A DNA stretch of 64,000 nt from Sodaliphilus pleomorphus (GTDB lineage: Bacteria > Bacteroidota > Bacteroidia > Bacteroidales > Muribaculaceae). Below the pieces are notes generated by a model. That model did no database searches, had not been told where the DNA came from, and saw only the letters and a list, made by a program, of their open reading frames with translations. A program made the translations under genes and the position numbers. Where the stretch lies: positions 2,871,001 through 2,935,000 of the forward strand of contig NZ_CP045696.1 of assembly GCF_009676955.1 (NCBI RefSeq). The letters are read 5' to 3'. Numbering within the stretch: the stretch's first letter is position 1; each line of letters opens with the position of its first letter. This document shows positions 1 to 64,000 of the stretch, piece after piece.

Positions 1-190
1 CTGTGGCTTGTTGCATTTTCTCGATGTGTTGCTCGAGCGTTTCGGGGTGCATGCTTCCCGAACCGAGCAAACCCAGGCCGCCGGCATTGGTCACCGCCGA
101 TGCCAGGCGCCAGCTGCTGCACCACACCATTCCGCCTGCAATGATGGGATACTTGATGCCAAATAGCGTTGTGATACGTGTAGGTTTCAT
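1..190 (-). CDS. Nitronate monooxygenase / FabK-like flavoprotein, partial (5' end only)
   Basis: The first 63 codons read leftward off the window edge, starting at the ATG at 188-190. The N-terminus contains GIKYPIIAGGM and later NAGGLGLLGSG, the opening strand and glycine-rich loop of the TIM-barrel FMN enzymes of the nitronate monooxygenase / enoyl-ACP reductase II family. Such enzymes either oxidise toxic alkyl nitronates or, as FabK, reduce enoyl-ACP with NADH. The catalytic part lies outside the window, so the two cannot be separated. The family call is well supported; the substrate is not. Confidence 0.8.
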   Translation of the reverse strand, partial: MKPTRITTLFGIKYPIIAGGMVWCSSWRLASAVTNAGGLGLLGSGSMHPETLEQHIEKMQQAT

Positions 191-268
191 TGTTAGTTAG
201 CTGTTTTTTTTGAAATTATTGCAATTATGTGTGATGTTGTCCTCCTATGTGTGTGTGGTGAGTGATGG

Positions 269-1387
269 TCATATCATCGATTCATACATCTCTCGCAGGT
301 CTTGCTCGCTCACTGGCACTGGATTGTTGCGCAGGTTGGGGTGCTTGCTGCCCTGTATGAGCTGTTCGAGCTGCGTGTTGTCGAGATGAAACGACTTGAG
401 GTCGAGCAACATGCCTGTGTCTTCTCTCATGCCATCGATGGCGTTGGCCAGCGCTTCGGCGTCTTCATAGCCCAGCTTGTGGGCGAGTTGCACGACGCGC
501 TCGCAGCCATGGTTGGCATTGAAACGTATGAAATGGGTGATGGTCATTGCACAAGCCTCGCCGTGGGCGATACCCAGCAAGTTGGTGAGGGGGTAGGAGC
601 AGGCGTGGGCGCTTGTGGTCTTGGGCAGTGTGAAGGCAAGCCCTGCAGTGACCGATGCCTCGGCCATGTTTTCGCGTGCCGCGAGGTCGTCGCCATGCTT
701 GTAGGCCTGTCTGAGATTGGTGAGCGCCAAGTGAGCCGCGTGCACGGCAAGGGTGCTGCACACTGGCTGGTGATTGACACTCCAGTAGGCCTCTATGGCG
801 TGGCACAGCACGTCGAATCCCGTTGTTGCCGTCAAGTGCGGTGGCACGGTGAGGGTGAGCTCGGGGTCGACAATGGCCACAGTGGGGTAGAACCCGTAGG
901 AGTTCATGGGCGACTTGATGCCCCGGTTGTGGTCGCTCAGCACCGACACGCAGGTGACCTCGCTGGCCGTGCCCGATGTGGTGGGCATGGCGATAATGGG
1001 CAGGTGCTGCTGGGGAATGGCCTTGCCTGTGCCCAGAAAATCGGTGGCGGCACAGCTTGTGAGCCCGAAGGTGGCCGCTGCCTTGGCGCAGTCAATGACA
1101 CTGCCGCCGCCCAGGGCCACAACAAAGTCGCACTGGTTGTCGCGCAGGATGCTTGAGCAATTGTCACACTCCTCTACTGTGGGGTTGGGCGACACAGCCG
1201 AGTATACTTGCTTGATGGTGCCGCCGCTCAGTTGCAGGATGCGTGCAGCCATGCCGCGCCGCACAAATCCGGCTGTCGTCACAAGAAGCCCATTGCTGCC
1301 GTTGAGTTTGGCAATTTCACTTGTCAATTTCTTGATTTGGCCGTTGCCGAAGATGATGCGCACCGGCTGTACATATTCCCAATTCAT
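269..1387 (-). CDS. Iron-containing (group III) alcohol dehydrogenase
   Basis: A 372-residue protein of normal length for the Fe-ADH family, cytoplasmic, with no signal peptide. The nucleotide-binding GGGSVID lies at residues 93-99 and PTTSGTASEVT at 135-145. The expected metal ligands are present: D192 and H196 (FDVLCHAIEAY), H261 (SAHACSYP) and H275 (IAHGEACA). The family reduces aldehydes to alcohols with NAD(P)H. The opening (EYVQPVRIIFG) recalls phosphonoacetaldehyde or butanol-dehydrogenase-like members, but no phosphonate gene is nearby, so the substrate is open. It has its own minus-strand promoter just upstream and is separated from the lipoprotein operon by a terminator. Confidence 0.9.
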   Translation of the reverse strand: MNWEYVQPVRIIFGNGQIKKLTSEIAKLNGSNGLLVTTAGFVRRGMAARILQLSGGTIKQVYSAVSPNPTVEECDNCSSILRDNQCDFVVALGGGSVIDCAKAAATFGLTSCAATDFLGTGKAIPQQHLPIIAMPTTSGTASEVTCVSVLSDHNRGIKSPMNSYGFYPTVAIVDPELTLTVPPHLTATTGFDVLCHAIEAYWSVNHQPVCSTLAVHAAHLALTNLRQAYKHGDDLAARENMAEASVTAGLAFTLPKTTSAHACSYPLTNLLGIAHGEACAMTITHFIRFNANHGCERVVQLAHKLGYEDAEALANAIDGMREDTGMLLDLKSFHLDNTQLEQLIQGSKHPNLRNNPVPVSEQDLREMYESMI

Positions 1388-1409
1388 TGCTCTCGTTTTT
1401 GATTTTCTA

Positions 1410-1417
1410 CAAAGTTA
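1410..1417 (-). promoter_or_regulatory. Bacteroidetes -7 element for the Fe-ADH gene
   Basis: On the minus strand this reads TAACTTTG, a match to the TAnnTTTG consensus, about 23 bases before the ATG of the alcohol dehydrogenase gene. Assigned from motif and position only. Confidence 0.6.
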
Positions 1418-1445
1418 CGACTTTACTTCATCAATCGCAAAAAAA

Positions 1446-1474
1446 TCGCCGGGAGGCACGTGGCTTCCCGGCGA
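1446..1474 (-). terminator. Rho-independent terminator of the three-lipoprotein operon
   Basis: A stem of TCGCCGGGA with TCCCGGCGA, extendable by an imperfect inner stem, is followed on the minus strand by seven T residues (positions 1438-1445 on the plus strand are A). It lies 34 bases after the stop of the last lipoprotein gene. Confidence 0.8.
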
Positions 1475-1507
1475 CGACAGAATATCGGTATTACGCTATG
1501 TTTTTCT

Positions 1508-2326
1508 TTATTTGGTTGCAGTCTCAAACATGCTGCCGCTCACTTGCAAGTTGCGGCCGTTGACCTTGCACTTGAGCGAGAGCGAAGTGCCGTCGTTGCC
1601 TATTGTGCCCTCGAGGCCGCTGAAGGTGAATTTTTCTTGCTCATAGTTGTTGAGTGTGCCAGCAACCGAGTCGGCACTCAGAGTGTAGCCGCTTGCAGTG
1701 GGGGCAATCTTTATTCCTTTCACGGTGATGTACTGGTCACGTGCAGCAATGGTGTTGTCGAGGCCGAAGTTGCTGATGGTGAGCGTTGCCGTCATTGTGG
1801 GATTGTCGATGACAAAAGCATAGGTCGAGGCTGTGGTGGTGTACTCGTCTCTCGGGGTAGAGTCGTTGAAGCACAGGGTTATGGTCTTGGAATAGAACAG
1901 ACCGGCTGTGGCAAAGACGCGCTGCCCGTCGATTGTGTAGGACACATAGAGCGTGCCGTTGCTCAGGTCAAACTGGCCGTTGAGGTTGGACACGGTGACA
2001 CCGCTATTGCTTGTGAACGTTGCCGTCGAGAAGGCATAATAGTTGTCGCTGTTGTTGTAGTTGAGCTGCATCTCGGGAGTGTTGAAGGTGATGTTGGCTC
2101 CGTCGATCACGATGCTCGGCGAGAGTTGAATGGTGCCGTTGGAGTAGTTGAGCGTGATGCTGTAGGTCGATGAACTGTAGGTCGTGCTGCTGCCGCCGTC
2201 GACAACGCGGTTGTACATGGTGGCAAGCAGGGTTTGCTTGTTGTTGTCGCTGTCATTGCTGTCCAGGCACGAGGTCATGCCCAGCAGCATGGTGGCGCAA
2301 AGGAGAAGAGTGAGAATTTTTTTCAT
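1508..2326 (-). CDS. Small surface lipoprotein, paralogue 1 (unknown function)
   Basis: A 272-residue protein starting with a lipoprotein signal (LLGMTSC; Cys20), then an acidic DSNDSDNN stretch typical of surface-exported Bacteroidetes lipoproteins. The rest alternates short beta strands rich in Thr, Ser, Asn and Tyr. It shares a scaffold with its neighbours: a central LYVSYTIDG segment, a later PTASGYTLSAD segment and a final VNGRNLQVSGSMF strand. It is third and last in a minus-strand operon (39 bases after the previous gene) that ends in a strong terminator. I do not recognise a named family; a calycin-like beta barrel is one guess. Confidence 0.8.
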   Translation of the reverse strand: MKKILTLLLCATMLLGMTSCLDSNDSDNNKQTLLATMYNRVVDGGSSTTYSSSTYSITLNYSNGTIQLSPSIVIDGANITFNTPEMQLNYNNSDNYYAFSTATFTSNSGVTVSNLNGQFDLSNGTLYVSYTIDGQRVFATAGLFYSKTITLCFNDSTPRDEYTTTASTYAFVIDNPTMTATLTISNFGLDNTIAARDQYITVKGIKIAPTASGYTLSADSVAGTLNNYEQEKFTFSGLEGTIGNDGTSLSLKCKVNGRNLQVSGSMFETATK

Positions 2327-2365
2327 TTTTAATTTCTATGTAATAGTCTATTTTTTGTTTGTTCG

Positions 2366-3178
2366 TTAGTTAAACAGGCCGCCTTTCACGGTGGCTTGCT
2401 GTTTGTCGAGCTGGAAGGTGCCGTTGAGCGAGTGCCAGTTGTTGTCGATGGTGAACTTTGCATTGCGCAGGTAGTACACCTTGTAGTCGGATATGGCTTT
2501 GAGCGTGTCGGCAGTGATGACATAGCCTGTGCGCGTGGGGGTGACTTGGGCTCCGCTGTATTGCAGCACGTGGTTCTGGCCATCTTTTTCAGTCTGTATA
2601 TAGTAGATGCTTATGTTGGCCTTGTTGGTGCTGGTGTTCACATCGAAGAGGTAGACGGCTTGGTTCTGTGTCCATGCCGAGGTGGTGTGGGCAGTATCGA
2701 TCATCTGCGTCTCGGTGTAGGGGTAGGCCAGGCTTGAGGTGCTCTTCACGGTGTAGGTGCCGTTGACGGTATACTCAAGATAGAGTGTGCCAGTGATGTA
2801 GTCAAAGCTGCCGCTCAGCCCCGACACGGTTGCACCGGTGGCTTTTACATTGGATGTGCTGAAGGTGAAGTAGCCCTTGGTCTGGTCATAGGTCATGTCG
2901 ACAGTGGTGCTGAAGCTCACAGTGCCTCCGGCGGTCTTGGAGCTGGTGTAGGGGGTGGCTGTTGTAGCGATGTCGAGCGTGTTGTCGCCCGAGTTGAAGG
3001 CGTAGTTCACAGCCGACTTCGAGATTGTGCTGCTGTCGGCTCCCTGTCGTGTTGCGATGTTGTAGGCCACGCTTGAATAGGAATAGGTGCTGCCTCCACT
3101 CGAGTTGTTGCATGAGCTCAAGCCGAGCATGGTGATAGCGAGTGCTGCTGCTGTTGTGATGATGGTGATGAGTCGCAT
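2366..3178 (-). CDS. Small surface lipoprotein, paralogue 2 (unknown function)
   Basis: A 270-residue protein with a lipoprotein signal ending LGLSSCNNSSGG, followed by a Ser/Thr/Tyr-rich beta-strand protein. The shared landmarks are LYLEYTVNGTYTV in the middle, VTPTRTGYVITAD in the second half and a C-terminal LNGTFQLDKQQATVKGGLF strand pair. It is the middle gene of the three-lipoprotein operon, 26 bases downstream of paralogue 3. There are no catalytic-looking motifs. It is probably an outer-surface protein; function unknown. Confidence 0.8.
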   Translation of the reverse strand: MRLITIITTAAALAITMLGLSSCNNSSGGSTYSYSSVAYNIATRQGADSSTISKSAVNYAFNSGDNTLDIATTATPYTSSKTAGGTVSFSTTVDMTYDQTKGYFTFSTSNVKATGATVSGLSGSFDYITGTLYLEYTVNGTYTVKSTSSLAYPYTETQMIDTAHTTSAWTQNQAVYLFDVNTSTNKANISIYYIQTEKDGQNHVLQYSGAQVTPTRTGYVITADTLKAISDYKVYYLRNAKFTIDNNWHSLNGTFQLDKQQATVKGGLFN

Positions 3179-3204
3179 GTGTGCTGTTTTTCTTGTTTAG
3201 TGAA

Positions 3205-4074
3205 TTAGATGCTTATCGTTCCGCTCACGGTGACCTTGGCGCCCAGCATGTTGAATGTGGCGTGGATGCTGTTGTTCTCCAGGTCGATGGTGGCATCAAG
3301 ATTGTCGATGGTGATTTTGGCTGTCTGGTACTTGGTGCTTGCGCTGGTGACGTAGGTGCCCACGGCGGCAAGGCCGGTGCCCGTTATTCTGTAGCCCTTA
3401 GGCGTGATGGCGAGGGTGGCATTGCCAGCCACGATGCTCATGTAGGTGCGAGGTATCTTCACATCGGTATACTGGCTGATGGTGAAGGTGGCTGTCATCT
3501 TCGACGGGTTGATGGCAAACGACGACATGGGCAGCTGATGTGTGGCAGTGGTATCGCTCCACACGCTTGTGGTCACTGTACTGGTCGACGTGGAGATGGT
3601 GGGCAAGGTCGATATCACCCTGTAGACAATTTTTTGCGGGCTTGTGGCGGTGTAACTCCAGTAGATGTTCTGGTCGATGAGGTCGATTTGGCCTGTGAAA
3701 TTGGAGAGACCGCTCACAGGGGCATCGGTGGCAAATGAGTAGATGTTGGCTTTCTCCTCGCTGTTGCTTGCATTCACTCCTGTCCACGAGAACTGTTGTG
3801 GGATACCACCCAGTGTGGTCTCGATGGTGGGGTTGAACGAGAGCTTCAACATGTCGGTCGAGAACCGATACACGATTTTCTGGTCGTTGATCGAGGCGCT
3901 GGCAGCCGTCGCGCTGTCGTCATTTCTGGTGTCGTAGACGTGGTTGAGCAGCTGCACGTTCCATGTGCGCTCTTTGGTGCGGTCGAGTCCGTTGTCATTG
4001 TCGTTGTCGCTGCACGACACTGTACTGAAAACTAATGCAGTGAGTGCCACTGCCGAAATAATCTTTCTCATCAT
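3205..4074 (-). CDS. Small surface lipoprotein, paralogue 3 (unknown function)
   Basis: A 289-residue protein, first in the operon, with its own TAnnTTTG promoter just upstream. The signal peptide ends VFSTVSCSDNDNDNG, placing the lipidated Cys at residue 21 followed by an acidic export-type linker. Shared landmarks are IYWSYTATSP, LAITPKGYRITG and IHATFNMLGAKVTVSGTI at the C-terminus. Adjacent ATG codons (4074 and 4071) both fit; either gives the same mature lipoprotein. Function unknown. Confidence 0.8.
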   Translation of the reverse strand: MMRKIISAVALTALVFSTVSCSDNDNDNGLDRTKERTWNVQLLNHVYDTRNDDSATAASASINDQKIVYRFSTDMLKLSFNPTIETTLGGIPQQFSWTGVNASNSEEKANIYSFATDAPVSGLSNFTGQIDLIDQNIYWSYTATSPQKIVYRVISTLPTISTSTSTVTTSVWSDTTATHQLPMSSFAINPSKMTATFTISQYTDVKIPRTYMSIVAGNATLAITPKGYRITGTGLAAVGTYVTSASTKYQTAKITIDNLDATIDLENNSIHATFNMLGAKVTVSGTISI

Positions 4075-4096
4075 TGGTTGTGCTGTATTTTGTTTA

Positions 4097-4104
4097 CAAA
4101 ATTA
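4097..4104 (-). promoter_or_regulatory. -7 element for the three-lipoprotein operon
   Basis: Minus strand reads TAATTTTG, matching TAnnTTTG, 23 bases before the first lipoprotein ATG. Confidence 0.6.
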
Positions 4105-4124
4105 AGCCATTGTTGCAATTAAAA

Positions 4125-4158
4125 CACGGGAGGAAGCAAAATACTGCTTCTCCCCGTG
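4125..4158 (-). terminator. Terminator after paralogue 4 (probably bidirectional)
   Basis: The arms CACGGGAGGAAGCA and TGCTTCTCCCCGTG pair with two mismatches across a six-base loop. On the minus strand it is followed by GTTTTAATT and on the plus strand by seven T residues, so it could stop transcription both ways. It lies about 50 bases after the stop of the 4207-4704 gene. Confidence 0.75.
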
Positions 4159-4206
4159 GTTTTTTTAATGTTTTTTAATTCACCGTCTTTGCCCTCTCCT
4201 GCCGGC

Positions 4207-4704
4207 TCAACCTCGGTTTTGCATGAGAGCCAGGTAGTTGAGCAAGGCTTGCACGTCGATTTTGCTGTCGAAGGTCATTTGCTGGCTGCCGTTGAGCAAC
4301 CATGTCGCGTGCACCGAGTGCTCGGCCAGGTTGATATTGCCTTCGATATTGGTGATGACAAAGATGTTGCTTGCTATCTTGTCGCCTTTGAAAGCAATAT
4401 AGTTGATGTCGCGCATACTGGCGCTCAGCTGGTCGCTGGTGAGCTGCAAGGTCACTGGCAACTTGCTGTTTTTAGCGCTGAGCGTGAGGTTGGATATGGT
4501 CATTGTCAAGCGGTTGTCCTTGCTTACAGTGATGTCGACATTGCAGTTGGCATCATAGGTGAGCGAATCGGGCCCCAAGGCTTTCACCGTGCCTCCCTTG
4601 AAGGAGAAGGAAAGCAGGTCTTTCTCGTCGTTGTCGCTGCAGCTGCTCATGCCCAGCAAGACTACGGCAAGCGTCATGAGTAATGCAAGTGTTTTTTTCA
4701 TCAT
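4207..4704 (-). CDS. Small surface lipoprotein, paralogue 4 (short)
   Basis: A 165-residue lipoprotein using the ATG at 4704; the upstream in-frame ATG at 4731 overlaps the predicted promoter and is unlikely. Signal peptide ends VVLLGMSSCSDNDEKD, an acidic surface-export type. The mature part is beta-rich, with a VHATWLLNGSQQMTFDSKI ending like the last strands of paralogues 1-3. It is shorter than its relatives and appears to keep a single domain. It has its own promoter and terminator, so it is a monocistronic unit between the lipoprotein operon and the LRR gene. Function unknown. Confidence 0.78.
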   Translation of the reverse strand: MMKKTLALLMTLAVVLLGMSSCSDNDEKDLLSFSFKGGTVKALGPDSLTYDANCNVDITVSKDNRLTMTISNLTLSAKNSKLPVTLQLTSDQLSASMRDINYIAFKGDKIASNIFVITNIEGNINLAEHSVHATWLLNGSQQMTFDSKIDVQALLNYLALMQNRG

Positions 4705-4728
4705 GCTTGTGTTGTTTTTTATTTGATG

Positions 4729-4736
4729 CAAAAATA
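4729..4736 (-). promoter_or_regulatory. -7 element for lipoprotein paralogue 4
   Basis: Minus strand reads TATTTTTG (TAnnTTTG). Its position just downstream of the 4731 ATG decides in favour of the 4704 start. Confidence 0.55.
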
Positions 4737-4881
4737 CTGTTTTCTAAGTTTCCTGTCAAGCGACTTGGGCAAATATTACCACTATTGAAGAAGTGTGTGA
4801 CCGCTACTCATGCAAGCGTCGCCGCCCTCGCAGCATGTGGCAAGGGCGGCGCGCCGCGATGGGTGGCTGGGTGAGCCTGTG

Positions 4882-6927
4882 CTATTTCACCAGTTGCTTG
4901 GCGGTGCTTGTGGTGCCGTCGGTGTAGACGGTCTTCACAATGTTGACAGTGCCGGGCACTGGGGTGTGGCTCTGGCGGCCTTGCAGGTCATAGTAGGTGC
5001 GGCTTGCCACAGTCTTGGCATTGACGTTCAACTCGTCGACTGCGGTGTAGTCGCCTGCAATGAGGAAGTCTTTCCACACGTCGGCGGCTTTATAGGCGCT
5101 GGCACTGGCGGGCAACACGTGCAGTGTGCACTTGCTCTTGTCGACGCCGGCAAACACGGTGGTGTCGATGGCGATGGGCTCGGGCACCAGACAGTCGATG
5201 CCTGCAAGCGACTTGCAGCCCTCGAAGGCGCTCTTCTCGATGCCTATCACGCTCTCAGGCAGGAGCACATGGCCCAGGTTGATGCAGTCGAGAAATGCAT
5301 TCTCGCCTATCACACTCAGTGTCTTGGAATATTTCACATCGGTGAGCACCGAGTCGTCCCAAAAGATGCCGTTCGAGAGGGTCTCGATGTTGTCGGGCAG
5401 GCTGATGCTCTTGAGGCTGCGGCAGCGCGAGAAGGCATACTCGCCCACGCTCTCGACTGTAGCAGGCACGGTCACTTGCTCGAGGCCTGTGCCCTGGAAG
5501 GCAAAGCCCTCGATGGTGCTCACGCTCTTTGGCAGGTCGATGCTCTTGAGGCTCACGCACGAGGTGAAGGCGTTGGGACCTATCTCTTTTACCTTGTTGA
5601 AGTCGACGCTGGTGAGCGAACTGTCGTTCCAGAACACGTGCTCGTTGATGGTCGTGAGACTGTCGGGCATGGCGAAGGCCTTGAGCGAGGTGCACTTGGA
5701 GAAGGCGTAGGGGTCGATGCGCGACACCTTGTTGCCCAGGGTCACCCGTTCGAGCGACTTGCAGCCCTGGAAGGCGAAGCCGCCTATCTGTGTCACGCTC
5801 TCGGGCAGTGTGATTTCTTTGAGCGAGATGCAATCGAGAAATGTGCTGAGCTCGATGTAGGTGATTGTAGAGGGGAAGTTCACTTTTTCCAGCTTGTCGC
5901 AGTTGGAAAACATGCCGCGGCCCATGTCGGTGAGACTGCCGGGCAGGGTTACCTCGGTGATGTTGTCGAGGTCTTCAAAGGCAAAAGGACCTGTGGTGGT
6001 GAGTGTCGATGGCAGGTTGAGGCTCGTGAGGCCGGCTCCGCACAAGCCCAGCTCGCCCACGGTGGTCAGCCCCTCGGGCAGGGTCACACTCTTGACAGGC
6101 GCGTGGTAGAAGGCGAAGTCGCCCACCTTGGTCACGCCCTGGGGTATGACATAGCTCTCGGCATTGAGTGCGGGAAACACCACAAGTTCGGTCTTGTCTT
6201 TGCTGTAGAGCACACCGTCGATGCTGGTGTAGTGCTGGTTGCGCTCGTCGACGGTAAACGACTTGAGGCTTGAGCAGGCGGCAAAGGGCGACATGCCCAT
6301 GCTCTCGAGCGCGGCACCGAAGTGCACGGTCTCGAGTGCCGAGCAACCCATGAGTGCCATCTTGCCCAGCGAGGTCATCTTGTCGGGGAAGGAGATGCTC
6401 TTCAAGGCTTTGCAGCCGTAGAACGCACCCAGCCCGAGCGATTGCAGTGTGCTGGGCAGGGTCACCTGGGTCATGCCGTTGCAGGCATAGAAGGTGTAGT
6501 TGCCCAGTGTGGTCACGCCCTCGGGCACAGTCATCGAGGTCACGCCGCTGCACTTGTAGAATGCATAGTTGCCTATGGTTGTCACGGTCGACGGCAGCTT
6601 GATTGCAGTGAGCTTGGCATCGGCGTTGAATGCCCATTGCTCGATGGTGGTCACGCCCTCGGGTATGCTCACCGAGGTGAGGTCGTTGCACTTTGCAAAG
6701 GCTTTTTTGCCTATCTGCACCACCTTGTAGGCAGTAGTGCCGTTGGTCACGGTGGCGGGTATCACGATGTCGCCGCTGTAGGCTGTTGCTCCTGCAACCA
6801 CCTCGGCGGTGCTGTCGGTGAGCGGGTTGAATGTAATGCCGTTGCTCTCAAAGCTGGCACGGGCTGGCAAGCTCGCCATGACCATGACCGAGAGCAGTAG
6901 AGTAGTTGTGTAAAAAGATTTCATCAA
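4882..6927 (-). CDS. BspA-type leucine-rich-repeat surface protein
   Basis: A 681-residue secreted protein with an N-terminal signal peptide (residues 1-24, ending SLPARA). Residues about 65-600 are a run of around twenty LRR_5 (BspA/TpLRR) repeats of 22-24 residues such as LPESVTQIGGFAFQGCKSL, interrupted by SIDGVLYSKDKTELVVFPAL, the degenerate insertion usual in this family. The last 60 residues (TYYDLQGRQ to STAKQLVK) resemble a degenerate type IX secretion sorting tail. Relatives mediate adhesion and aggregation. It lies within the lipoprotein paralogue cluster. A second LRR protein of the same type is at 52997-54643. Confidence 0.9.
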   Translation of the reverse strand: MMKSFYTTTLLLSVMVMASLPARASFESNGITFNPLTDSTAEVVAGATAYSGDIVIPATVTNGTTAYKVVQIGKKAFAKCNDLTSVSIPEGVTTIEQWAFNADAKLTAIKLPSTVTTIGNYAFYKCSGVTSMTVPEGVTTLGNYTFYACNGMTQVTLPSTLQSLGLGAFYGCKALKSISFPDKMTSLGKMALMGCSALETVHFGAALESMGMSPFAACSSLKSFTVDERNQHYTSIDGVLYSKDKTELVVFPALNAESYVIPQGVTKVGDFAFYHAPVKSVTLPEGLTTVGELGLCGAGLTSLNLPSTLTTTGPFAFEDLDNITEVTLPGSLTDMGRGMFSNCDKLEKVNFPSTITYIELSTFLDCISLKEITLPESVTQIGGFAFQGCKSLERVTLGNKVSRIDPYAFSKCTSLKAFAMPDSLTTINEHVFWNDSSLTSVDFNKVKEIGPNAFTSCVSLKSIDLPKSVSTIEGFAFQGTGLEQVTVPATVESVGEYAFSRCRSLKSISLPDNIETLSNGIFWDDSVLTDVKYSKTLSVIGENAFLDCINLGHVLLPESVIGIEKSAFEGCKSLAGIDCLVPEPIAIDTTVFAGVDKSKCTLHVLPASASAYKAADVWKDFLIAGDYTAVDELNVNAKTVASRTYYDLQGRQSHTPVPGTVNIVKTVYTDGTTSTAKQLVK

Positions 6928-7029
6928 ATTGTGACTTTTAAGAGATTAAACATGTGGTGACTTTGTTATGAATTATGCACAATTAATTTTAATTTGTAAT
7001 CTGTGCAATTATTTTTGCCTGTCTAAAAA

Positions 7030-7062
7030 ACAAGGCATGAATCGTCGCAATCCATGCCTTGT
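7030..7062 (-). terminator. Terminator of lipoprotein paralogue 5
   Basis: Perfect ten-base arms ACAAGGCATG and CATGCCTTGT around a 13-base loop, followed on the minus strand by six T residues. It lies 48 bases after the stop of the 7110-7955 gene. Confidence 0.8.
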
Positions 7063-7109
7063 CGTGATTCATTCAAATGTGTGTATACTTAATTGCTTTC
7101 TTTTCTTCT

Positions 7110-7955
7110 TTAGTTGTTGGCTGGGTAGTACAGGCTGCCGTTGTAGCTCACCGTTAGGCCAAAGCAGGTGAATTGCAGTGTGTATTTCTTGGTCACCAGG
7201 TCGACACTGCCGGTGAGGTCGGTGATAGTGCGGTCCTTCATTGGAGCCTCGGTGGTGCCAGTGGTGTAGTAGGGCACAATGTCGGTGCCGCTCATGCTGT
7301 AGCCTGTGGCTGTGGGCGTGATGGTGACGCCGGCCAGCGGGATGCGTATTTGCTTGAGCGTTGGCATTTGAGGCGCAAACTGGATGTTGAACATCTTGAT
7401 GTCGCCTTTCCATGCCGAGTTGGCCTGGTACAGGAAATAGGTGATATATTTCTCGTTGGTCGTGCTGTAGCTAAACTTGCCGTCGCTCAGTGCCGAGTAG
7501 TAGAGTTGGCTCGAAATGTTTACGGTCCAGGTGTTGTTGACCACATATGAGACGTAGAGCACCCCGTCTTTGGGGTTGGCATAGCCGTCGACGTTGGTCA
7601 CTGTGTAGCCTGGCATGGGGGTCAACGTTGAAGCTGTGAAGTGATACTCGGTGCGGCTGTTCTTGCCCGTGGTGTATTTCATGCCCTCGAGCGAGAAAGT
7701 GACGGCGGGCATGCGGCTGGAAAAACTGATGCCTTTGAAGGTGAGGCTCACGGTGCCCTTCGACGGGTCGACAGTGATGTCGGTTGCGCAGCTGCTCTCG
7801 TTGCTCACGTTGCCGGCTGTCACTGTTTTCACGTTCAGGGACTCGATGCTTGTAGTGGAGCTTGTGGGTGCAAGGGGCTCGTTGTTGTCGTCGCCACAGG
7901 CAGTGAAGCCCATGAGCATCGCCATGACGGCGAGGAGTGATAGTAATTTTTTCAT
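7110..7955 (-). CDS. Small surface lipoprotein, paralogue 5 (unknown function)
   Basis: A 281-residue lipoprotein; the signal ends MLMGFTACGDDNNEP (Cys20 followed by acidic residues). The mature part again has the cluster landmarks: LYVSYVVNNTWTVNI, VTITPTATGYSMSGTD and a final TLQFTCFGLTVSYNGSLYY. An N-terminal stretch (ATDITVDPSKGTVSLTFKGI) resembles paralogue 4, so this copy seems to join both halves seen separately in the others. Transcribed alone between the TonB receptor and the LRR gene, with a strong terminator. Function unknown. Confidence 0.8.
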   Translation of the reverse strand: MKKLLSLLAVMAMLMGFTACGDDNNEPLAPTSSTTSIESLNVKTVTAGNVSNESSCATDITVDPSKGTVSLTFKGISFSSRMPAVTFSLEGMKYTTGKNSRTEYHFTASTLTPMPGYTVTNVDGYANPKDGVLYVSYVVNNTWTVNISSQLYYSALSDGKFSYSTTNEKYITYFLYQANSAWKGDIKMFNIQFAPQMPTLKQIRIPLAGVTITPTATGYSMSGTDIVPYYTTGTTEAPMKDRTITDLTGSVDLVTKKYTLQFTCFGLTVSYNGSLYYPANN

Positions 7956-8003
7956 TGTGCTATGTGATTTTTAAAAATAAGTGTCTTCAAAAAAAATTTT
8001 ATT

Positions 8004-10271
8004 TCACAGGTTCACCCTCAACGTGGCTCCCAGTGCAAAGCCGCGGCCTCGCTGCAGAAACTCGTGCTTGATCGAGACGAAATAGAAGGTGCTGTATTTG
8101 GTGTCGGTCAGGTTGCGGCCCCACACCTCCAGGCTGTAGTGCTGCCCGGCAAGCGTGGCGCTGGCACCCAGCAGGGCATAGAAGGGTTGCTTCAACGAGT
8201 TGGCCTCGTTCCAGTAGATGGGCCCGGCCGCACTCATGTTGGCATCGAGGGTGAGCGTGTTGAAGACTTTGCTGCCACGGTCGAGGTCGATGGTGTGATA
8301 GGCGTCGACATAGAGGGTGTTGCTTGGACTGTAGGGCACGTAGTTGCCCTTGTAGTCGGCTTTGCCGTCGTTGTAGTTTTTGAACTTGGCATTGCAATAC
8401 CCGTAGTTCACGGTGAGCCCGGTGTTGGCCCAGGGGGTGACGGTCATGGTCACTTCGGCTCCCCACGAGCGGGTTTTTCCGGCATTGGTCATCACACGGC
8501 CGGTGGTGGTGCCGTCGGGGAACACGGTGAGCTGGCGGTCGCGGCAGTCGAGGTAGAACACGTCGATGTCGCTTTTCACGCGTTGCTCCCAGCACTCGAA
8601 GTGCCCTCCCAACTCATAGTTCCATGCTTTCTCGGGCTTGTAGCCCACGATCTTGTCGATGTCGTAGCTGGATCCAATGCCCATGAAGCGCATGAGCTTC
8701 TGCTGCAACACGTCGCTGAACATCTGTGTATTGAATCCGCCGGCCTTGTAGCCCTTGGCCACGCTGGCATATATGGTGTGCCATGCTTTGCCGTGCAGGC
8801 GATAGGTGAGCGAGATCTTGGGGAGCACTTGCAAGAAGTCTTTGTGAAGCTTGCCGCTCTCGTCGATATTGACGGCCTCGTGAGCATAGAGCGTGCCAGC
8901 AGCGGCGTCGACGATGTTGTAGCCGGTGGCTGTGTGGCTATGGTAGCGCAGGGTCGATTTCTCGTAGTCGACGCGGGCGCCTGCCGCCACCGTGAAGTTG
9001 TGCCAGTCATAGCTCGACTGGTGGTAGAAGGCAGTGCCCCAGTTGTCGTTTTTGAAATTGCTGCCCAGCACAAACTCGCGCGAGTCCCACGCAACTGGAT
9101 AGCTGGGCGTGGCGGCATTCACGTGCTCCTCGATGAGGCGCGCGATGCCGGTGTCTTTAAAAGTGACAGGAGCATCCATGTTGTAATGGCGATAAAAACC
9201 GAAGAGGCCCGTGATGCACTCATAGCCGTTGCTCTTGTGGCGGGCAATCAAGTCTTGGGTAATGGCATTCTCGCGTCGCTTCTGTGTGAGCGTGAAGTAG
9301 GGATCGGGGGTGAAGTCCTGGTCGAGCGTCATGTTGTCGTCGATATACTGGTAACTGGTGATGCTCGACAAGGTGAACGTGTCAAAGCGTTTCTCGACCG
9401 TGAGTCCGTCGAGCACGCTGGTTCGCTTGTAGAAACAAGTGTCGTTGTAGGCGATCTTGCCCGTTGCCGTGTATTCATAAGGGTAGCCTCCCTGTCGGTT
9501 TGTCGAGCCCGAGAGCACATTGGCGATGCGCATGCTGGGCGATACCTGCCAGTCGGCCTTGAGGCGCAGGCTGCCCTGGTGCTCCCAGTCCACCTTCTTG
9601 CCGTTGTAGTCGTTGCGAAACTCGCCGTCGGTCGAGGTGTAGTAGAAGCTGCCCGATAGACCCAGGTTGTTGCTCACCAGGTTGTAGGTGCTTGCGCCCA
9701 GTTTCACAGCGTTGTGCGAGCCATACTCGGCCAGCAGCCGAGTGCCCTGATAGCTGAGCGGCGACAGCGTGTATACGTTCATCAAGCCGCCCATTGCGTT
9801 GCGCCCGTAGAGTGTGCTCTGCGGGCCGCGCAGCATCTCGATGCGCGAGATGTCGAGTAGGTCGACGTCGTAGTTCTCCTTGCACATGACAGGGATGTTG
9901 TCGATGTTGAGGCCCATGGCAGGCTGGTCGATGCGAGCCCCCAAGCCACGCACGTAGATGGTCGACGTCATGCGGCTCCCATAGTCGGGAATGAAGAAAT
10001 TGGGCACCATGCAGGCAGCGGTCTTGGTCGAGACAATGTGGTTGCGCTCGATCTCTTTTCTCCCTATTGTTGTCACTGCCGTGGCCTGGGTGCGCAGGTC
10101 ACTGGTTTGCTTAATGGCTGTCACGGTCACCTCTTGCAGCGTGACATGCCTGGTGTCGGGCTCCAGAGTGCTTGCGGCACTGTCGGCCGGCTCCATTGCT
10201 GCAAGTGCTGCCGTGCCGTTGCACACAGCCCATAGCATGATGAGTACACCTATTTTTCTACGATATTTCAC
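8004..10271 (-). CDS. TonB-dependent outer-membrane receptor
   Basis: A 755-residue protein with a signal peptide (to about residue 25), a TonB-box/plug start LQEVTVTAIKQTSDL near residue 45 and the plug motif LRGPQSTLYGRNAMGG near 150, then a beta barrel to the C-terminus ending in an aromatic-poor LGATLRVNL strand. Size and the lack of an N-terminal carboxypeptidase-like extension point to a siderophore, cobalamin or small-ligand receptor rather than a SusC. No SusD partner is adjacent. The first possible codon is GTG at 10271; because a TAnnTTTG element lies only five bases upstream, the ATG at 10238 is an alternative start. Confidence 0.88.
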   Translation of the reverse strand: MKYRRKIGVLIMLWAVCNGTAALAAMEPADSAASTLEPDTRHVTLQEVTVTAIKQTSDLRTQATAVTTIGRKEIERNHIVSTKTAACMVPNFFIPDYGSRMTSTIYVRGLGARIDQPAMGLNIDNIPVMCKENYDVDLLDISRIEMLRGPQSTLYGRNAMGGLMNVYTLSPLSYQGTRLLAEYGSHNAVKLGASTYNLVSNNLGLSGSFYYTSTDGEFRNDYNGKKVDWEHQGSLRLKADWQVSPSMRIANVLSGSTNRQGGYPYEYTATGKIAYNDTCFYKRTSVLDGLTVEKRFDTFTLSSITSYQYIDDNMTLDQDFTPDPYFTLTQKRRENAITQDLIARHKSNGYECITGLFGFYRHYNMDAPVTFKDTGIARLIEEHVNAATPSYPVAWDSREFVLGSNFKNDNWGTAFYHQSSYDWHNFTVAAGARVDYEKSTLRYHSHTATGYNIVDAAAGTLYAHEAVNIDESGKLHKDFLQVLPKISLTYRLHGKAWHTIYASVAKGYKAGGFNTQMFSDVLQQKLMRFMGIGSSYDIDKIVGYKPEKAWNYELGGHFECWEQRVKSDIDVFYLDCRDRQLTVFPDGTTTGRVMTNAGKTRSWGAEVTMTVTPWANTGLTVNYGYCNAKFKNYNDGKADYKGNYVPYSPSNTLYVDAYHTIDLDRGSKVFNTLTLDANMSAAGPIYWNEANSLKQPFYALLGASATLAGQHYSLEVWGRNLTDTKYSTFYFVSIKHEFLQRGRGFALGATLRVNL

Positions 10272-10275
10272 ATTG

Positions 10276-10283
10276 CAAATTTA
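10276..10283 (-). promoter_or_regulatory. Possible -7 element for the TonB receptor
   Basis: Minus strand reads TAAATTTG. It is so close to the GTG at 10271 that the transcript would be nearly leaderless, so either it is spurious or translation begins further in. Confidence 0.35.
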
Positions 10284-10354
10284 CATGATTTAACATTGTC
10301 GCACAATCACTACTTGTAGTGATTTTTAGCCTTGTTGTGGTGAGAACGGGCCTG

Positions 10355-10722
10355 CACGCCTTAATTACGCTGCGTCTCGGCAATTTCAAAATTCAAAAGA
10401 CGAGCTTTTGATTTTGCATTGCGCTCGACTTGCAGTAATGTTGGCTCGCGCCTTAATTACGCTGCGTCTCGGCAATGTCAAAATTCAAAAGACGGGCTTT
10501 TGATTTTACATTGCGCTCGACTTGCAGTAATGTTGGCTCACGCCTTAATTACGCTGCGTCTCGGCAATGTCAAAATTCAAAAGGCGAGCTTTTGATTTTG
10601 CATTGCGCTCGACTTGCAGTAATGTTGGCTCACGCCTTAATTACGCTGCGTCTCGGCAATTTCAAAATTCAAAAGGCGGGCTTTTGATTTTGCATTGCGC
10701 TCGACTTGCAGTAATTTTGCCA
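10355..10722. repeat. Four tandem 92-bp palindromic direct repeats
   Basis: The block beginning CGCCTTAATTACGCTGCG recurs with TTAATT at 10361, 10453, 10545 and 10637, exactly 92 bases apart, with only scattered substitutions between copies. Each unit is itself an imperfect palindrome: ATTACGCTGCGTCTCGGCAAT on the left pairs with ATTGCGCTCGACTTGCAGTAAT on the right, and AAAATTCAAAAG pairs with CTTTTGATTTT in the centre. The last copy ends against the ATG of the DUF2461 gene. The period is not a multiple of three, so it is not coding. It fits a REP/MITE-like intergenic element that has multiplied in tandem. Confidence 0.92.
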
Positions 10723-10723
10723 C

Positions 10724-11392
10724 ATGAAATCTTATAGCAACATCTCCGAAATATTGGCTTTCCTGAGCCAGCTGCAGGCCAACAACAACCGCCCGTGGTT
10801 CATGCAGCACAAGGCTCAGTACGACGCCTTGCGGCAAGCCTGGGAACACGACATGGAGCGCCTCATCGAGCTCATGGCACAGGTCGACGACCAGGTGTGC
10901 GGCTTGAATGTGAAAAACTGCGTGTACCGCATCTACCGCGACGTGCGGTTCAGCAACGACAAGTCGCCCTACAAGAATTACTTCTCGGGCGTGCTGGGCA
11001 AGGGCGGGCGACACACCAAGTTGTCGTGCTACTACGTGCACTTCCAGCCTGGCAACATCATCTTGGGCGGCGGCATCTGGTGCCCCGACAGGCCTGTGCT
11101 CGACAAGCTGCGCAGCCTCATCGATGCCGAACCCGATGAATTTCTCAAGGCCGTGCAGCCCGCTCTCGATGCCGGCTACCAGTGGGACAGCGACTCGCTC
11201 AAGCGAGTGCCCAAGGGGTTTGACGCCGCTCACCCCATGGCCCGCTTCTTGAAGATGAAAGAGTACTTGCTCTTGAAGCGCTGCCCAGCCAGCTACCTCG
11301 ATGTCGACGACTGGGTGGCCCGGGTGGCCGCCTCCTTGCCCGTGCTCAAGCCCATGCACGATTTCCTCAACTACGTCTTCGACGACGATTGA
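10724..11392 (+). CDS. DUF2461 (TIGR02453) family protein
   Basis: A 222-residue cytoplasmic protein of normal family length. It has the N-terminal LSQLQANNNRPWFMQHKAQY segment, a RIYRDVRFSNDKSPYKN core and the GGGIWCPDRPVLDKLR motif characteristic of the family. Biochemical function is unknown for the family as a whole. The ATG at 10724 follows directly on the last 92-bp repeat, so the repeat array supplies its entire upstream region and may influence its expression. No partner gene; the next feature is tRNA-Ser. Confidence 0.88.
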   Translation: MKSYSNISEILAFLSQLQANNNRPWFMQHKAQYDALRQAWEHDMERLIELMAQVDDQVCGLNVKNCVYRIYRDVRFSNDKSPYKNYFSGVLGKGGRHTKLSCYYVHFQPGNIILGGGIWCPDRPVLDKLRSLIDAEPDEFLKAVQPALDAGYQWDSDSLKRVPKGFDAAHPMARFLKMKEYLLLKRCPASYLDVDDWVARVAASLPVLKPMHDFLNYVFDDD

Positions 11393-11482
11393 CGGCCACT
11401 TGCATCTGCCCAGGCAGCTGCTGCCGCGGCATGACACCGTTTTTTTCTTCTCAAAAAAGTTGCAAAAACAACAACAAGTGCT

Positions 11483-11490
11483 TACCTTTG
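11483..11490 (+). promoter_or_regulatory. -7 element for tRNA-Ser
   Basis: TACCTTTG matches TAnnTTTG, about 70 bases before the mature tRNA, on the tRNA strand. Confidence 0.55.
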
Positions 11491-11561
11491 CACCCATCAA
11501 TCACTGCAACAAGTGTAAGGCTCATGCCTGGCGCGAGTTGATGACCGGGGTGATTGATACT

Positions 11562-11646
11562 GGAGAGATGGCGGAGTGGTCGATCGCGGCGGTCTTGAAA
11601 ACCGTTGAGGGTAACACCTCCGGGGGTTCGAATCCCTCTCTCTCCG
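11562..11646 (+). tRNA. tRNA-Ser (anticodon UGA)
   Basis: An 85-base class II tRNA. The acceptor stem GGAGAGA pairs with TCTCTCC, with G as discriminator. The anticodon stem GCGGT/ACCGT encloses loop CTTGAAA with anticodon TGA at 11596-11598. A variable arm (TTGAGGGTAACACCTCC) typical of tRNA-Ser precedes the T arm GGGGG-TTCGAAT-CCCTC. CCA is not encoded. The sequence immediately 3' turns AT-rich and leads into the restriction/defence genes, so this tRNA is a plausible integration site, although no integrase is visible. Confidence 0.97.
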
Positions 11647-11739
11647 CAATATCACTTGATTATCAGTGATTTACAAGATTTACACCCAATTTTACACCCA
11701 AAAATGTAAAGCTGGGTGTTTTCTGTTTAAGTGATATGA

Positions 11740-12423
11740 TTATAAATTTTCACCTATGATTTGGGTATTTGTACGAGCACTCAACACAAAATCATTCTCT
11801 ATTTCTTTTATTTGATCAATTGAAAAACCCTTCCAAGATCGAGTTTCTTTGGGAGTTTCGATTAAATATGGATGACTTTCTCCATGATCATAATCAAAAT
11901 CAACATCAACATCGAAATCCCAATCGACAGCATACCCCTTTAATTCTTCTTCCTTTGGCACAATAAATATAATATGTTCTCGAGGAATATCATATAAATT
12001 CAGTTCTTTCATTGGAATACGCCATTCTCTCAACCATGAATAATCTCTTTTATGAATATCAAGTTCTAGGAATCTCCATCGAATAGATTCATCCAAGAGA
12101 TTAATTTCATCAGCTTGTCCATATATAACAGGTCTTGCACCTTTATTTTCATAAAGCCAATCTCTGGATATTCCTATTCCATATGGGGAAAACATGGCTT
12201 TACGCCCCATTTCTTTAAAACTGTCGAAATATTTTAGATTAGATAGATAACAGGTAATAGGAGCATCTGTAAAACATATATAATCATGTTCCATAGAACG
12301 GAGAGTGCCTGTAGTTAGAATCTCGTGAAGAATAGCAGGTGCATTATCATCCCTTAAATAATTAAAGAGATAAGGGGATAAGTCATGCCTTATTGTTCGT
12401 ATATTGTCGCTTGGATTACTCAT
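11740..12423 (-). CDS. AbiGi-like abortive-infection family protein (tentative)
   Basis: A 227-residue cytoplasmic protein, last of a four-gene minus-strand operon (27 bases after the AlbA_2 gene). Residues 45-60 read YICFTDAPITCYLSN, then FSPYGIGISRDWLYENKGARP near 95-115, followed by REWRIPM and IIFIVPKEEEL. The FTDAP / YGIGISRDW / GARPVIY order matches my memory of the family annotated as AbiGi antitoxin of abortive phage resistance; some similar proteins are filed under DUF2971. It is AT-rich compared with the chromosome around it. The defence context supports a phage-related role, but the molecular activity is unknown. Confidence 0.6.
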   Translation of the reverse strand: MSNPSDNIRTIRHDLSPYLFNYLRDDNAPAILHEILTTGTLRSMEHDYICFTDAPITCYLSNLKYFDSFKEMGRKAMFSPYGIGISRDWLYENKGARPVIYGQADEINLLDESIRWRFLELDIHKRDYSWLREWRIPMKELNLYDIPREHIIFIVPKEEELKGYAVDWDFDVDVDFDYDHGESHPYLIETPKETRSWKGFSIDQIKEIENDFVLSARTNTQIIGENL

Positions 12424-12450
12424 GTTTGGATATTTTTAATTTGTAACAGG

Positions 12451-13434
12451 TTAATTCTTCTCAATTTTTTTGAAGGAATCTACTTCAAGTATAGGATAGT
12501 CTATTCTTTTGTCTCGTCCTAATAATGTGTTTATTTTATCCCTTCCTTCAACATATCGTTGCTCAGAAGGAATAAACGCAACATCACAGGAACCACCTGG
12601 GTAGAATAAAATCATATCAATGATAAGACCATCGAGAAACTCTTCTTCATGGTCTTTATCAATATGAAGAACGAAATGACCCATTTCCAAAGTCTCTCCC
12701 CCAAAGATAGGCTCTTGATATCTGCATGATATTTTCAATCTTTCAGCATCCAGAGCTGTATATGAGAAATTTTCATTTGAAGGAAATGAGAACTCACAGT
12801 GAAGAGATATTTTGTTGAAATAAACATTCAATTTATACACCTCACATACAGAATGACCAACATTCTGAATTTTAGCCATAAATGTATATTCCACTTTGTT
12901 GCTATAAGGGTCATTCTTTGTTTTGTATAACCCGCAACCGTCTATCTCCAAAGGAGTATTGCTTTGTCTGTTCATGACATCCCGGATCTCATAGTCCTCC
13001 ATGACTTCGACAGTTGCATTTCTTCTGATATAGTACAAATGGTTTATTTTGTTTTGGTGTGCAGTTATTCCTTTGGGTACATGTAAGATAAACACATTGC
13101 CACCTTCTTGAGGTAAGACGGAAATTTCGATATTGTTTATCTTTGGAGTTATGTTTGACGAAAGAAGTTGTGATAACTGATCCTTTGTCATTTCTGTCGA
13201 TGGAATAGGCGTAATTAACTCTGGAAGAGAAAGACCGTTAGAAACATTTTTCTCAGCAAGCCCATAGATGAAGATACCTCCATTAGCATTTGCCATAGCA
13301 CTAATATCCTTTGCCAATTCTTCTTTCCACTTTGGATTCGCCTTAGCAAAAGAACGTTTGTATTCTAACTCGGTAGATTCCTCCACAGAATTGTCTATCA
13401 AAAATTGTATGTCCGCAATGCTTTCTATAGTCAT
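12451..13434 (-). CDS. AlbA_2 / Schlafen-type putative DNA-binding protein
   Basis: A 327-residue protein. The start at 13434 (MTIESIADIQF) is preferred over an upstream in-frame ATG at 13518 that lies inside the previous gene; this leaves a 16-base gap. Residues about 5-130 form an AlbA_2 domain: ESTELEYKRSF, then ISAMANANGGIFIYGL and a later LYYIRRNATVEVM. This fold occurs in Schlafen nucleases and in regulators with ATPase or HTH parts. Residues 140-327 are beta-rich without a motif I recognise and contain no helix-turn-helix that I can see. It is third in the restriction operon, which suggests an accessory nucleic-acid-binding or RNase role in defence. Confidence 0.78.
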   Translation of the reverse strand: MTIESIADIQFLIDNSVEESTELEYKRSFAKANPKWKEELAKDISAMANANGGIFIYGLAEKNVSNGLSLPELITPIPSTEMTKDQLSQLLSSNITPKINNIEISVLPQEGGNVFILHVPKGITAHQNKINHLYYIRRNATVEVMEDYEIRDVMNRQSNTPLEIDGCGLYKTKNDPYSNKVEYTFMAKIQNVGHSVCEVYKLNVYFNKISLHCEFSFPSNENFSYTALDAERLKISCRYQEPIFGGETLEMGHFVLHIDKDHEEEFLDGLIIDMILFYPGGSCDVAFIPSEQRYVEGRDKINTLLGRDKRIDYPILEVDSFKKIEKN

Positions 13435-13450
13435 ACGTCTTACGTTTGTG

Positions 13451-14530
13451 TTAGAAAAGTCCCGATGGAACAAGCCCCAATGAATTAATAGACTCATAGG
13501 CATTGGAAAGCGAATCAAACACCTTCAACACATCGTTGTAGTCCCAGAACTTGAGTTCGTCACGTATTGCCTTCAAAGAAGATGCTTCCTTCTTAATCTT
13601 CTCCAATTGCTTGGCGTCAGAAACGGCAACAATGCCTTGTACCGACGGGTTGTTCTTTGCCTTCATCAGATTTAGCAACAGGCTGTCTATACTGCCGCTG
13701 GTTTGAACCTCAAACACGTATGTTATTCTTCCCATATTACCAACTGAAACTTCCCAGATGGCATCAACAACTGCACCATCAGCGACTTTCTTCTCAACTT
13801 CTGCCTTGAAGCCAAGGAAAGAACCTATGTCCCTGATTCTGTCTCTTACATCATTATGGACAAAAGCCTTCTGCTTCTCTGTTTCTTTTTCTGGTTTCTC
13901 TTCCACAGGAACAGCTGTATCTGCAGGCTCTATCTGCAGGTCTTTCCAAATGAAGTAGTCTAAGGCAAGTAGGTCTTCGATTTCGCTGACACCTTGCTTC
14001 TTTGCTGACTCCACAAGTTCACGACCAACCTTAGAGAGATAAGCGTATTTCTTACCATCAAGAGCAGAATTATATTTAGGAACTTTAGAAATACCCAAAG
14101 CTATGAAACCTGTAAGCGATTTCTTGTTCCAAAGAATGAACTCATTTGGATTGAACTTATTCAGCAACTCGCTGATGATAGCTGGCCCCAAGCCCTTAAT
14201 CTTCTCACGGAACTCATCCCATCGGTTTTCGATGGATGCTTTCCCGTAGAACAGATTAACAAGTTGCTTACGAATCAAGTCTATGCCATTGCTTTCAATG
14301 ACATTATCGAGGTAATACTTCTTATTTCCCCACATGCGCATAGCCCACAGAGGTGCTATAAGATTGAAGAACTCCTCCTCTGACAGGTTCTGCAATCGTT
14401 CTTTTGTGTACGATTGCATCTCTTTACACATGGCGTGACGCTCATTGAATTCAGCTTCTACTTCCGCCTTATTGCTGTTTGACCATTTCTTGTAGTTGAA
14501 AAGGGCTGTTGAATATAATTTTTCGTTCAT
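13451..14530 (-). CDS. HhH protein with PD-(D/E)XK-like C-terminal domain (unknown)
   Basis: A 359-residue protein I cannot assign to a named family. Residues about 105-150 contain IKGLGPAIISELLNKFNP followed by EFILWNKKSLTGFIALG, which looks like the helix-hairpin-helix and following helix of DNA-glycosylase folds. A Pro/Glu-rich linker (VPVEEKPEKETEKQKA) at about 205-222 separates the C-terminal part. There, VVDAIWEV followed about ten residues later by YVFEVQTSG resembles the D...E-x-Q core of PD-(D/E)XK nucleases or nuclease-like DNA binders. It follows the RM gene by 13 bases in the same operon, so a role in restriction or DNA recognition is likely. Confidence 0.65.
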   Translation of the reverse strand: MNEKLYSTALFNYKKWSNSNKAEVEAEFNERHAMCKEMQSYTKERLQNLSEEEFFNLIAPLWAMRMWGNKKYYLDNVIESNGIDLIRKQLVNLFYGKASIENRWDEFREKIKGLGPAIISELLNKFNPNEFILWNKKSLTGFIALGISKVPKYNSALDGKKYAYLSKVGRELVESAKKQGVSEIEDLLALDYFIWKDLQIEPADTAVPVEEKPEKETEKQKAFVHNDVRDRIRDIGSFLGFKAEVEKKVADGAVVDAIWEVSVGNMGRITYVFEVQTSGSIDSLLLNLMKAKNNPSVQGIVAVSDAKQLEKIKKEASSLKAIRDELKFWDYNDVLKVFDSLSNAYESINSLGLVPSGLF

Positions 14531-14543
14531 GATTATAATGCTA

Positions 14544-17500
14544 TTACTTTAGATATTTATCGAGGATAGATTGTATGAGTTTACCAATTTCTTTTTGTTT
14601 ATCATCCACCTTTTTACATTCATCTACTATCTTTTTTTGAATGTCCGGAGAAGGTATGGGAATGTCAAAATTTGGAATAATCTTTTTATCTCCGCGTGGC
14701 ATCTTTACACCCTTTTTACCTACCATCATGTAGTCAAAGAACGTATCTGTTGACATAATGACTTTTAGGTAGTCATTCAATACTTCCTTAGGCTTAGAGT
14801 TCCTAAAAACAAGGACATCTTTTGAACAACCACCGTCACGGTCAGCCATCCAAATCTTCTTCAGATATGGACGAATATTTGAAACAAGAATATCACCTTT
14901 TTTAAATGCTGTGATAGAATCTATGTTTGGAACATCTTTGTAGGCAACAACCCCCGCACGATTTTGCAGCATATTCTCCGTAGATATGTAGTCGGAAACG
15001 GATATACTCGACATCTTAATTGAGGTAGTTACATAAGGAGCAACTACTGACAATTTTTCTGTAGATGTTCCTTCTTTACACTCGATTTTGGGATAAACAA
15101 GAATTGGAGTGGTTTTGATTGCCTTGTCAAAATCCACTCGCTTAAAATCAAGCATATCCTCAAGTAGGTAGGAATCAACATACACTCCTATCTCCTTTGG
15201 CACATCCACATCTTCACCAAGATAATTCTTGCGGATAAGGGTATTTATCTTTTCTTCATTGAATAGATTATGTGGATCGAAAAGAGGAGTCTCGATCTGT
15301 TGTATTCCTTTGTTGGCAGCAATTTCATTGTCGTCATCTTCCACGACAGCACCAAGGTATTTTATACCCTCGCTACCCTTGCGACTGCTCCATTCATAGC
15401 CAAGGAATTTCTTTGTTTCAGATGTCTTAGTAGGAGATTTTACCACAATTACCGACTGTGGATTGCTTTCGCAGAGCATAAAGTAATAGAGCTTATCTTT
15501 CTCCACGTTTCGGATAGAGTCAAAAATATGCTTCGCCAATTCTGCATCCTTCATAGTTTGGGTATAACGAGCAGTTACTCTCTTCTTCTTGATATGTTCT
15601 GCCACTGTGTTATTAGAGAACTTAGCTTTATAAGCAGCGAAAATCTCATGCTTCATCAAATCCTCAGAAGGATTGCCATTAAGTAGAGTAAGATACTCAT
15701 CGTATGGCACGCCTATATGCTGGGCATAACGCTCAATGGCATCCGCATCTTCATAACGATGATCCTGACCGTGATTGTTTGAGAACCATGCTTCCACACG
15801 ATTGCGATAATGTGTTGCTAACTCTGGCTCGGATTTCTTTCGACGAAGGAACAGTACCACAGTATTGGTGCCAGTCTTGCCAAATGTTCCACTACCAAAC
15901 TCAGCAACAGCCACAAAATCGAAATATTGTAATAAGATTTCACGCGTCTTGACATAGATATTACTGCTATTAGACAAGATGCTTGAAGGAAGAATAATTG
16001 CTGCCACTCCCTCTGGTGCCAGCAATTGCTTTGCACGCTCAATGAAGAATGTCTCAATACTATTGTTTGTTTCTAATTGCTTGCTGTCAACATCAGCACT
16101 CAGCACATAGGCATCACGTTGTTCTTTGCTAAGTGTAGCAAGGAAGCCTGTTACACTATATGGAGGGTTGGCTACAAGCACCTTAAAGTCGCCATCCTTA
16201 ATTGTATCATGAGGTACAAGTGCATCACCATAGACAATCTGGATTCCATCCTGGCCATACATGAATGATGATACTTTAGACACTTTTGAGAGGCGATACT
16301 CTTTTTCAATGCCATAGATTTGCTTGTAATAGTCGGGAAGGGATTGGACACCCTTGTATTGCTCCACAAATGGCTTTATCTGTGAAGCATACTCATTGAG
16401 GAAGTGACCTGCGCCACAAGCATAGTCAATGGCTTTTGGAATATCGGTATTGTCGCGTATAATCTGCTCTAAAGGCAAGGAACTGACCATAAAACGAGTT
16501 ATAGGTGTAGGAGTAAAGAACTGGCCTTCGTTTTGCTTTACGCCTTGGTCGAGGAAACCCTCAAACAAGTCTCCGAGGAACTGATTTTGTTGCTCAGTTT
16601 TAAGGCGCATGTCTTGAAGCATCTCTACCATTGCTTTGAGGATGACAGCATTCTGAACAAAGAGTTGCTTGTTATGCACATCAAGAAAACCAAAATCGCT
16701 ATTGCTATAGAACTTCAACTGACGGAAATATTCCAAGATAGTGTCCTTGATGGCATCAGGGTCATTCTTCTGCATACGGAATGCATTCTCAATACTTGCA
16801 TTATCGATATAGGTAACATCCTCTCCCAAATAGTCCTTCATGCCTATTTGGTAGAGTTTCTGCAATCGGTCTTGAAAACTATAATAGTCATCATAGGCTG
16901 CACCTTTCCATAGGAACTGCAAATCCTTTGGATTACGCACTTCATCCACAATCTTCACCAAGAATAGATTAACCAGTTTGTCGAAAGCATTCTCGTGGCT
17001 GGCAACATTGTATTGGCGAAGTGTCTGGGCGAACTGATGATATTTGCGTTGTATGTCCTGACCATCAACAATAACAAGGTCGTCAATGGTCAGTTTTTTC
17101 TTAGTCACGCCAAAAGCGGGAACCTCATCTACTTCAAAAGCTCCATTGGTGGCAAAATCCTTGCCATAAGTCTCAGACCATACTTTGAAGAAGTCGTCTC
17201 TTGTACCATTATCTGCACTTACCTTTTCAAAACTAAGCAGTTGGGGGGTAGATTCAAGGTACTCCTTGTTGTCGGTCATCGTAATCAGACGATAATTGCA
17301 ACGAGGTTCACCATCCACGAAATCGGATGCATAAAGAACAAGATATTGTGCTTGGCGATAAGTGTTATAATAGTTGAACAACTGCCCACCATCCTGTAGT
17401 GTCTTTTTCCAAGCTTTGCTAAACTCATCATCTTCTTTTCCGTCCATTGTCTTACACTCAATAAGCATATATGGACGCTTATCGTTATCGCGAATCAGGA

Positions 17501-17816
17501 TGTCACAATAGAAATGAGAATCTTCTCTTCCACCTGGAGTTTTAGGCTCTAACACTATATTCTCAGGTTTGTATCCTTGGGCCAATAATCCAACAACACA
17601 CTCCAAAACAACAAAGTTCTCATTGGCAGAGAAGTTCTTTGTTGTGTCTCGGTCTGCTTCTATACCTTCTGGATAAATAATCTTCTCATTTGTGAAATCA
17701 ACAGCAACAGTACAGTTGGTGTTGTTAAAATGCATTGCCATCTTGTCTTGCACAGTATCAGATTGCTGAAAGCCAAGACAAGTAAGAAGATTTCTGAGAT
17801 TATCTTTTGTAATCAT
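14544..17816 (-). CDS. Single-chain type IIG-like restriction-modification-specificity enzyme
   Basis: A 1090-residue fusion. Residues 90-125 carry the nuclease site: D105 in CDILIRD and E120-C-K122 in MLIECK, the D...ExK of HsdR N-terminal-type PD-(D/E)XK domains. Residues 405-660 are an N6-adenine methylase of the HsdM kind: QGQFFTP-like segment EGQFFTPTPITR at 430-441, SAM-binding YACGAGHF at 465-472, and catalytic NPPY at 550-553. Residues about 900-1090 resemble one HsdS target-recognition half, ending in the coiled-coil IPSPDIQKKIVDECKKVDDKQ type. All active-site residues are present, so the enzyme looks intact. It leads the four-gene operon and lies 22 bases after a decayed XRE regulator. 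Confidence 0.88.
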   Translation of the reverse strand: MITKDNLRNLLTCLGFQQSDTVQDKMAMHFNNTNCTVAVDFTNEKIIYPEGIEADRDTTKNFSANENFVVLECVVGLLAQGYKPENIVLEPKTPGGREDSHFYCDILIRDNDKRPYMLIECKTMDGKEDDEFSKAWKKTLQDGGQLFNYYNTYRQAQYLVLYASDFVDGEPRCNYRLITMTDNKEYLESTPQLLSFEKVSADNGTRDDFFKVWSETYGKDFATNGAFEVDEVPAFGVTKKKLTIDDLVIVDGQDIQRKYHQFAQTLRQYNVASHENAFDKLVNLFLVKIVDEVRNPKDLQFLWKGAAYDDYYSFQDRLQKLYQIGMKDYLGEDVTYIDNASIENAFRMQKNDPDAIKDTILEYFRQLKFYSNSDFGFLDVHNKQLFVQNAVILKAMVEMLQDMRLKTEQQNQFLGDLFEGFLDQGVKQNEGQFFTPTPITRFMVSSLPLEQIIRDNTDIPKAIDYACGAGHFLNEYASQIKPFVEQYKGVQSLPDYYKQIYGIEKEYRLSKVSKVSSFMYGQDGIQIVYGDALVPHDTIKDGDFKVLVANPPYSVTGFLATLSKEQRDAYVLSADVDSKQLETNNSIETFFIERAKQLLAPEGVAAIILPSSILSNSSNIYVKTREILLQYFDFVAVAEFGSGTFGKTGTNTVVLFLRRKKSEPELATHYRNRVEAWFSNNHGQDHRYEDADAIERYAQHIGVPYDEYLTLLNGNPSEDLMKHEIFAAYKAKFSNNTVAEHIKKKRVTARYTQTMKDAELAKHIFDSIRNVEKDKLYYFMLCESNPQSVIVVKSPTKTSETKKFLGYEWSSRKGSEGIKYLGAVVEDDDNEIAANKGIQQIETPLFDPHNLFNEEKINTLIRKNYLGEDVDVPKEIGVYVDSYLLEDMLDFKRVDFDKAIKTTPILVYPKIECKEGTSTEKLSVVAPYVTTSIKMSSISVSDYISTENMLQNRAGVVAYKDVPNIDSITAFKKGDILVSNIRPYLKKIWMADRDGGCSKDVLVFRNSKPKEVLNDYLKVIMSTDTFFDYMMVGKKGVKMPRGDKKIIPNFDIPIPSPDIQKKIVDECKKVDDKQKEIGKLIQSILDKYLK

Positions 17817-17838
17817 ATATGGAAAGAATTATCGATTG

Positions 17839-18029
17839 TTACTTTGTTGAGTTTAGAAGATCCTTCACGTCAACGTCAAGGGGCTTTGCGATTTTATCTT
17901 AAGTTTGCAAGTCTGGTAATACTATTACTGCACCATTTGCTTACAGTACAAGGTGTTTTGCCAACCTCTCCAGCAAGCCATTTGCCAGTTTTCCCTTTCT
18001 CAACGAGAACTACTTTTATACGATTCAGA
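17839..18029 (-). pseudogene. Decayed XRE-family HTH regulator upstream of the RM operon
   Basis: Reading the minus strand gives NRIKVVLVEKGKTGKWLAGE, then VGKTPCTVSKWCSNS, the helix-turn-helix of small Cro/CI-type regulators, and in another frame KIAKPLDVDVKDLLNSTK, their usual C-terminus. Between them the frame is lost and a TTA leucine codon appears as TAA. The expected ATG before NRIKVV is CTG. The gene therefore carries at least three lesions. It lies between the operon promoter and the RM gene, in the position of a controller protein, and is probably no longer functional. Confidence 0.8.
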
Positions 18030-18063
18030 TTTCCATGATGCTATAATTGATTGTAATTTGGTG

Positions 18064-18071
18064 CAAATATA
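18064..18071 (-). promoter_or_regulatory. -7 element for the XRE remnant / RM operon
   Basis: Minus strand reads TATATTTG (TAnnTTTG), 34 bases before the position of the lost XRE start codon. It is probably still the promoter for the RM operon, whose first intact gene starts about 250 bases downstream. Confidence 0.55.
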
Positions 18072-18079
18072 ATAAAATT

Positions 18080-18562
18080 CTATGAAAAAGGAGGCTCTTG
18101 CTTGTTCACCCACTCGGGTATGTTCTTTACTTTGGTAGTACGGTCGGGGCGTCCGTGTCGGTTGTATTTCATTTTGTGCCTGCAGTGCGAGGCCAGCAAT
18201 CCGCTTTCATCATCCCTTATATGTCGATAAATTAGTTCATGGGATATGGGCTTCCCCCTGCGTCTCATGTCGGCAGAGATCTGTTCGGGAGACCAATCCT
18301 CTTCCTTGAGCAGCTCAAGGGCTTCCCAAACGATAGCCGGATCCTTTGCTCGGTTGGAAGTAGACCTTTTCCTGCGTGCCATTGCCATATCGTGGGCCTT
18401 GGACCATAGGTAGTTGCCCTTTTCTGTCGAGTTGCGCTTTATTTCGCGGCTGAGTGTTGATTGACTGCACCCCACTATCGAGGCGATAACTTTTCTCGGA
18501 GTCCTTCTTTGCAGTAAGGCGAAAATTTGCGACCTTTGCTGCGAGGTTAATTGATAATACAT
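18080..18562 (-). mobile_element. Truncated IS30-family transposase (N-terminal half)
   Basis: The minus strand encodes 160 residues from the ATG at 18562: YYQLTSQQRSQIFALLQR, an HTH (VIASIVGCSQSTLSREIKRN), WSPEQISADMRR and HELIYRHIRDD, the N-terminal DNA-binding half of IS30 transposases. Full-length members are about 320 residues with a DDE domain; here the frame ends at NIPEWVNKQEPPFS before any catalytic residue. The element is broken only about ten bases from the RM operon promoter, so its insertion and deletion formed that boundary. It is not capable of transposing itself. Confidence 0.85.
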
Positions 18563-18590
18563 ATAGCAATACAAAGTTGGTTAATCTCGG

Positions 18591-18613
18591 GGAGACTTCG
18601 GTCTCCTTTTTTT
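18591..18613 (+). terminator. Terminator hairpin within an 11-bp inverted repeat at the IS30 remnant end
   Basis: GGAGAC-TTCG-GTCTCC followed by seven T residues is a textbook intrinsic terminator reading rightward. It is framed by a perfect 11-base inverted repeat AGCAATACAAA (18565-18575) and TTTGTATTGCT (18611-18621). It lies just upstream of the transposase start, on the opposite strand; the inverted repeat may belong to the IS end. Confidence 0.7.
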
Positions 18614-18642
18614 GTATTGCTATTTAAAAGTTACATTTTGCG

Positions 18643-18711
18643 CGACTTAACAACGGATTGGGGATGGGCTGGGGGCATGTGAAGCCCCATCCCCAATCCG
18701 CCATTAAGTCG
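18643..18711. repeat. Large near-perfect inverted repeat (26-base arms)
   Basis: The left arm, CGACTTAA-CAA-CGGATTGGGGATGGG in parts, and the right arm, CCCATCCCCAATCCG-CCA-TTAAGTCG, pair over 23 of 26 positions around a 17-base loop. There is no T-run on either side, so it is not an ordinary terminator. It lies between the IS30 remnant and the tandem duplication and may be the end of a small mobile element. Confidence 0.85.
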
Positions 18712-18992
18712 TGAACGACAAAAATGTGTGTAGGGCCATTCAGAACGAAATTTTGCACTTCGTTATTGAATATGGGTCTTCAGGGTCATTGGCATTTTTC
18801 CAATACTGCTTTTATACGAGGAATAACAAAACGTAATATCGGGGTACAATCGGAAAATCAATAATCTCTCTATTTTTAAGTGGACTCATTATTGCATTAT
18901 ATAAATTAGGGTGACGAGCGCAACGTCACTTACAACAAGGTTGCTTCTATGCGATAGTTGCTGTGGTTTGTCGTCTGAGCAAAGTGGCACGC

Positions 18993-19125
18993 ATGGGCAT
19001 GTATAACCGTGCCGCCCAGTTCTCGCCCTGTCGCCGATCTCACTGGCTGCGAGAAGGCTATTGGGGAGGCACAGAAGAAGCACGTGGCGGGGGTGAAGAG
19101 GCGCATTGCGCCGGTGGAGCTGTGA
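18993..19125 (+). pseudogene. Frameshifted small ORF, copy 1 (RAAQFSP...LTG motif)
   Basis: The start MGMYNRAAQFSP continues, after a one-base shift at about 19029, as VADLTGCEKAIGEAQKKH and ends RRIAPVEL with a TGA. RAAQFSPFAALTGYEKAI is the consensus I know from short YolD-like proteins that accompany Y-family polymerases. The reading frame is broken, so this copy should not make the complete protein unless ribosomes shift. About 43 residues if restored. Confidence 0.55.
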
Positions 19126-19230
19126 GAACTAAAAGAGCTAAACAATCTTAATGGTAGAGTTTGTAACTTGCACTGTATCAGCAATTATGCGATAGTTGCT
19201 GTGGTTTGTCGTTTGAGCAAAGTGGCACGC

Positions 19231-19363
19231 ATGAGCAGGTATAACCGTGCTGCCCAGTTCTCGCCTTGTCGCCGACCTCACTGGCAGCGAGAAGGACATT
19301 GGGGAAGCACAGAAGAAGCACGTGGCGGGGTTGAAGAGGCGAATTGCGCCGGTGGAGTTGTGA
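19231..19363 (+). pseudogene. Frameshifted small ORF, copy 2 (RAAQFSP...LTG motif)
   Basis: The second copy of the duplicated ORF: MSRYNRAAQFSP, then after the same one-base shift VADLTGSEKDIGEAQKKH and RRIAPVEL. The length (133 bases) and lesion match copy 1 exactly, so the frameshift predates the duplication or is tolerated. Substitutions between the copies show they have diverged for some time. Confidence 0.55.
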
Positions 19364-19485
19364 GAACGAAAAGAGCTAAACAATCTTAATGGTAGGGTTT
19401 GTAACTTGCACTGTATCAGCAATGGTTACCTCGGGGTAAGTGTCTTACTTTCAAGTGCCTTCTTGCAGGAATTAGAAACAGTAGG

Positions 19486-19493
19486 TAACTTTG
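19486..19493 (+). promoter_or_regulatory. -7 element for the cupin gene
   Basis: TAACTTTG followed by CAACCG and AAAC, 49 bases before the cupin ATG. The same extended string (TAACTTTGCAACCG plus AAAC) recurs at 21799. Confidence 0.65.
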
Positions 19494-19541
19494 CAACCGT
19501 AAACGAAATAAAAGTAAGTAAGTAACACATATTTGAACATT

Positions 19542-19988
19542 ATGAAAGAGGTTAAAAAAATTGCTGAAGGCAAGAACTTCAGTGCAGTAGATTTCGGTAA
19601 GTTGAACGAGTTGGGTGACTATGTCTTGTCTATGGGCGATATAAAGATTCCCGGCAAGGTGTTTGGCGGACAGGCTCTCGGCACCAAAGGCGCTGAGTTC
19701 TCTTTTCAGATTTACGCTCCTGGTCAGGAAGGCGGTTTCTATCACACGCATAAAACCCACGAAGAACTCTATTTCGTTCTCAGCGGCAAAGGAGAATATC
19801 AGGTTGACGGCGAGAACATTCCTTTGCAGGAAGGCAGTGTGGTGCGCGTCTCTCCAAAGGGCAAACGCACCATTCACAACAACGGCACTGAGCCGATGGT
19901 GGTGCTCTGCGTGCAGTACCGTGAGACGCCTTTCACGCAGGACGATGCTGCCGATGGCGTTATCCTGAATGACCAGGTGAAATGGTAA
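19542..19988 (+). CDS. Cupin-domain protein
   Basis: A 148-residue cytoplasmic protein from the ATG at 19542. The cupin core is clear: FYHTHKTHEELYFVLSGKGE gives motif 1 with two metal-type histidines and a Glu, and VRVSPKGKRTIHNNGTEP gives motif 2 with its histidine. Single-domain cupins of this sort bind a metal and act as small dioxygenases, isomerases or ligand sensors; nothing here fixes the substrate. It is transcribed with the HxlR regulator 80 bases downstream, so it may be part of that regulator's redox or quinone response. Confidence 0.85.
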   Translation: MKEVKKIAEGKNFSAVDFGKLNELGDYVLSMGDIKIPGKVFGGQALGTKGAEFSFQIYAPGQEGGFYHTHKTHEELYFVLSGKGEYQVDGENIPLQEGSVVRVSPKGKRTIHNNGTEPMVVLCVQYRETPFTQDDAADGVILNDQVKW

Positions 19989-20068
19989 ACTGAGGAAGCA
20001 TATCAACACTCTCTACCGTCATGGACAAGAATTGCTTGCCTGTGACGGTATTTGCACGTTTATAAGAA

Positions 20069-20446
20069 ATGAAGAAGATGATCAGAAATCAGGTAGTCGA
20101 CCCGTTATTTTCCCAATGTCCGGTCAGAAACGTACTTTCTCGTATCGGTGACCGCTGGTCATTGCTTGTGCTGCTTGCCCTGCATGATAAAGCAGAAGCC
20201 ATGCGCTTCAGCGAGATTGGCAAGGCTATACCCGATGTGTCACAGAAGATGCTCACTGCAACGTTGCGTAATCTGGAGGCAGACGATCTTGTGTCGCGGA
20301 CCATCTTTCCCGAGGTGCCGCCGCGTGTGGAATACAAACTGACAAAGCGCGGATTGACGCTCATCCCGCTACTCAACCAATTGGTGGATTGGTCGTTGGA
20401 AAACATGGGTGCCATCATAAGGCACCGAAAGAAATATGCAATGTAG
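20069..20446 (+). CDS. HxlR-family winged-helix transcriptional regulator
   Basis: A 125-residue DNA-binding protein of normal HxlR length. It shows CPVRNVLSRIGDRWSLLVLL near the N-terminus, with the family's conserved Cys before the winged helix, then MRFSEIGKAIPDVSQKML and LRNLEADDLVSRTIFPEVPP and the C-terminal dimer helix. Family members often sense aldehydes, quinones or thiol stress through that cysteine and control adjacent oxidoreductases. The neighbours (cupin, FMN-barrel protein, flavin reductase, flavodoxin) fit such a regulon. Confidence 0.9.
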   Translation: MKKMIRNQVVDPLFSQCPVRNVLSRIGDRWSLLVLLALHDKAEAMRFSEIGKAIPDVSQKMLTATLRNLEADDLVSRTIFPEVPPRVEYKLTKRGLTLIPLLNQLVDWSLENMGAIIRHRKKYAM

Positions 20447-20487
20447 ATTCTGAACCCTCAAAATGGCATACTGTCTGCAAAAAAGCG

Positions 20488-20495
20488 TATTTTTG
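20488..20495 (+). promoter_or_regulatory. -7 element for the exported FMN-barrel protein gene
   Basis: TATTTTTG (TAnnTTTG), about 36 bases before the gene that starts at 20531. Confidence 0.5.
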
Positions 20496-20530
20496 TAGCC
20501 AGATATGAGGTTATCCGCTTTTATGTGAGA

Positions 20531-21010
20531 ATGAATATTATGATGAGAAAACTGTTGCTATTTTTCATGCTATTGGCTGCAATGGCAGTAAACGCACAGA
20601 CGAAGAGCGCCGTGCAGGAAGTGAGAGACTATCTCCATGAGTGTGGTGTGTTTTACATTGCAACTCAGGATGGCGACCAGCCTCGTGTCCGCCCGTTCGG
20701 CGTGGCCGAGGTGCTTAACGGCAAGCTCTACATCCAGACGGGTAAGAAGAAAAAGGTGTTCAAGCAGATGATGACCAACCCGAAGTTTGAGATCACTGCC
20801 GTGAAGCCGTCGGGCGCGGAGTGGATTCGCATCAGCGGCAAGCTCGTCAACGACGACAGCCGCGAGGCAAAGGCCTATGTACTTGACAAGAATCCGGAAC
20901 TGAAGAGAATGTACTCTGCCGACGACGACAATACGGCTGTGCTTTATATCACTGACGGTGTGGCGCAGTTCTGCTCGTTCTCTGCTCCGACGAAAGAGAT
21001 AAGGTTCTGA
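20531..21010 (+). CDS. Exported pyridoxamine-5'-phosphate-oxidase-like FMN-binding protein
   Basis: A 159-residue protein. Residues 1-22 form a signal peptide (LLLFFMLLAAMAVNAQ), which is unusual because this split-barrel flavin fold is normally cytoplasmic. The mature domain has VFYIATQDGDQPRVRPFG, LYIQTGKKKKVFKQM and WIRISGKLV, typical of PPOX-class proteins that bind FMN or F420/haem. Several ATG codons (20531, 20540, 20543) all precede the signal peptide. Its stop overlaps the start of the YjbQ gene by one base (TGATG), so the two are co-translated. Confidence 0.85.
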   Translation: MNIMMRKLLLFFMLLAAMAVNAQTKSAVQEVRDYLHECGVFYIATQDGDQPRVRPFGVAEVLNGKLYIQTGKKKKVFKQMMTNPKFEITAVKPSGAEWIRISGKLVNDDSREAKAYVLDKNPELKRMYSADDDNTAVLYITDGVAQFCSFSAPTKEIRF

Positions 21011-21420
21011 TGGCGGTGCAGGTGAAATTTACATTGAAGCCCCGCCGACGTGGCTTTCATCTGATAACGGACGAAGTGCTCCGGCAGCTGCCGCAGTTGC
21101 CAGTGACGGGACTGCTCAACCTCTTTGTGCAGCACACCAGCTGTGCACTGAGCATTTGTGAGAACTGGGATCCGTCGGTGCGTGAAGATATGGAAAGCAT
21201 TTATGACAGGCTTATTCCAGAGAATGCACCCTACTACCAGCACACACTTGAGGGAAGTGACGATATGCCCGCACACGCCAAGTGCATCATCACGGGTGTG
21301 AGCATCAACATTCCCATCACCGACGGACGGCTCAATCTTGGCACTTGGCAGGGTATCTACCTCGGCGAGTTCCGCAACGACGGAGGCAGCAGGCAGATTG
21401 TAGCAACAATTTTAGAATAA
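21010..21420 (+). CDS. YjbQ / UPF0047 family protein
   Basis: A 136-residue cytoplasmic protein of full family length. The hallmark segments are present: FVQHTSCALSICENWDPSVR, YQHTLEGSDDMPAHAK and LNLGTWQGIYLGEFR, with the conserved histidines of the putative active site. Family members have weak thiamine-phosphate synthase activity and their natural role is unsettled. Translation is coupled to the exported FMN protein upstream. A gene-remnant region follows it. Confidence 0.9.
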   Translation: MAVQVKFTLKPRRRGFHLITDEVLRQLPQLPVTGLLNLFVQHTSCALSICENWDPSVREDMESIYDRLIPENAPYYQHTLEGSDDMPAHAKCIITGVSINIPITDGRLNLGTWQGIYLGEFRNDGGSRQIVATILE

Positions 21421-21448
21421 TTTGAAAAAAATCAAATAAAGCAGGCTG

Positions 21449-21673
21449 ATGAATATCGAGGAAGTTCGTGAATATGCGTTGATCCTGCCGGGGACTACAG
21501 AAGATTAGGCTTATGGTGAGGATTGGGTACTGTTTCGTATTGAGGGAAAGATCTTCCTGCATATATGGCTCGATGCCAATCGCGACTTCATCGTAGCTTT
21601 CGCAACGACTGAGACGATGGTCGCCAAACCGGATTTGGAGAAGATGCACCTGCTGATGCTCATATCTGTCTGA
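21449..21673 (+). pseudogene. Decayed YjbR/MmcQ copy
   Basis: From the ATG at 21449 the reading is MNIEEVREYALILPGTTED, a TAG stop, then AYGEDWVLFRIEGKIFLHIW, nearly identical at DNA level to the intact gene at 27134-27490. After about residue 41 the sequence departs (LDANRDFIVAF...) and ends at a TGA at 21673. It is thus a duplicated, nonsense-mutated and recombined copy and is not expected to make a functional protein. Confidence 0.85.
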
Positions 21674-21798
21674 ATTTATATTTACACACGCACACACTTA
21701 GTTGAGATATTCTGTTCACGCAGGCGTGTAGACACGATTTCAGCAATAAGGGTTATAGCTGCCTTATTCTGGGTAACAACCAACTGCCAGGAGACTCG

Positions 21799-21806
21799 TA
21801 ACTTTG
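21799..21806 (+). promoter_or_regulatory. -7 element before the hydrolase remnant
   Basis: TAACTTTG in the extended context CGTAACTTTGCAACCGGAAAC, a close match to the promoter at 19486. It now drives only a remnant and possibly the lipoprotein gene at 22053. Confidence 0.6.
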
Positions 21807-21833
21807 CAACCGGAAACAAACAAATATCATAAT

Positions 21834-22044
21834 ATGACAAAGATTGCATTAGGCACCTGGGCCATTGCCAAAGGCATGCAGCCCATCATCAGAGCCACGA
21901 GGGTGCGTCACGTCGTTGAGCGACAGGGCGCCAAGGAGCTCTACGTCAACCTCGGAGCTTCGCACGTTGACCTCTACGACGACGTGGCAGGTATCATCCC
22001 CCTACGACAAGATGGCACTGTTCTTCCTTAAGAATTTTAAATGA
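21834..22044 (+). pseudogene. Chimeric remnant: aldo/keto-reductase-like start joined to an alpha/beta-hydrolase C-terminus
   Basis: The ATG at 21834 opens MTKIALGTWAIAKGM, like the first strand of aldo/keto reductases. From about residue 30 it reads AKELYVNLGASHVDLYDD, the histidine-containing C-terminal motif of hydrolases such as the intact protein at 34600-35646 (GATHTDLYD). A run of five C at about 22000 shifts the frame; removing one C restores IIPYDKMALFFLKNFK and a stop at 22042-22044. About 70 residues of two unrelated genes remain. Confidence 0.7.
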
Positions 22045-22052
22045 GCGTGTGT

Positions 22053-22652
22053 ATGAAAAAATATATACTGACACTTTTGACAATGCTCTTCGTCGCCTGC
22101 TCTTCCGACGGTGGAACGCAGGCTGAGACATTGCAGACTGAAAACGATATGAAAATGTATATTACCATCGCAGGACAGACTCAAAGTGTGGTCCTTGCCA
22201 ATAATGCGGCCACGCAGGAACTCGTGACAAGGCTACACAACGGCGCTGTCACAGTTACACTCAACTCCAGTGGCGGCTTTGAAATATGGGGGCCGCTTGG
22301 TTTCTCGCTCCCGACGAGCAATCAGCAGATGATGGCACAACCAGGAGACGTCGTCCTCTACAACGGCAGTAACATCTGCCTTTTCTATGGCTCAAACTCA
22401 TGGAGTTACACCCGTCTGGGCAAGATTGAAGGCCTGTCGGAAAGCCAGCTGCGCACATTCCTGAAAGCTGGTGAAAGCAACATTACCGTCACCCTTTCGC
22501 TCACTTCGGCTGCGACAGGCATCAGCGATGTAAGCAACAATCGCCAGAACACCGCAGGGTCAGAATCTCTTGCATATATGCTGAGTGGTGCACCCGCACC
22601 TGCCAGCTACAAAGGCATCGTCATCAAGGATGGCAAGAAAATCGTAAGATAA
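22053..22652 (+). CDS. Cyclophilin-like-fold lipoprotein
   Basis: A 199-residue lipoprotein from the ATG at 22053 (signal ending MLFVACSSDGG). The mature part (MKMYITIAGQTQSVVLANNA, then LGFSLPTSNQQMMAQPGDVV and LFYGSNSWSYTRLGKIEG) matches the bacterial cyclophilin-like domain, a small beta barrel without proven prolyl isomerase activity. The C-terminal 30 residues end YKGIVIKDGKKIVR, which resembles the last strand of type IX sorting domains. It follows the hydrolase remnant directly and may use that unit's promoter. Confidence 0.75.
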   Translation: MKKYILTLLTMLFVACSSDGGTQAETLQTENDMKMYITIAGQTQSVVLANNAATQELVTRLHNGAVTVTLNSSGGFEIWGPLGFSLPTSNQQMMAQPGDVVLYNGSNICLFYGSNSWSYTRLGKIEGLSESQLRTFLKAGESNITVTLSLTSAATGISDVSNNRQNTAGSESLAYMLSGAPAPASYKGIVIKDGKKIVR

Positions 22653-22756
22653 CTTATGGTGGACATTAGGTGCCGCCATCAACATTCATTTCACAAAGTC
22701 CGAGCACCCTTTTGGATGAAACAGCGGCTTTGCCATACAGCCATACATTTAAGATT

Positions 22757-23323
22757 ATGAAAAAGAATATCGGGCAGAAACTGGCACTCTATCCCACGCC
22801 AGCCACAGTTGTAGGAACTGTCGGAGCAGATGGGAAGGTAAACTGGATGCTCATAGCACACATCGGCATTGTCAGTCACTCGAAACTACTGTTAAGTGTC
22901 CACTCGTCACACCACAGTGTGAAAGCAATTTATGAGCAGCACAAGTTATCTGTCAATATCATCGACGAGACATTCGTTGCCGCAGCCGACTACACAGGTA
23001 CGGTCAGCGGGGCAAAAGTGGACAAGTCGGATATCTTCCCCTATCATGTTGGCGAGGCAGGCATGCCCGTTATTGAGCAGTCACCCTTGGTGATGGAGTG
23101 TGAGGTCGTGGATACCTATGAGATAGACGGCTTCAAGAACTACATTTGCAACATCCTCAATACCTACGTCGATGAGGACAAACTTGACGAGAAGGGCAAG
23201 CCCGACTATTCAAAGCTGAAGCCAGTACTCTTCGAAATGCCTACCTACAAGTATCTGCGCACAGGCGACATCATTGGCGACTGCGTGAAGATGGGTAAGG
23301 CTTATGGTGAGACATTGAAATAG
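22757..23323 (+). CDS. Flavin reductase family protein
   Basis: A 188-residue cytoplasmic protein from the ATG at 22757 (MKKNIGQKLALYPTPATVV). Segments VVGTVGADGKVNWMLIAHIG, HHSVKAIYEQHKLSVNI and YTGTVSGAKVDKSDIFP fit the FMN-binding split barrel of the flavin-reductase-like family. These enzymes use NAD(P)H to reduce free flavin for partner oxygenases or act as quinone or metal reductases. The stop is three bases from the next ATG, so it is co-translated with the lipoprotein flavodoxin, a plausible electron acceptor if the two meet. Confidence 0.85.
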   Translation: MKKNIGQKLALYPTPATVVGTVGADGKVNWMLIAHIGIVSHSKLLLSVHSSHHSVKAIYEQHKLSVNIIDETFVAAADYTGTVSGAKVDKSDIFPYHVGEAGMPVIEQSPLVMECEVVDTYEIDGFKNYICNILNTYVDEDKLDEKGKPDYSKLKPVLFEMPTYKYLRTGDIIGDCVKMGKAYGETLK

Positions 23324-23326
23324 AAA

Positions 23327-23890
23327 ATGAGTATGAAGAAGATTGTGTTAACGCTCTTGGCACTGCTGACCATCAGTCTGAGTGCCTGCTCCCAAAAGAA
23401 AACAGATACAAAAATGGAACAGAAAGTATTGGTAGCCTATTTCTCTGCTACGGGTACGACCAAGGCCGCAGCCCGGCAACTGGCAGAAGTGGCTGGGGCT
23501 GACCTGTATGAAATCAAGCCGGAACAGCCCTATACGGATGCGGACCTGGACTGGAATGACAAGCAAAGTCGTTCGTCGGTAGAGATGCAGGACAAGCATT
23601 CGCGGCCAGCCATCACCGGCAAGCTGCAGAATATGCATGAGTATAACGTAGTGTATGTCGGTTTCCCTATCTGGTGGTACACCGCGCCGACCATCATCAA
23701 CACGTTTCTGGAGACTTATGACTTCAAGGGCAAGACAGTAATCCCCTTTGCCACTTCCGGTGGAAGCAGCATCAAGAAAGCCTGTGCCGATTTAGAAGCA
23801 GCCTATCCTGAAATAAACTGGAAAGAAGGTAAGCTGCTGAACCACACATCGAAGGGTGACTTGCTGAAGTGGGTTGAGCGTAATCGCTAA
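23327..23890 (+). CDS. Flavodoxin with a lipoprotein signal
   Basis: A 187-residue protein. Residues 1-21 are a lipoprotein signal ([14 protein letters not shown]) so the flavodoxin is predicted to sit outside the cytoplasm. The FMN phosphate loop [15 protein letters not shown] is at about 40-54, [14 protein letters not shown] follows mid-chain, and [14 protein letters not shown] near 145 completes the family pattern. An internal Met before [10 protein letters not shown] could give a cytoplasmic form. Genes immediately upstream encode flavin reductase and cyclophilin-like proteins. A fragment of a second flavodoxin lies at 26986-27039. Confidence 0.88.
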
Positions 23891-24042
23891 TGCATGGAGC
23901 CCGACAGATGCAGGATTACGCCTTTCATATCAACACCGTCCAATAGCCCCCTATTTTGAGGTTGGGTTACACACGAGAGAAAAACAGCAAGAAAGGTAAG
24001 AAAAGCGATATTTTGTATAAACCGGTATTGAGAAAAAACACA

Positions 24043-24050
24043 TATCTTTG
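24043..24050 (+). promoter_or_regulatory. -7 element for the DUF362-TonB receptor unit
   Basis: TATCTTTG (TAnnTTTG), 32 bases before the ATG at 24082. Confidence 0.6.
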
Positions 24051-24081
24051 CAATATGTAACAACTATAACAGTTTTTGATT

Positions 24082-25068
24082 ATGAAACATTTCCATCTCC
24101 GTTACCTTGCGGTAGCCGCACTGCTTGTTATGGGCACAACGGCTTGGGCTCAGTCCAAGGTTTTTCTTACACGCGAGATCTCTCCCGCCTCGCTCGTCCG
24201 TATCTACAAGGCATTAGGCGTGAAAGCCCAGGGACGTGTGGCCGTGAAAATAAGCACCGGCGAGGGCAGCAACCCCAACTATCTCAAGCCCGAGCTCATC
24301 AAGGATCTTGTCTATGACGTTGACGGTACTATAGTAGAGAACAACACCGCCTATGGTGGTGATCCTAACGACGTGCGCAATAACTCTGCCAATCACTGGA
24401 AGGTCATCGACCGCCATGGCTTTACCAAGTATTTTCCCGTCGATATCATGGACGAATACGATGAGATACGCATCCCCGTGCGCGACCATACCCATCTGAA
24501 CTACGATATCGTGGGCGGACATCTTGCCAACTACGACTTCATGATCTGTCTCAACCATTTCAAGGGTCATCCCATGGGTGGCTACGGCGGGGCACTTAAG
24601 AACCTCTCCATAGGCTGCGCCTCATCCAACGGAAAGGCTTACATCCATTCGGCTGGTAAGATGAACAAACTCAATATGGACTCACTGTGGACCCCGAAGT
24701 ACATCGGCGACCAGGACGGTTTCTTGGAGAGCATGGCTGCTGCCGCTCAGGCCGTGGTAAACTATTTTCAGAAGGAGAATGGTATCATCTATATCAGCGT
24801 GATGAACAATATGAGCATCGACTGCGACTGTGTAGACCATCCTGCTCCCGTGAAGTTGGAAGATTATGGCATCCTCGCCAGCACCGACCCCGTGGCCCTC
24901 GACCAGGCCTGTGTCGACATCATCAACAACCAGAAAGTTACGGCGAAGAACGATCCTACCGACCTGCTTAAGCGCATCGACAAGCAGCACGGCACTCACA
25001 CCATCGACTGGGCTGAGAAGATAGGACTGGGCTCGAAGAAATACACAATTGTCAACATCGACAAATAG
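24082..25068 (+). CDS. Exported DUF362-domain protein
   Basis: A 328-residue protein from the ATG at 24082 with a signal peptide (VAALLVMGTTAWAQ). The DUF362 core shows VAVKISTGEGSNPNYLKPEL, CLNHFKGHPMGGYGGALKN with a conserved LSIGCAS, and LASTDPVALDQACVDIINN. Most DUF362 proteins carry a C-terminal ferredoxin domain; here no CxxCxxC cluster motif is visible, leaving only scattered Cys (SIDCDCVDHP). Function is unknown. It precedes the TonB receptor by 54 bases with no obvious terminator, so they may be co-transcribed and share a substrate. Confidence 0.85.
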   Translation: MKHFHLRYLAVAALLVMGTTAWAQSKVFLTREISPASLVRIYKALGVKAQGRVAVKISTGEGSNPNYLKPELIKDLVYDVDGTIVENNTAYGGDPNDVRNNSANHWKVIDRHGFTKYFPVDIMDEYDEIRIPVRDHTHLNYDIVGGHLANYDFMICLNHFKGHPMGGYGGALKNLSIGCASSNGKAYIHSAGKMNKLNMDSLWTPKYIGDQDGFLESMAAAAQAVVNYFQKENGIIYISVMNNMSIDCDCVDHPAPVKLEDYGILASTDPVALDQACVDIINNQKVTAKNDPTDLLKRIDKQHGTHTIDWAEKIGLGSKKYTIVNIDK

Positions 25069-25122
25069 ATCAATTAGACTCTTGTCCTCTGTTCAAGAGG
25101 CATTACTCAAAAATTATCTTTT

Positions 25123-26976
25123 ATGATAAAACAAATACTCTTGGCAACCGCACTCATGGGTGCGGCCAGCACGCTGTTTGCCCAAACCGACTCAGTGCGT
25201 CTGAGCGATGTGGTGGTCACCGGTACGCGCTATCGTTCCGACATCCGCCATCTGCCTCTCGACGTCTCGGTTATCGGCCATTCCCAGCTCACAGCATCCT
25301 ATCAGCCATCAGTGCTCCCTACTTTGAGCCAGCAAGTGCCGGGACTCTTCGTCACTACTCGCGGCATCCTCGGTTATGGGCTTAGCACTGGTGCGGCAGG
25401 GACCATCAAGATGAGGGGTGTCGGTGGTTCGGCAGACCTGCTCGTGCTCATCGACGGGCTGCCACAGTATGCCGGACTCTATGGGCATCCGCTTGCCGAT
25501 ACCTATCAAACGATGATGGCCGACCGCGTGGAGATCGTGGGTGGTCCGGCTTCTGCCATCTATGGCAGCAATGCCATGGGCGGAGTAGTGAACATCGTGA
25601 CACGCAGGATGGAGTCCAACGGTGTGCAGACCGACATCAACCTACAGGGAGGCAGCTACGGCACCTTCATCGGCACCGCTACCAACCGCGTGCGACAAGG
25701 CCGCTTTTCGTCTATTGCCGCACTGAACTATGAGCGCACCGACGGTCATCGTGCAAACTCAGCCTTCAGTCAGACAAGTGGTTTTCTCAAACTCGGCTAC
25801 GACCTCTCGCGCTATTGGCAGATCGATGGCACCGCAAACATCGCTTATCAGGAGTCGTCGAACCCGGGACCCATCACGGCACCGCTCATCGACAATGACA
25901 TGCTCATCACCCGTGGTATGACAGCACTCTCGCTCACCAACGACTACGGTCGCGTATCGGGTGCTGTGCGTACCTTCTACAACTGGGGACATCATCATAT
26001 CAACGACGGACATGCCGCTGCGCGTCCGGCACAGGCCGCCTACTACATACATAATGATCGCATGGGTGGTGTCTCTGCCTATGAGAGCTTTGCTCCTTTC
26101 TCCACCACTCGCATCACGCTGGGCTTCGACTACCAGCACTTCGGCGGACATGCCTGGCAGAAGGCGATTGCCGACGGCAGTCGCACGGATCTTGCCAACC
26201 GCACCGTCAATGAGGTAGCGGGCTATGCCGACATTCGCCAGGAACTGCTGTCGTGGCTTACCGCCGACGTGGCCCTGCGTCTTGACCACCACAGCGTGTC
26301 AGGATCGGAGTGGGTGCCTCAAGGAGGGCTCACTGCCCGCCTGCCTCACAACATGGAGCTGAAAGCCATCGTGGGCAAAGGCTTCCGCAACCCTACACTG
26401 CGTGAACTCTATATGTTCCGCCCCGCCAATGCCGACCTTGCGCCGGAACGCCTGTGGAACTATGAGCTCTCCATGCGCCAGCGGCTCCTCAACGGCCGTC
26501 TCGGATATGGCCTCAACGTTTTCTATCTCAATGCCGATAACCTCATCACCACGCAGATGGTCGATGGCCGCCCGCTGAATGTCAACACAGGAAACACGGA
26601 GAACTCAGGATTCGAGTTCCTTGCCTTTTACAAGCCCATGCGACATCTGCAGCTGGATGCCAACTACAGTTTCCTTCATACCAGCCGCACGCTAACGGCT
26701 GCACCGAAACATAAGCTTTATTTGGGAACTGACTGGCAGCCTGGACGCTTCACGCTGCATAGCGGATTGCAATGGATCGATGGTCTGCATACTGCCGACA
26801 ACAACCCTACGACCGAGAATTTCTGGCTGTGGGATCTCTCGGCTTCGTTGCATGTCAGCCGTGCCTTGAAATTCTTCGTCCATGGCGAGAATCTCCTTGC
26901 CCAGCACTATGAGGTCAACGCCGGCTTCCCCATGCCGCGTGCCACAGTCATGGCAGGTGTTGAAGTGCAACTGTAG
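25123..26976 (+). CDS. TonB-dependent receptor (siderophore/cobalamin size)
   Basis: A 617-residue outer-membrane protein with a signal peptide (residues 1-21), a TonB-box/plug start RLSDVVVTGTRYRSD at 25-39, LLVLIDGLPQYAGLYG and the plug signature GPASAIYGSNAMGGVVNIVT, then a barrel with FRNPTLRELYMFRP and NYELSMRQRL. It lacks the carboxypeptidase-like extension of SusC proteins and resembles BtuB/CirA-type receptors for metal complexes. A DUF362 protein is upstream; no periplasmic binding protein or ABC transporter follows. The ligand is unknown. Confidence 0.9.
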   Translation: MIKQILLATALMGAASTLFAQTDSVRLSDVVVTGTRYRSDIRHLPLDVSVIGHSQLTASYQPSVLPTLSQQVPGLFVTTRGILGYGLSTGAAGTIKMRGVGGSADLLVLIDGLPQYAGLYGHPLADTYQTMMADRVEIVGGPASAIYGSNAMGGVVNIVTRRMESNGVQTDINLQGGSYGTFIGTATNRVRQGRFSSIAALNYERTDGHRANSAFSQTSGFLKLGYDLSRYWQIDGTANIAYQESSNPGPITAPLIDNDMLITRGMTALSLTNDYGRVSGAVRTFYNWGHHHINDGHAAARPAQAAYYIHNDRMGGVSAYESFAPFSTTRITLGFDYQHFGGHAWQKAIADGSRTDLANRTVNEVAGYADIRQELLSWLTADVALRLDHHSVSGSEWVPQGGLTARLPHNMELKAIVGKGFRNPTLRELYMFRPANADLAPERLWNYELSMRQRLLNGRLGYGLNVFYLNADNLITTQMVDGRPLNVNTGNTENSGFEFLAFYKPMRHLQLDANYSFLHTSRTLTAAPKHKLYLGTDWQPGRFTLHSGLQWIDGLHTADNNPTTENFWLWDLSASLHVSRALKFFVHGENLLAQHYEVNAGFPMPRATVMAGVEVQL

Positions 26977-26985
26977 GATAGAAAA

Positions 26986-27039
26986 ATGAGTAAGCTGCAG
27001 AACCGCATATCGAAAGGTGATCTTTCACGGCTGAGAAAG
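26986..27039 (+). pseudogene. 3' fragment of a second flavodoxin gene
   Basis: SKLQNRISKGDLSRL, read here, matches the C-terminal [15 protein letters not shown] of the flavodoxin at 23327-23890, and the DNA agrees base for base over most of this stretch. The rest of that copy is missing, replaced by the TonB receptor's 3' end. It is a deletion scar left from a duplicated flavodoxin. Confidence 0.7.
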
Positions 27040-27104
27040 CCCTTAAATCTGATGCCATAACAATTATTCTCAATCAAATCGTCGTACTTGTAGATATAAA
27101 GATG

Positions 27105-27112
27105 TACCTTTG
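27105..27112 (+). promoter_or_regulatory. -7 element for the MmcQ operon
   Basis: TACCTTTG (TAnnTTTG), 22 bases before the ATG at 27134. Confidence 0.65.
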
Positions 27113-27133
27113 TTGATATAATATTATCTGATC

Positions 27134-27490
27134 ATGAATATCGAGGAAGTTCGTGAATATGCGTTGTCCCTGCCCGGGACTACGGAAGACCAGGCTTATG
27201 GTGCGGATTGGGTGTTGTTTCGTATTGAGGGAAAGATCTTCCTGCATATATGGCTCAATGCCCCGGAACCGACCTGCGCCGTGAAACTTCCTCCCGAGCA
27301 AGGACAGACGCTGCGCGACCATTATGACGGCATCCGTCCGGCTTACCACTTAAATAAGGTGCATTGGAATGATGTTTTTCTCGATGAGATTGATGGTGAT
27401 ATGGTGAAGAACCTTATTAATCAGTCCTATCTGCTCGTACTCAGTAAACTGCCCAAGCGGTTGAGAGATAAATATAGTTTTGAGAAATGA
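27134..27490 (+). CDS. YjbR/MmcQ-family DNA-binding-like protein
   Basis: A 118-residue protein of normal family length: N-terminal NIEEVREYALSLPGTTED, LFRIEGKIFLHIWL and the C-terminal KVHWNDVFLDEIDGDMVKNLINQSYLLV. The fold resembles CyaY/double-wing proteins; the family name comes from a gene beside quinone genes and its function is not established. It is first in a four-gene operon in which each stop overlaps the next start as ATGA. A broken copy of this gene lies at 21449-21673. Confidence 0.88.
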   Translation: MNIEEVREYALSLPGTTEDQAYGADWVLFRIEGKIFLHIWLNAPEPTCAVKLPPEQGQTLRDHYDGIRPAYHLNKVHWNDVFLDEIDGDMVKNLINQSYLLVLSKLPKRLRDKYSFEK

Positions 27491-27729
27491 ACACAGCAGA
27501 CATTGACATAACCAACATGTGCTCGCACCTGCGACACAAGCTGATGGATGCTGACGGCATCTATCATCCTATTTGGCAGACGATACAAGACGATCCGGAA
27601 TTGACGGCGTTCGTCCGTTCCCGCCAGCTCCATATTTACCGCAATGGCAAGATAGTGATGGTGCTGAAAGGGAAAGCAGAACCACAGATCGTCAGGGAAG
27701 ATCCGATAGACGAATTAATCAAACAATGA
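27487..27729 (+). CDS. Small protein of unknown function (80 aa)
   Basis: An 80-residue cytoplasmic protein; I do not recognise its family. It is mostly helical at first (MCSHLRHKLMDADGIYHPIW) and ends in a short strand pair with HIYRNGKIVMVLKGKAEP. It overlaps both neighbours by four bases (ATGA), which argues strongly that it is translated, and lies between a YjbR protein and a C_GCAxxG redox protein. Confidence 0.7.
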   Translation: MNTADIDITNMCSHLRHKLMDADGIYHPIWQTIQDDPELTAFVRSRQLHIYRNGKIVMVLKGKAEPQIVREDPIDELIKQ

Positions 27730-28118
27730 CAATGGAATCAAGAAAAGATATTGCAGCAGAGAAGAAAGCGAGTTTCAAATTCAATTGCACCCAGTCGGTG
27801 CTGACGACTTACGGTGATCTGACGGGACTTGACGAAGCCACAGCCATTAGCATGACCGACGGCTTTGCTGCCGGAATGACCAATATGGAGGGCACATGCG
27901 GTGCACTGATTGGCGCAGACATGGTTCTCGGACTGGTCAACAAGGACAAGGCAAAGACGATGAAACAGATGCGGACAATCATGCAGAAATTTCAGGACCG
28001 CAATCATGCCACCCAGTGCAGACAGTTGAAAGGTGTTGACACCCACGTGGTGCTCCGTCCTTGTCCGCTGTGCGTGGCGGATGCGTGTGAGTTTTTGGAA
28101 GAAGAATTAGGGAAATGA
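27726..28118 (+). CDS. C_GCAxxG_C_C-family redox-type protein
   Basis: A 130-residue protein from the ATG at 27726, which overlaps the previous stop. Cysteines follow the family pattern: FNCTQSVL near residue 20, MEGTCGALIGA (the GCAxxG site, here TCGALIG) mid-chain, then CRQLKG and RPCPLCVADACEFLEE near the end. Family members are thought to bind a metal or iron-sulfur centre or act as thiol redox proteins; none has a firm function. Four-gene operon with overlapping ends. Confidence 0.85.
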   Translation: MTMESRKDIAAEKKASFKFNCTQSVLTTYGDLTGLDEATAISMTDGFAAGMTNMEGTCGALIGADMVLGLVNKDKAKTMKQMRTIMQKFQDRNHATQCRQLKGVDTHVVLRPCPLCVADACEFLEEELGK

Positions 28119-28507
28119 TGAACGTAGAGGATTTGCGGTCATATTGTCTTTCTCTCGACACTGACGTGGTGGAGAAATTCCCCTTCACGGCCTTCAAATA
28201 TGCCAAGGATGTGCTGGTATTCTATATCTCGGGCCACATGTTCTGCTATTTCGACATCAATGATCTGAGCAATGTGACGGTCAAGTGCGACCCGGACAGT
28301 ATTCCGGAATTGGAGGAACATTACGACTGGATAAGCAAGCCCTATAACGGCAATGCCAAATACTGGATAGGCATGGACGCATACCGGGCTGACAATGAAC
28401 AATTTGCTCAGAAAGAATTGATTCTACTATCATGGCCTATTCAGTGCTTGGTTCTCTTCCGCTTTTCAATCTTCGGCGTATCCAGCAACTCCTTACGTTC
28501 ATCATAG
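28115..28507 (+). CDS. Second YjbR/MmcQ-family protein, C-terminus replaced
   Basis: The first 100 residues (MNVEDLRSYCLSLDTDVVEK, then YWIGMDAYRADNEQFAQ) are a normal YjbR protein. After about residue 100 the expected last helix (a LI-x-x-SY-x-LV type) is missing, and the frame runs on as LSWPIQCLVLFRFSIFG, which is the antisense of the convergent gene at 28441-28701. The 3' end was therefore lost by deletion and the protein may be unstable. It is the last gene of the ATGA-coupled operon. Confidence 0.75.
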   Translation: MMNVEDLRSYCLSLDTDVVEKFPFTAFKYAKDVLVFYISGHMFCYFDINDLSNVTVKCDPDSIPELEEHYDWISKPYNGNAKYWIGMDAYRADNEQFAQKELILLSWPIQCLVLFRFSIFGVSSNSLRSS

Positions 28508-28701
28508 ATGGAACGATAATGATCTATGAGAGCTTGGAGGGAGTTGGCACGGTCAATTGTCTGTTGATATTCGACGGGGTTCTTCCTATTAGATTTCTCC
28601 AAGGCATCAAGCTTGGAACGATAGAGTTTCAAAGCGTTTTCGGCAATCGTAATTTGTCCCTGTAATGCCTTGAGTGCTGACTGTAATGCTTCGTTGGCCA
28701 T
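28441..28701 (-). CDS. Small coiled-coil protein
   Basis: An 86-residue, Leu/Lys/Glu-rich protein with heptad-like spacing over residues 5-75 (ALQSALKALQGQITIAENAL and LYRSKLDALEKSN) and a basic tail EKRKRTKH. No signal peptide. Two bases separate it from the 69-residue membrane protein upstream on the same strand, so they form a two-gene unit. Its 3' end overlaps the altered end of the convergent YjbR gene. Function unknown. Confidence 0.7.
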   Translation of the reverse strand: MANEALQSALKALQGQITIAENALKLYRSKLDALEKSNRKNPVEYQQTIDRANSLQALIDHYRSIYDERKELLDTPKIEKRKRTKH

Positions 28702-28702
28702 G

Positions 28703-28912
28703 TTACTTGCTTCCTAAGTCTCTTTTGGCATCTTCATCTGATGACTTATCTTTGCGTTCCGGAGCAATTTCACCGAAGGCAATACCAAAAAGCATTCCTA
28801 TTGATATACCTAAGGCTATATCCCTCTTAGCTATAGCAGCAACGGCTGCACCGAACATTGCACCTAAGGAAATGCCTGTGGCCAGGCTCATTGCTTTTCC
28901 CCCTTCTTTCAT
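28703..28912 (-). CDS. Small glycine-zipper membrane protein
   Basis: A 69-residue protein with two hydrophobic segments rich in small residues (GISLGAMFGAAVAAIAK and ALGISIGMLFGIAFGE) joined by a short KRD turn, then a charged tail DKSSDEDAKRD. This is a glycine-zipper hairpin likely to insert in the membrane. First gene of a two-gene unit with its own promoter. A similar zipper protein is encoded at 36149-36385. Confidence 0.7.
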   Translation of the reverse strand: MKEGGKAMSLATGISLGAMFGAAVAAIAKRDIALGISIGMLFGIAFGEIAPERKDKSSDEDAKRDLGSK

Positions 28913-28956
28913 ATTAGCTGTCTTTTAGATGAAGATACCTTAATATTAATCGCCTA

Positions 28957-28964
28957 CAAATTTA
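28957..28964 (-). promoter_or_regulatory. -7 element for the glycine-zipper/coiled-coil pair
   Basis: Minus strand reads TAAATTTG (TAnnTTTG), 44 bases before the ATG at 28912; divergent from the promoter at 29007. Confidence 0.5.
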
Positions 28965-29006
28965 ACTATTTCTTCTAACAACCCTCTATCATCCAAGAAA
29001 TTTTTG

Positions 29007-29014
29007 TACCTTTG
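29007..29014 (+). promoter_or_regulatory. -7 element for the fRMsr gene
   Basis: TACCTTTG (TAnnTTTG), 22 bases before the ATG at 29036. It rules out upstream in-frame start codons. Confidence 0.65.
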
Positions 29015-29035
29015 TCGGAAAATTCACGTGATAGT

Positions 29036-29512
29036 ATGAGTAACCCCAATATTATAGAGAGAAAGCAACTCTATGCAGAGTTAATCCCACAAGTCAGATC
29101 TTTGATAGATGGCATTGATAATCATGTCGGTGCACTGTCCAACATTGCTGCTTTGCTCCATGACACGCTGCCTTATTTCTTCTGGGTTGGTTTCTACATC
29201 GTGAGAAACGGCCAACTGGAGCTTGGGCCGTTCCAAGGACCGCTTGCCTGCTACACCATCGGCAAAGGCAAAGGTGTATGTGGCACGGCATGGGATAAGG
29301 CGGAGACGATTATCGTTCCTGATGTGGAGCAATACCCCGGTCACATCGCTTGTTCATCGAAATCCCGTTCGGAGATCGTCGTGCCAATTAAGAAGGATGG
29401 CAAGGTCGTAGCCGTGTTAGATGTTGACAGTACCGGTCTGAACATATTCAATGAGGAAGACAAGGAAGGACTGGAAAAGATTGCTGATAACTTATGCGGG
29501 TTGTTTAACTGA
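29036..29512 (+). CDS. Free methionine-(R)-sulfoxide reductase (GAF domain)
   Basis: A 158-residue cytoplasmic GAF-domain enzyme that reduces free L-methionine-(R)-sulfoxide using thioredoxin. The three functional cysteines are present: C72 in LACYTIGKGKG, C82 in GVCGTAW and C106 in HIACSSKSRSEIVVP, with FFWVGFYIV near residue 50. Length and motif order match fRMsr (YebR/YtsP type). It is followed by a beta-lactamase gene only a few bases to some 55 bases downstream, depending on the start, and fits with MsrA at 32435 as oxidative-damage repair. Confidence 0.92.
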   Translation: MSNPNIIERKQLYAELIPQVRSLIDGIDNHVGALSNIAALLHDTLPYFFWVGFYIVRNGQLELGPFQGPLACYTIGKGKGVCGTAWDKAETIIVPDVEQYPGHIACSSKSRSEIVVPIKKDGKVVAVLDVDSTGLNIFNEEDKEGLEKIADNLCGLFN

Positions 29513-29567
29513 AACTACAATGGCTGAAGAAAATAAAATCAGATTACATATTTTTTTTTGGGGGGGT

Positions 29568-30404
29568 ATGAAGGCTAAATCGCCTCTGGCGAGAATTGTT
29601 CTCCTTGTGGTGTTCATTTTACTTTCTTTATCTGTATCTGCAAGAAATGATTATGGTGCTTGTTTGATAAAGGACGGACAATTCTATGGCATCCATGAGA
29701 ATAATTATTTTCCAATGAACAGTGTCATGAAGTTTCCTCAAGCATTGTTCGTGGCAGACTGGATGCAGAGAAATAATATTCGTCTTTCTGACTCTGTCAA
29801 AGTTACCAAAGAGGAATTGATAGAGGGCACATGGTCGCCCAAGTTGGGAGACATACAGACATCCAAGTCATTCACTTATGCAGAACTTCTCAGCTACTCC
29901 CTCATGCTCAGCGACAATAATGCGTGTGATGTTCTATTCAAGCGATGTGGTGATCCGAAAACAGTAGAAGCATACATCCGGAAACTTGGATTTAAGAGGA
30001 TTCATATCCGAAAGACTGAAAGGCAAATGCGTGAGGATCATTCGTGCTGTAGATACAACAAGGCTACACCCAAAGATATGACCTTGTTGTTGCAGTGGTT
30101 CTCAAGTCACAATTCAGACACGCCGATTCTTCAGTTCATCTGGGAAACGATGATGAAATGTGAGACTGGCATGGATAGGCTGCCTGCTGCTAATCCTGAA
30201 GGAGCTGCGCTATTGCACAAGACAGGCTCGGGGTATACCAATAAGGATGGAACGACTGATATAGGTGATGCCGGAATATACTTGCTTAGCGATGGGAGCA
30301 AATGGCCGATATGTGTATTCGTCAAAGGTGCATCGACCAATAATATCATCAGCGAAATTTCTCTCAAACTTCAAGCTATGGCACTTGCGCTAGATAGGAA
30401 GTGA
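29568..30404 (+). CDS. Class A (subclass A2-like) serine beta-lactamase
   Basis: A 278-residue exported enzyme from the ATG at 29568, with a signal peptide (IVLLVVFILLSLSVSA). Active-site motifs are complete: S52-V-M-K55 (SxxK), S115-D-N117 in LMLSDNNACD, E151 in KTERQM at the omega loop and K218-T-G220 in LLHKTGSGY. The TERQM...RYNKATP omega loop resembles the CfxA/CepA/PER branch. The start is preceded by runs of nine T and seven G; an in-frame ATG at 29520 would place those runs inside the gene. It is expected to hydrolyse penicillins or cephalosporins in the periplasm; spectrum cannot be read from sequence. Confidence 0.9.
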   Translation: MKAKSPLARIVLLVVFILLSLSVSARNDYGACLIKDGQFYGIHENNYFPMNSVMKFPQALFVADWMQRNNIRLSDSVKVTKEELIEGTWSPKLGDIQTSKSFTYAELLSYSLMLSDNNACDVLFKRCGDPKTVEAYIRKLGFKRIHIRKTERQMREDHSCCRYNKATPKDMTLLLQWFSSHNSDTPILQFIWETMMKCETGMDRLPAANPEGAALLHKTGSGYTNKDGTTDIGDAGIYLLSDGSKWPICVFVKGASTNNIISEISLKLQAMALALDRK

Positions 30405-30718
30405 GTACAAAAACAGACAAAGTTTTTCGGATAATTGAAAGCTTTGCAGTATATTTGCAAAACTATTTTGGGAAGGCAATAAATAAAGAAAGTTTTATCA
30501 ACGAGATAAAAGAGTATAAGCGGAACGGCGAGTCCATGAGTTTCGCCTATGGTGACGTCCGTCTTCCAGTTATCTATCGGGAGGTGTTAGGTATCATTGC
30601 CGTGAAGATGCCTTCATCTGAAGTCTTCATCCTCGTTGACTATCAGATGAATCTGTTCGACAACCTTACCAATCTGCAGGACAAACTGCGGGAGAAATAC
30701 CCGGAGTTGATTCAGTGA
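30401..30718 (+). CDS. Hypothetical protein (105 aa)
   Basis: A 105-residue protein starting at a GTG that overlaps the beta-lactamase stop by four bases (GTGA), so translation is coupled. It begins with a helix (DKVFRIIESFAVYLQNYF) and has a mixed beta section (FAYGDVRLPVIYREVLGIIA, VFILVDYQMNLF) and an acidic C-terminal helix. No signal peptide or catalytic motif. I do not recognise the family. Confidence 0.65.
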   Translation: MSTKTDKVFRIIESFAVYLQNYFGKAINKESFINEIKEYKRNGESMSFAYGDVRLPVIYREVLGIIAVKMPSSEVFILVDYQMNLFDNLTNLQDKLREKYPELIQ

Positions 30719-30719
30719 A

Positions 30720-31235
30720 ATGGAGCGCATAATCAGAAAGGCCATTGCTTCTGACCTGCCGGTGGTCCTCGACCTCATAGAGAGTGGACGGAGGATCATG
30801 CGAGAGAATGGAAATCCGCATCAATGGGGAGACAGTCACCCGACAGTAGGACAAATAGAGGATGACATAGCTAATGGTCACAGCTACTTGCTGATGGAGG
30901 ACGGCAGAGCCATAGCCACTTTTGCGTTCATTCCTGGCCCCGATGTCACCTACGCTGTCATTTACGATGTACATTGGATTGACACCGACAGCCCTTATTA
31001 TGTCCTTCATCGCGTGGCAAGTGCGCATGGTCAGCACGGGATCATGGCAAGCATCCTTGATTATTGCTTTACAAAGACCGGTAACATCCGCAGTGACACC
31101 CACCGGGATAACAAGCCCATGCAAGGAGCGTTGGCAAAGGCGGAATTTCACTACTGTGGCATCATCCATCTGCTCGACGGTGATGAGCGGTTGGCCTATC
31201 AAAAGATAAATGATCCACATGAACCAGAATTTTGA
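30720..31235 (+). CDS. GNAT-family N-acetyltransferase
   Basis: A 171-residue cytoplasmic enzyme that begins one base after the previous stop. The GNAT fold is visible: IRKAIASDLPVVLDLIESGR at the N-terminus, a YLLMEDGRAIATFAF strand pair, VLHRVASAHGQHGIMASIL as the acetyl-CoA-binding motif A region (Q/RxxGxG/A replaced by GQHGIM) and SDTHRDNKPMQGALAKAEF as motif B. The substrate is unknown. Last of the fRMsr to GNAT run. Confidence 0.88.
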   Translation: MERIIRKAIASDLPVVLDLIESGRRIMRENGNPHQWGDSHPTVGQIEDDIANGHSYLLMEDGRAIATFAFIPGPDVTYAVIYDVHWIDTDSPYYVLHRVASAHGQHGIMASILDYCFTKTGNIRSDTHRDNKPMQGALAKAEFHYCGIIHLLDGDERLAYQKINDPHEPEF

Positions 31236-31261
31236 TACACCCCCATAATAATATTTTAATT

Positions 31262-31642
31262 ATGTCAATACAATTCCCTATACTTAATATTTCCTTAAGT
31301 AATTTAAGTTCACAGGATTTGGAAGAAACCCATATTGGAGACTTATGGGATTATCCTAGCGATAATAGTATCTTTGAAAAATACTATAATAATCAAAAAT
31401 ATGTTGACCAAAATGGACATATATTTAAAATAATAGGAAAAAGAAAATCAAATTTTATAAATTCAATAATCCATTTTAATAAAAATGAACTGATATTTGA
31501 GGATTGTGGTGAGACTATTAGCTTCTCTGTATTGAAGGTTTTTTTAATCAATAGATACAATTCATTAGATGATAATTTAGCTAAGTCGGTTCTGATTAGA
31601 TTAACAAAACAATCAAAAAATATCAAGGATTTAATTGGGTAA
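31262..31642 (+). CDS. AT-rich hypothetical protein (126 aa)
   Basis: A 126-residue protein from the ATG at 31262. It is rich in Asn, Lys, Ile and Ser (SLSNLSSQDLEETHIGDLWD, FEKYYNNQKYVDQNGH), and its DNA is clearly more AT-rich than its neighbours, suggesting separate origin. No signal peptide or recognised motif. The following 226 bases to the carbonic anhydrase contain nothing I can identify. Confidence 0.6.
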   Translation: MSIQFPILNISLSNLSSQDLEETHIGDLWDYPSDNSIFEKYYNNQKYVDQNGHIFKIIGKRKSNFINSIIHFNKNELIFEDCGETISFSVLKVFLINRYNSLDDNLAKSVLIRLTKQSKNIKDLIG

Positions 31643-31868
31643 ACGTAAAAACATAGCCCATTTTTGAGATACCAGATGCCATGGTAATTGCCATAGTCGA
31701 CACTACCCCTCCCTCAATTTTTCAGCCTTCTCAAGGATCTTTCCTGAACGTCACTGAGCTCAATGCAATATCCGTGCCTATAAACAATTGGTGACAAATC
31801 GTGCCATCATTGTCCGCAATGCTTAAAATTTTTACACTTTGCTGACAATCGCGGCAATCCCTTTGTTC

Positions 31869-32408
31869 TTATTCGCCTATCTCGGTGAGTGCTCCTGTGG
31901 TTGAGTCGATGATAAAGCCGCGTACAGTGATGCTACCGGGGACGAGCGCATGGTTCTTCACCCGTCGCATTGTAGCCCGTACACTTTTCTCAGTGTCGCC
32001 AAAGCCGTCGAGCCACTGGCTGAGGTCGATGTGCCGCTCCACTTCTGCTACCTTGTCAGCACCGATCCGTTCACATATCAGTTGCTTCATGTGCACGCCG
32101 GTCATCTTCCCGGCGCCGCAATCAGTGTGGTGGATGAGCATGATCTCTTCAATGCCCAGCTCATAGATGCCCACGATGATCGATCGCATGACGGCATCGT
32201 AGTCGTCGAGGATGACACCGCCAGCTACCTTAACTATCTTCACCTCACCGTTCTTGATGCCTAATGCCTCAGGCAGCATCACACTCAGGCGGGTGTCCAT
32301 GCAGGTGACGATAAGCGTTTTGCCCGACGGCTTGCCATCGGTGATATGCTTCTCATAGCCCTTTCCGGCAACAAAGCGGCGGTTGTTCTTCAGTATTTCG
32401 TCAATCAT
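31869..32408 (-). CDS. Beta-class carbonic anhydrase
   Basis: A 179-residue enzyme interconverting CO2 and bicarbonate. Zinc ligands are C36 (VTCMDTRL, with the D38/R40 dyad), H94 and C97 (IHHTDCGAGKM). Length is typical of the short beta/epsilon-like bacterial form annotated as YvdA/CanB-like. It is last in a three-gene minus-strand unit: YccF, MsrA, then this gene with 26 bases between. Confidence 0.93.
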   Translation of the reverse strand: MIDEILKNNRRFVAGKGYEKHITDGKPSGKTLIVTCMDTRLSVMLPEALGIKNGEVKIVKVAGGVILDDYDAVMRSIIVGIYELGIEEIMLIHHTDCGAGKMTGVHMKQLICERIGADKVAEVERHIDLSQWLDGFGDTEKSVRATMRRVKNHALVPGSITVRGFIIDSTTGALTEIGE

Positions 32409-32434
32409 AATCGGGAAGTTGTTGTTTCATTAAA

Positions 32435-32971
32435 TTACTGCGTCTTTGCACGATTGTCTCTTGCCTTGCGCGCAAACTCAAACAAGCTTTGCGGCAGGTG
32501 GCAGTAGCCGTTGGGATTCTTGTCGAGATAATTCTGGTGGTAGTCCTCGGCCTTGTAGAAGTTGCGCAACGGCAGGTTCTCGACGGCGATCTTCCCGTTG
32601 ATGTGTTTTTGCTCATCGGCAAAGACCTCATTGATTACCGTCTCGTCATCCTTGTCGGTGTAATACACGCCGGTGCGGTACTGCGTTCCCGTGTCATGGC
32701 CCTGCCGGTTGATGCTTGTAGGGTCGATAGCCTTGAAAAACATCTCCAGCAAAAAATTCAACGATACCTTGGCGGGATCGTACATGACATGAACGGTCTC
32801 GGCAAAGCCGGTCTTGTCGGTGCACACCTCTTTGTAGGTCGGGTTTTCTGTGCGGCCATTGGCATAGCCTACCTCTGTGTCCACCACTCCGTCAATCTGC
32901 TTGAAATAATGCTCGGTGCCCCAAAAGCAACCTCCGGCGAGATATATCTCCTTCAATTCGTCTTTTTCCAT
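32435..32971 (-). CDS. msrA: Peptide methionine-(S)-sulfoxide reductase MsrA
   Basis: A 178-residue cytoplasmic repair enzyme. The catalytic motif GGCFWGTEHYF holds C15; downstream are EVGYANGRTENPTYKEVCT, DPTSINRQGHDTGTQYRTG and the YHQNYLDKNPNGYCHL ending, where the late Cys can serve for recycling. Length is normal and the MsrB fusion partner found in some relatives is absent. Middle gene of the YccF-MsrA-carbonic anhydrase unit. Confidence 0.95.
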   Translation of the reverse strand: MEKDELKEIYLAGGCFWGTEHYFKQIDGVVDTEVGYANGRTENPTYKEVCTDKTGFAETVHVMYDPAKVSLNFLLEMFFKAIDPTSINRQGHDTGTQYRTGVYYTDKDDETVINEVFADEQKHINGKIAVENLPLRNFYKAEDYHQNYLDKNPNGYCHLPQSLFEFARKARDNRAKTQ

Positions 32972-32998
32972 ATTTCTCCGTTTTATGTTTTCTTTATA

Positions 32999-33379
32999 TT
33001 AGAAATCGTTGTTGACTATCTCCTTCCCGAATGGTGCTAGTGCCAGACGCATCAGCCGGAAGTGCATCCTGCCCCAAGGAATGCCGACAATGGTGATGCA
33101 TAGGAGCAAGCCAGAGCCAAGATGAGTCAAGGCAATCCAAAAGCCACCGACGAAGAACCAAAGAATGTTCATGAACAAACTGAGACATCCTCCGTCCTGC
33201 GGCTGGTCAACAACATGTGAGCCAAATGGCCACAACGCGAGAATACCCAACCGAAGGGTGGCTATGCCGAATGGTATGCCGATGATGGTGATCATCAGCA
33301 GGAGTGATGAAACGAAATACTCCCCTGCGATGCCCAATCCTCCAAAGACGAGCCAAATGATATTTCCCAGTATCTTCAT
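32999..33379 (-). CDS. YccF-domain membrane protein
   Basis: A 126-residue inner-membrane protein from the ATG at 33379. Two tandem YccF repeats are visible: GNIIWLVFGGLGIAGEYF with IGIPFGIATLRL, and MNILWFFVGGFWIALTHL with VGIPWGRMHFRLMRLAL. Such proteins have four membrane spans and no established function. It leads the unit with MsrA 27 bases downstream. Confidence 0.9.
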   Translation of the reverse strand: MKILGNIIWLVFGGLGIAGEYFVSSLLLMITIIGIPFGIATLRLGILALWPFGSHVVDQPQDGGCLSLFMNILWFFVGGFWIALTHLGSGLLLCITIVGIPWGRMHFRLMRLALAPFGKEIVNNDF

Positions 33380-33419
33380 GAATTCAATCTCGGTTTCAGG
33401 TGATGAATGCATTTGCTCG

Positions 33420-33427
33420 CAAAGGTA
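33420..33427 (-). promoter_or_regulatory. -7 element for yccF-msrA-carbonic anhydrase
   Basis: Minus strand reads TACCTTTG (TAnnTTTG), 40 bases before the ATG at 33379. Confidence 0.65.
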
Positions 33428-33538
33428 ATGAAAATCACAGAAAGCAAAGAACAGACGCAGTCAATATTTGGCGCGCCAATAATTAGTGCCAGGACGTGGG
33501 TCTTTCACCTTTTTGGGGGGTTGAAGCTGAAAGCCAAG

Positions 33539-33591
33539 GGGTCTAATCCTTGTGGGTGCCGAGAGCTCGAATCCCCACAAGTAATAGACCC
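33539..33591. repeat. 53-base hairpin in a gene-free stretch
   Basis: GGGTCTA/TAGACCC (7 bp) stacks, across a 3x3 internal loop, on CTTGTGGG/CCCCACAAG (8 bp), closed by a loop holding the palindrome GAGCTC and the tRNA-like CTCGAATCCCC. No T-run follows. It lies between the redox region and the CMD-cupin gene. Nothing else is recognisable in 33430-33717. Confidence 0.75.
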
Positions 33592-33717
33592 TTCTTGGTT
33601 GCTGATAGCATGCTGGTATATGTCAGCAGATGTTTCAACTAAAAAGATATCGCCCTCATTGAGGAGTGCAGGCGTTGGACCGGTCGGTTGAATGGCCAGC
33701 GACCACGTGTCAGGGCA

Positions 33718-34584
33718 CTATTCTTTTACCTCGAGTCGGTCGTACTCGTCGTTGCTCACTGGCTCGAGCCATTCGTTGCTCACATTATCGCCAGGAACGG
33801 GCATGGCCAGATGCGCAAACCAGCTGTCGCGTGTGGCACCATGCCAGTGCTTCACGTTGGCAGGTATGTTCACCACGTCGCCGGGTAGCAGCAGGCGGGC
33901 GGGCTTGCCCCACTCCTGATACCAGCCACGGCCGGCCACACACACGAGGAGCTGACCGCCGCCCTTGGTGGCGTGGTGGATGTGCCAGTTGTTGCGGCAT
34001 CCGGGCTCGAAGGTGACGTTGTGTATGGGTATCTGCTCGGTCGAGATGGGAGCGAGGTAGCTCTGCCCGATGAAATACTTGGCATAGGCCGTGTTGGGCT
34101 CGCCTATGGGAAATACCATCTCGCGCTGGAACTGTGCTTTGCCGTCGCATGGGGCGGCGGTATCGCTGGCCCACACCTCTTTGGCCTCACGGAAGGCTGC
34201 CCATGCCTTGGGCCAACCGGCGTAGAATGCAATGTGGGTGAGTGCCTCGGCAATCTCTTGCCGCGTGATGCCGTTGGCCTTGGCGTTTTGCAGGTGATAG
34301 GCCAGGCTGCTGTCGGTCATGCCCATGCTCACAAGTGCCACCACGGTGATGAGGCTACGGTCACGGAGCGACAGTTGGTCCTGTCGGTTCCACACCTGTC
34401 CGAAGAGTACATCGTCGTTGAGCTCGGCAAATTTTGGCGCGAAGTCGCCCAGCTGCTTGCGGCCTGCGTCCTGTTTGATAGTTTTCTTTTCCATATTGAT
34501 GATTGATTGATGTTTTGATAATGGTTGAGCATTGGCATGCAGCGCCAGGCCCAAGAGGAGGAGAACAACTAATGCTCGTGCCAT
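33718..34584 (-). CDS. Exported carboxymuconolactone-decarboxylase-like / cupin fusion protein
   Basis: A 288-residue protein with a signal peptide (LVVLLLLGLALHANA). Residues about 45-135 are a CMD/AhpD-like domain (DRSLITVVALVSMGMTDSS, GITRQEIAEALTHIAFYAGW) but without the CxxC of AhpD peroxidases. Residues 185-265 are a cupin with metal-type histidines (NNWHIHHATKGGGQLLVCVAG and HWHGATRD). Such fusions are common in Bacteroidetes and their reaction is unknown. It follows the hydrolase gene by 15 bases in the same transcription unit. An internal Met (MEKKTIKQDAG) could give a cytoplasmic form. Confidence 0.88.
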   Translation of the reverse strand: MARALVVLLLLGLALHANAQPLSKHQSIINMEKKTIKQDAGRKQLGDFAPKFAELNDDVLFGQVWNRQDQLSLRDRSLITVVALVSMGMTDSSLAYHLQNAKANGITRQEIAEALTHIAFYAGWPKAWAAFREAKEVWASDTAAPCDGKAQFQREMVFPIGEPNTAYAKYFIGQSYLAPISTEQIPIHNVTFEPGCRNNWHIHHATKGGGQLLVCVAGRGWYQEWGKPARLLLPGDVVNIPANVKHWHGATRDSWFAHLAMPVPGDNVSNEWLEPVSNDEYDRLEVKE

Positions 34585-34599
34585 CGAGGTGATGCAATT

Positions 34600-35646
34600 T
34601 TATTTGAGGTACTTGTTGAAAAACGCCGCAATACGGTCGAAGGGTATTTTATCCATCTGGTCGTAAAGGTCGGTGTGGGTAGCGCCGGCAACGATGATGA
34701 TCTGCTTGTTGTCGCCCTTGAGTTTCTTGAATGTGTCCTCACCCATATAGCGGCTGTGGGCCTTTTCGCCATGAACGATGAGCACTGCATTTCGCAGGTC
34801 TTCGGGATGAGCCAGTATGTTGTTGTTCATCCATCCCGTCTGTGCCTGGAGCATCCATCCGCCATTGGAGTTCACCGACCGCTGGTGGTAGCCGCGCTTG
34901 GTCTTGTAGTAGGCCGAGTATTGCTGCACGAAGTCGGGCTCCTTGCCCGTGAGCTGATCCACGGGTATGCAACCTCCGGCACGCTGCGTTGGGCCTGTCG
35001 TGTATTCCTTAGTGCGCAGGGCCGCAATCTGCTCCTTGGCTTTGTAGCGTTCGTCGGCAGTGCCTTGGTCGAAATAGCCCCATGCACCCACACGCGGCAT
35101 GTCATACATTGTGCTGGCTACCGTGGCCTTGATGCGCGGGTCGGCAGCAGCGGCATTCAGTGCGATGCCGCCCCAACCGCATATGCCCACGATGCCAATG
35201 CGATTGGCTTCCACGTCGGGGCGGTTGCTCAAGTAGTCGACGGCTGCCTGGAAGTCCTCGGTGTTGATGTCGAGCGAGAACACGTCGCGTGGCTGTCCGC
35301 TGCTCTCACCGGTAAACGACGGGTCGAAGGCGATGGCCAGAAATCCACGCTCGGCGAGAGCCTGAGCATAGAGCCCCGACGACTGTTCTTTCACGGCACC
35401 GAAGGGGCCGCACACGGCCACAGCGGCGAGGTGCCCCTGTGCATGCTTGGGTTTGTACACATCGGCCGCAAGCTCAAGGCCGAAATGGTTGTGAAAGGAA
35501 ACTTTCTCATGCTCCACCTTCTCACTCTTGGCGAACACCTTGTCCCACTCTTGTGTCATCTTCAATTGTGTCATTTCATTTGTGTTTTGTGCCCCGGCAG
35601 CCATGATGATCATTAGCAATGCCAGGACTGTGATTATCGTTCTCAT
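34600..35646 (-). CDS. Exported alpha/beta hydrolase (dienelactone-hydrolase-like)
   Basis: A 348-residue protein with a signal peptide (ALLMIIMAAGAQ). It contains AVCGPFGAVKEQSSGLYAQA near the oxyanion region, the nucleophile elbow GICGWGGIAL with Cys in place of Ser, as in dienelactone hydrolases, and the C-terminal GATHTDLYDQ with the catalytic His. Substrate unknown. Operon with the CMD-cupin gene. The pseudogene at 21834-22044 carries a related C-terminus. Confidence 0.88.
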   Translation of the reverse strand: MRTIITVLALLMIIMAAGAQNTNEMTQLKMTQEWDKVFAKSEKVEHEKVSFHNHFGLELAADVYKPKHAQGHLAAVAVCGPFGAVKEQSSGLYAQALAERGFLAIAFDPSFTGESSGQPRDVFSLDINTEDFQAAVDYLSNRPDVEANRIGIVGICGWGGIALNAAAADPRIKATVASTMYDMPRVGAWGYFDQGTADERYKAKEQIAALRTKEYTTGPTQRAGGCIPVDQLTGKEPDFVQQYSAYYKTKRGYHQRSVNSNGGWMLQAQTGWMNNNILAHPEDLRNAVLIVHGEKAHSRYMGEDTFKKLKGDNKQIIIVAGATHTDLYDQMDKIPFDRIAAFFNKYLK

Positions 35647-35672
35647 TGGTTTGTTGTCTTTGTTGTACGGTG

Positions 35673-35680
35673 CAAATTTA
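35673..35680 (-). promoter_or_regulatory. -7 element for the hydrolase/CMD-cupin unit
   Basis: Minus strand reads TAAATTTG (TAnnTTTG), 26 bases before the ATG at 35646. Confidence 0.6.
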
Positions 35681-35866
35681 GGCGCTTCTCTTCAATTGCA
35701 CATTACCCTGATTGTGGCTTCTGTTACCCATATTGCTCTTGCATCGCTCATGGTGCCCAAGGTGATACACAGGACCGAAACTGCCACAACGCCCATCCAC
35801 ACCGCCTGCCTGTTGGCAGAGGCCCTTATCGGCAAATAGAAAGACAACCCATGCGCTTTTTTAGCA

Positions 35867-35978
35867 AAGTCAACTGAAGCCTTAATCCCTTGTTGTAGTG
35901 AAATACGCCCTCTGAGCTCACTATCGGTCCACGCTACGGCCTCTATTGCAAAGGGATAAAATCTTACGGCTTTGACTT
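35867..35978. repeat. Imperfect long palindrome in an intergenic region
   Basis: Left end AAGTCAACTGAAGCC...TTAATCCCTT and right end AAGGGATAAAATC...GGCTTTGACTT are imperfect inverted copies of about 26 bases; the centre adds TAGTGA/TCACTA around CTGAGC. The surrounding 35681-36148 shows no convincing gene. The structure suggests a REP-like or MITE-like element. Confidence 0.55.
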
Positions 35979-36148
35979 GACGGTAATTACTAACGCCTGT
36001 TTACCCGACAATATATAGGACTGAGTAAAAGCTCAAGTGTTGGCTTTGGAGTAGTCAGAGGGATTTCTATTCCCCGTGCTTATGAAGACAGGTTGAAATA
36101 AACCTTTATGACAGACAGCTTTTATGTATTTGATCAGAGCAAAAACAG

Positions 36149-36385
36149 CTATTTTTCTTGGGTTTTGTTGGGTTTCTGCCTGTCGTTGCTGGAGGCGAGG
36201 CCAAGGGCTGCGCCAAGCATTAAGCCAATCAACATCCATGTGCCTATGTCGTCGCAGATGGCGCCTATGGCGCATCCTCCCAGCAAGCCGAGGGCGATGC
36301 CGAGGGCGAGATTGCTTTTGGGCATGCCTTTATCTTGCTTTGGGACTTGGCTTTCTTTGCCAGTGTTGTCATTATCTGTTTTCAT
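36149..36385 (-). CDS. Small glycine-zipper membrane protein
   Basis: A 78-residue protein from the ATG at 36385. A charged, soluble N-terminus (MKTDNDNTGKESQVPKQDKG) is followed by ALGIALGLLGGCAIGAICDD and MLIGLMLGAALGLA, two short zipper-like membrane helices, and a polar tail. It resembles the 28703-28912 protein in design, though not in detailed sequence. Monocistronic with its own promoter. Function unknown. Confidence 0.65.
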   Translation of the reverse strand: MKTDNDNTGKESQVPKQDKGMPKSNLALGIALGLLGGCAIGAICDDIGTWMLIGLMLGAALGLASSNDRQKPNKTQEK

Positions 36386-36413
36386 CGAGGGGACAACGTG
36401 TTGTTGTTTTTTG

Positions 36414-36421
36414 CAAAGGTA
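36414..36421 (-). promoter_or_regulatory. -7 element for the 36149-36385 gene
   Basis: Minus strand reads TACCTTTG (TAnnTTTG), 28 bases before the ATG at 36385; supports that start over the in-frame ATG at 36433. Confidence 0.6.
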
Positions 36422-36596
36422 TGAAAACGCCATTGTCCTGCCGCCAGGCGAGTGATGGTTTTTACAAGATTGTTACATCTGGCGTGTGTGCCAGGCATGG
36501 CAGTGTGGATTGAGTCAATGGCGGGTTGAAATGGGCGACTGGCACGTTTTTTGTCATACAGTGGGTAAATAACTCTAAAAGGGGAAGTAAAAGACT

Positions 36597-37859
36597 ATGA
36601 GAGCAAACATCAAGAAGAATGGTTTGAAGCGAGTCGTCGTTGTGGGATGCGGTCTTGGCGGGCTTAGGCTGGCTCGCAGCCTGCGCAACTCGGGCTACCA
36701 GGTGGTGATCGTCGACAAGAACAACTACAACCAGTTTCCGCCACTCATCTATCAGGTGGCTTCGGCAGGCCTTGAACCGAGCAACATTTCTTTTCCCATA
36801 AGGCGCATTTTTCAGGGATACAAGCATTTCTACTTCCGCATGGCCGAGGTGAAGGCTATCGACGCCGGCGAGAAGGCTATTGCCACATCGGTGGGCCCAA
36901 TACACTACGATTACCTTGTGCTGGCGATGGGCGGCACTACCAATTTCTTTGGCAACAAGAATGCCGAGCAGCATGCTTTCCCCATGAAGACTGTTGTCGA
37001 CGGCATGAGACTGCGCAACCATATCCTTGAGACCCTGGAGCGTGCCGAGACCGAAGAGGACATGGCAAGGCGGCAGAAGTATATGAACGTGGTGATTGTG
37101 GGCGGCGGCCCTTCGGGCGTTGAGATAGCCGGCGCCTTGGCCGAGATGAAGCGCAACATTGTGCCTCGCGACTATCCCGACCTTGCCGACAAGATGCACA
37201 TCTATCTCATCAATGCCAGCGACCGCCTGCTCAAGTCGATGGACGAGAAATCGTCGAGCACGGCCGAGGCCGAGTTGAAAAATATGGGAGTGCACGTGCG
37301 CAACGGCTGGCGGGTGACCGACTATAAGGACAATGTGGTGTATATCGACAATGGCAAGACGCTGGAATCGTCGACGGTGGTGTGGGTGAGCGGCATCAAG
37401 GCCAATGTGGTCGAGGGCGTGCCCGAGGGGTCGGTTGGCCATGCAGGGCGGCTGCTATGCGACCGTTTCAATCGCGTCAAGGGCATGACCGATGTGTTTG
37501 CCATAGGCGACCAAAGCCTGGTCGAGGGTGATCCCGACTGGAAGCTCGGGCACCCCCAGCTGGCACAGGTTGCCTTGCAGCAGGCTGCCAATGTGGCCAG
37601 TAACATTGTTAAGAGCGACAATGGCCAGGAGATGAAGCCGTTTGTCTACAAGAACCTGGGCACGATGGCCACCATAGGCCGCAGGCGTGCTGTTGCCGAG
37701 ATAGGCAGCGCCAGGTTGGGCGGCACCTTAGCTTGGCTGCTGTGGCTGGTAGTGCATTTGCGCTCGATACTGGGCGTGAAAAACAAATTTTTTGTCCTTC
37801 TCAACTGGATGTGGAACTATTTCAACTACATGCAGAGTCTCAGGTTGATACTCAAGTGA
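36597..37859 (+). CDS. ndh: Type II NADH:quinone oxidoreductase (NDH-2)
   Basis: A 420-residue membrane-associated flavoprotein that passes electrons from NADH to quinone without pumping protons. The FAD-binding GCGLGGLRLARSLR is at about 18-31 and the NADH-binding VIVGGGPSGVEIAGALAE at about 165-182; FAIGDQSLVEGD near 300 is the FAD C-terminal motif, and PQLAQVALQQAANVA is the quinone-site region. The last 50 residues (LLWLVVHLRSILG, LNWMWNYFNYMQ) form amphipathic helices for membrane attachment. Monocistronic, ended by the hairpin at 37904. Confidence 0.93.
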   Translation: MRANIKKNGLKRVVVVGCGLGGLRLARSLRNSGYQVVIVDKNNYNQFPPLIYQVASAGLEPSNISFPIRRIFQGYKHFYFRMAEVKAIDAGEKAIATSVGPIHYDYLVLAMGGTTNFFGNKNAEQHAFPMKTVVDGMRLRNHILETLERAETEEDMARRQKYMNVVIVGGGPSGVEIAGALAEMKRNIVPRDYPDLADKMHIYLINASDRLLKSMDEKSSSTAEAELKNMGVHVRNGWRVTDYKDNVVYIDNGKTLESSTVVWVSGIKANVVEGVPEGSVGHAGRLLCDRFNRVKGMTDVFAIGDQSLVEGDPDWKLGHPQLAQVALQQAANVASNIVKSDNGQEMKPFVYKNLGTMATIGRRRAVAEIGSARLGGTLAWLLWLVVHLRSILGVKNKFFVLLNWMWNYFNYMQSLRLILK

Positions 37860-37903
37860 CCGCCGCCCCCTTTTTGCAAGAGGGCTGTGTGCAATATAAA
37901 TGA

Positions 37904-37947
37904 AGCAGGGTGTGCCATCGAGACGTGTTCTCGTGACACACCCTGCT
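37904..37947. terminator. Hairpin between convergent ndh and the oxidoreductase operon
   Basis: AGCAGGGTGTG pairs perfectly with CACACCCTGCT, and an inner CGAGA/TCTCG stem continues the structure. It sits between two genes transcribed toward each other, where a shared terminator is expected, but the flanking T-runs are weak. Confidence 0.6.
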
Positions 37948-38029
37948 CAAGTGTGTGTGTGCTGTTGTGCCGCTGTCGCAATAGGGCACCGCTCTCTATG
38001 TGGGGTGCGTGGCGGCGGCGTGTGCGCGA

Positions 38030-38569
38030 CTAAGTCGTCACCAGCGACATGCCTTTCTTGAGGGCCTCCTCGTTCATGGGTATCAAGCCCCAGTGGCGCT
38101 CGGGCAGCGACTTCTTCAAGCCCTTGAGCACGTTTTCGATCGTGACCACGGGCCGTACTTTCAAGTAGGCGCCCAGCACAATCATGTTGAACGACTTGGC
38201 GTTTTTCATCTCAAACGAAGCCTCGGTGGCATCGACCTTGTACACCTTGATGTCGGTGCGCTTGGGCGGGGTGTGGATTCCGTAGCTGTCGTAGATGAGC
38301 ACGCCGCCGGGTTTCACCTTGCTCTCAAAGCGGTCGAGACTCTGCTGGTTGAGCACGATTACAGCGTCGTAGCTGTTGAGAATGGGCGACGAGATGCGCT
38401 GGTCGCTCAGTATCACCGTCACATTGGCGGTGCCGCCTCGCTGCTCGGGCCCGTAGCTCGGCATCCACGTCACTTCTTTGCCTTCCATCAGGCCAGAGTA
38501 GGCCAGTATTTTGCCCATCGAGAGGACACCTTGTCCACCGAAACCTGCAATGATAATTTCTTCTTTCAT
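38030..38569 (-). CDS. korC: 2-oxoacid:ferredoxin oxidoreductase, gamma subunit
   Basis: A 179-residue subunit of the family's gamma type: IIAGFGGQGVLSMGKILAYS at the start, MPSYGPEQRGGTANVTVILSD and a central DAVIVLNQQSLDRFE. It participates in CoA binding and subunit contacts in the complex that oxidatively decarboxylates a 2-oxoacid to acyl-CoA with ferredoxin reduction. Fourth gene of the ferredoxin-alpha-beta-gamma operon. Whether the substrate is 2-oxoglutarate (Kor) or branched-chain 2-oxoacids (Vor) cannot be told from sequence. Confidence 0.9.
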   Translation of the reverse strand: MKEEIIIAGFGGQGVLSMGKILAYSGLMEGKEVTWMPSYGPEQRGGTANVTVILSDQRISSPILNSYDAVIVLNQQSLDRFESKVKPGGVLIYDSYGIHTPPKRTDIKVYKVDATEASFEMKNAKSFNMIVLGAYLKVRPVVTIENVLKGLKKSLPERHWGLIPMNEEALKKGMSLVTT

Positions 38570-38590
38570 AATCTTGTTGTCCTCCCTTGT

Positions 38591-39364
38591 TTATTTTGTT
38601 GCATCCACATCTTTCAAGTCGCCCAGCGGGTACTTCTTGAACATGTTCTCGACCATCCACTCGTTGGCCTTGACCGGGCTCATCTTCCAGCCGGTGTTGC
38701 AGGTGCTCACGATCTCGACGACCGATGTGCCCTTGCCCTCCATGCTGTTTTCAAAAGCCTTGCGTATTGCGGCTTTGGCCTTGCGTACTGCAGCGGCTGT
38801 GTGCACAGCCTGGCGTGTCACATAGCGTGTGCCGTCGAGCTGCGCCAGCAGCGGGGTGATGGCCAGCGGGTAGCCGTTGAGGTCGGCGCGGCGGCCGTAG
38901 GGGCAGGTGGCCGTCTTCTGGCCCAGCAGTGTGGTGGGGGCCATTTGGCCGCCCGTCATGCCGTAGATAGCATTGTTGATGAAGATGATGGCAATGCTCT
39001 CGCCGCGGTTGCAGGCGTGTATCGACTCGCAGGTGCCTATGGCGGCAAAGTCACCGTCGCCCTGGTAGGTGAACACCAGCTTGTCGGGCTGCAGGCGCTT
39101 GATGCCTGTGGCCATGGCCGTGGCACGGCCGTGGGCGGCCTCGACCCAGTCGATGTCGATGTAGTTGTAGGCAAACACGGCGCAGCCCACTGGCGAAACG
39201 CCTATTGCATATTCCTCGGCGCCCATTTCCTCGATGACCTGGGCCACCAGTTTGTGCACCACGCCGTGGCTGCAGCCTGGGCAGTAGTGCATGTTTCGGT
39301 CGTTCAGAAGCTTTGGTTTCTTGTAAACAAGATTTTCAGGCTTTATTATATCATTGATTTCCAT
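38591..39364 (-). CDS. korB: 2-oxoacid:ferredoxin oxidoreductase, beta (TPP) subunit
   Basis: A 257-residue subunit carrying thiamine diphosphate. It has YCPGCSHGVVHKLVAQ with the cluster/TPP-site cysteine, GDGDFAAIGTCES and the downstream FINNAIYGMTGGQ that make the TPP/Mg2+ motif, and TCNTGWKMSP near the C-terminus. Length is typical for four-subunit enzymes. Separated by 21 bases from the gamma gene and 54 from the alpha gene. Confidence 0.92.
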   Translation of the reverse strand: MEINDIIKPENLVYKKPKLLNDRNMHYCPGCSHGVVHKLVAQVIEEMGAEEYAIGVSPVGCAVFAYNYIDIDWVEAAHGRATAMATGIKRLQPDKLVFTYQGDGDFAAIGTCESIHACNRGESIAIIFINNAIYGMTGGQMAPTTLLGQKTATCPYGRRADLNGYPLAITPLLAQLDGTRYVTRQAVHTAAAVRKAKAAIRKAFENSMEGKGTSVVEIVSTCNTGWKMSPVKANEWMVENMFKKYPLGDLKDVDATK

Positions 39365-39418
39365 ATATTTGTCATTTTTAAGTTGTAACTGTAAAGTAAC
39401 AAGCAGGAGCGGCCTGTG

Positions 39419-40507
39419 TCACTTGTTCACAATATTAAACTTTTGCTTCAATGCGTCGAGCACCTCGTCGGGGGTGGGCACATTGCCGCCCAGGCGGCCG
39501 TAGTGCTCAACGGGCACCTTGCAGTCTACGGCCAGTTTCACGTCTTCGATCATCTGTCCGGCGTCGAGCTCGACTACCAGTATGCCTTTCACATTGCTGG
39601 CAGCGCGGCGCAGGTGCTCGTCGGGGAAAGGCCACAGGGTGATGGGGCGCACAAGTCCCACCTTGATGCCCTCTTCGCGGGCGATCTCCATGGTCTTCAT
39701 GGTGATGCGTGCCTGGCTGCCAAAGGCCACAATCAGGTACTCGGCATCGTCGCAGTTCACGAGCTCGCAGCGTTTCTCGTTTTTCTCAATTTCACGGTAG
39801 GTGGCCTGGAAGCGGTTGTTGTTGGCTTCCATCACGTCGTCGTCGAGCTCAAGCGAGGTCACAATGTTGTTTTTGCGGCCCTTGGCTCCGTTCACTGCCC
39901 AGGGGCATTGCTTGCGTATCTGCTCCTCGGTGCGGCGTGGACGTTGCTCGGGCAGCACCACTTTTTCCATGAGCTGCCCTATGAGGCCGTCGGCCAGTAT
40001 CATCGACAGGCAGCGGTACTTGAAGGCCAGGTCCCAGCCCAGTGCCACAAAGTCGGTCATCTCCTGCACGCTGCTGGGTGCAAGCACAATCATGTGGTAG
40101 TCGCCGTGGCCGCCGCCCTTGGTAGCCTGGAAATAGTCGGCCTGCGAGGGATGTATGGTGCCCAGTCCCGGGCCGCCGCGCATCACGTTGACCAGCAGTG
40201 CCGGCACCTCGCTGGCGGCCATAAACGACACGCCCTCTTGCATCAGGCTGTAGCCTGGGCTCGAGGTCGACGTCATCACTGCCTTGCCGCAGCAGGCACC
40301 GCCATATACCATGTTGATTGCAGCCACTTCGCTCTCGGCCTGAAGCACCACCATGCCAGTGGTGTCCCATGGCATTTCGGCTTCGAGTTTCTCAAGCACC
40401 TCGCTTTGCGGGGTGATAGGGTAGCCAAAGTAACCGTCGGCGCCATAGCGTATTGCCGCCATGGCCAGGGCCTCATTGCCCTTCATGAGTTTCACTTCTT
40501 CTTTCAT
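39419..40507 (-). CDS. korA: 2-oxoacid:ferredoxin oxidoreductase, alpha subunit (KorA/VorB-like)
   Basis: A 362-residue subunit containing KGNEALAMAAIRYGADGYFG and YPITPQSEVLEKL near the N-terminus, STSSPGYSLMQEGVSF, and a C-terminal transketolase-like half with EYLIVAFGSQARITMKT and VGLVRPITLWPFP. This is the pyrimidine-binding half of the TPP enzyme. Similar Bacteroidetes proteins are often annotated VorB. Co-transcribed with a short ferredoxin subunit 21 bases upstream. Confidence 0.92.
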   Translation of the reverse strand: MKEEVKLMKGNEALAMAAIRYGADGYFGYPITPQSEVLEKLEAEMPWDTTGMVVLQAESEVAAINMVYGGACCGKAVMTSTSSPGYSLMQEGVSFMAASEVPALLVNVMRGGPGLGTIHPSQADYFQATKGGGHGDYHMIVLAPSSVQEMTDFVALGWDLAFKYRCLSMILADGLIGQLMEKVVLPEQRPRRTEEQIRKQCPWAVNGAKGRKNNIVTSLELDDDVMEANNNRFQATYREIEKNEKRCELVNCDDAEYLIVAFGSQARITMKTMEIAREEGIKVGLVRPITLWPFPDEHLRRAASNVKGILVVELDAGQMIEDVKLAVDCKVPVEHYGRLGGNVPTPDEVLDALKQKFNIVNK

Positions 40508-40528
40508 TTTCTTGATGTTTTAAAGCAA

Positions 40529-40759
40529 TTACTTTTCAACTACCCGATATACCTCGATGCAGGCATCGGGACACACTAACGCACAACTCTGGCAACCAAT
40601 GCACTCTTCGGGCACAGCCATGTAGGCATAATGGTAGCCGCGGTTGTTTACTTCTTTCTCCTGAAGACTCAGGACATGCTTAGGACACGCAACGACACAC
40701 AGGCTGCAGCCTTTGCATCGCTCGGTGTTGACCGTAACAGCTCCTCTGATTTTTGGCAT
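40529..40759 (-). CDS. korD: 2-oxoacid:ferredoxin oxidoreductase, delta (2[4Fe-4S] ferredoxin) subunit
   Basis: A 76-residue ferredoxin with two complete CxxCxxCxxxCP motifs, [12 protein letters not shown] and [12 protein letters not shown], for two [4Fe-4S] clusters that carry electrons out of the complex. First gene of the operon; a -7 promoter element lies about 40 bases upstream. Confidence 0.93.
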
Positions 40760-40799
40760 AAATTGTTAAATTTAATTTTTAGATTAGGTTAGTTAGTTG

Positions 40800-40807
40800 C
40801 AAATATA
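40800..40807 (-). promoter_or_regulatory. -7 element for the kor operon
   Basis: Minus strand reads TATATTTG (TAnnTTTG), 41 bases before the ferredoxin-subunit ATG. Confidence 0.6.
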
Positions 40808-40947
40808 GTTTTTCTTCTACAATTTCACAAGTTTTATTTCTCCCTTTTTGGAGGGATTCAAAGAATTGGCCTGCACGATACTCGCCATGTGTCTCGTGCC
40901 ATAATGCCCCGTTGCCAGGACCTGGCCGGGCAACGCATGCCTACACG

Positions 40948-43494
40948 CTACTTGAGCTTGCCCAGTATCGTGCGCAGCTCCTCGCCCATGTTGATGGTGT
41001 AGCCTTGCCTGTAGTAGACGATGCGGTTGAAGGTGTCGGCAATGACAAACACGGGCATCTGGTCGCTTGCGAGCTTGAGCTCGCTCTTGAGGGCGTTGAG
41101 TATCTTGTGGTCGGGGTCGACACCATAGGTGATGCCCTCGGCCGGCAGGTTGAAGTCGCTGGCGTTGAACTTGCGCACTGCGGCTTCGTCTTCCAAGAGC
41201 AGCACCACGGGGCGGCCTATTTCGACCTTGGCAATGTCGCGCAAGGCGTGGTTGCTGGGCTCCTGCCCCATGCCCACGATGCCCAGCACATAGTAGCCGC
41301 GGCCAGTGCACGATAGCAAGCTCACGGGGGTTGAGGCAATGGTGCACGACTTGCTGTCGACCCGGTTGAAGCGCGACTCGCTGTCGAAGTTGCCTATCAC
41401 TGCCACCTGGTCGCCCGTGGCTTGCCGCATCGTGAGTGGCACTGTGGTGGTGTGCCCTGCCTCGATTTTGAACTCGCGCACTGTTGCCAGCACGGTGCCG
41501 CTGGCCATGCGGCTGCCAGTCACCAGCACATAGGTGCCCGTGTCGAGCTGTGCGCCATTCTTGAAGGTCGATGCCCAGGTGCAGTTGTTCTCGTCGTAGT
41601 TTTGCAGCACCATGCGGCCGCCTGTCATCTTGCTTATGGTGAAGTGTATATAGTAGGACAAGTCGTCGTGCAGCGGGATGGGGGTGTAGTCGAGCACAAG
41701 CGTGCCCTGCGGCGTGGCTTTGGCCTGGCCGGTCTTGTCCCATTTCACATCGATCCAACTGTTGCTGCCGCTGTTGCGGTATTGCACCTTGCCGGTCACG
41801 GCATCTTTGCGGGCGTCGATGCCGAGACTGCGGGCCACGTCGACAAAGAAGATGTCGCGGCTGCGCTCGTCGGCGATGCGGTAGTTGTACACTCCTGTAG
41901 CCGACTGGGCGTAGCGCAGCGCCTTGGTGTCGGGGTTGAGTCGTATGTTCTTTTTTATCCACTCCACGAGCAGTTGCGGGTTGGCTTTGTACCGTGTGGC
42001 CTCGGCGGCAAACTTCTGCTCAAAGAAATGCTTGAATGGGCGCAGCGGCTCGGCCTCGACCCGGGGCGAAAGCTGGTTGCTGCGGGCTGTCATGTTGTCG
42101 TCGAGCACTTGCATGGTCACATCGCGCAAGTCCTTGTCGGTGAGTGTGCTCAGTAGCTTCAACGCGCGCTCTTGCTGGCCGCTGTACTTGTTGAGAAAGT
42201 CGAGTATCACCTGGTGGTTGCCACGCGATTTCACCAGATAGGGGCGTTGCTCCTCGGGATAAGCCTGGGCCTTGTCGGGGGTGATGAAGGTGGCAGTGTA
42301 GGCATTGCGCATCGCGTCTTCCTGCTCGAGGCGCTGCTTGTTGCGGGCGGTCAGTGCAGCCGGCACGTCGGGCAGCACGGGGTGCTCGGGCGGCGGCACT
42401 ATGTCGATAGAGCGGGGCAAGGCAGTGTGGCGGGCTATCTTGACGGTGAGCGCGGTGTCCTTGCCAAATGTGGCTTTGGTCCACCCATACTGGCCGTCGC
42501 GGCTTGCCCACACGAGCATGTCGCCCTTGCCGGCAGTGAGGCTCACGCGGCCTGCGGCATCGGCCCACTTGGTGACTGCCGTGTAAAACTCGGCATAGTT
42601 GTAGATCTTGAATTCCACACGTGCGTTGGGCACAGGTTTCCCCTGGGTGTCGACGATGGTGAACTGTATCTTGGCCGTCTCGGCATAGTTTCCCACGAGG
42701 TTCACCTCGGTGTAGTTGCTTGTCTTGAGCACGGTCTCCTCGGGCCCGTCATAGTCGCCAAAGACACGTGTGTGCATGAGCAGTGCCCGCGATGCCGGGG
42801 CGTTGAACCACCCCAGGTTGAGCACGGCCTCGGGTTCGCAGGCGCCCATAAACCACCACTTGCCGTCGGCCCAGGCCTCGACCCAGGCATGGTTGTCGTC
42901 GGTGTGGGCCCAGCGTGGGGTGTAGACTTGTCGTGCCGGAATGCCCACTGCGCGCAGTGCCGCAACGGTGAGCGTGCTCTCCTCGCCGCAACGCCCGGTA
43001 GCCGTCTTCACGCTCTGCAGCGGCGACGAGGTGCGCGAGTCGCTGGGCTGGTAGGTCACATGCTCGTGGCACCAGTGGTTCACCTCGAGTATGGCGTCTT
43101 TCATGCTCAGGCCTTTCACGCGGTCTTTCAGCTGCTTGTAAAACACAAGCCGGGCGCTGTCGAGCGGCTCGTTGTTGACGCGCAGCGGCAGCACAAAGTG
43201 CATGAAGATGCCGCTGGGTATCGTTTTTCCCCAGGGCATCTGCTCGCGGGTGAGCAGGGTTTGCCTCACATTGGCGATGTAGAAGTCCTGGCTGTAGTCG
43301 GTCACGTCGCACAACGGGGCGTAGGCGTAGAGAAAGTGCAGTGCTTGCCGCTCCTCGTTGTTCAGCCCTTTCTCGTCGAGATTGAAGCCCACGAGCTGTT
43401 TCTTGGCATTGTAGGCGCTGTCGATGTTGGCACCTGCCATTGCCTGGATAAAGATGAGGAAAATCGATGCCGCGGTAAGGAGTCTCACTCTCAT
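40948..43494 (-). CDS. Exported transglutaminase-like protein with thioredoxin-like C-terminus
   Basis: An 848-residue protein from the ATG at 43494 with a signal peptide (LLTAASIFLIFIQAMAGA). Residues 180-260 hold the transglutaminase/protease-like core with a complete Cys-His-Asp set: ATGRCGEESTLTVAALRAVG, DDNHAWVEAWADGKWW and ACEPE. Next come an Ig-like segment (PVPNARVEFKIYNYAEF) and a helical region. The C-terminal 90 residues (GRPVVLLLEDE... MPVFVIADTFNRIVYYRQGY) look like a thioredoxin fold without a CxxC. Probably acts on peptides or cell-wall material in the periplasm. The upstream in-frame start at 43608 would span the promoter and hairpin and is rejected. Confidence 0.85.
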   Translation of the reverse strand: MRVRLLTAASIFLIFIQAMAGANIDSAYNAKKQLVGFNLDEKGLNNEERQALHFLYAYAPLCDVTDYSQDFYIANVRQTLLTREQMPWGKTIPSGIFMHFVLPLRVNNEPLDSARLVFYKQLKDRVKGLSMKDAILEVNHWCHEHVTYQPSDSRTSSPLQSVKTATGRCGEESTLTVAALRAVGIPARQVYTPRWAHTDDNHAWVEAWADGKWWFMGACEPEAVLNLGWFNAPASRALLMHTRVFGDYDGPEETVLKTSNYTEVNLVGNYAETAKIQFTIVDTQGKPVPNARVEFKIYNYAEFYTAVTKWADAAGRVSLTAGKGDMLVWASRDGQYGWTKATFGKDTALTVKIARHTALPRSIDIVPPPEHPVLPDVPAALTARNKQRLEQEDAMRNAYTATFITPDKAQAYPEEQRPYLVKSRGNHQVILDFLNKYSGQQERALKLLSTLTDKDLRDVTMQVLDDNMTARSNQLSPRVEAEPLRPFKHFFEQKFAAEATRYKANPQLLVEWIKKNIRLNPDTKALRYAQSATGVYNYRIADERSRDIFFVDVARSLGIDARKDAVTGKVQYRNSGSNSWIDVKWDKTGQAKATPQGTLVLDYTPIPLHDDLSYYIHFTISKMTGGRMVLQNYDENNCTWASTFKNGAQLDTGTYVLVTGSRMASGTVLATVREFKIEAGHTTTVPLTMRQATGDQVAVIGNFDSESRFNRVDSKSCTIASTPVSLLSCTGRGYYVLGIVGMGQEPSNHALRDIAKVEIGRPVVLLLEDEAAVRKFNASDFNLPAEGITYGVDPDHKILNALKSELKLASDQMPVFVIADTFNRIVYYRQGYTINMGEELRTILGKLK

Positions 43495-43514
43495 GTGTCG
43501 TTTAGTTTTAGGTA

Positions 43515-43560
43515 AAAAATATGAGTGTCTCCAGCTGTTGAGGAGACACTCACAAAGGTA
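43515..43560 (-). promoter_or_regulatory. Promoter plus terminator-like leader hairpin before the transglutaminase gene
   Basis: On the minus strand TACCTTTG (43553-43560) is followed at once by a perfect 11-bp stem TGAGTGTCTCC/GGAGACACTCA (43522-43552) and then TATTTTTT. If the promoter is used, the transcript starts within or next to a terminator-like hairpin, as in attenuation. The hairpin may alternatively end transcription from the HEAT-protein gene upstream. Confidence 0.5.
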
Positions 43561-43723
43561 AGAATTAATTTTACAAAAAGAATTTTTTTGTAAAAAAAAC
43601 AACGTCATGGAACGCTTTTTCTTGTTTCATGAAGTGGCTTGTGAATAATAGCATTCATGCCATTCACGATATAGATGCCAGCAGCCTTGCGCTCGAGGGG
43701 TGCCGTGCAGGGGGTGTCGTGCG

Positions 43724-44875
43724 TCAATCCCTGATGACCAAATCTTTCTTGCTGTCGTTGGAGTTGCTCTCGATAGCCTTTTTCACAGCTTCAAGGTCGC
43801 TTGGCTTGCCTATTTTCTTGATCACCTTGATCGCTGCCTTTCTTGCCAGCCAGTTGGCATTGATGTCCTTGGCGATGTCGCTCATCACGGCAACATACTC
43901 TTCGGGCTTGAAATAGGTGGCCTTGCTGCGCCATTGGGCATAGTTGGATTCGGCCTGCGTTGCAAGTTCGCCCACGCTGTTCCATGCCGGGTCTTTGTCG
44001 GTGCGCGGAGTTTTCTTGAAGTAAGCCAGAGTGGCCTCATAGGCCTCTTTGTTGGTCTGCTTGTGGAAAGGATAGTCATACCACATGGCGTAGAGGCTTT
44101 TCACGCAGTCGCTGTGCAGGTCGACCTTGGCAGGGTCGTTGAGCGCCTTCACGATTTCGGGCACGAGCGTGGGGTCGTGCAGCTTGCCGCAAGATCTGTA
44201 CATGGCTTTCTGCACGTCGGGATCCTTGTCGTTCATCAGCTTCAGCACGGCCTCTTTGGCCCCTTTCACGCCTTCAGTCCACGAGTTGCCTATGGCATAG
44301 GCGCACTGGGTGCGAATGGCAGGATGCTTGTTGCCCACTTGCGAGAAGATAAACTCGGCCACAGCAGGCTCTTTCATTTCGTTGGCCAGAGTCTTGATGC
44401 CGCATTTTATCACATAGTCGTTTTTTTCCTCTTTGAGCATTTTCACGAGTTCGTTGCAGTCGGAACTCGAGGTGCCGAAGATCGACTTGAAGCTGCTCAC
44501 CACATAGCCTCTCACTTGGGGATACTCGTTGTTCAAGAGTTTTTTCTTGATTTCGTTGGCATTGGCGGGGGCTTTGTGGTCTTTCATCACTTCGGAGGTT
44601 GCACTCGACACGGGGTTGTTGTCGAGTTCGAGGCGGTCCTTGTCGATGCCCACCTTGGAGTAGGCCAGTATCAAGGCTTCATATTCAACATCGGTGAGCA
44701 CATCCTTGCTCTTGACCATGCTCACAAGCCCTTCCTTGGTGAAGTCTACGCTGTTGAGCAGTTTCATAGCCGGGCTGTTGTTGGCTTCGGAATTTTCCAT
44801 GCCTCCCTTGTCTTTGGTTTGGAAACACGAGGTGAGGAGTGCTGCAATTGCTAAAATTAAAATTGATTTTTTCAT
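43724..44875 (-). CDS. HEAT-repeat lipoprotein
   Basis: A 383-residue lipoprotein (signal ending AALLTSCFQTKDKGG). Residues 110-370 consist of helical HEAT-type repeats such as YVIKCGIKTLANEMKEPAVA and AIRTQCAYAIGNSWTEGVK, ending WLARKAAIKVIKKIGKPSD. HEAT solenoids usually bind proteins; the attachment side is unknown. Forty-four bases after the zinc-ribbon protein gene on the same strand, so likely co-transcribed with it and the SPFH gene. Confidence 0.85.
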   Translation of the reverse strand: MKKSILILAIAALLTSCFQTKDKGGMENSEANNSPAMKLLNSVDFTKEGLVSMVKSKDVLTDVEYEALILAYSKVGIDKDRLELDNNPVSSATSEVMKDHKAPANANEIKKKLLNNEYPQVRGYVVSSFKSIFGTSSSDCNELVKMLKEEKNDYVIKCGIKTLANEMKEPAVAEFIFSQVGNKHPAIRTQCAYAIGNSWTEGVKGAKEAVLKLMNDKDPDVQKAMYRSCGKLHDPTLVPEIVKALNDPAKVDLHSDCVKSLYAMWYDYPFHKQTNKEAYEATLAYFKKTPRTDKDPAWNSVGELATQAESNYAQWRSKATYFKPEEYVAVMSDIAKDINANWLARKAAIKVIKKIGKPSDLEAVKKAIESNSNDSKKDLVIRD

Positions 44876-44919
44876 ATTTGCTATGTTTTATGAGTTGTTG
44901 ATTTGTTATGCTATTTCTT

Positions 44920-46032
44920 TTATTTCATCATGTAGTAGACGAGAATGCCTGCGATGATGATGGCGATGATGATAGAGATGGCCACCTTTATCTTGCTCAG
45001 GGGGTAGTTGCCCTCTACCTCGCCAGTGCGGCCGTTGACCACAAACTGGTAAATTTTGCCCTGGTAAGTATAGGAACTTATCCATATGGGCAGGAGCAGG
45101 TGCTTGAACATGATGTCGCCATAGTCGGTGTCGCGCCAGTCGATGCGTTGGTCGCTGCCGCCTATGTCTTTTTTGATTTCCTGGTCGATTTCAATGTCCA
45201 TTTTCTGCTTGGCTATCTCGGCGGCCTGTACAAAATCCTTGGTGTAGAGCTCGGTTTCAAAACCGCTCAAAAACTCCTCGCGGTAATCCACGCAATTTTC
45301 CAGGTCCCATCTCACAAGCTTGTTGAGAATGCCGGCAGGCAGCGTGTCGCTGGCGGGCACGAGCAGGTTTTCGAAGTCGACGTTCACTTCACCCTCCACG
45401 TTTCGCCACTCGGTGTAGCTCTCCGTTTCTTCCTTGCCGTTCACCCTTTTAACCCTGGTGGCTCTGTGCCCCTGCTTTCCCTTGTACTGGGTCTCGGTCT
45501 CGGCGTCGTAGGCCCAGTAAGGCATATACACGCCCTGGAAGGCCTTGGTGTCGGCAGCATTCTTGCGCAGCTCGTTGGGGGCATACCACTTGCCTTTGAG
45601 CCATTCCTTGTAGGCTTCGCGGCCTGCTTTCTTGCCAATGCTGAAGGGGAGCATGTACTCGGGTTTCCATGCCCGTCGCTCGTGAGCGTCGGCCAACACC
45701 AGACTGCTGCCACAGAAGGCGCACCGTGCCGATGTGATATTTTCGGCCACTGTTGTTGTGGCGCCGCATTGCTGGCACTTGATTTCGGTCACGGTCGTGG
45801 TGTTGATTCCCTCGTTGAGCTTGCTGGCACATTGGGCTGCGCACTCATCCAGGCTCTGGCCGGTGAGCGATACGGGAGTCATGTCGAGCTCTTGCTCATG
45901 ACCGCAGTATATGCACTTGAGCGTTCCGCTCTCGGGTGAGTATTGCATGGTGCCGCTGCACGATGGACATTTCGTCTGCAGGGCATTGTCTATCGGGGTT
46001 TTCTCCTTTTCTGTATTGTTGTCTCCATTCAT
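44920..46032 (-). CDS. Zinc-ribbon membrane protein
   Basis: A 370-residue protein. Residues 20-50 form a first zinc ribbon (KCPSC ... KCIYCG) and 85-110 a second (KCQQCG ... RCAFCG). The central part is a soluble domain with FQGVYMPYWAYDAETETQY. A single C-terminal transmembrane helix (VAISIIIAIIIAGILVYYMM) anchors it, so the ribbons face the cytoplasm. Such proteins occur beside SPFH/virion-core-like genes, as here, and probably form a membrane-associated complex; the role is unknown. Confidence 0.85.
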   Translation of the reverse strand: MNGDNNTEKEKTPIDNALQTKCPSCSGTMQYSPESGTLKCIYCGHEQELDMTPVSLTGQSLDECAAQCASKLNEGINTTTVTEIKCQQCGATTTVAENITSARCAFCGSSLVLADAHERRAWKPEYMLPFSIGKKAGREAYKEWLKGKWYAPNELRKNAADTKAFQGVYMPYWAYDAETETQYKGKQGHRATRVKRVNGKEETESYTEWRNVEGEVNVDFENLLVPASDTLPAGILNKLVRWDLENCVDYREEFLSGFETELYTKDFVQAAEIAKQKMDIEIDQEIKKDIGGSDQRIDWRDTDYGDIMFKHLLLPIWISSYTYQGKIYQFVVNGRTGEVEGNYPLSKIKVAISIIIAIIIAGILVYYMMK

Positions 46033-46088
46033 TGTTCTTTATAGTTTTGTAATGGTTGACTGCGATATGGCTTGATTTCTCGTGGCAG

Positions 46089-47249
46089 TTAAATTGCTGG
46101 CGGCGGTGGTGGCGGCGTGTTGCTTGTGAACAGCGACGACAGTGCCTGTACTGTGCCTGCAGCCGCCCAACCTGCCATGCCTTGTGTCCACACCATTGTG
46201 TCAGTCTTGAGCTGGCCTTGCTGCGCCATCTGCATGAGTTGCTGCATGTTGTAGGGGCCGCTCTGTGCTCCGTTCACAGCCGTGTAGTAGCTGGGCTGCT
46301 GTTGAATGGGCGGTGGAGCCATCGCTGGCGCCTGCTGCTGCATGGGTTGCGTCATTTGGTTGGTCATCTGCTGTGCCATGGCCAGGCCCATACCCATGCC
46401 CATAGCACCGCTGGCCAGCCCGCTATTGCTTCCCATGGGGTTGTTGGCGCCATCCTCGAGAGAGTTGGCAAATTGCATCTGCGTGAAGGCGTTCATGTTG
46501 CCGGCGTTTACCTGGCCGCTGCCTATTATGCCCATGCTGGTGCGCTGGTCGAGGGCTTTTTCCACGGCCTCGGGCAACGAGATGTTTTCGACAAGAAACT
46601 TGGTGAGGTCGATGCCGTAGTCGTCAAATTCCTTTTTCAAGTATTCCTTGAGGGCCTCGGAGAACTCGTTGAGGTTGGCTGCCAGGTCAAGGGCGGCAAT
46701 CTTTGACTCGGCCAGGTAGTCGGTAAACTTGGTGATGATGTGGTTGCGCAGCTGCTCGCTCACCATATCGGTGGTGTAGTTGCCGCTGGTGCCGGCCACG
46801 CCTTTCATAAACTTGGTGGGGTCGCTTTGCACCTGGAAACAGTAAGAGCCGAATGCCCGCAGGCGTATGGGCCCAAACTCGGGGTCGCGCAGCGTGATAG
46901 GATTGGACGTGCCCCAGCGCAGGTTGAGAAACTGCTTGGTGTTGACAAAGTAAACGTCGACCTTGAAGGGTGAGTTGAACCCGTATTTCCACCCCTTGAG
47001 CGTGGTGAGAATGGGCATGTTGCTTGTCGTGAGCTGGTAGCGGCCTGGCTGGTAGATGTCGGCAAACTGACCTTCGTTCACCAGCACTGCCACCTGGCTC
47101 TCTCGCACGGTGAGTTGTGCACCGTTTTTGATCTCGGCTTGATAGCGGGGAAACCGCCACACCATGGTGTCGGCCGTGTCGTCGGTCCACTCAATGATGT
47201 CGATAAACTCATTGAGCACTTTTTCTTTAAAAGAATTAAATAGTCCCAT
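46089..47249 (-). CDS. SPFH-domain protein with C-terminal GYF-type domain
   Basis: A 386-residue protein from the ATG at 47249. Residues about 15-230 are an SPFH/virion-core-type domain (ESQVAVLVNEGQFADIYQPG, LRAFGSYCFQVQSDPTKF, ALKEYLKKEFDDYGIDLTKF). A Met/Gln/Gly-rich linker (240-325) follows, then a GYF_2-like domain (YYTAVNGAQSGPYNMQQLMQ, MVWTQGMAGWAAA) and a proline run at the end. GYF domains bind proline-rich sequences, so the protein's own proline tail is notable. Related bacterial proteins form membrane-linked oligomers with zinc-ribbon partners such as the adjacent gene product. Confidence 0.87.
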   Translation of the reverse strand: MGLFNSFKEKVLNEFIDIIEWTDDTADTMVWRFPRYQAEIKNGAQLTVRESQVAVLVNEGQFADIYQPGRYQLTTSNMPILTTLKGWKYGFNSPFKVDVYFVNTKQFLNLRWGTSNPITLRDPEFGPIRLRAFGSYCFQVQSDPTKFMKGVAGTSGNYTTDMVSEQLRNHIITKFTDYLAESKIAALDLAANLNEFSEALKEYLKKEFDDYGIDLTKFLVENISLPEAVEKALDQRTSMGIIGSGQVNAGNMNAFTQMQFANSLEDGANNPMGSNSGLASGAMGMGMGLAMAQQMTNQMTQPMQQQAPAMAPPPIQQQPSYYTAVNGAQSGPYNMQQLMQMAQQGQLKTDTMVWTQGMAGWAAAGTVQALSSLFTSNTPPPPPPAI

Positions 47250-47450
47250 AATGTTGTTTTGTGTTGTGATAAATATATATACTGGGTGGCAAAAGCTCTT
47301 GGTGTGGAGCCTTTGCAACCGTTGTGGCTGTGTCGATAGATTTTTTATGGGAAGCCTTCATGCTTTTCTATATATATTCTATTTTTTTGCCTCGACAGCC
47401 CGCTCGCCGTTGTTGCAGGCCGTGGCCGCGAGGCCCATAAAACTCAGTTG

Positions 47451-47458
47451 CAAATATA
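47451..47458 (-). promoter_or_regulatory. -7 element for the SPFH/zinc-ribbon/HEAT unit
   Basis: Minus strand reads TATATTTG (TAnnTTTG), giving a leader of about 200 bases before the ATG at 47249. The leader itself shows no gene. Confidence 0.5.
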
Positions 47459-47464
47459 ATAAAA

Positions 47465-47498
47465 AATAAATGACCAAACAATAATTTGGCCATTTATT
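47465..47498 (-). terminator. Terminator of the GlmU-like / L,D-transpeptidase unit
   Basis: Arms AATAAATGACCAAA and TTTGGCCATTTATT pair with one mismatch around a six-base loop and are followed on the minus strand by a T-rich run. It is 29 bases after the L,D-transpeptidase stop. Confidence 0.75.
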
Positions 47499-47527
47499 AA
47501 AAAATAAACAAAAAATTGCTTTTACCC

Positions 47528-48106
47528 TTATTTGTTTGGCTTCTTGGCGTGCTTTTCCCACGGGTAGAGCTCTTCGCCCTCATGCTTGATATAGACTCGC
47601 ATGCCCACATAGGCATAGCGGTCGTGAAGCTTGATGATGTCCTCGTCGAGAAGGCGTATGCAACCCTCGCTGTCGCGTCCAGGCACCGAGGAGCGGTTGT
47701 TGGTGCTCCCATGTATGCCTATGCCGCTGTGCCCTGGAGTTACCAGCCGCAGGAACCAGTGCCCATAGGCCAGAATACTGCCCCGGCCGTCGTGAAAGTC
47801 GTGCCTCCAGGTCGAGGCGTCTTGCATCATCGAGATGTAGAAGGGCTTTCCGGCAGGCGACTCGGGCGTCTTCATGTCGCCCTTGCGCTGCTTGTTGCCA
47901 GTGCGCTTGCTCAGGCATGCCGGGAATGTGGCCAGCAGGGTAGTGTCGCCGTTGGCTTCGGGGCGGTACACTTTCAAGTTGAGGTCGCGCTTTGAAATTA
48001 CGATAAACGAGCCGTCGCCCTTGTGGCACACTCTCTCGCTCTTGCCCGATGCACTGCAAGTGACGGCCATGACGAGTGCTGCCATGATAATGATAATTCT
48101 TTTCAT
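47528..48106 (-). CDS. L,D-transpeptidase (YkuD family)
   Basis: A 192-residue exported enzyme with a signal peptide (IIIIMAALVMAVTCSASG). The catalytic region has the HGS motif in IGIHGSTNN and the nucleophile Cys in DSEGCIRLLDED, complete for the YkuD fold; MKTPESPAGKPFYIS is the usual approach loop. It would make 3-3 cross-links in peptidoglycan or attach proteins to it. It follows the GlmU-like gene by 23 bases. Confidence 0.92.
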   Translation of the reverse strand: MKRIIIIMAALVMAVTCSASGKSERVCHKGDGSFIVISKRDLNLKVYRPEANGDTTLLATFPACLSKRTGNKQRKGDMKTPESPAGKPFYISMMQDASTWRHDFHDGRGSILAYGHWFLRLVTPGHSGIGIHGSTNNRSSVPGRDSEGCIRLLDEDIIKLHDRYAYVGMRVYIKHEGEELYPWEKHAKKPNK

Positions 48107-48129
48107 GCGATTGTGTAATGTTTTATGTG

Positions 48130-49314
48130 TTATTTATATTTCTTTGCAAGTTTGTAGATGGCTTCGAGCATGTCGCAGTCGTCGGGGGTGAGCTCTATGC
48201 CGTGGCGGGCCATCACCCTCTTGGCTGTGGCCAGAAAGGGGCGCATCTTCACGTCTTTGAACCCGCTGGTGCTCCCGCCCTCCATAAACGAGGCAACAAA
48301 GTTGCGCGGGAATCCGGCCCCGTACACGTTGACGCCCACGCCCAGCACGGTGGCAGTGTTGAGCATGCAGTTCACGCCCGTCTTGCAGTGGTCGCCCATG
48401 ATGGGCCCGCAAAATTGCAGCCCGGTGTGGTCAAAGCGCTGTGTGGCATAGTTCCATAGCCGAATCTCGCTGTAGTCGTTCTTGAGATTGGAGGCCGTGG
48501 TGCCGCCGCCTATGTTGCACCATTCACCTATCACGGCATCGCCCAGGAATCCCTCGTGAGCCTTGTTGCTGTAGCCTATCATCACGGTGTTTTCCACCTC
48601 ACCCCCTATCTTGCAGTAGGGTCCCAGGGTGGTGGCGCCATACACCTTGGCCCCGATGCGCACCTTGGCATCGTGGCAGGCGGCAAAGGGGCCGCGCACG
48701 CATGCCCCCTCCATCACCTCGACGTTTTCACCTATATATATAGGGCCGCCTTTGGTGTTGAGGCACGCGCCCTCGACGCTGGCACCTTTTTCGATAAATA
48801 TCTGGCCGGGATCGCCTATCACTGTGCATGATGGCGGCAGGGGTTGCGACTGCCTGCCGGCGGTGATGCGCTCATAGTCGCTGCGCAGTACCTCGCCGTT
48901 GAGCGCGAAAATATCCCACAGGTGCTTGATTGCCGTGGGGGGCTCGACTGGCGCCAGGGTGGTGGCATAGTTGTGGTTGTCGAAGTCCTGCGCGCTGCCG
49001 TTGAAGGCAATGAGTTGCCCCTCGCTGTCGACGATGGCCTCTCCGCTTTTCAGGGCCAGCGCCTGCCGGGCCAGCTGCGGGGTGGGGATGACGTGGCCGG
49101 CAACCAGCAGGTTCTGGCTGCGCAGCGTGGTGGGGAACTTCTTCTTCAGGTAGGAGGCCGTGAGATAGCTATAGGTGCCTCCTCCCAGCAGGGCCTGCCA
49201 CTTCTCCTCGATGGTTGTGATGCCTACTCTTATTTTGGTTATGGGTCTTGTGTAGGTGATGGGGAGCAATTGCTTCCTCACATCATTGTCGTCAAAGATA
49301 ATTATATTCTTCAT
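48130..49314 (-). CDS. GlmU-like putative sugar nucleotidyltransferase with left-handed beta helix
   Basis: A 394-residue protein conserved in Bacteroidetes. The N-terminal 100 residues (NIIIFDDNDVRKQLLPITYT, RPITKIRVGI) resemble a reduced nucleotidyltransferase domain without a clear GxGTRM loop, so catalysis is doubtful. Residues 170-345 are hexapeptide repeats (IYIGENVEVMEGACVRGPF, IGEWCNIGGGTTASNLKND) like the acetyltransferase half of GlmU. A role in cell-envelope sugar metabolism is likely, supported by the co-transcribed L,D-transpeptidase. Confidence 0.82.
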   Translation of the reverse strand: MKNIIIFDDNDVRKQLLPITYTRPITKIRVGITTIEEKWQALLGGGTYSYLTASYLKKKFPTTLRSQNLLVAGHVIPTPQLARQALALKSGEAIVDSEGQLIAFNGSAQDFDNHNYATTLAPVEPPTAIKHLWDIFALNGEVLRSDYERITAGRQSQPLPPSCTVIGDPGQIFIEKGASVEGACLNTKGGPIYIGENVEVMEGACVRGPFAACHDAKVRIGAKVYGATTLGPYCKIGGEVENTVMIGYSNKAHEGFLGDAVIGEWCNIGGGTTASNLKNDYSEIRLWNYATQRFDHTGLQFCGPIMGDHCKTGVNCMLNTATVLGVGVNVYGAGFPRNFVASFMEGGSTSGFKDVKMRPFLATAKRVMARHGIELTPDDCDMLEAIYKLAKKYK

Positions 49315-49347
49315 GATGTTTTGAATTTTGAATTATTGCTCTTGTTG

Positions 49348-49355
49348 CAAAAATA
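49348..49355 (-). promoter_or_regulatory. -7 element for the GlmU-like / L,D-transpeptidase unit
   Basis: Minus strand reads TATTTTTG (TAnnTTTG), 34 bases before the ATG at 49314. Confidence 0.55.
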
Positions 49356-49518
49356 GTTTTTTTTCAAGAGAAATGGTTCATCCTTAATTCCGCAACACTA
49401 TAATTTAACTTTATTTATAAGTTCCTGAGCAACAAAAAGTTGCCCAGGATTTTGCCATGTCAGAATTTTCACTTATCTTAGTGTTGCAAAAAGAAAACAA
49501 GCAAAACTCTAATATGAC

Positions 49519-50808
49519 ATGGCAAAAATACAAATTAAATCTGAGAAACTCACACCTTTTGGAGGAATTTTTTCAATCATGGAGAAATTTGACTCCATGC
49601 TTTCACCCGTTATCGACTCAACACTGGGTCAGAGATGCAGCAGTATCTTCGGATATCAGTTCAGCGAGATAGTCCGTTCGCTGATGAGCGTTTATTTCTG
49701 TGGCGGCTCATGCGTGGAAGACGTAACGTCACAACTGATGCGCCATCTCTCGTATCATCCTACCCTTCGTACATGCAGCTCTGATACCATCCTCAGAGCC
49801 ATCAAGGAACTGACACAGGAAAACATCTCCTATACTTCCGACCAAGGCAAGACCTATGATTTCAATACTGCAGACAAACTCAACACATTGCTTATAAACG
49901 CTTTGGTTTCTACAGGCGAGTTGAAGGAAATTGAGGAATACGATGTTGACTTTGACCATCAGTTCCTTGAAACGGAGAAGTATGATGCAAAACCGACCTA
50001 CAAAAAGTTCCTCGGCTACAGGCCTGGCGTATATGTTATCGGTGACAAGATAGTCTATATCGAGAACAGCGATGGTAACACGAATGTGCGTTTTCATCAG
50101 GCAGACACCCATAAGAGATTCTTCGCTCTTCTGGAATCCCAGAACATCCGTGTAAATCGCTTCAGGGCAGACTGCGGTTCCTGCTCGAAGGAAATCGTCA
50201 GTGAGATAGAGAAGCATTGCAAACATTTCTACATCCGTGCCAACCGATGCAGTTCGCTCTACAATGACATCTTTGCTCTGAGAGGATGGAAGACGGAGGA
50301 GATTAACGGCATCCAGTTCGAACTCAATTCCATTCTCGTTGAGAAATGGGAAGGCAAGTGCTATCGTCTTGTCATCCAGAGACAAAGACGCAACAGTGGC
50401 GACCTTGACCTGTGGGAAGGCGAATACACTTACCGTTGTATTCTGACCAACGATTACAAGTCATCGACAAGGGACATTGTTGAATTCTACAATCTGCGTG
50501 GCGGCAAGGAACGTATCTTTGACGACATGAACAACGGATTCGGTTGGAGCAGGCTCCCCAAGTCATTCATGGCGGAGAATACTGTCTTTCTTCTGCTTAC
50601 TGCATTGATACACAATTTCTACAAGACCATCATGAGCAGGCTTGACACCAAGGCTTTTGGGCTCAAGAAAACGAGTCGCATAAAGGCTTTTGTCTTCAGA
50701 TTCATCTCCGTACCTGCCAAGTGGATCATGACTGCAAGGCAATACGTGCTGAATATCTACACAGAGAACCGAGCTTATGCAAAACCCTTCAAAACAGAAT
50801 TCGGATAA
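49519..50808 (+). CDS. IS1380-family transposase
   Basis: A 429-residue full-length transposase with the IS1380 layout: N-terminal MEKFDSMLSPVIDSTLGQRC, YDVDFDHQFLETEKYD and YKKFLGYRPGVYVIGDKIVY with the first catalytic Asp region, NRFRADCGSCSKEIVSEIEK with the second, and a late Glu in FYNLRGGKERIFDDMNNGFG (the Y-x-x-R...E region). It looks intact. An inverted repeat CCTGAGCAAC/GTTGCCCAGG just upstream (about 49423-49447) may mark the left end; I could not find a matching right end in 50809-51020, so the element's limits are unresolved. Confidence 0.9.
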   Translation: MAKIQIKSEKLTPFGGIFSIMEKFDSMLSPVIDSTLGQRCSSIFGYQFSEIVRSLMSVYFCGGSCVEDVTSQLMRHLSYHPTLRTCSSDTILRAIKELTQENISYTSDQGKTYDFNTADKLNTLLINALVSTGELKEIEEYDVDFDHQFLETEKYDAKPTYKKFLGYRPGVYVIGDKIVYIENSDGNTNVRFHQADTHKRFFALLESQNIRVNRFRADCGSCSKEIVSEIEKHCKHFYIRANRCSSLYNDIFALRGWKTEEINGIQFELNSILVEKWEGKCYRLVIQRQRRNSGDLDLWEGEYTYRCILTNDYKSSTRDIVEFYNLRGGKERIFDDMNNGFGWSRLPKSFMAENTVFLLLTALIHNFYKTIMSRLDTKAFGLKKTSRIKAFVFRFISVPAKWIMTARQYVLNIYTENRAYAKPFKTEFG

Positions 50809-51022
50809 GAATCCTTTCTTTCCGGTTTGAATCTGCGTATTACCTCAAGTCGCATCGTGGGGTAAGGGGATGGTGGCTACATATTGATGTTGTGCTGTTG
50901 CTTTTTACTGAAAGCTGCTACTAACGACTCATAAATCTACCCTTAATCGTGTATTGGATGATAGTTGCGGATTTTAGGTTCATATTTTCCTCCAATTTTA
51001 TCATGCGTGCATGAAAAAATGC

Positions 51023-51030
51023 TAACTTTG
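51023..51030 (+). promoter_or_regulatory. -7 element for the TPR-AraC regulator
   Basis: TAACTTTG (TAnnTTTG), 42 bases before the ATG at 51072. Confidence 0.65.
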
Positions 51031-51071
51031 CCCAGTAGAGGCATCATCAACTTGCCCTTGCTCCCCAATTT

Positions 51072-52808
51072 ATGACCAGAAGCCTCATGCGTAATATAGT
51101 ATCACGTTTGTTGGAAAGTTACGTCGGTGTGATGGCTTTCTTGCTGCTTTTAGGTGGCTGTGGCAATAGCGGCTCCATGAAATTTCTTTCTAATGGGCGG
51201 CAATGCCCTTGGCAAGTGCAGAAGAAGCAGTCCGACAAGTGCTTGAAAAAAGGCGACTACAAGACCTATATATCAGGATTCAAGAAATGCCTGGCTCGTG
51301 CAAGGCAGGCTGGCGATACCGCGTCGGTTCTCTATTCCTGTGCCTATATTTCGCAAGCCTATCTTTTCCTTGAAAACAGCGATTCGGTCAAGTACTACCT
51401 GAACTGTATCGACACCAGGTCGAAGCACAGCGACGAAGTCCAGCTCAAGGTTTTGCTTGCCAACATTAAGGGGCTTTATGCCATCAAGTTTGAAATGAAC
51501 TTGTCGAAAGCCCTCGATGCGTTCCAGACGGGGTACCGCCTTTCGCTCAGCAATGACATTGAGAACAAAGCGTCTACACAGATTTCTTTCCTGCTCAATA
51601 TGGGCAACATCTTTTTCATTCGTTCCGATGTGCAGGGCATGGATTACGCCAAGCGGGCGTTGTCGCTGGTGCAGCATAACTCGGTCGATGACTTTCGCCG
51701 CAGCCTGGTCTATATCAACATGGCCATGATGCAGCAGTTGGCAGGCAGGCACGAAGAGGCTTTCCACAACATCAAGATTGCCGACAGCATTGCCAGCCGT
51801 GAACACCTCAAGATTGTTAAGCCCGATATTTCACTGCTTTACGCCAATTATTACCGCTTTAAGAACGACTATGGCGAAGCGCGAAAGTATTACGAAAATG
51901 TCCTGGCCGACTCGGTTGTCTCCGACGACGGCACGCGCTGCCTGACTCTTCTCAACTACGGCAAGTTGTTCGAGAAGCAGGGCGATTTACCTCATGCCAT
52001 TGCCTGTTACAAGAAAGGCTTGTGGGTGTCGTCCAGGTTTGGCAACACCGAGTTCCGAAAGGACTTCTATCATCGCCTGTCGCACATGCTCTATGTCAAT
52101 GGCGATCACCGTGAAGCGGTGGAATGTTTCAATAGGTACTGGATTTATCTCGATAGCCTGGCGCCCTTGAAGCAGGAACAGCGGTTCAATAGCCTCATGC
52201 GTTCCTATCAGCAAGCGAAGTATGAGAACGCGATTCAGCGCAGCGAGCTGGAATTGATGAAGGCGAAACGCCGCAGCCTTTATGTGATTTTCGCGCTTGT
52301 CATTTTCTTTATTGTCATGGTCACCCTGCTGCTGCTCTTCCGCAGGCAGCGTGCCATGTACCACCAGCTTTACAAGCAGCATCAAAAGTACTTGAACAGC
52401 CTCAAGACCGAACCTGTGGCAGTAGACAAGAGCAAGCAGGAGGACAGCGACAAGATGACCGAGCTATTTGGAAAGATAGAGCAGCTCATGGAGGAGGAGA
52501 AAATCTATCGCCACAAGGATATTTCACTGGCTTCGCTATCGGATAGGCTCAACTCCAACAAGACCTATATCTCCAATGCGATCAATCGTTTTTCGGGGCA
52601 GTCGTTTCGTGACTATCTTGCATCTTTGCGCATTCGTGACGCGGTGATGGTGATTTCCGACCCCAATAATACAGTACCCTTGAAACAGCTGGCCGATGAG
52701 CTGGGATTCAACTCAATTTCGGTCTTCAACAAGACTTTCCAGAATAAAACGGGACTTCCTCCCGGTCAATATCGAAAAGAGGCGAGGAAAGAGCGTCCGC
52801 GCGAGTGA
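51072..52808 (+). CDS. Membrane-anchored TPR sensor with AraC-type DNA-binding domain
   Basis: A 578-residue regulator. An N-terminal hydrophobic segment (VGVMAFLLLLGGCGN) may be a signal or anchor and includes a possible lipobox Cys. Residues 50-385 are TPR-like helices in the periplasm. A single transmembrane helix at about 398-420 (SLYVIFALVIFFIVMVTLLL) leads to a cytoplasmic coiled coil and an AraC HTH pair at 480-575 (ISLASLSDRLNSNKTYISNA, LKQLADELGFNSISVFNKTF, TGLPPGQYRKE). The layout matches Bacteroidetes one-component membrane regulators. The two large surface-protein genes downstream are its likely targets. Confidence 0.88.
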   Translation: MTRSLMRNIVSRLLESYVGVMAFLLLLGGCGNSGSMKFLSNGRQCPWQVQKKQSDKCLKKGDYKTYISGFKKCLARARQAGDTASVLYSCAYISQAYLFLENSDSVKYYLNCIDTRSKHSDEVQLKVLLANIKGLYAIKFEMNLSKALDAFQTGYRLSLSNDIENKASTQISFLLNMGNIFFIRSDVQGMDYAKRALSLVQHNSVDDFRRSLVYINMAMMQQLAGRHEEAFHNIKIADSIASREHLKIVKPDISLLYANYYRFKNDYGEARKYYENVLADSVVSDDGTRCLTLLNYGKLFEKQGDLPHAIACYKKGLWVSSRFGNTEFRKDFYHRLSHMLYVNGDHREAVECFNRYWIYLDSLAPLKQEQRFNSLMRSYQQAKYENAIQRSELELMKAKRRSLYVIFALVIFFIVMVTLLLLFRRQRAMYHQLYKQHQKYLNSLKTEPVAVDKSKQEDSDKMTELFGKIEQLMEEEKIYRHKDISLASLSDRLNSNKTYISNAINRFSGQSFRDYLASLRIRDAVMVISDPNNTVPLKQLADELGFNSISVFNKTFQNKTGLPPGQYRKEARKERPRE

Positions 52809-52929
52809 TTTCAACTTTTCTTTGTGTATGAAGCACTTATTTACGCTTTTCTTTTTGACAATTCTTCAATTTTAAAGAAATGTCAAAAGAATGGTGCCGG
52901 ATTTTGTTGTATATTGACTTCGTGTTGTC

Positions 52930-52937
52930 TAATTTTG
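52930..52937 (+). promoter_or_regulatory. -7 element for the surface-protein pair
   Basis: TAATTTTG (TAnnTTTG), 60 bases before the ATG at 52997. Confidence 0.55.
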
Positions 52938-52996
52938 TGAGGACAGGATCCCCGATTCTCATGAAAATAATTTTATTAACATAAACAATTGAGAAA

Positions 52997-54643
52997 ATGA
53001 AAAATTCTTTACTCCTCATCACGTTGGGACTGTTTGCCAGTGTTGGCTTCAGTCAGACGACAACCATCAATGTAACCTCCCCGGGAACTCTTGCAACCCT
53101 TGTTGGAGATCAAAAGAATGTAATCACTGATTTGACCGTTACCGGTTCTCTCAATGGCGATGATATCATCGTCTTGCGTGAAATGGCTGGTATCACCAAG
53201 AGTGGAGCCCCTTCACAGGGGAAGATGTCAAACTTGGATATGTCGGGAGCCTCAATCGTGCCCGGTGGAGCTGCCTACATGTATGACTATTCTACTTACG
53301 CCCAGTTCTACACCAAGCAGGACACGCTCAACACCAACACCTTCTTCAACTGCCCTGCATTGCAGACGGTGACCCTCCCCGCCTCATTGAAGGCTGTGGA
53401 AAAGAGGGTATTTAGCGTGTGCGGCAATCTCAAGAGCATCAACGTGCCTGCCTCCAACACCTCATTGAAGTCAATTGACGGCGTGTTGTACTCTACTGTC
53501 GATAGAAAGTTGCTGCGTTATCCCACGGCACACCTGGGCGAAACATTTACCATTCCAGGCGATGTGGAAATTGTGGGCTATGAAGCCTTTGCCGATTGTC
53601 TCAACCTGCTCTCGATTGTAGTGCCTGAAGGTGTTACCACGATTGAAGGCGTTGCTTTCACTTTCTGCAAGAAAATCGCTGCTATGGATATTCCGGCATC
53701 GGTAACTTCCATTGCCTCAAGCGCATTCAACTATTGTACGGGTTTGACCGATGTTAATGTCGCTGAAGGCAACACCGTTTATAAGTCGGAGAATGGTGTT
53801 CTTTTCAATAAGGCAATGACCGAAATCCTGCGCTTCCCCATGGCGCGTTCAGGTGCCTATGTGATTCCTTCGACAGTGACCACAGTGGGAGAGTATGCCT
53901 TTGACATGAGCAGTAAGGTCACTTCTATCACTATGCCCGAAAACCTTGAGAAAATTGGGAAATATGGTTTCTATAGCTGTTCAAAGGTCACCGAAATTCA
54001 TTTGCCCAACACCGTCAATTTCATTGGCAATGGAGCATTTGGATTTTGTTCTGCTCTCAAGGTGTTGGAGTTACCCGACGCTCTTACTGAAATAGGCGAC
54101 TGGTGCTTCTCTGGTTGCAAGGCCTTGCCAAACGTCGTTTTGCCGGCCACTCTCGTTAAGTACGGCGAGGGGGCTTTCTCCGATTGCTATGCACTCACTT
54201 CCATTGCAGTTCCCGAAGGGACAACGGTAATTCCTGCCAGTTTCTGTTCAGGCAGCAAGGCGCTGGCCAATGTGAGCCTGCCTTCTACTGTTACCAACAT
54301 TGGGCAATATGCCTTCTTCAGCTGCTCCGGCATGAAGACGCTCTACTGCTATGCCGTTCAACCTCCCCAGTGCGGTTTCTTCCCATTCTACTATGTAGAC
54401 AAGGCCGCTTGCACGCTCTATGTCCCTAAAGCCTCGGTCGATGCCTATAAGGCCGACAACGTGTTCAAGGAGTTCAATATCATTGAGGGCATTGAGCCTT
54501 CGGGCATTGTGGGTCCACAGGTTGATGAAGTCGTTCCCGTTGCAGTCTATACCCTCGATGGTCGAGTAGCTCCAGCCAACTATTCAGGCGTTGTTATTCA
54601 AGTGATGTCCAACGGAACTACGAGAAAAGTCTTAGTGAAGTAA
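52997..54643 (+). CDS. BspA-type leucine-rich-repeat surface protein with sorting-tail-like end
   Basis: A 548-residue secreted protein (signal peptide residues 1-19, LLLITLGLFASVGFSQ). Residues 115-460 carry LRR_5 repeats such as ALTEIGDWCFSGCKALPNVV, with the usual inserted ILRFPMARSGAYVIPSTVT repeat, and end with KAACTLYVPKASVDAYKADN, the standard BspA C-cap. Residues 490-548 (VAVYTLDGRVAPANYSGVVI and MSNGTTRKVLVK) form a short type IX-like sorting tail. It is 22 bases upstream of the large choice-of-anchor protein gene, so they are co-transcribed. Confidence 0.9.
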   Translation: MKNSLLLITLGLFASVGFSQTTTINVTSPGTLATLVGDQKNVITDLTVTGSLNGDDIIVLREMAGITKSGAPSQGKMSNLDMSGASIVPGGAAYMYDYSTYAQFYTKQDTLNTNTFFNCPALQTVTLPASLKAVEKRVFSVCGNLKSINVPASNTSLKSIDGVLYSTVDRKLLRYPTAHLGETFTIPGDVEIVGYEAFADCLNLLSIVVPEGVTTIEGVAFTFCKKIAAMDIPASVTSIASSAFNYCTGLTDVNVAEGNTVYKSENGVLFNKAMTEILRFPMARSGAYVIPSTVTTVGEYAFDMSSKVTSITMPENLEKIGKYGFYSCSKVTEIHLPNTVNFIGNGAFGFCSALKVLELPDALTEIGDWCFSGCKALPNVVLPATLVKYGEGAFSDCYALTSIAVPEGTTVIPASFCSGSKALANVSLPSTVTNIGQYAFFSCSGMKTLYCYAVQPPQCGFFPFYYVDKAACTLYVPKASVDAYKADNVFKEFNIIEGIEPSGIVGPQVDEVVPVAVYTLDGRVAPANYSGVVIQVMSNGTTRKVLVK

Positions 54644-54665
54644 TCACGGTATTTAGCTCAATAAG

Positions 54666-57600
54666 ATGAAATTATATCACATTTTTGCCCTGGTCGCAAC
54701 TTGTGCTTGTGTGTGGGTGCCTGTGCCTTTGAAAGGCCAACTGCGCACCCCGGCACAGGGGGCTACCCCGCAAGAGAAAGTCTCAAGGGTGAAACCCATC
54801 AAGGTCAATCGTTTACCTGCCGGAACCGATTCGGTCTACGCATTGCCCTACATGGAAAATTTCGACGACAAGGCGGCCTTTGAGCAGTTCACCGTTGTGA
54901 ATAGCAATAATGACGACTGCACTTGGATCTACGACACACGTCTGCAAGCGGCGCGGTACAGTAATAGTGCCACGCTTCCTGCCGATGACTGGCTCATGAC
55001 GCCGGCACTCAAGCTGGACAAGGCTCATGCCTATACTCTCAAGTTCAAGTATCGCGCTGGTTTCTGGAACTATACCGAGGCCTTTGAAGTGGGCGTAGGG
55101 GCTGGAACCGACATTGGCCTGTTCAAGAATATTGTGCCCCGCATCGAGACTGCGGTCGATTCTTATCAATGGAACGAAACCGAGTTCAATGTGGACGAAG
55201 ACGGTAACTATCGCATTGGGGTTCATGCCGTGAGCAAGGCGGACCAGTATTACCTCTTCATCGATGAGATTTCGGTCGTGGAAAAAGCTGTACTTGCCGC
55301 CCCTGCTGCTGCAACCAGTATCGATGTGACACCTGGTGCGCAAGGCGCTTTGACTGCTCAAGTGGCTTTCAAGGCTCCTGAACAGGCCTATGACGGAACA
55401 CCTCTTGAATCACTCACCAAGGTGGAACTTTACCGGGGTGAACAGCTCTTGACCACCTTTTCCAATCCTGCTCCGGGAGAACAGCTCAGCTACACCGACA
55501 GCAGTCCCGCGCAAGGCACCAACCACTATGCCGTCGTGGGCTACAATGCAGCCGGCAAGGGGCAGGTGGCTGTGAAGAGTGCCTATGTGGGCATCGACAT
55601 TCCTGCCGCACCGCAACACATCATGTTGGGTGAAGCTGCACAGGGTGTCAGCCTTTCATGGCAGGCTCCTGCTGAGGGTGTGCATCATGGATACTATGAC
55701 GCATCGACGTTGAAATATAACATTTACAGTCAAGAGGGAGAAATCATCGTAAAGAATACAGGCCAAACCACTTATACCGATGACAAGGTGGTTTTGACCG
55801 GCCCGCAGTCGTTGCTGTATTACGGTGTGTCGGCTCTCACCTCTAGCGGTGAAAGCCCCATCGCCCCTTCCAATGCCCTTGTAGTGGGCGATGCCTACAC
55901 CTTGCCTTTCCACGAGTCGTTTGCTTTGGGCGAACCGTTGCCCGAACATTTCTTCTGGGCTGAGCAGAGTGGCGAGAATGGCTATGTATTCTCCAAGACG
56001 CACAGTTATGATGACGAGTATGGCTGTCTTGAGTTCCTTCCCAAGAACGAGGGCGACAAGGCTTCTTTCAACACGGGTAAAATTGACATTAGCAGTGCTG
56101 AAAACCCAGCTGTCATGTTCACCTTCTTTGGTTACCCCGGTCACCCCATCAAGTTGAAGGTGGTGGCTACTTCGCCGCAGCGCACCGATACTCTTGCCAC
56201 CTTTGACTACACAAAGATAGGTGACGTAAAAGAATGGAAAAAGAACGTGCTTTTGCTCGACAAGTTCAAGACCGATGACTATGTAGTATTGAAATTCCTG
56301 GCCGAGAGCAACGACCTGGCTATCCCGGTTTATATCGACGACATCAATGTGATTGACTACTTTGAATACAACGTTAAGGCCGAGTTGCGCATCTTTGCCG
56401 AGGGCAAGGTGGGGCAGGAGTCTATGATTGGCGTGAAACTCACCAACATGGGCAGCCAGCCCACAACCGACATGACCGTTGCCCTCTATGTCGAGGGAGA
56501 AAAGGTAGATGAGCATGAATGCTCTGACTTGCCGGTGAACCTCAATAGCATGCAGTTTCTCTACTATGCCCCCAAACTCACCGACCCCGACACTATTCAT
56601 GTATATGCGGTAGTCTCCTATGCCAAGGATCAGGATTTGAACGATAACACGACCTTTGTGGGCAAGATGTATATCCGGCACCCCATTTATCCTCGTGTGG
56701 GTGATTTGGCCGGTAATGTGACCGGCAAGGGAAATGTTCACCTGTGGTGGACTGCACCCACTGGAATTGAGGGCGGTGAAAAGACCGAGAGCTTTGAGAG
56801 CTATGAGCCCTGGATTATCGACAACATTGGATTCTGGACGGTTGTCGATGCCGATCGGGGTTCTACCTACGGCATTTCGGCTGTTGAATTTAAGCATGAA
56901 ACCGAACCCATGGCCTTCATGACCTTCAACCCCAAAGCCTTAGGAATTGATGTGGAAAGTGTTCCACAGTTCAAGCCCGCCACAGGCGATCAATACCTGG
57001 TTGCGATGTCGGCCATCTCCTCGACTGCTCAAAGTGGTCACAACGATGACTGGCTCATCTCGCCACTGCTCACAGGCGAAGCCCAGACCGTATCGTTCTT
57101 GGCCAAAAATCTTGATATCTCTTATCCCGAAAAATTTGAAGTGCTCTACTCAACTACCGATAAGGATATTGGAAATTTCATTGTTTTAAAGACGGTTGAA
57201 GACCCGTTGAGCGAATGGACTCAAATCCAGACCGATCTTCCTCAAGGGGCATTGTATTTTGCAATTCGTTCTATTGCCACCGATAGCTATGCCCTCATGA
57301 TTGATGATATCGACTACCAGGCCGCACCCTTGAACATCATTGGCTACAATGTGTATATGGATAAGGAGAAGGTGGGACGCACTGGCGGTGCCACAACCTT
57401 CGACAAGTCCGATATTGCGTTTGGAGTGCATGACTTCCGGGTTTCTACCCTTTACTCTGTGGGCGAGTCGGCTCTATCCAATGTCGTTTCTCTCGATGTC
57501 TCAACTTCGGGTGTTGAACAGCCCACAGCTGCTCCTGCATCGGTCATGGTGGGTGAGAGGGTGATTTCCATGAAAGCCCCCACTGGAACTTGCGCCTTCA

Positions 57601-57731
57601 TCTACACCGTCGATGGACGTGTATTCTATTCGGGCTGCCTCACGAGCCCAAGCCTCGATGTAACTGTGCCTTCGGGCGTATATATCGTGCGACTGGGTGA
57701 CCAGCTCATCAAGAAGGTAATTGTAAACTAA
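54666..57731 (+). CDS. Large secreted protein with choice-of-anchor J and Fn3-like domains
   Basis: A 1021-residue exported protein with a signal peptide (FALVATCACVWVPVPLKGQ). Residues 60-210 are a choice-of-anchor J (MAM-like) domain with YMENFDDKAAFEQFTVVN and DDWLMTPALKLD; 215-400 are two Fn3-like domains; 410-560 a second anchor-J-like domain; 575-670 a CARDB-like domain (IGVKLTNMGSQPTTDMTVAL); 690-900 Fn3 plus a third anchor-J domain (DDWLISPLLTGEAQ). The end (FIYTVDGRVFYSG to VYIVRLGDQLIKKVIVN) is a type IX sorting domain. Probably a surface adhesin or polymer-binding protein. No protease or glycosidase motif seen. Confidence 0.87.
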   Translation: MKLYHIFALVATCACVWVPVPLKGQLRTPAQGATPQEKVSRVKPIKVNRLPAGTDSVYALPYMENFDDKAAFEQFTVVNSNNDDCTWIYDTRLQAARYSNSATLPADDWLMTPALKLDKAHAYTLKFKYRAGFWNYTEAFEVGVGAGTDIGLFKNIVPRIETAVDSYQWNETEFNVDEDGNYRIGVHAVSKADQYYLFIDEISVVEKAVLAAPAAATSIDVTPGAQGALTAQVAFKAPEQAYDGTPLESLTKVELYRGEQLLTTFSNPAPGEQLSYTDSSPAQGTNHYAVVGYNAAGKGQVAVKSAYVGIDIPAAPQHIMLGEAAQGVSLSWQAPAEGVHHGYYDASTLKYNIYSQEGEIIVKNTGQTTYTDDKVVLTGPQSLLYYGVSALTSSGESPIAPSNALVVGDAYTLPFHESFALGEPLPEHFFWAEQSGENGYVFSKTHSYDDEYGCLEFLPKNEGDKASFNTGKIDISSAENPAVMFTFFGYPGHPIKLKVVATSPQRTDTLATFDYTKIGDVKEWKKNVLLLDKFKTDDYVVLKFLAESNDLAIPVYIDDINVIDYFEYNVKAELRIFAEGKVGQESMIGVKLTNMGSQPTTDMTVALYVEGEKVDEHECSDLPVNLNSMQFLYYAPKLTDPDTIHVYAVVSYAKDQDLNDNTTFVGKMYIRHPIYPRVGDLAGNVTGKGNVHLWWTAPTGIEGGEKTESFESYEPWIIDNIGFWTVVDADRGSTYGISAVEFKHETEPMAFMTFNPKALGIDVESVPQFKPATGDQYLVAMSAISSTAQSGHNDDWLISPLLTGEAQTVSFLAKNLDISYPEKFEVLYSTTDKDIGNFIVLKTVEDPLSEWTQIQTDLPQGALYFAIRSIATDSYALMIDDIDYQAAPLNIIGYNVYMDKEKVGRTGGATTFDKSDIAFGVHDFRVSTLYSVGESALSNVVSLDVSTSGVEQPTAAPASVMVGERVISMKAPTGTCAFIYTVDGRVFYSGCLTSPSLDVTVPSGVYIVRLGDQLIKKVIVN

Positions 57732-57764
57732 CTAATTTCCATAAAAACTCTTTTAGTTCGTTAT

Positions 57765-57807
57765 GAGCCGGTTGGAGGTAGTATGGTCTCCAATCGGTTC
57801 TGTTTTT
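57765..57807 (+). terminator. Terminator of the surface-protein pair
   Basis: GAGCCGGTTGGAG pairs with CTCCAATCGGTTC with two wobble or mismatch positions around a ten-base loop, followed by TGTTTTT. It is 33 bases after the stop. Confidence 0.8.
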
Positions 57808-57873
57808 GAGGGTGAGGGAGAACTACTTGCTTCTTTACGTGAAAGCTTTTTTCAGTTTGTGGGTTTTTAGTTG

Positions 57874-57881
57874 TACTTTTG
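57874..57881 (+). promoter_or_regulatory. -7 element for rfbC
   Basis: TACTTTTG (TAnnTTTG), 25 bases before the ATG at 57906. Confidence 0.6.
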
Positions 57882-57905
57882 TACACATTATATGGATAAG
57901 ATGAT

Positions 57906-58451
57906 ATGGAATTTATTGAGCAATATATTAAAGGTGTGTGGGTGATCAAGCCCAATCGTTTCGGCGATGCCCGCGGCTACTTCAGCGAGGTGTTCAAGAA
58001 AGAAGAGTTCCAGGCCCACGTGGGCCCGGTGGAGTTTGTGCAAGACAATGAGTCGTTCTCGAGCCACGGCGTGCTGCGAGGCCTTCATTTCCAGCGAGGG
58101 GAATTCTCTCAAGCCAAACTCGTGCGCGTGTCGCGCGGTGCCGTGCTCGACGTGGCCGTCGACCTGCGTGGCGGCAGCCCCACCTACGGCCGTCATGTGG
58201 CCGTCGAGCTCACGGCCCACGAGGGCACGCAGCTGTTCATTCCCCGCGGCTTTGCCCACGGCTTTGTGGTGCTGAGCGACGAGGCCCAGTTCCAGTACAA
58301 GGTCGACAACGTGTATGCCCCTCACAGCGAGGCCACCTTGCGCTTCGACGACCCTGAGCTGCACATCGACTGGCGCATCCCGCAAGACCAAATGCTCCTC
58401 AGTCCCAAGGACAAGTGTGGCATGAGTCTAAAAGATGTTAAACCTTTTTAA
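57906..58451 (+). CDS. rfbC: dTDP-4-dehydrorhamnose 3,5-epimerase
   Basis: A 181-residue cytoplasmic enzyme that epimerises dTDP-4-keto-6-deoxyglucose in dTDP-L-rhamnose synthesis. It has the diagnostic FGDARGYFSEVFKKEEF, VLRGLHFQ (with the catalytic His), LVRVSRGAVLDVAVDLR, IPRGFAHGFVVLSD and a late Tyr in YKVDNVY. Length is normal. The usual partners rfbA, rfbB and rfbD are not adjacent, so the pathway is split in this genome. It is a single gene between two terminator/promoter-bounded units. Confidence 0.95.
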   Translation: MEFIEQYIKGVWVIKPNRFGDARGYFSEVFKKEEFQAHVGPVEFVQDNESFSSHGVLRGLHFQRGEFSQAKLVRVSRGAVLDVAVDLRGGSPTYGRHVAVELTAHEGTQLFIPRGFAHGFVVLSDEAQFQYKVDNVYAPHSEATLRFDDPELHIDWRIPQDQMLLSPKDKCGMSLKDVKPF

Positions 58452-58589
58452 AATGTCGTAAAAACGGGCGGCGAGAAGTGGCTGGATGATACACGTTTAT
58501 ATCTCAGCCACTTTTTGCGTGCCTGGCAATGGCGACGAAATGACATTGAAAAAGTTGCTAAAACATTTGATTATTAGCCAAATAGTTCG

Positions 58590-58597
58590 TAACTTTG
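58590..58597 (+). promoter_or_regulatory. -7 element for the str/S10 ribosomal operon
   Basis: TAACTTTG followed by CAACG (TAnnTTTG). It gives a 5' leader of about 135 bases before rpsL; the leader has no ORF I would call. The nearly identical context also occurs at 19486 and 21799. Confidence 0.7.
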
Positions 58598-58736
58598 CAA
58601 CGCTTTTGAGCCGAAAAGTGCACAAATTCTCTACTAATCGGTTGATTCAGTGGAGTTTGTTGTGTGCTTGAGGTGTATTAAGTCAAGAAATTTATTGTAT
58701 CATTTTATAATTAAAAACAAGTAAAACAGAACTAAG

Positions 58737-59120
58737 ATGCCTACAATTTCGCAATTAGTAAGAAAAGGCCGTACAACTCTGGAATACACCAGCAAGTCGC
58801 CAGCTTTGGACTCTTGCCCACAGCGTCGTGGCGTGTGCGTGCGTGTTTACACCACCACTCCCAAGAAGCCAAACTCGGCAATGCGCAAGGTTGCACGTGT
58901 GAGATTAACTAATGGTAAGGAGGTGAACTCCTACATCCCTGGCGAGGGTCACAACCTGCAAGAGCACTCTATCGTGATGGTGCGCGGCGGTCGTGTCAAG
59001 GACCTTCCCGGTGTGCGTTACCACATCGTGCGCGGCACGCTCGATACAGCAGGCGTGGCCGGCCGCACACAGCGCCGCTCCAAGTACGGAGCCAAGCGTC
59101 CCAAGGCTGCCAAGAAGTAA
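58737..59120 (+). CDS. rpsL: 30S ribosomal protein S12
   Basis: A 127-residue decoding-site protein of normal length. The conserved loop [18 protein letters not shown] and [13 protein letters not shown] are present, with lysines at the two positions (the PKKPNS and VKDLPGV loops) where streptomycin-resistance substitutions usually occur, so these appear wild type. First gene of a ribosomal operon that continues to the window edge. Confidence 0.98.
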
Positions 59121-59262
59121 ACAAAACTGCTTGAGCTGTCTTGTGCTGTGACTTTTCCAGAGAGGAACAGAGAAACAGCGACTTTTCTACTAAACAAAAC
59201 AAACAATTAAAATTTAACTTAGTTTTTGATTTTATTGGATTGATGATTTTTACGGTTGAGTA

Positions 59263-59284
59263 AATGGCCATAGAGATGGCCGTT
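59263..59284 (+). other. Small hairpin in the long rpsL-rpsG spacer
   Basis: AATGGCCAT and ATGGCCGTT pair (one wobble/mismatch) around a four-base loop, 56 bases before the rpsG start, in a 219-base spacer that is unusually long for this operon. In enterobacteria S7 represses its operon by binding this spacer; whether that applies here is inference. Confidence 0.4.
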
Positions 59285-59339
59285 GAAGAACAAAGATGCA
59301 ACAACCAAGCGGACAAAAACTACAACTTTTAAGAAAACA

Positions 59340-59816
59340 ATGAGAAAGGCAAAGCCCAAAAAAAGGATCATTCTGCCCGATCCTAAATTCGGTGATGTGC
59401 GCGTGTCAAAATTCGTGAATCACCTCATGTATGACGGCAAGAAGAATACCTCATACACGATTTTCTACACTGCCCTCGATATCGTGGGCCAGAAAATGGC
59501 TAAAGAAGAGAAAACCCCGCTCGAGATTTGGAAAAGTGCCCTCGAGAAGGTGACTCCACAAGTAGAAGTGAAATCGCGTCGCGTGGGCGGTGCAACCTTC
59601 CAGGTGCCTACCGAAATTCGCCCCGACCGCAAGGAGTCGATATCAATGAAAAATCTTATCAATTTCGCACGTAAACGTGGCGGCAAGACCATGGCCGACA
59701 AACTCGCCTCCGAAATCATGGACGCCTACAATGAGCAAGGCGGCGCATTCAAGCGCAAAGAGGACATGCACCGCATGGCCGAGGCTAACCGTGCATTTGC
59801 ACATTTCAGATTTTAA
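59340..59816 (+). CDS. rpsG: 30S ribosomal protein S7
   Basis: A 158-residue primary 16S-binding protein from the ATG at 59340 ([18 protein letters not shown]); the in-frame codons back to 59283 are Lys/Thr-rich and are not part of the conserved protein. Typical segments [35 protein letters not shown] and [20 protein letters not shown] are present. Confidence 0.97.
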
Positions 59817-59837
59817 TTGATATTATAGGAGAACAAA

Positions 59838-61961
<2,124 letters not shown>

Positions 61962-61977
61962 TTTTATCATTAAAAAT

Positions 61978-62283
61978 ATGAGCCAAAAAATCAGAATTAA
62001 ATTAAAATCTTACGATCACAACTTGGTTGACAAGTCAGCTGAGAAGATTGTTAAAACTGTGAAGACTACCGGCGCAGTTGTTTCGGGCCCGATACCCCTG
62101 CCCACCCACAAGCGCATCTTCACTGTGAATCGTTCGACTTTTGTCAACAAGAAGTCGCGTGAACAATTCCAATTGTCATCTTTCAAGCGTCTCATCGACA
62201 TCTACAGCTCTACAGCCAAGACCGTCGATGCACTCATGAAGCTTGAGTTGCCAAGCGGCGTTGAAGTTGAGATCAAGGTATAG
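61978..62283 (+). CDS. rpsJ: 30S ribosomal protein S10
   Basis: A 101-residue protein: [39 protein letters not shown] and a C-terminal [16 protein letters not shown]. It starts 16 bases after fusA with no tuf gene between, so the str and S10 clusters are joined directly, as in other Bacteroidales. Confidence 0.98.
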
Positions 62284-62364
62284 TACACCTGCTCTTGCTT
62301 CACAATACCGCAAGTGATAAGTCAATCAAAAAGTGATTCAAAAATTTTTTAAAAATTAAGAGAA

Positions 62365-62982
62365 ATGCCAGGATTATTAGGAAAGAAAATCGGAATGACA
62401 TCCGTTTTCAGTGCCGACGGTAAGAACATACCGTGCACTGTTATCGAAGTTGGTCCTTGTGTTGTAACTCAGGTTAAGACTGTCGACAAAGACGGCTACG
62501 CAGCTTTGCAGCTCGGCTTCCAGGAGAAAACCCAGAAGCACACCACAAAGCCCGAAGCCGGTCACTTCAAGAAAGCCGGTTGCAAGCCACAACGCCACTT
62601 GGCCGAGTTCAAAGATTTTGATGGTGAGTACAAGCTTGGTGATACTGTCACCGTAGATTTGTTCAATGACGCCTCATTTGTCGATGTGATCGGCGTATCT
62701 AAAGGTAAAGGTTTCCAGGGCGTTGTCAAGCGCCATGGTTTCGGCGGTGTGGGCCAGGCCACGCACGGCCAGGACGACCGCTACCGTGCTCCCGGTTCTA
62801 TCGGCGCCTGCTCCTACCCAGCCATCGTGTTCAAGGGTATGCGCATGGCCGGCCACATGGGCAGCGACCGCGTGACTGTTCAAAATCTACAAGTAGTTAA
62901 AGTTCTGCCTGAAAACAATCTGCTTCTCGTGAAGGGCAGTGTTCCAGGCGCTAAAGGTTCAATTTTATCAATCGTTAAGTAA
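62365..62982 (+). CDS. rplC: 50S ribosomal protein L3
   Basis: A 205-residue protein: [20 protein letters not shown] at the start, [39 protein letters not shown] and [16 protein letters not shown]. The Q in the THGQ loop is the usual methylation site region. Its stop overlaps the rplD start by one base (TAATG). Confidence 0.98.
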
Positions 62983-63605
62983 TGGAACTCGCAGTATATA
63001 ACATCAAAGGTGAAGACACCGGGAAGAAGGTAACCCTCAACGATGAGGTCTTTGCACTTGCCGAGCCCAATGAGCACGCAGTGTATCTCGATGTCAAGCA
63101 GTACCTCGCCAATCAGCGCCAGGGTACCTCAAAATCGAAAGAAAGAAGTGAGATTTCAGGTTCTACCAAGAAGCTTGGCCGCCAGAAGGGTGGCGGCGGT
63201 GCTCGCCACGGCGACATCAAGTCTCCGGTAATGGTGGGCGGCGGCCGCATCTTCGGCCCCAAGCCCCGCAACTATGGCTTCAAGCTCAACAAGAAGGTGA
63301 AGGCCCTCGCACGCCGGTCTGCGCTTACTTTCAAGGCTCAGAACAACCAGATCGTCGTGGTCGAAGACCTCAACTTTGAGGCTCCGAAGACTAAAGAATT
63401 TGTAAATTTTGCTAAAAATCTCAAACTTGACGGCCAGAAGGTTGTGCTCGTTTTAGAGAACCAAAATAAAAACGTATTTTTGTCGGCTCGTAATATTGAG
63501 CAAGCCAGCGTCTATACTGCTTCGGAGCTGAACACCTACCGCGTCTTGAACAACAAGACCCTGGTGCTCACCGAGAGCAGTGTGGCTGTGTTAAACCAGT
63601 TTTAA
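62982..63605 (+). CDS. rplD: 50S ribosomal protein L4
   Basis: A 207-residue protein with the extended loop [20 protein letters not shown] and [20 protein letters not shown], then [19 protein letters not shown] and [19 protein letters not shown]. Translation is coupled to rplC by a one-base overlap. In enterobacteria L4 autoregulates this operon; no matching leader is visible here. Confidence 0.98.
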
Positions 63606-63622
63606 AAGGAGATATATAAGTT

Positions 63623-63913
63623 ATGGACATAATGATAAAACCTATCGTCACTGAGAAGGCCAACGCTATCAGCGAAAAGAACAATCGTTATTCATTCTCG
63701 GTATCTCCCGACGCCAACAAGTATCAGATCAAAGACATGGTCGAGAAACTCTACGACGTCAAGGTGACCGGCGTGAGCACGATGAACTACGATGGCAAGA
63801 AGAAAATGCGCTACACCAAGCGCGGCATCCAACGCGGCAAGGTGGCAGCCTTCAAAAAGGCTGTCGTGACTGTCGCCGAGGGTCAAACCATTGATTTCTA
63901 CAGTAATATTTAA
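63623..63913 (+). CDS. rplW: 50S ribosomal protein L23
   Basis: A 96-residue protein: [40 protein letters not shown] and [20 protein letters not shown]. Shine-Dalgarno-like AAAGGAGA lies upstream of the ATG. It sits at the polypeptide exit on the large subunit. Confidence 0.97.
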
Positions 63914-63921
63914 TAAGAGAA

Positions 63922-64000
63922 ATGGCAGTAAGAAAATTGAAGCCCACAACACCGGGGCAAAGACACAAGATTATTGGTGTATTTGATGAAATCACTGCAC
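63922..64000 (+). CDS. rplB: 50S ribosomal protein L2, partial (5' end)
   Basis: Twenty-six codons from the ATG at 63922 ([19 protein letters not shown]) before the window ends. This is the conserved start of L2 and the expected next gene of the S10 operon. Confidence 0.95.

Follow-up and report, generated by a model that had tools for sequence, protein, structure and literature searches.

The window, by which we mean the whole stretch of 64,000 nucleotides analysed here, comes from a gut bacterium and carries on its minus strand four open reading frames in a tight array (17816-11740), separated by gaps of 13, 16 and 27 nt. The features of the array and its flanks are collected in Table 1. 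A check of ORFs and motifs found the four genes, the gaps and the motifs of gene 1 where a first-pass annotation had placed them. For gene 3, the mechanical ORF begins further upstream, at a TTG at 13518, and the length in Table 1 is counted from the ATG at 13434. All four genes are under purifying selection when compared to their relatives (dN/dS 0.04-0.15). This speaks against an array of chance ORFs.

Table 1. Features of the array and of its flanks, in positions of the window
Feature	Position	Strand	Remarks
Promoter-like -7 box (Bacteroidales type), TATATTTG	18064..18071	-	Ahead of the regulator remnant
Broken XRE-type regulator gene	17854..18079	-	Similarity runs on across a frame change, with stops
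Gene 1, predicted single-chain RM enzyme	14544..17816	-	1090 aa; nuclease-like N-terminus, N6 methylase, one Methylase_S (specificity) domain
Gene 2, HhH protein	13451..14530	-	359 aa; conserved nuclease-like C-terminus; unnamed RM-linked family
Gene 3, AlbA_2 (Schlafen-type) protein	12451..13434	-	327 aa
Gene 4, putative distant AbiGi relative	11740..12423	-	227 aa
tRNA-Ser(TGA)	11562..11647	+	At the array's distal end; in G059 this tRNA also borders the AlbA_2/AbiGi-like genes

Flanks of the array

The -7 consensus of Bacteroidales is TAnnTTTG. On the strand of the array, between 11700 and 19600, one such box lies ahead of the operon and the other four lie within genes 1, 2 and 3. The array had been described as having one promoter. 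No site was found for the full TTTG-spacer-TAnnTTTG pattern, and TATATTTG lacks a -33 TTTG at the usual distance. A broken XRE gene, absent from the earlier account, lies between TATATTTG and gene 1. It is 55% and 67% identical, in two frames, to the intact XRE gene of a related locus, L012, and intact XRE ORFs stand at the head of the RM operons in L012, L013 and L124.

We dropped the idea of defined island boundaries, as no convincing att pair could be made out among the direct repeats flanking the array and as no tRNA-Ser was found in 29 loci of the genus around the DUF2461 gene (locus length about 2.3-3.7 kb).

The four proteins

Gene 1 carries the motifs D105, E120-x-K122, YACGAGHF (465) and NPPY (550). 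It matches PF02384 (E 3e-25) and Methylase_S (E 6e-7) in Pfam, and over residues 1-1085 it matches the PADLOC model of type IIG enzymes (PDLC03624, 1264 bits), with which it shares N6 methylase and specificity parts. The nuclease part is assigned by motif and by a match to HSDR_N_2 which falls just below the cut-off (E 2e-5, 24.8 bits against 25). Gene 1 is thus a predicted type IIG RM enzyme which joins a nuclease, an N6 methylase and a specificity part in a single chain, much as the first-pass annotation had read it. It has one Methylase_S domain, whereas there are two in its relatives L016 and L126 and in the separate S gene of L012.

For gene 2 alone, the sole Pfam match is HHH_5, below the cut-off (E 0.004). 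Its description as a glycosylase-like HhH protein was nevertheless a fair lead: the OGG-like glycosylase family PF21790 matches 17 of 44 members of the HhH family (best E 4e-6), though not the protein of the window, and it matches 3 of 10 members scanned singly, at 16-21 bits, all below the cut-off of 27. A search of 21 relatives with PF21790 gave no match, and as its controls gave none either it carries no weight. The comparison of the HhH half with a set of endonuclease III profiles by hhalign gave nothing (probability 1.8), so that HhH-GPD profile similarity was not seen. Residue 135 is Asn throughout the family, at a position which we take to be that of the catalytic Asp in HhH-GPD enzymes. 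Base excision may therefore be absent, and we set aside a hydrolytic glycosylase. The putative PD-(D/E)XK end of the protein rests on D256 and E274-x-Q276, three residues which are invariant in 41 of 41 family sequences; ExQ here replaces ExK, and ExQ is also found in BglII.

The HhH family spans bacteria and archaea and is without a named family in the copies of Pfam, NCBIfam and PADLOC used; against PADLOC and NCBIfam the best E-values were 0.003 and 6e-4, for single members only, and a search of the PDB by sequence gave no credible match. The gene is rare and patchy (4 of 393 genomes of the order Bacteroidales and 3 of 41 in the genus, weak matches counted), and we found none in viral contigs, in phage records or, at the DNA level, in E. 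coli genomes. We recognised no paper describing the family in a literature search whose coverage stopped short of subscription journals.

The identity of gene 3 as an AlbA_2 protein is clear (PF04326, E 6e-17, 62.7 bits for a cut-off of 25.3). In its alignment E19-x4-E/D24 is kept in 7 of the 8 rows covering it and E61 in 8 of 9, a putative Schlafen-like acidic pattern in which E19, E24 and E61 are largely conserved; we set these residues against the catalytic positions of Slfn13, the third of which we take to be Asp. No AlbA_2 protein was found in viral contigs. Gene 4 had been called AbiGi-like. The protein of the window itself matches nothing in Pfam (AbiGi, PF10899, included), NCBIfam or PADLOC, but in its family of 25 there are 8 members with a weak match to AbiGi, the best E-value being 4e-4, and we regard it as a putative distant AbiGi relative; the family has no match by sequence in the PDB. 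PF10899 gave no match in the window's own genome, and none in a control either. More generally, PADLOC gave no match for genes 2-4 and NCBIfam none near the cut-off. The earlier statement that the combination is no named system agrees with our searches of Pfam, NCBIfam and PADLOC, in which none was matched.

Neighbours of the HhH family and of the other accessory genes

Co-directional RM genes lie within 6 kb of HhH relatives in 27 of 47 fetched loci, against 1 of 34 control loci, the RM seeds having been drawn from 10 of the same loci and the controls being unmatched, with 25 of the 34 from viral contigs. In 18 of these 27 loci the RM genes are within 260 nt. Genes of the N6_Mtase class are present in 19 of the 47 loci while a density of about one per Mb (a hand sum of 383 in 118 genomes), applied to 641,677 bases of loci, would give about 0.6. 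By our own assignment the partners are of types I, II, IIG and III; Pfam bears out the type I proteins of L045 and L022 and the type III proteins of L028 and L043. On the tree of the HhH family, there are 8 changes of the type I label, where shuffling gives 9.0 on average, and 4 of the type III label, where it gives 3.9. The changes being about as many as in shuffled trees, we concluded that RM partners have been swapped. Neither is an RM system an obligatory partner, since no RM gene is visible in 18 to 20 of the 47 loci, several of which have at least 8 kb of flank (L018, L019, L020, L033, L035 and L049). The RM partners are of N6/N4 type; among the ORFs of at least 150 aa lying up to 9 kb from the HhH gene in the 47 loci, none showed a C5-methylase motif.

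L013, from another genome of the Bacteroidales, has the same three genes as those downstream of gene 1, with a DNA identity of 88.9% from 14531 (the start codon of gene 2) to 11743. The RM genes upstream of them form a D12/HNH/N6_N4 system which has no similarity to the RM gene of the window. The three genes were seen together only in the window and in L013. In G059 the AlbA_2 gene, split by an insertion, and gene 4 stand beside the same tRNA-Ser, where they probably follow a third RM type, judging across a contig break. As the downstream genes are found behind other RM systems, and as the DNA similarity starts at gene borders, we consider them exchangeable accessory genes. This suggests a swappable backup kit and not one fixed four-part machine.

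The dS values against L013 are 0.905 for the HhH gene, 0.209 for AlbA_2 and 0.542 for gene 4. These are unequal, which means that the neighbours recombine apart. Against L012, the values are similar for the RM and HhH genes (0.53 and 0.49), and these two may have travelled together. Parts of the array may also be decaying, given the interrupted AlbA_2 gene of G059 and the broken regulator of gene 1 in the window.

Interpretation of the array

The reading which we favour, with about even confidence, is that of an XRE-headed RM operon with exchangeable accessory effectors at its 3' side, one of them an auxiliary nuclease acting on DNA and the other two a pair that is probably abortive, rather than that of a fixed four-gene system. 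The RM enzyme would be the first line, cutting unmethylated phage DNA. The HhH protein would act as an auxiliary DNA nuclease whose HhH domain reads abnormal, modified or damaged DNA, covering phages which escape or survive restriction, whatever the RM type. The AlbA_2 protein, as a Schlafen-type RNase, and the AbiGi-like protein would form a second, abortive layer, each accessory protein acting beside the RM enzyme and not as its subunit. Restriction backed by an abortive response, as the first-pass annotation had proposed, would be a reasonable reading of the array. More tentatively, and with somewhat less than even confidence, the HhH family as a whole could be a general RM partner in bacteria and archaea, an auxiliary nuclease which plugs into types I, II, IIG and III and covers their misses, with abortive modules behind it in Bacteroidales.

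Unrelated defence genes, each acting on its own, could also have gathered at the tRNA-Ser site behind a shared promoter. Relatives of gene 4 do stand singly in viral contigs and in one conjugative element, the HhH loci without a visible RM gene and the unequal dS values point the same way, and it is tRNA-Ser in each of the two genomes where AlbA_2 and gene 4 sit at an identified tRNA. However, the link between HhH and RM genes is co-directional, often within 260 nt, and extends over several phyla and RM types, which exceeds what crowding in islands easily gives; we hold such a gathering to be rather unlikely. It is improbable that the HhH protein is no weapon but a factor of repair or self-protection for hosts of adenine methylases, as Vsr serves Dcm hosts: the HhH domain, the weak OGG-like similarity and the N6/N4-type partners would suit this role, but the gene is too rare and patchy for a host repair gene and its partners include types IIG, I, II and III. 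Least probable of all is the single dedicated system suggested by the first-pass annotation, in which the IIG enzyme would act as sensor or trigger and for which the tight spacing and the similar dS of the RM and HhH genes against L012 might speak, since the same three genes follow another RM system in L013, 20 of the 21 genomes with a strong relative of gene 1 (E < 1e-100, 393 searched) have no HhH gene, the exception being the window's own genome, and most relatives of the downstream genes stand apart from such an enzyme, an outcome which the annotation itself had named as refuting its proposal; the enzyme is present in only 4 of 48 HhH loci, window counted (the window, L012, L015 and L016), L015 and L016 having neither AlbA_2 nor gene 4.

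A precedent for RM genes with accessory effectors can be taken from BREX: according to PMC12839542, BREX operons can include PD-(D/E)XK enzymes in an auxiliary role and Schlafen RNases as a backup, and the likeness lies in a defence operon to which a nuclease and a protein of the Schlafen family have been added. However, the array has no BREX core in the Pfam, NCBIfam and PADLOC results, the BREX Schlafen proteins described there carry a histidine kinase part and a wHTH while gene 3 has a different C-terminus, and HhH is not mentioned there. With Brig1 and Brig3, defence glycosylases derived from uracil glycosylases according to PMC13160076, the array shares the idea of a DNA glycosylase-type protein directed against modified phage DNA; gene 2 differs from them, as presented there, since its product joins HhH to a nuclease-like C-terminus and its family often has RM genes as neighbours.

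L013 and the window together form a natural swap experiment, the three shared genes following an unrelated RM system in each, and the dependence on RM type is directly testable. The HhH family recurs beside several RM types and swaps partners, and it has no named family in the databases used. As RM systems are usually treated as self-sufficient, this family would supply an accessory part so far missing from the most common defence of bacteria.

The array and its borders

The four genes described by the first-pass annotation are indeed found on one strand, with the gaps it had given, and all of its motifs were located at the residues it named. Gene 1, the restriction-modification (RM) protein, is a type IIG enzyme (PADLOC, 1264 bits, residues 1-1085) with domain matches to N6_Mtase, Eco57I and Methylase_S, and an AlbA_2 domain is present in gene 3; gene 2 (the HhH protein) and gene 4 (AbiGi-like) gave no confident family in Pfam, NCBIfam or PADLOC. 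Purifying selection acts on all four genes: against relatives, dN/dS is 0.067 for gene 1 (residues 1-900) and 0.04-0.05 for gene 2, and reaches 0.12-0.15 in gene 3 and 0.10-0.14 in gene 4. One can see a single Methylase_S domain in gene 1 where relatives have two. Gene 1 might be a half-specificity enzyme, which might dimerise on a palindromic site.

Features of the array and its flanks (window positions)
Feature	Position	Strand	Remarks
Four-gene array	17816..11740	minus	gaps of 13, 16 and 27 nt
Gene 1	14544-17816	minus	
TATATTTG box	18071		ahead of the broken XRE-type gene and gene 1
Broken XRE-type regulator gene	17854-18079		between the TATATTTG box and gene 1
Truncated IS30-like transposase ORF, 164 aa	18080-18574		directly upstream of the operon; NCBIfam IS30, E 4e-16, under the cut-off
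Two 238-nt repeats in tandem, 94% alike	18948-19423		upstream of the array
Gene 4-to-tRNA-Ser(TGA) stretch	11562-11740		with TTTACACCC repeats; common to G059 (L123 7441-7620)

The XRE remnant matches the intact XRE gene of L012, a Parabacteroides distasonis locus, in two frames (55% and 67%) with stops present, and in L012, L013 and L124 an intact XRE ORF stands at the head of the RM operon. At the other end, the conserved stretch between gene 4 and tRNA-Ser(TGA) is a possible integration site; no att pair was found for it.

Downstream genes behind other RM systems

The first-pass annotation inferred that the four genes work together, for example as restriction backed by an abortive response. 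The operon is real; this first interpretation was inexact. Genes 2-4 are not tied to the gene 1 enzyme: all three occur without it in L013, and genes 3 and 4 do so in G059. In L013 (uncultured Bacteroidales, RUG12436), XRE is followed by a D12 methylase, an HNH nuclease and an N6_N4 methylase, and then by HhH, AlbA_2 and gene 4, which are 93%, 94% and 84% identical to those of the window. DNA similarity (88.9%) sets in at 14531, a single base ahead of the HhH start codon, and stops at 11743, where gene 4 ends; the RM genes of the two loci have no DNA match to each other. The genome G059 belongs to a different family of the order. Its similarity to the window starts at 13444, just ahead of the AlbA_2 start, and continues through gene 4 into tRNA-Ser(TGA); no HhH relative was found in this genome. 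Its AlbA_2 gene is split over two contig ends (L123 9186-9278, L124 1-95), both with a common 8-nt stretch beside inverted-repeat ends. This arrangement suggests an insertion with an apparent 8-nt target duplication, and we infer that the two contigs adjoin. Upstream, the second contig carries XRE, an N6_N4 methylase, an Eco57I/N6_Mtase protein and a 1048-aa protein that matches N6_Mtase in part.

Partial sets also exist. L012 has XRE, a DUF1016-like gene (our own label), an RM enzyme 93% identical to gene 1 over residues 1-901, a separate S gene and HhH, and its contig stops 111 nt further, so that later genes lie outside its sequence. L015 and L016 have HhH and an enzyme 37-42% identical to gene 1, without AlbA_2 and gene 4, and L014, on a short contig, has HhH without either. 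In L016, from Prevotellaceae, a Fic-domain gene (11102-12220) follows HhH. Synonymous distances are unequal along the cassette for L013 (HhH 0.905, AlbA_2 0.209, gene 4 0.542) and alike for L012 (enzyme 0.534, HhH 0.487). This means that the array genes recombine partly apart.

Among 393 genomes of the order, HhH occurs in 4 (one of them weak), gene 4 in 3 and AlbA_2 relatives in 44, exceeding 50% identity only in the window's genome and G059; the RM protein is matched in 173, mainly via its methylase or specificity part. HhH accompanies an RM match of E < 1e-100 in one of 21 genomes, the window's own, and 3 of 41 genomes of the genus have an HhH match, one weak.

The HhH family and its RM neighbours

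The HhH family shows a link to several types of RM system. It comprises 47 loci from genome contigs (Bacteroidota, Verrucomicrobiota, Pseudomonadota, Thermodesulfobacteriota and others), and plasmid records of one bacterium and three archaea add further members; no clear match was found in the curated libraries used (Pfam, NCBIfam, PADLOC). Same-strand RM genes lie within 6 kb of HhH in 27 of the 47 loci by phmmer; the seeds were taken from 10 of the HhH loci plus the window, a bias favouring HhH loci. As a control, 34 loci centred on relatives of gene 4 and AlbA_2 were scanned with the seeds, and one of them had a match; these loci are unmatched to the HhH set and 25 are viral contigs. By our own assignment, 10 of the 27 are type I-like, 4 type III-like and 3 IIG-like; 2 are type II with HNH, 3 have a methylase with or without S, and 5 have a single RM gene (including the weak matches of L036 and L044, E 2e-5 and 2e-7). 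Two further loci, L047 and L057, show an S-like ORF by eye. RM identity was confirmed with Pfam for proteins of L012, L013, L016, L022, L028, L039, L043, L045 and L053. The RM gene is at most 260 nt from HhH in 18 of the 27, leaving out L032, where a DUF1016-like gene comes next, at 15 nt. Many HhH loci are short, hence RM misses are not all true absences; no RM gene was found in L018, L019, L020, L033, L035 and L049 despite at least 8 kb upstream. N6_Mtase-class genes occur in 19 of the 47 loci against about 0.6 expected, given a density near one per Mb (118 Bacteroidota genomes, hand sum 383) and 0.64 Mb of loci.

A quick tree was built for 41 members, without bootstrap and with long branches on three rows. 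On it, label changes are close to the shuffled means for type I (8 vs 9.0), type III (4 vs 3.9) and solo (6 vs 6.6), while the four IIG rows group (2 vs 3.9, equalled in 1 of 500 shuffles). We read this spread of labels as partner swapping.

Predicted roles of the proteins

W67-G-N-K70, E121, N135, H225, E246, D256, W259, N265, G267, Y271, E274-V-Q276, D282, S283 and N287 are invariant in 41/41 HhH members. An HhH-like stretch, K112-G-x-G-P-A, lies in the N-terminal part, where 17 of 44 members also show weak OGG-like similarity; comparing profiles with endonuclease III gave a negative result, and a PDB sequence search of the family gave no credible match. The D...ExQ pattern of the C-terminal part points to a possible PD-(D/E)XK-type nuclease; ExQ is used by BglII.

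Acidic residues 19, 24 and 61 of the AlbA_2 protein are largely conserved and presumably fit the Schlafen RNase pattern. Relatives of gene 4 come from viral contigs (25 loci), flanked by phage structural or other phage genes in the 7 looked at by eye. A 33% identical relative lies in the window's own genome (L125 6835-7554), and another on a P. distasonis plasmid record (L139 8001-8720), after tra genes and among conjugative transposon genes. In L127, a gene 4 relative is followed by an ORF read by eye as AlbA_2-like.

From these genomic facts, we would describe the array as an RM system with an HhH nuclease and an abortive layer. The RM enzyme would be the first line of defence, the HhH protein a nuclease covering DNA that this enzyme misses, and the Schlafen-type and gene 4 proteins the abortive layer. 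The precedent is a survey of BREX (PMC12839542), according to which BREX operons carry auxiliary endonucleases and, as backup effectors, Schlafen RNases. The main rival to this reading is hitchhiking, independent genes being gathered in a defence site. The most interesting part of the array is the HhH family.
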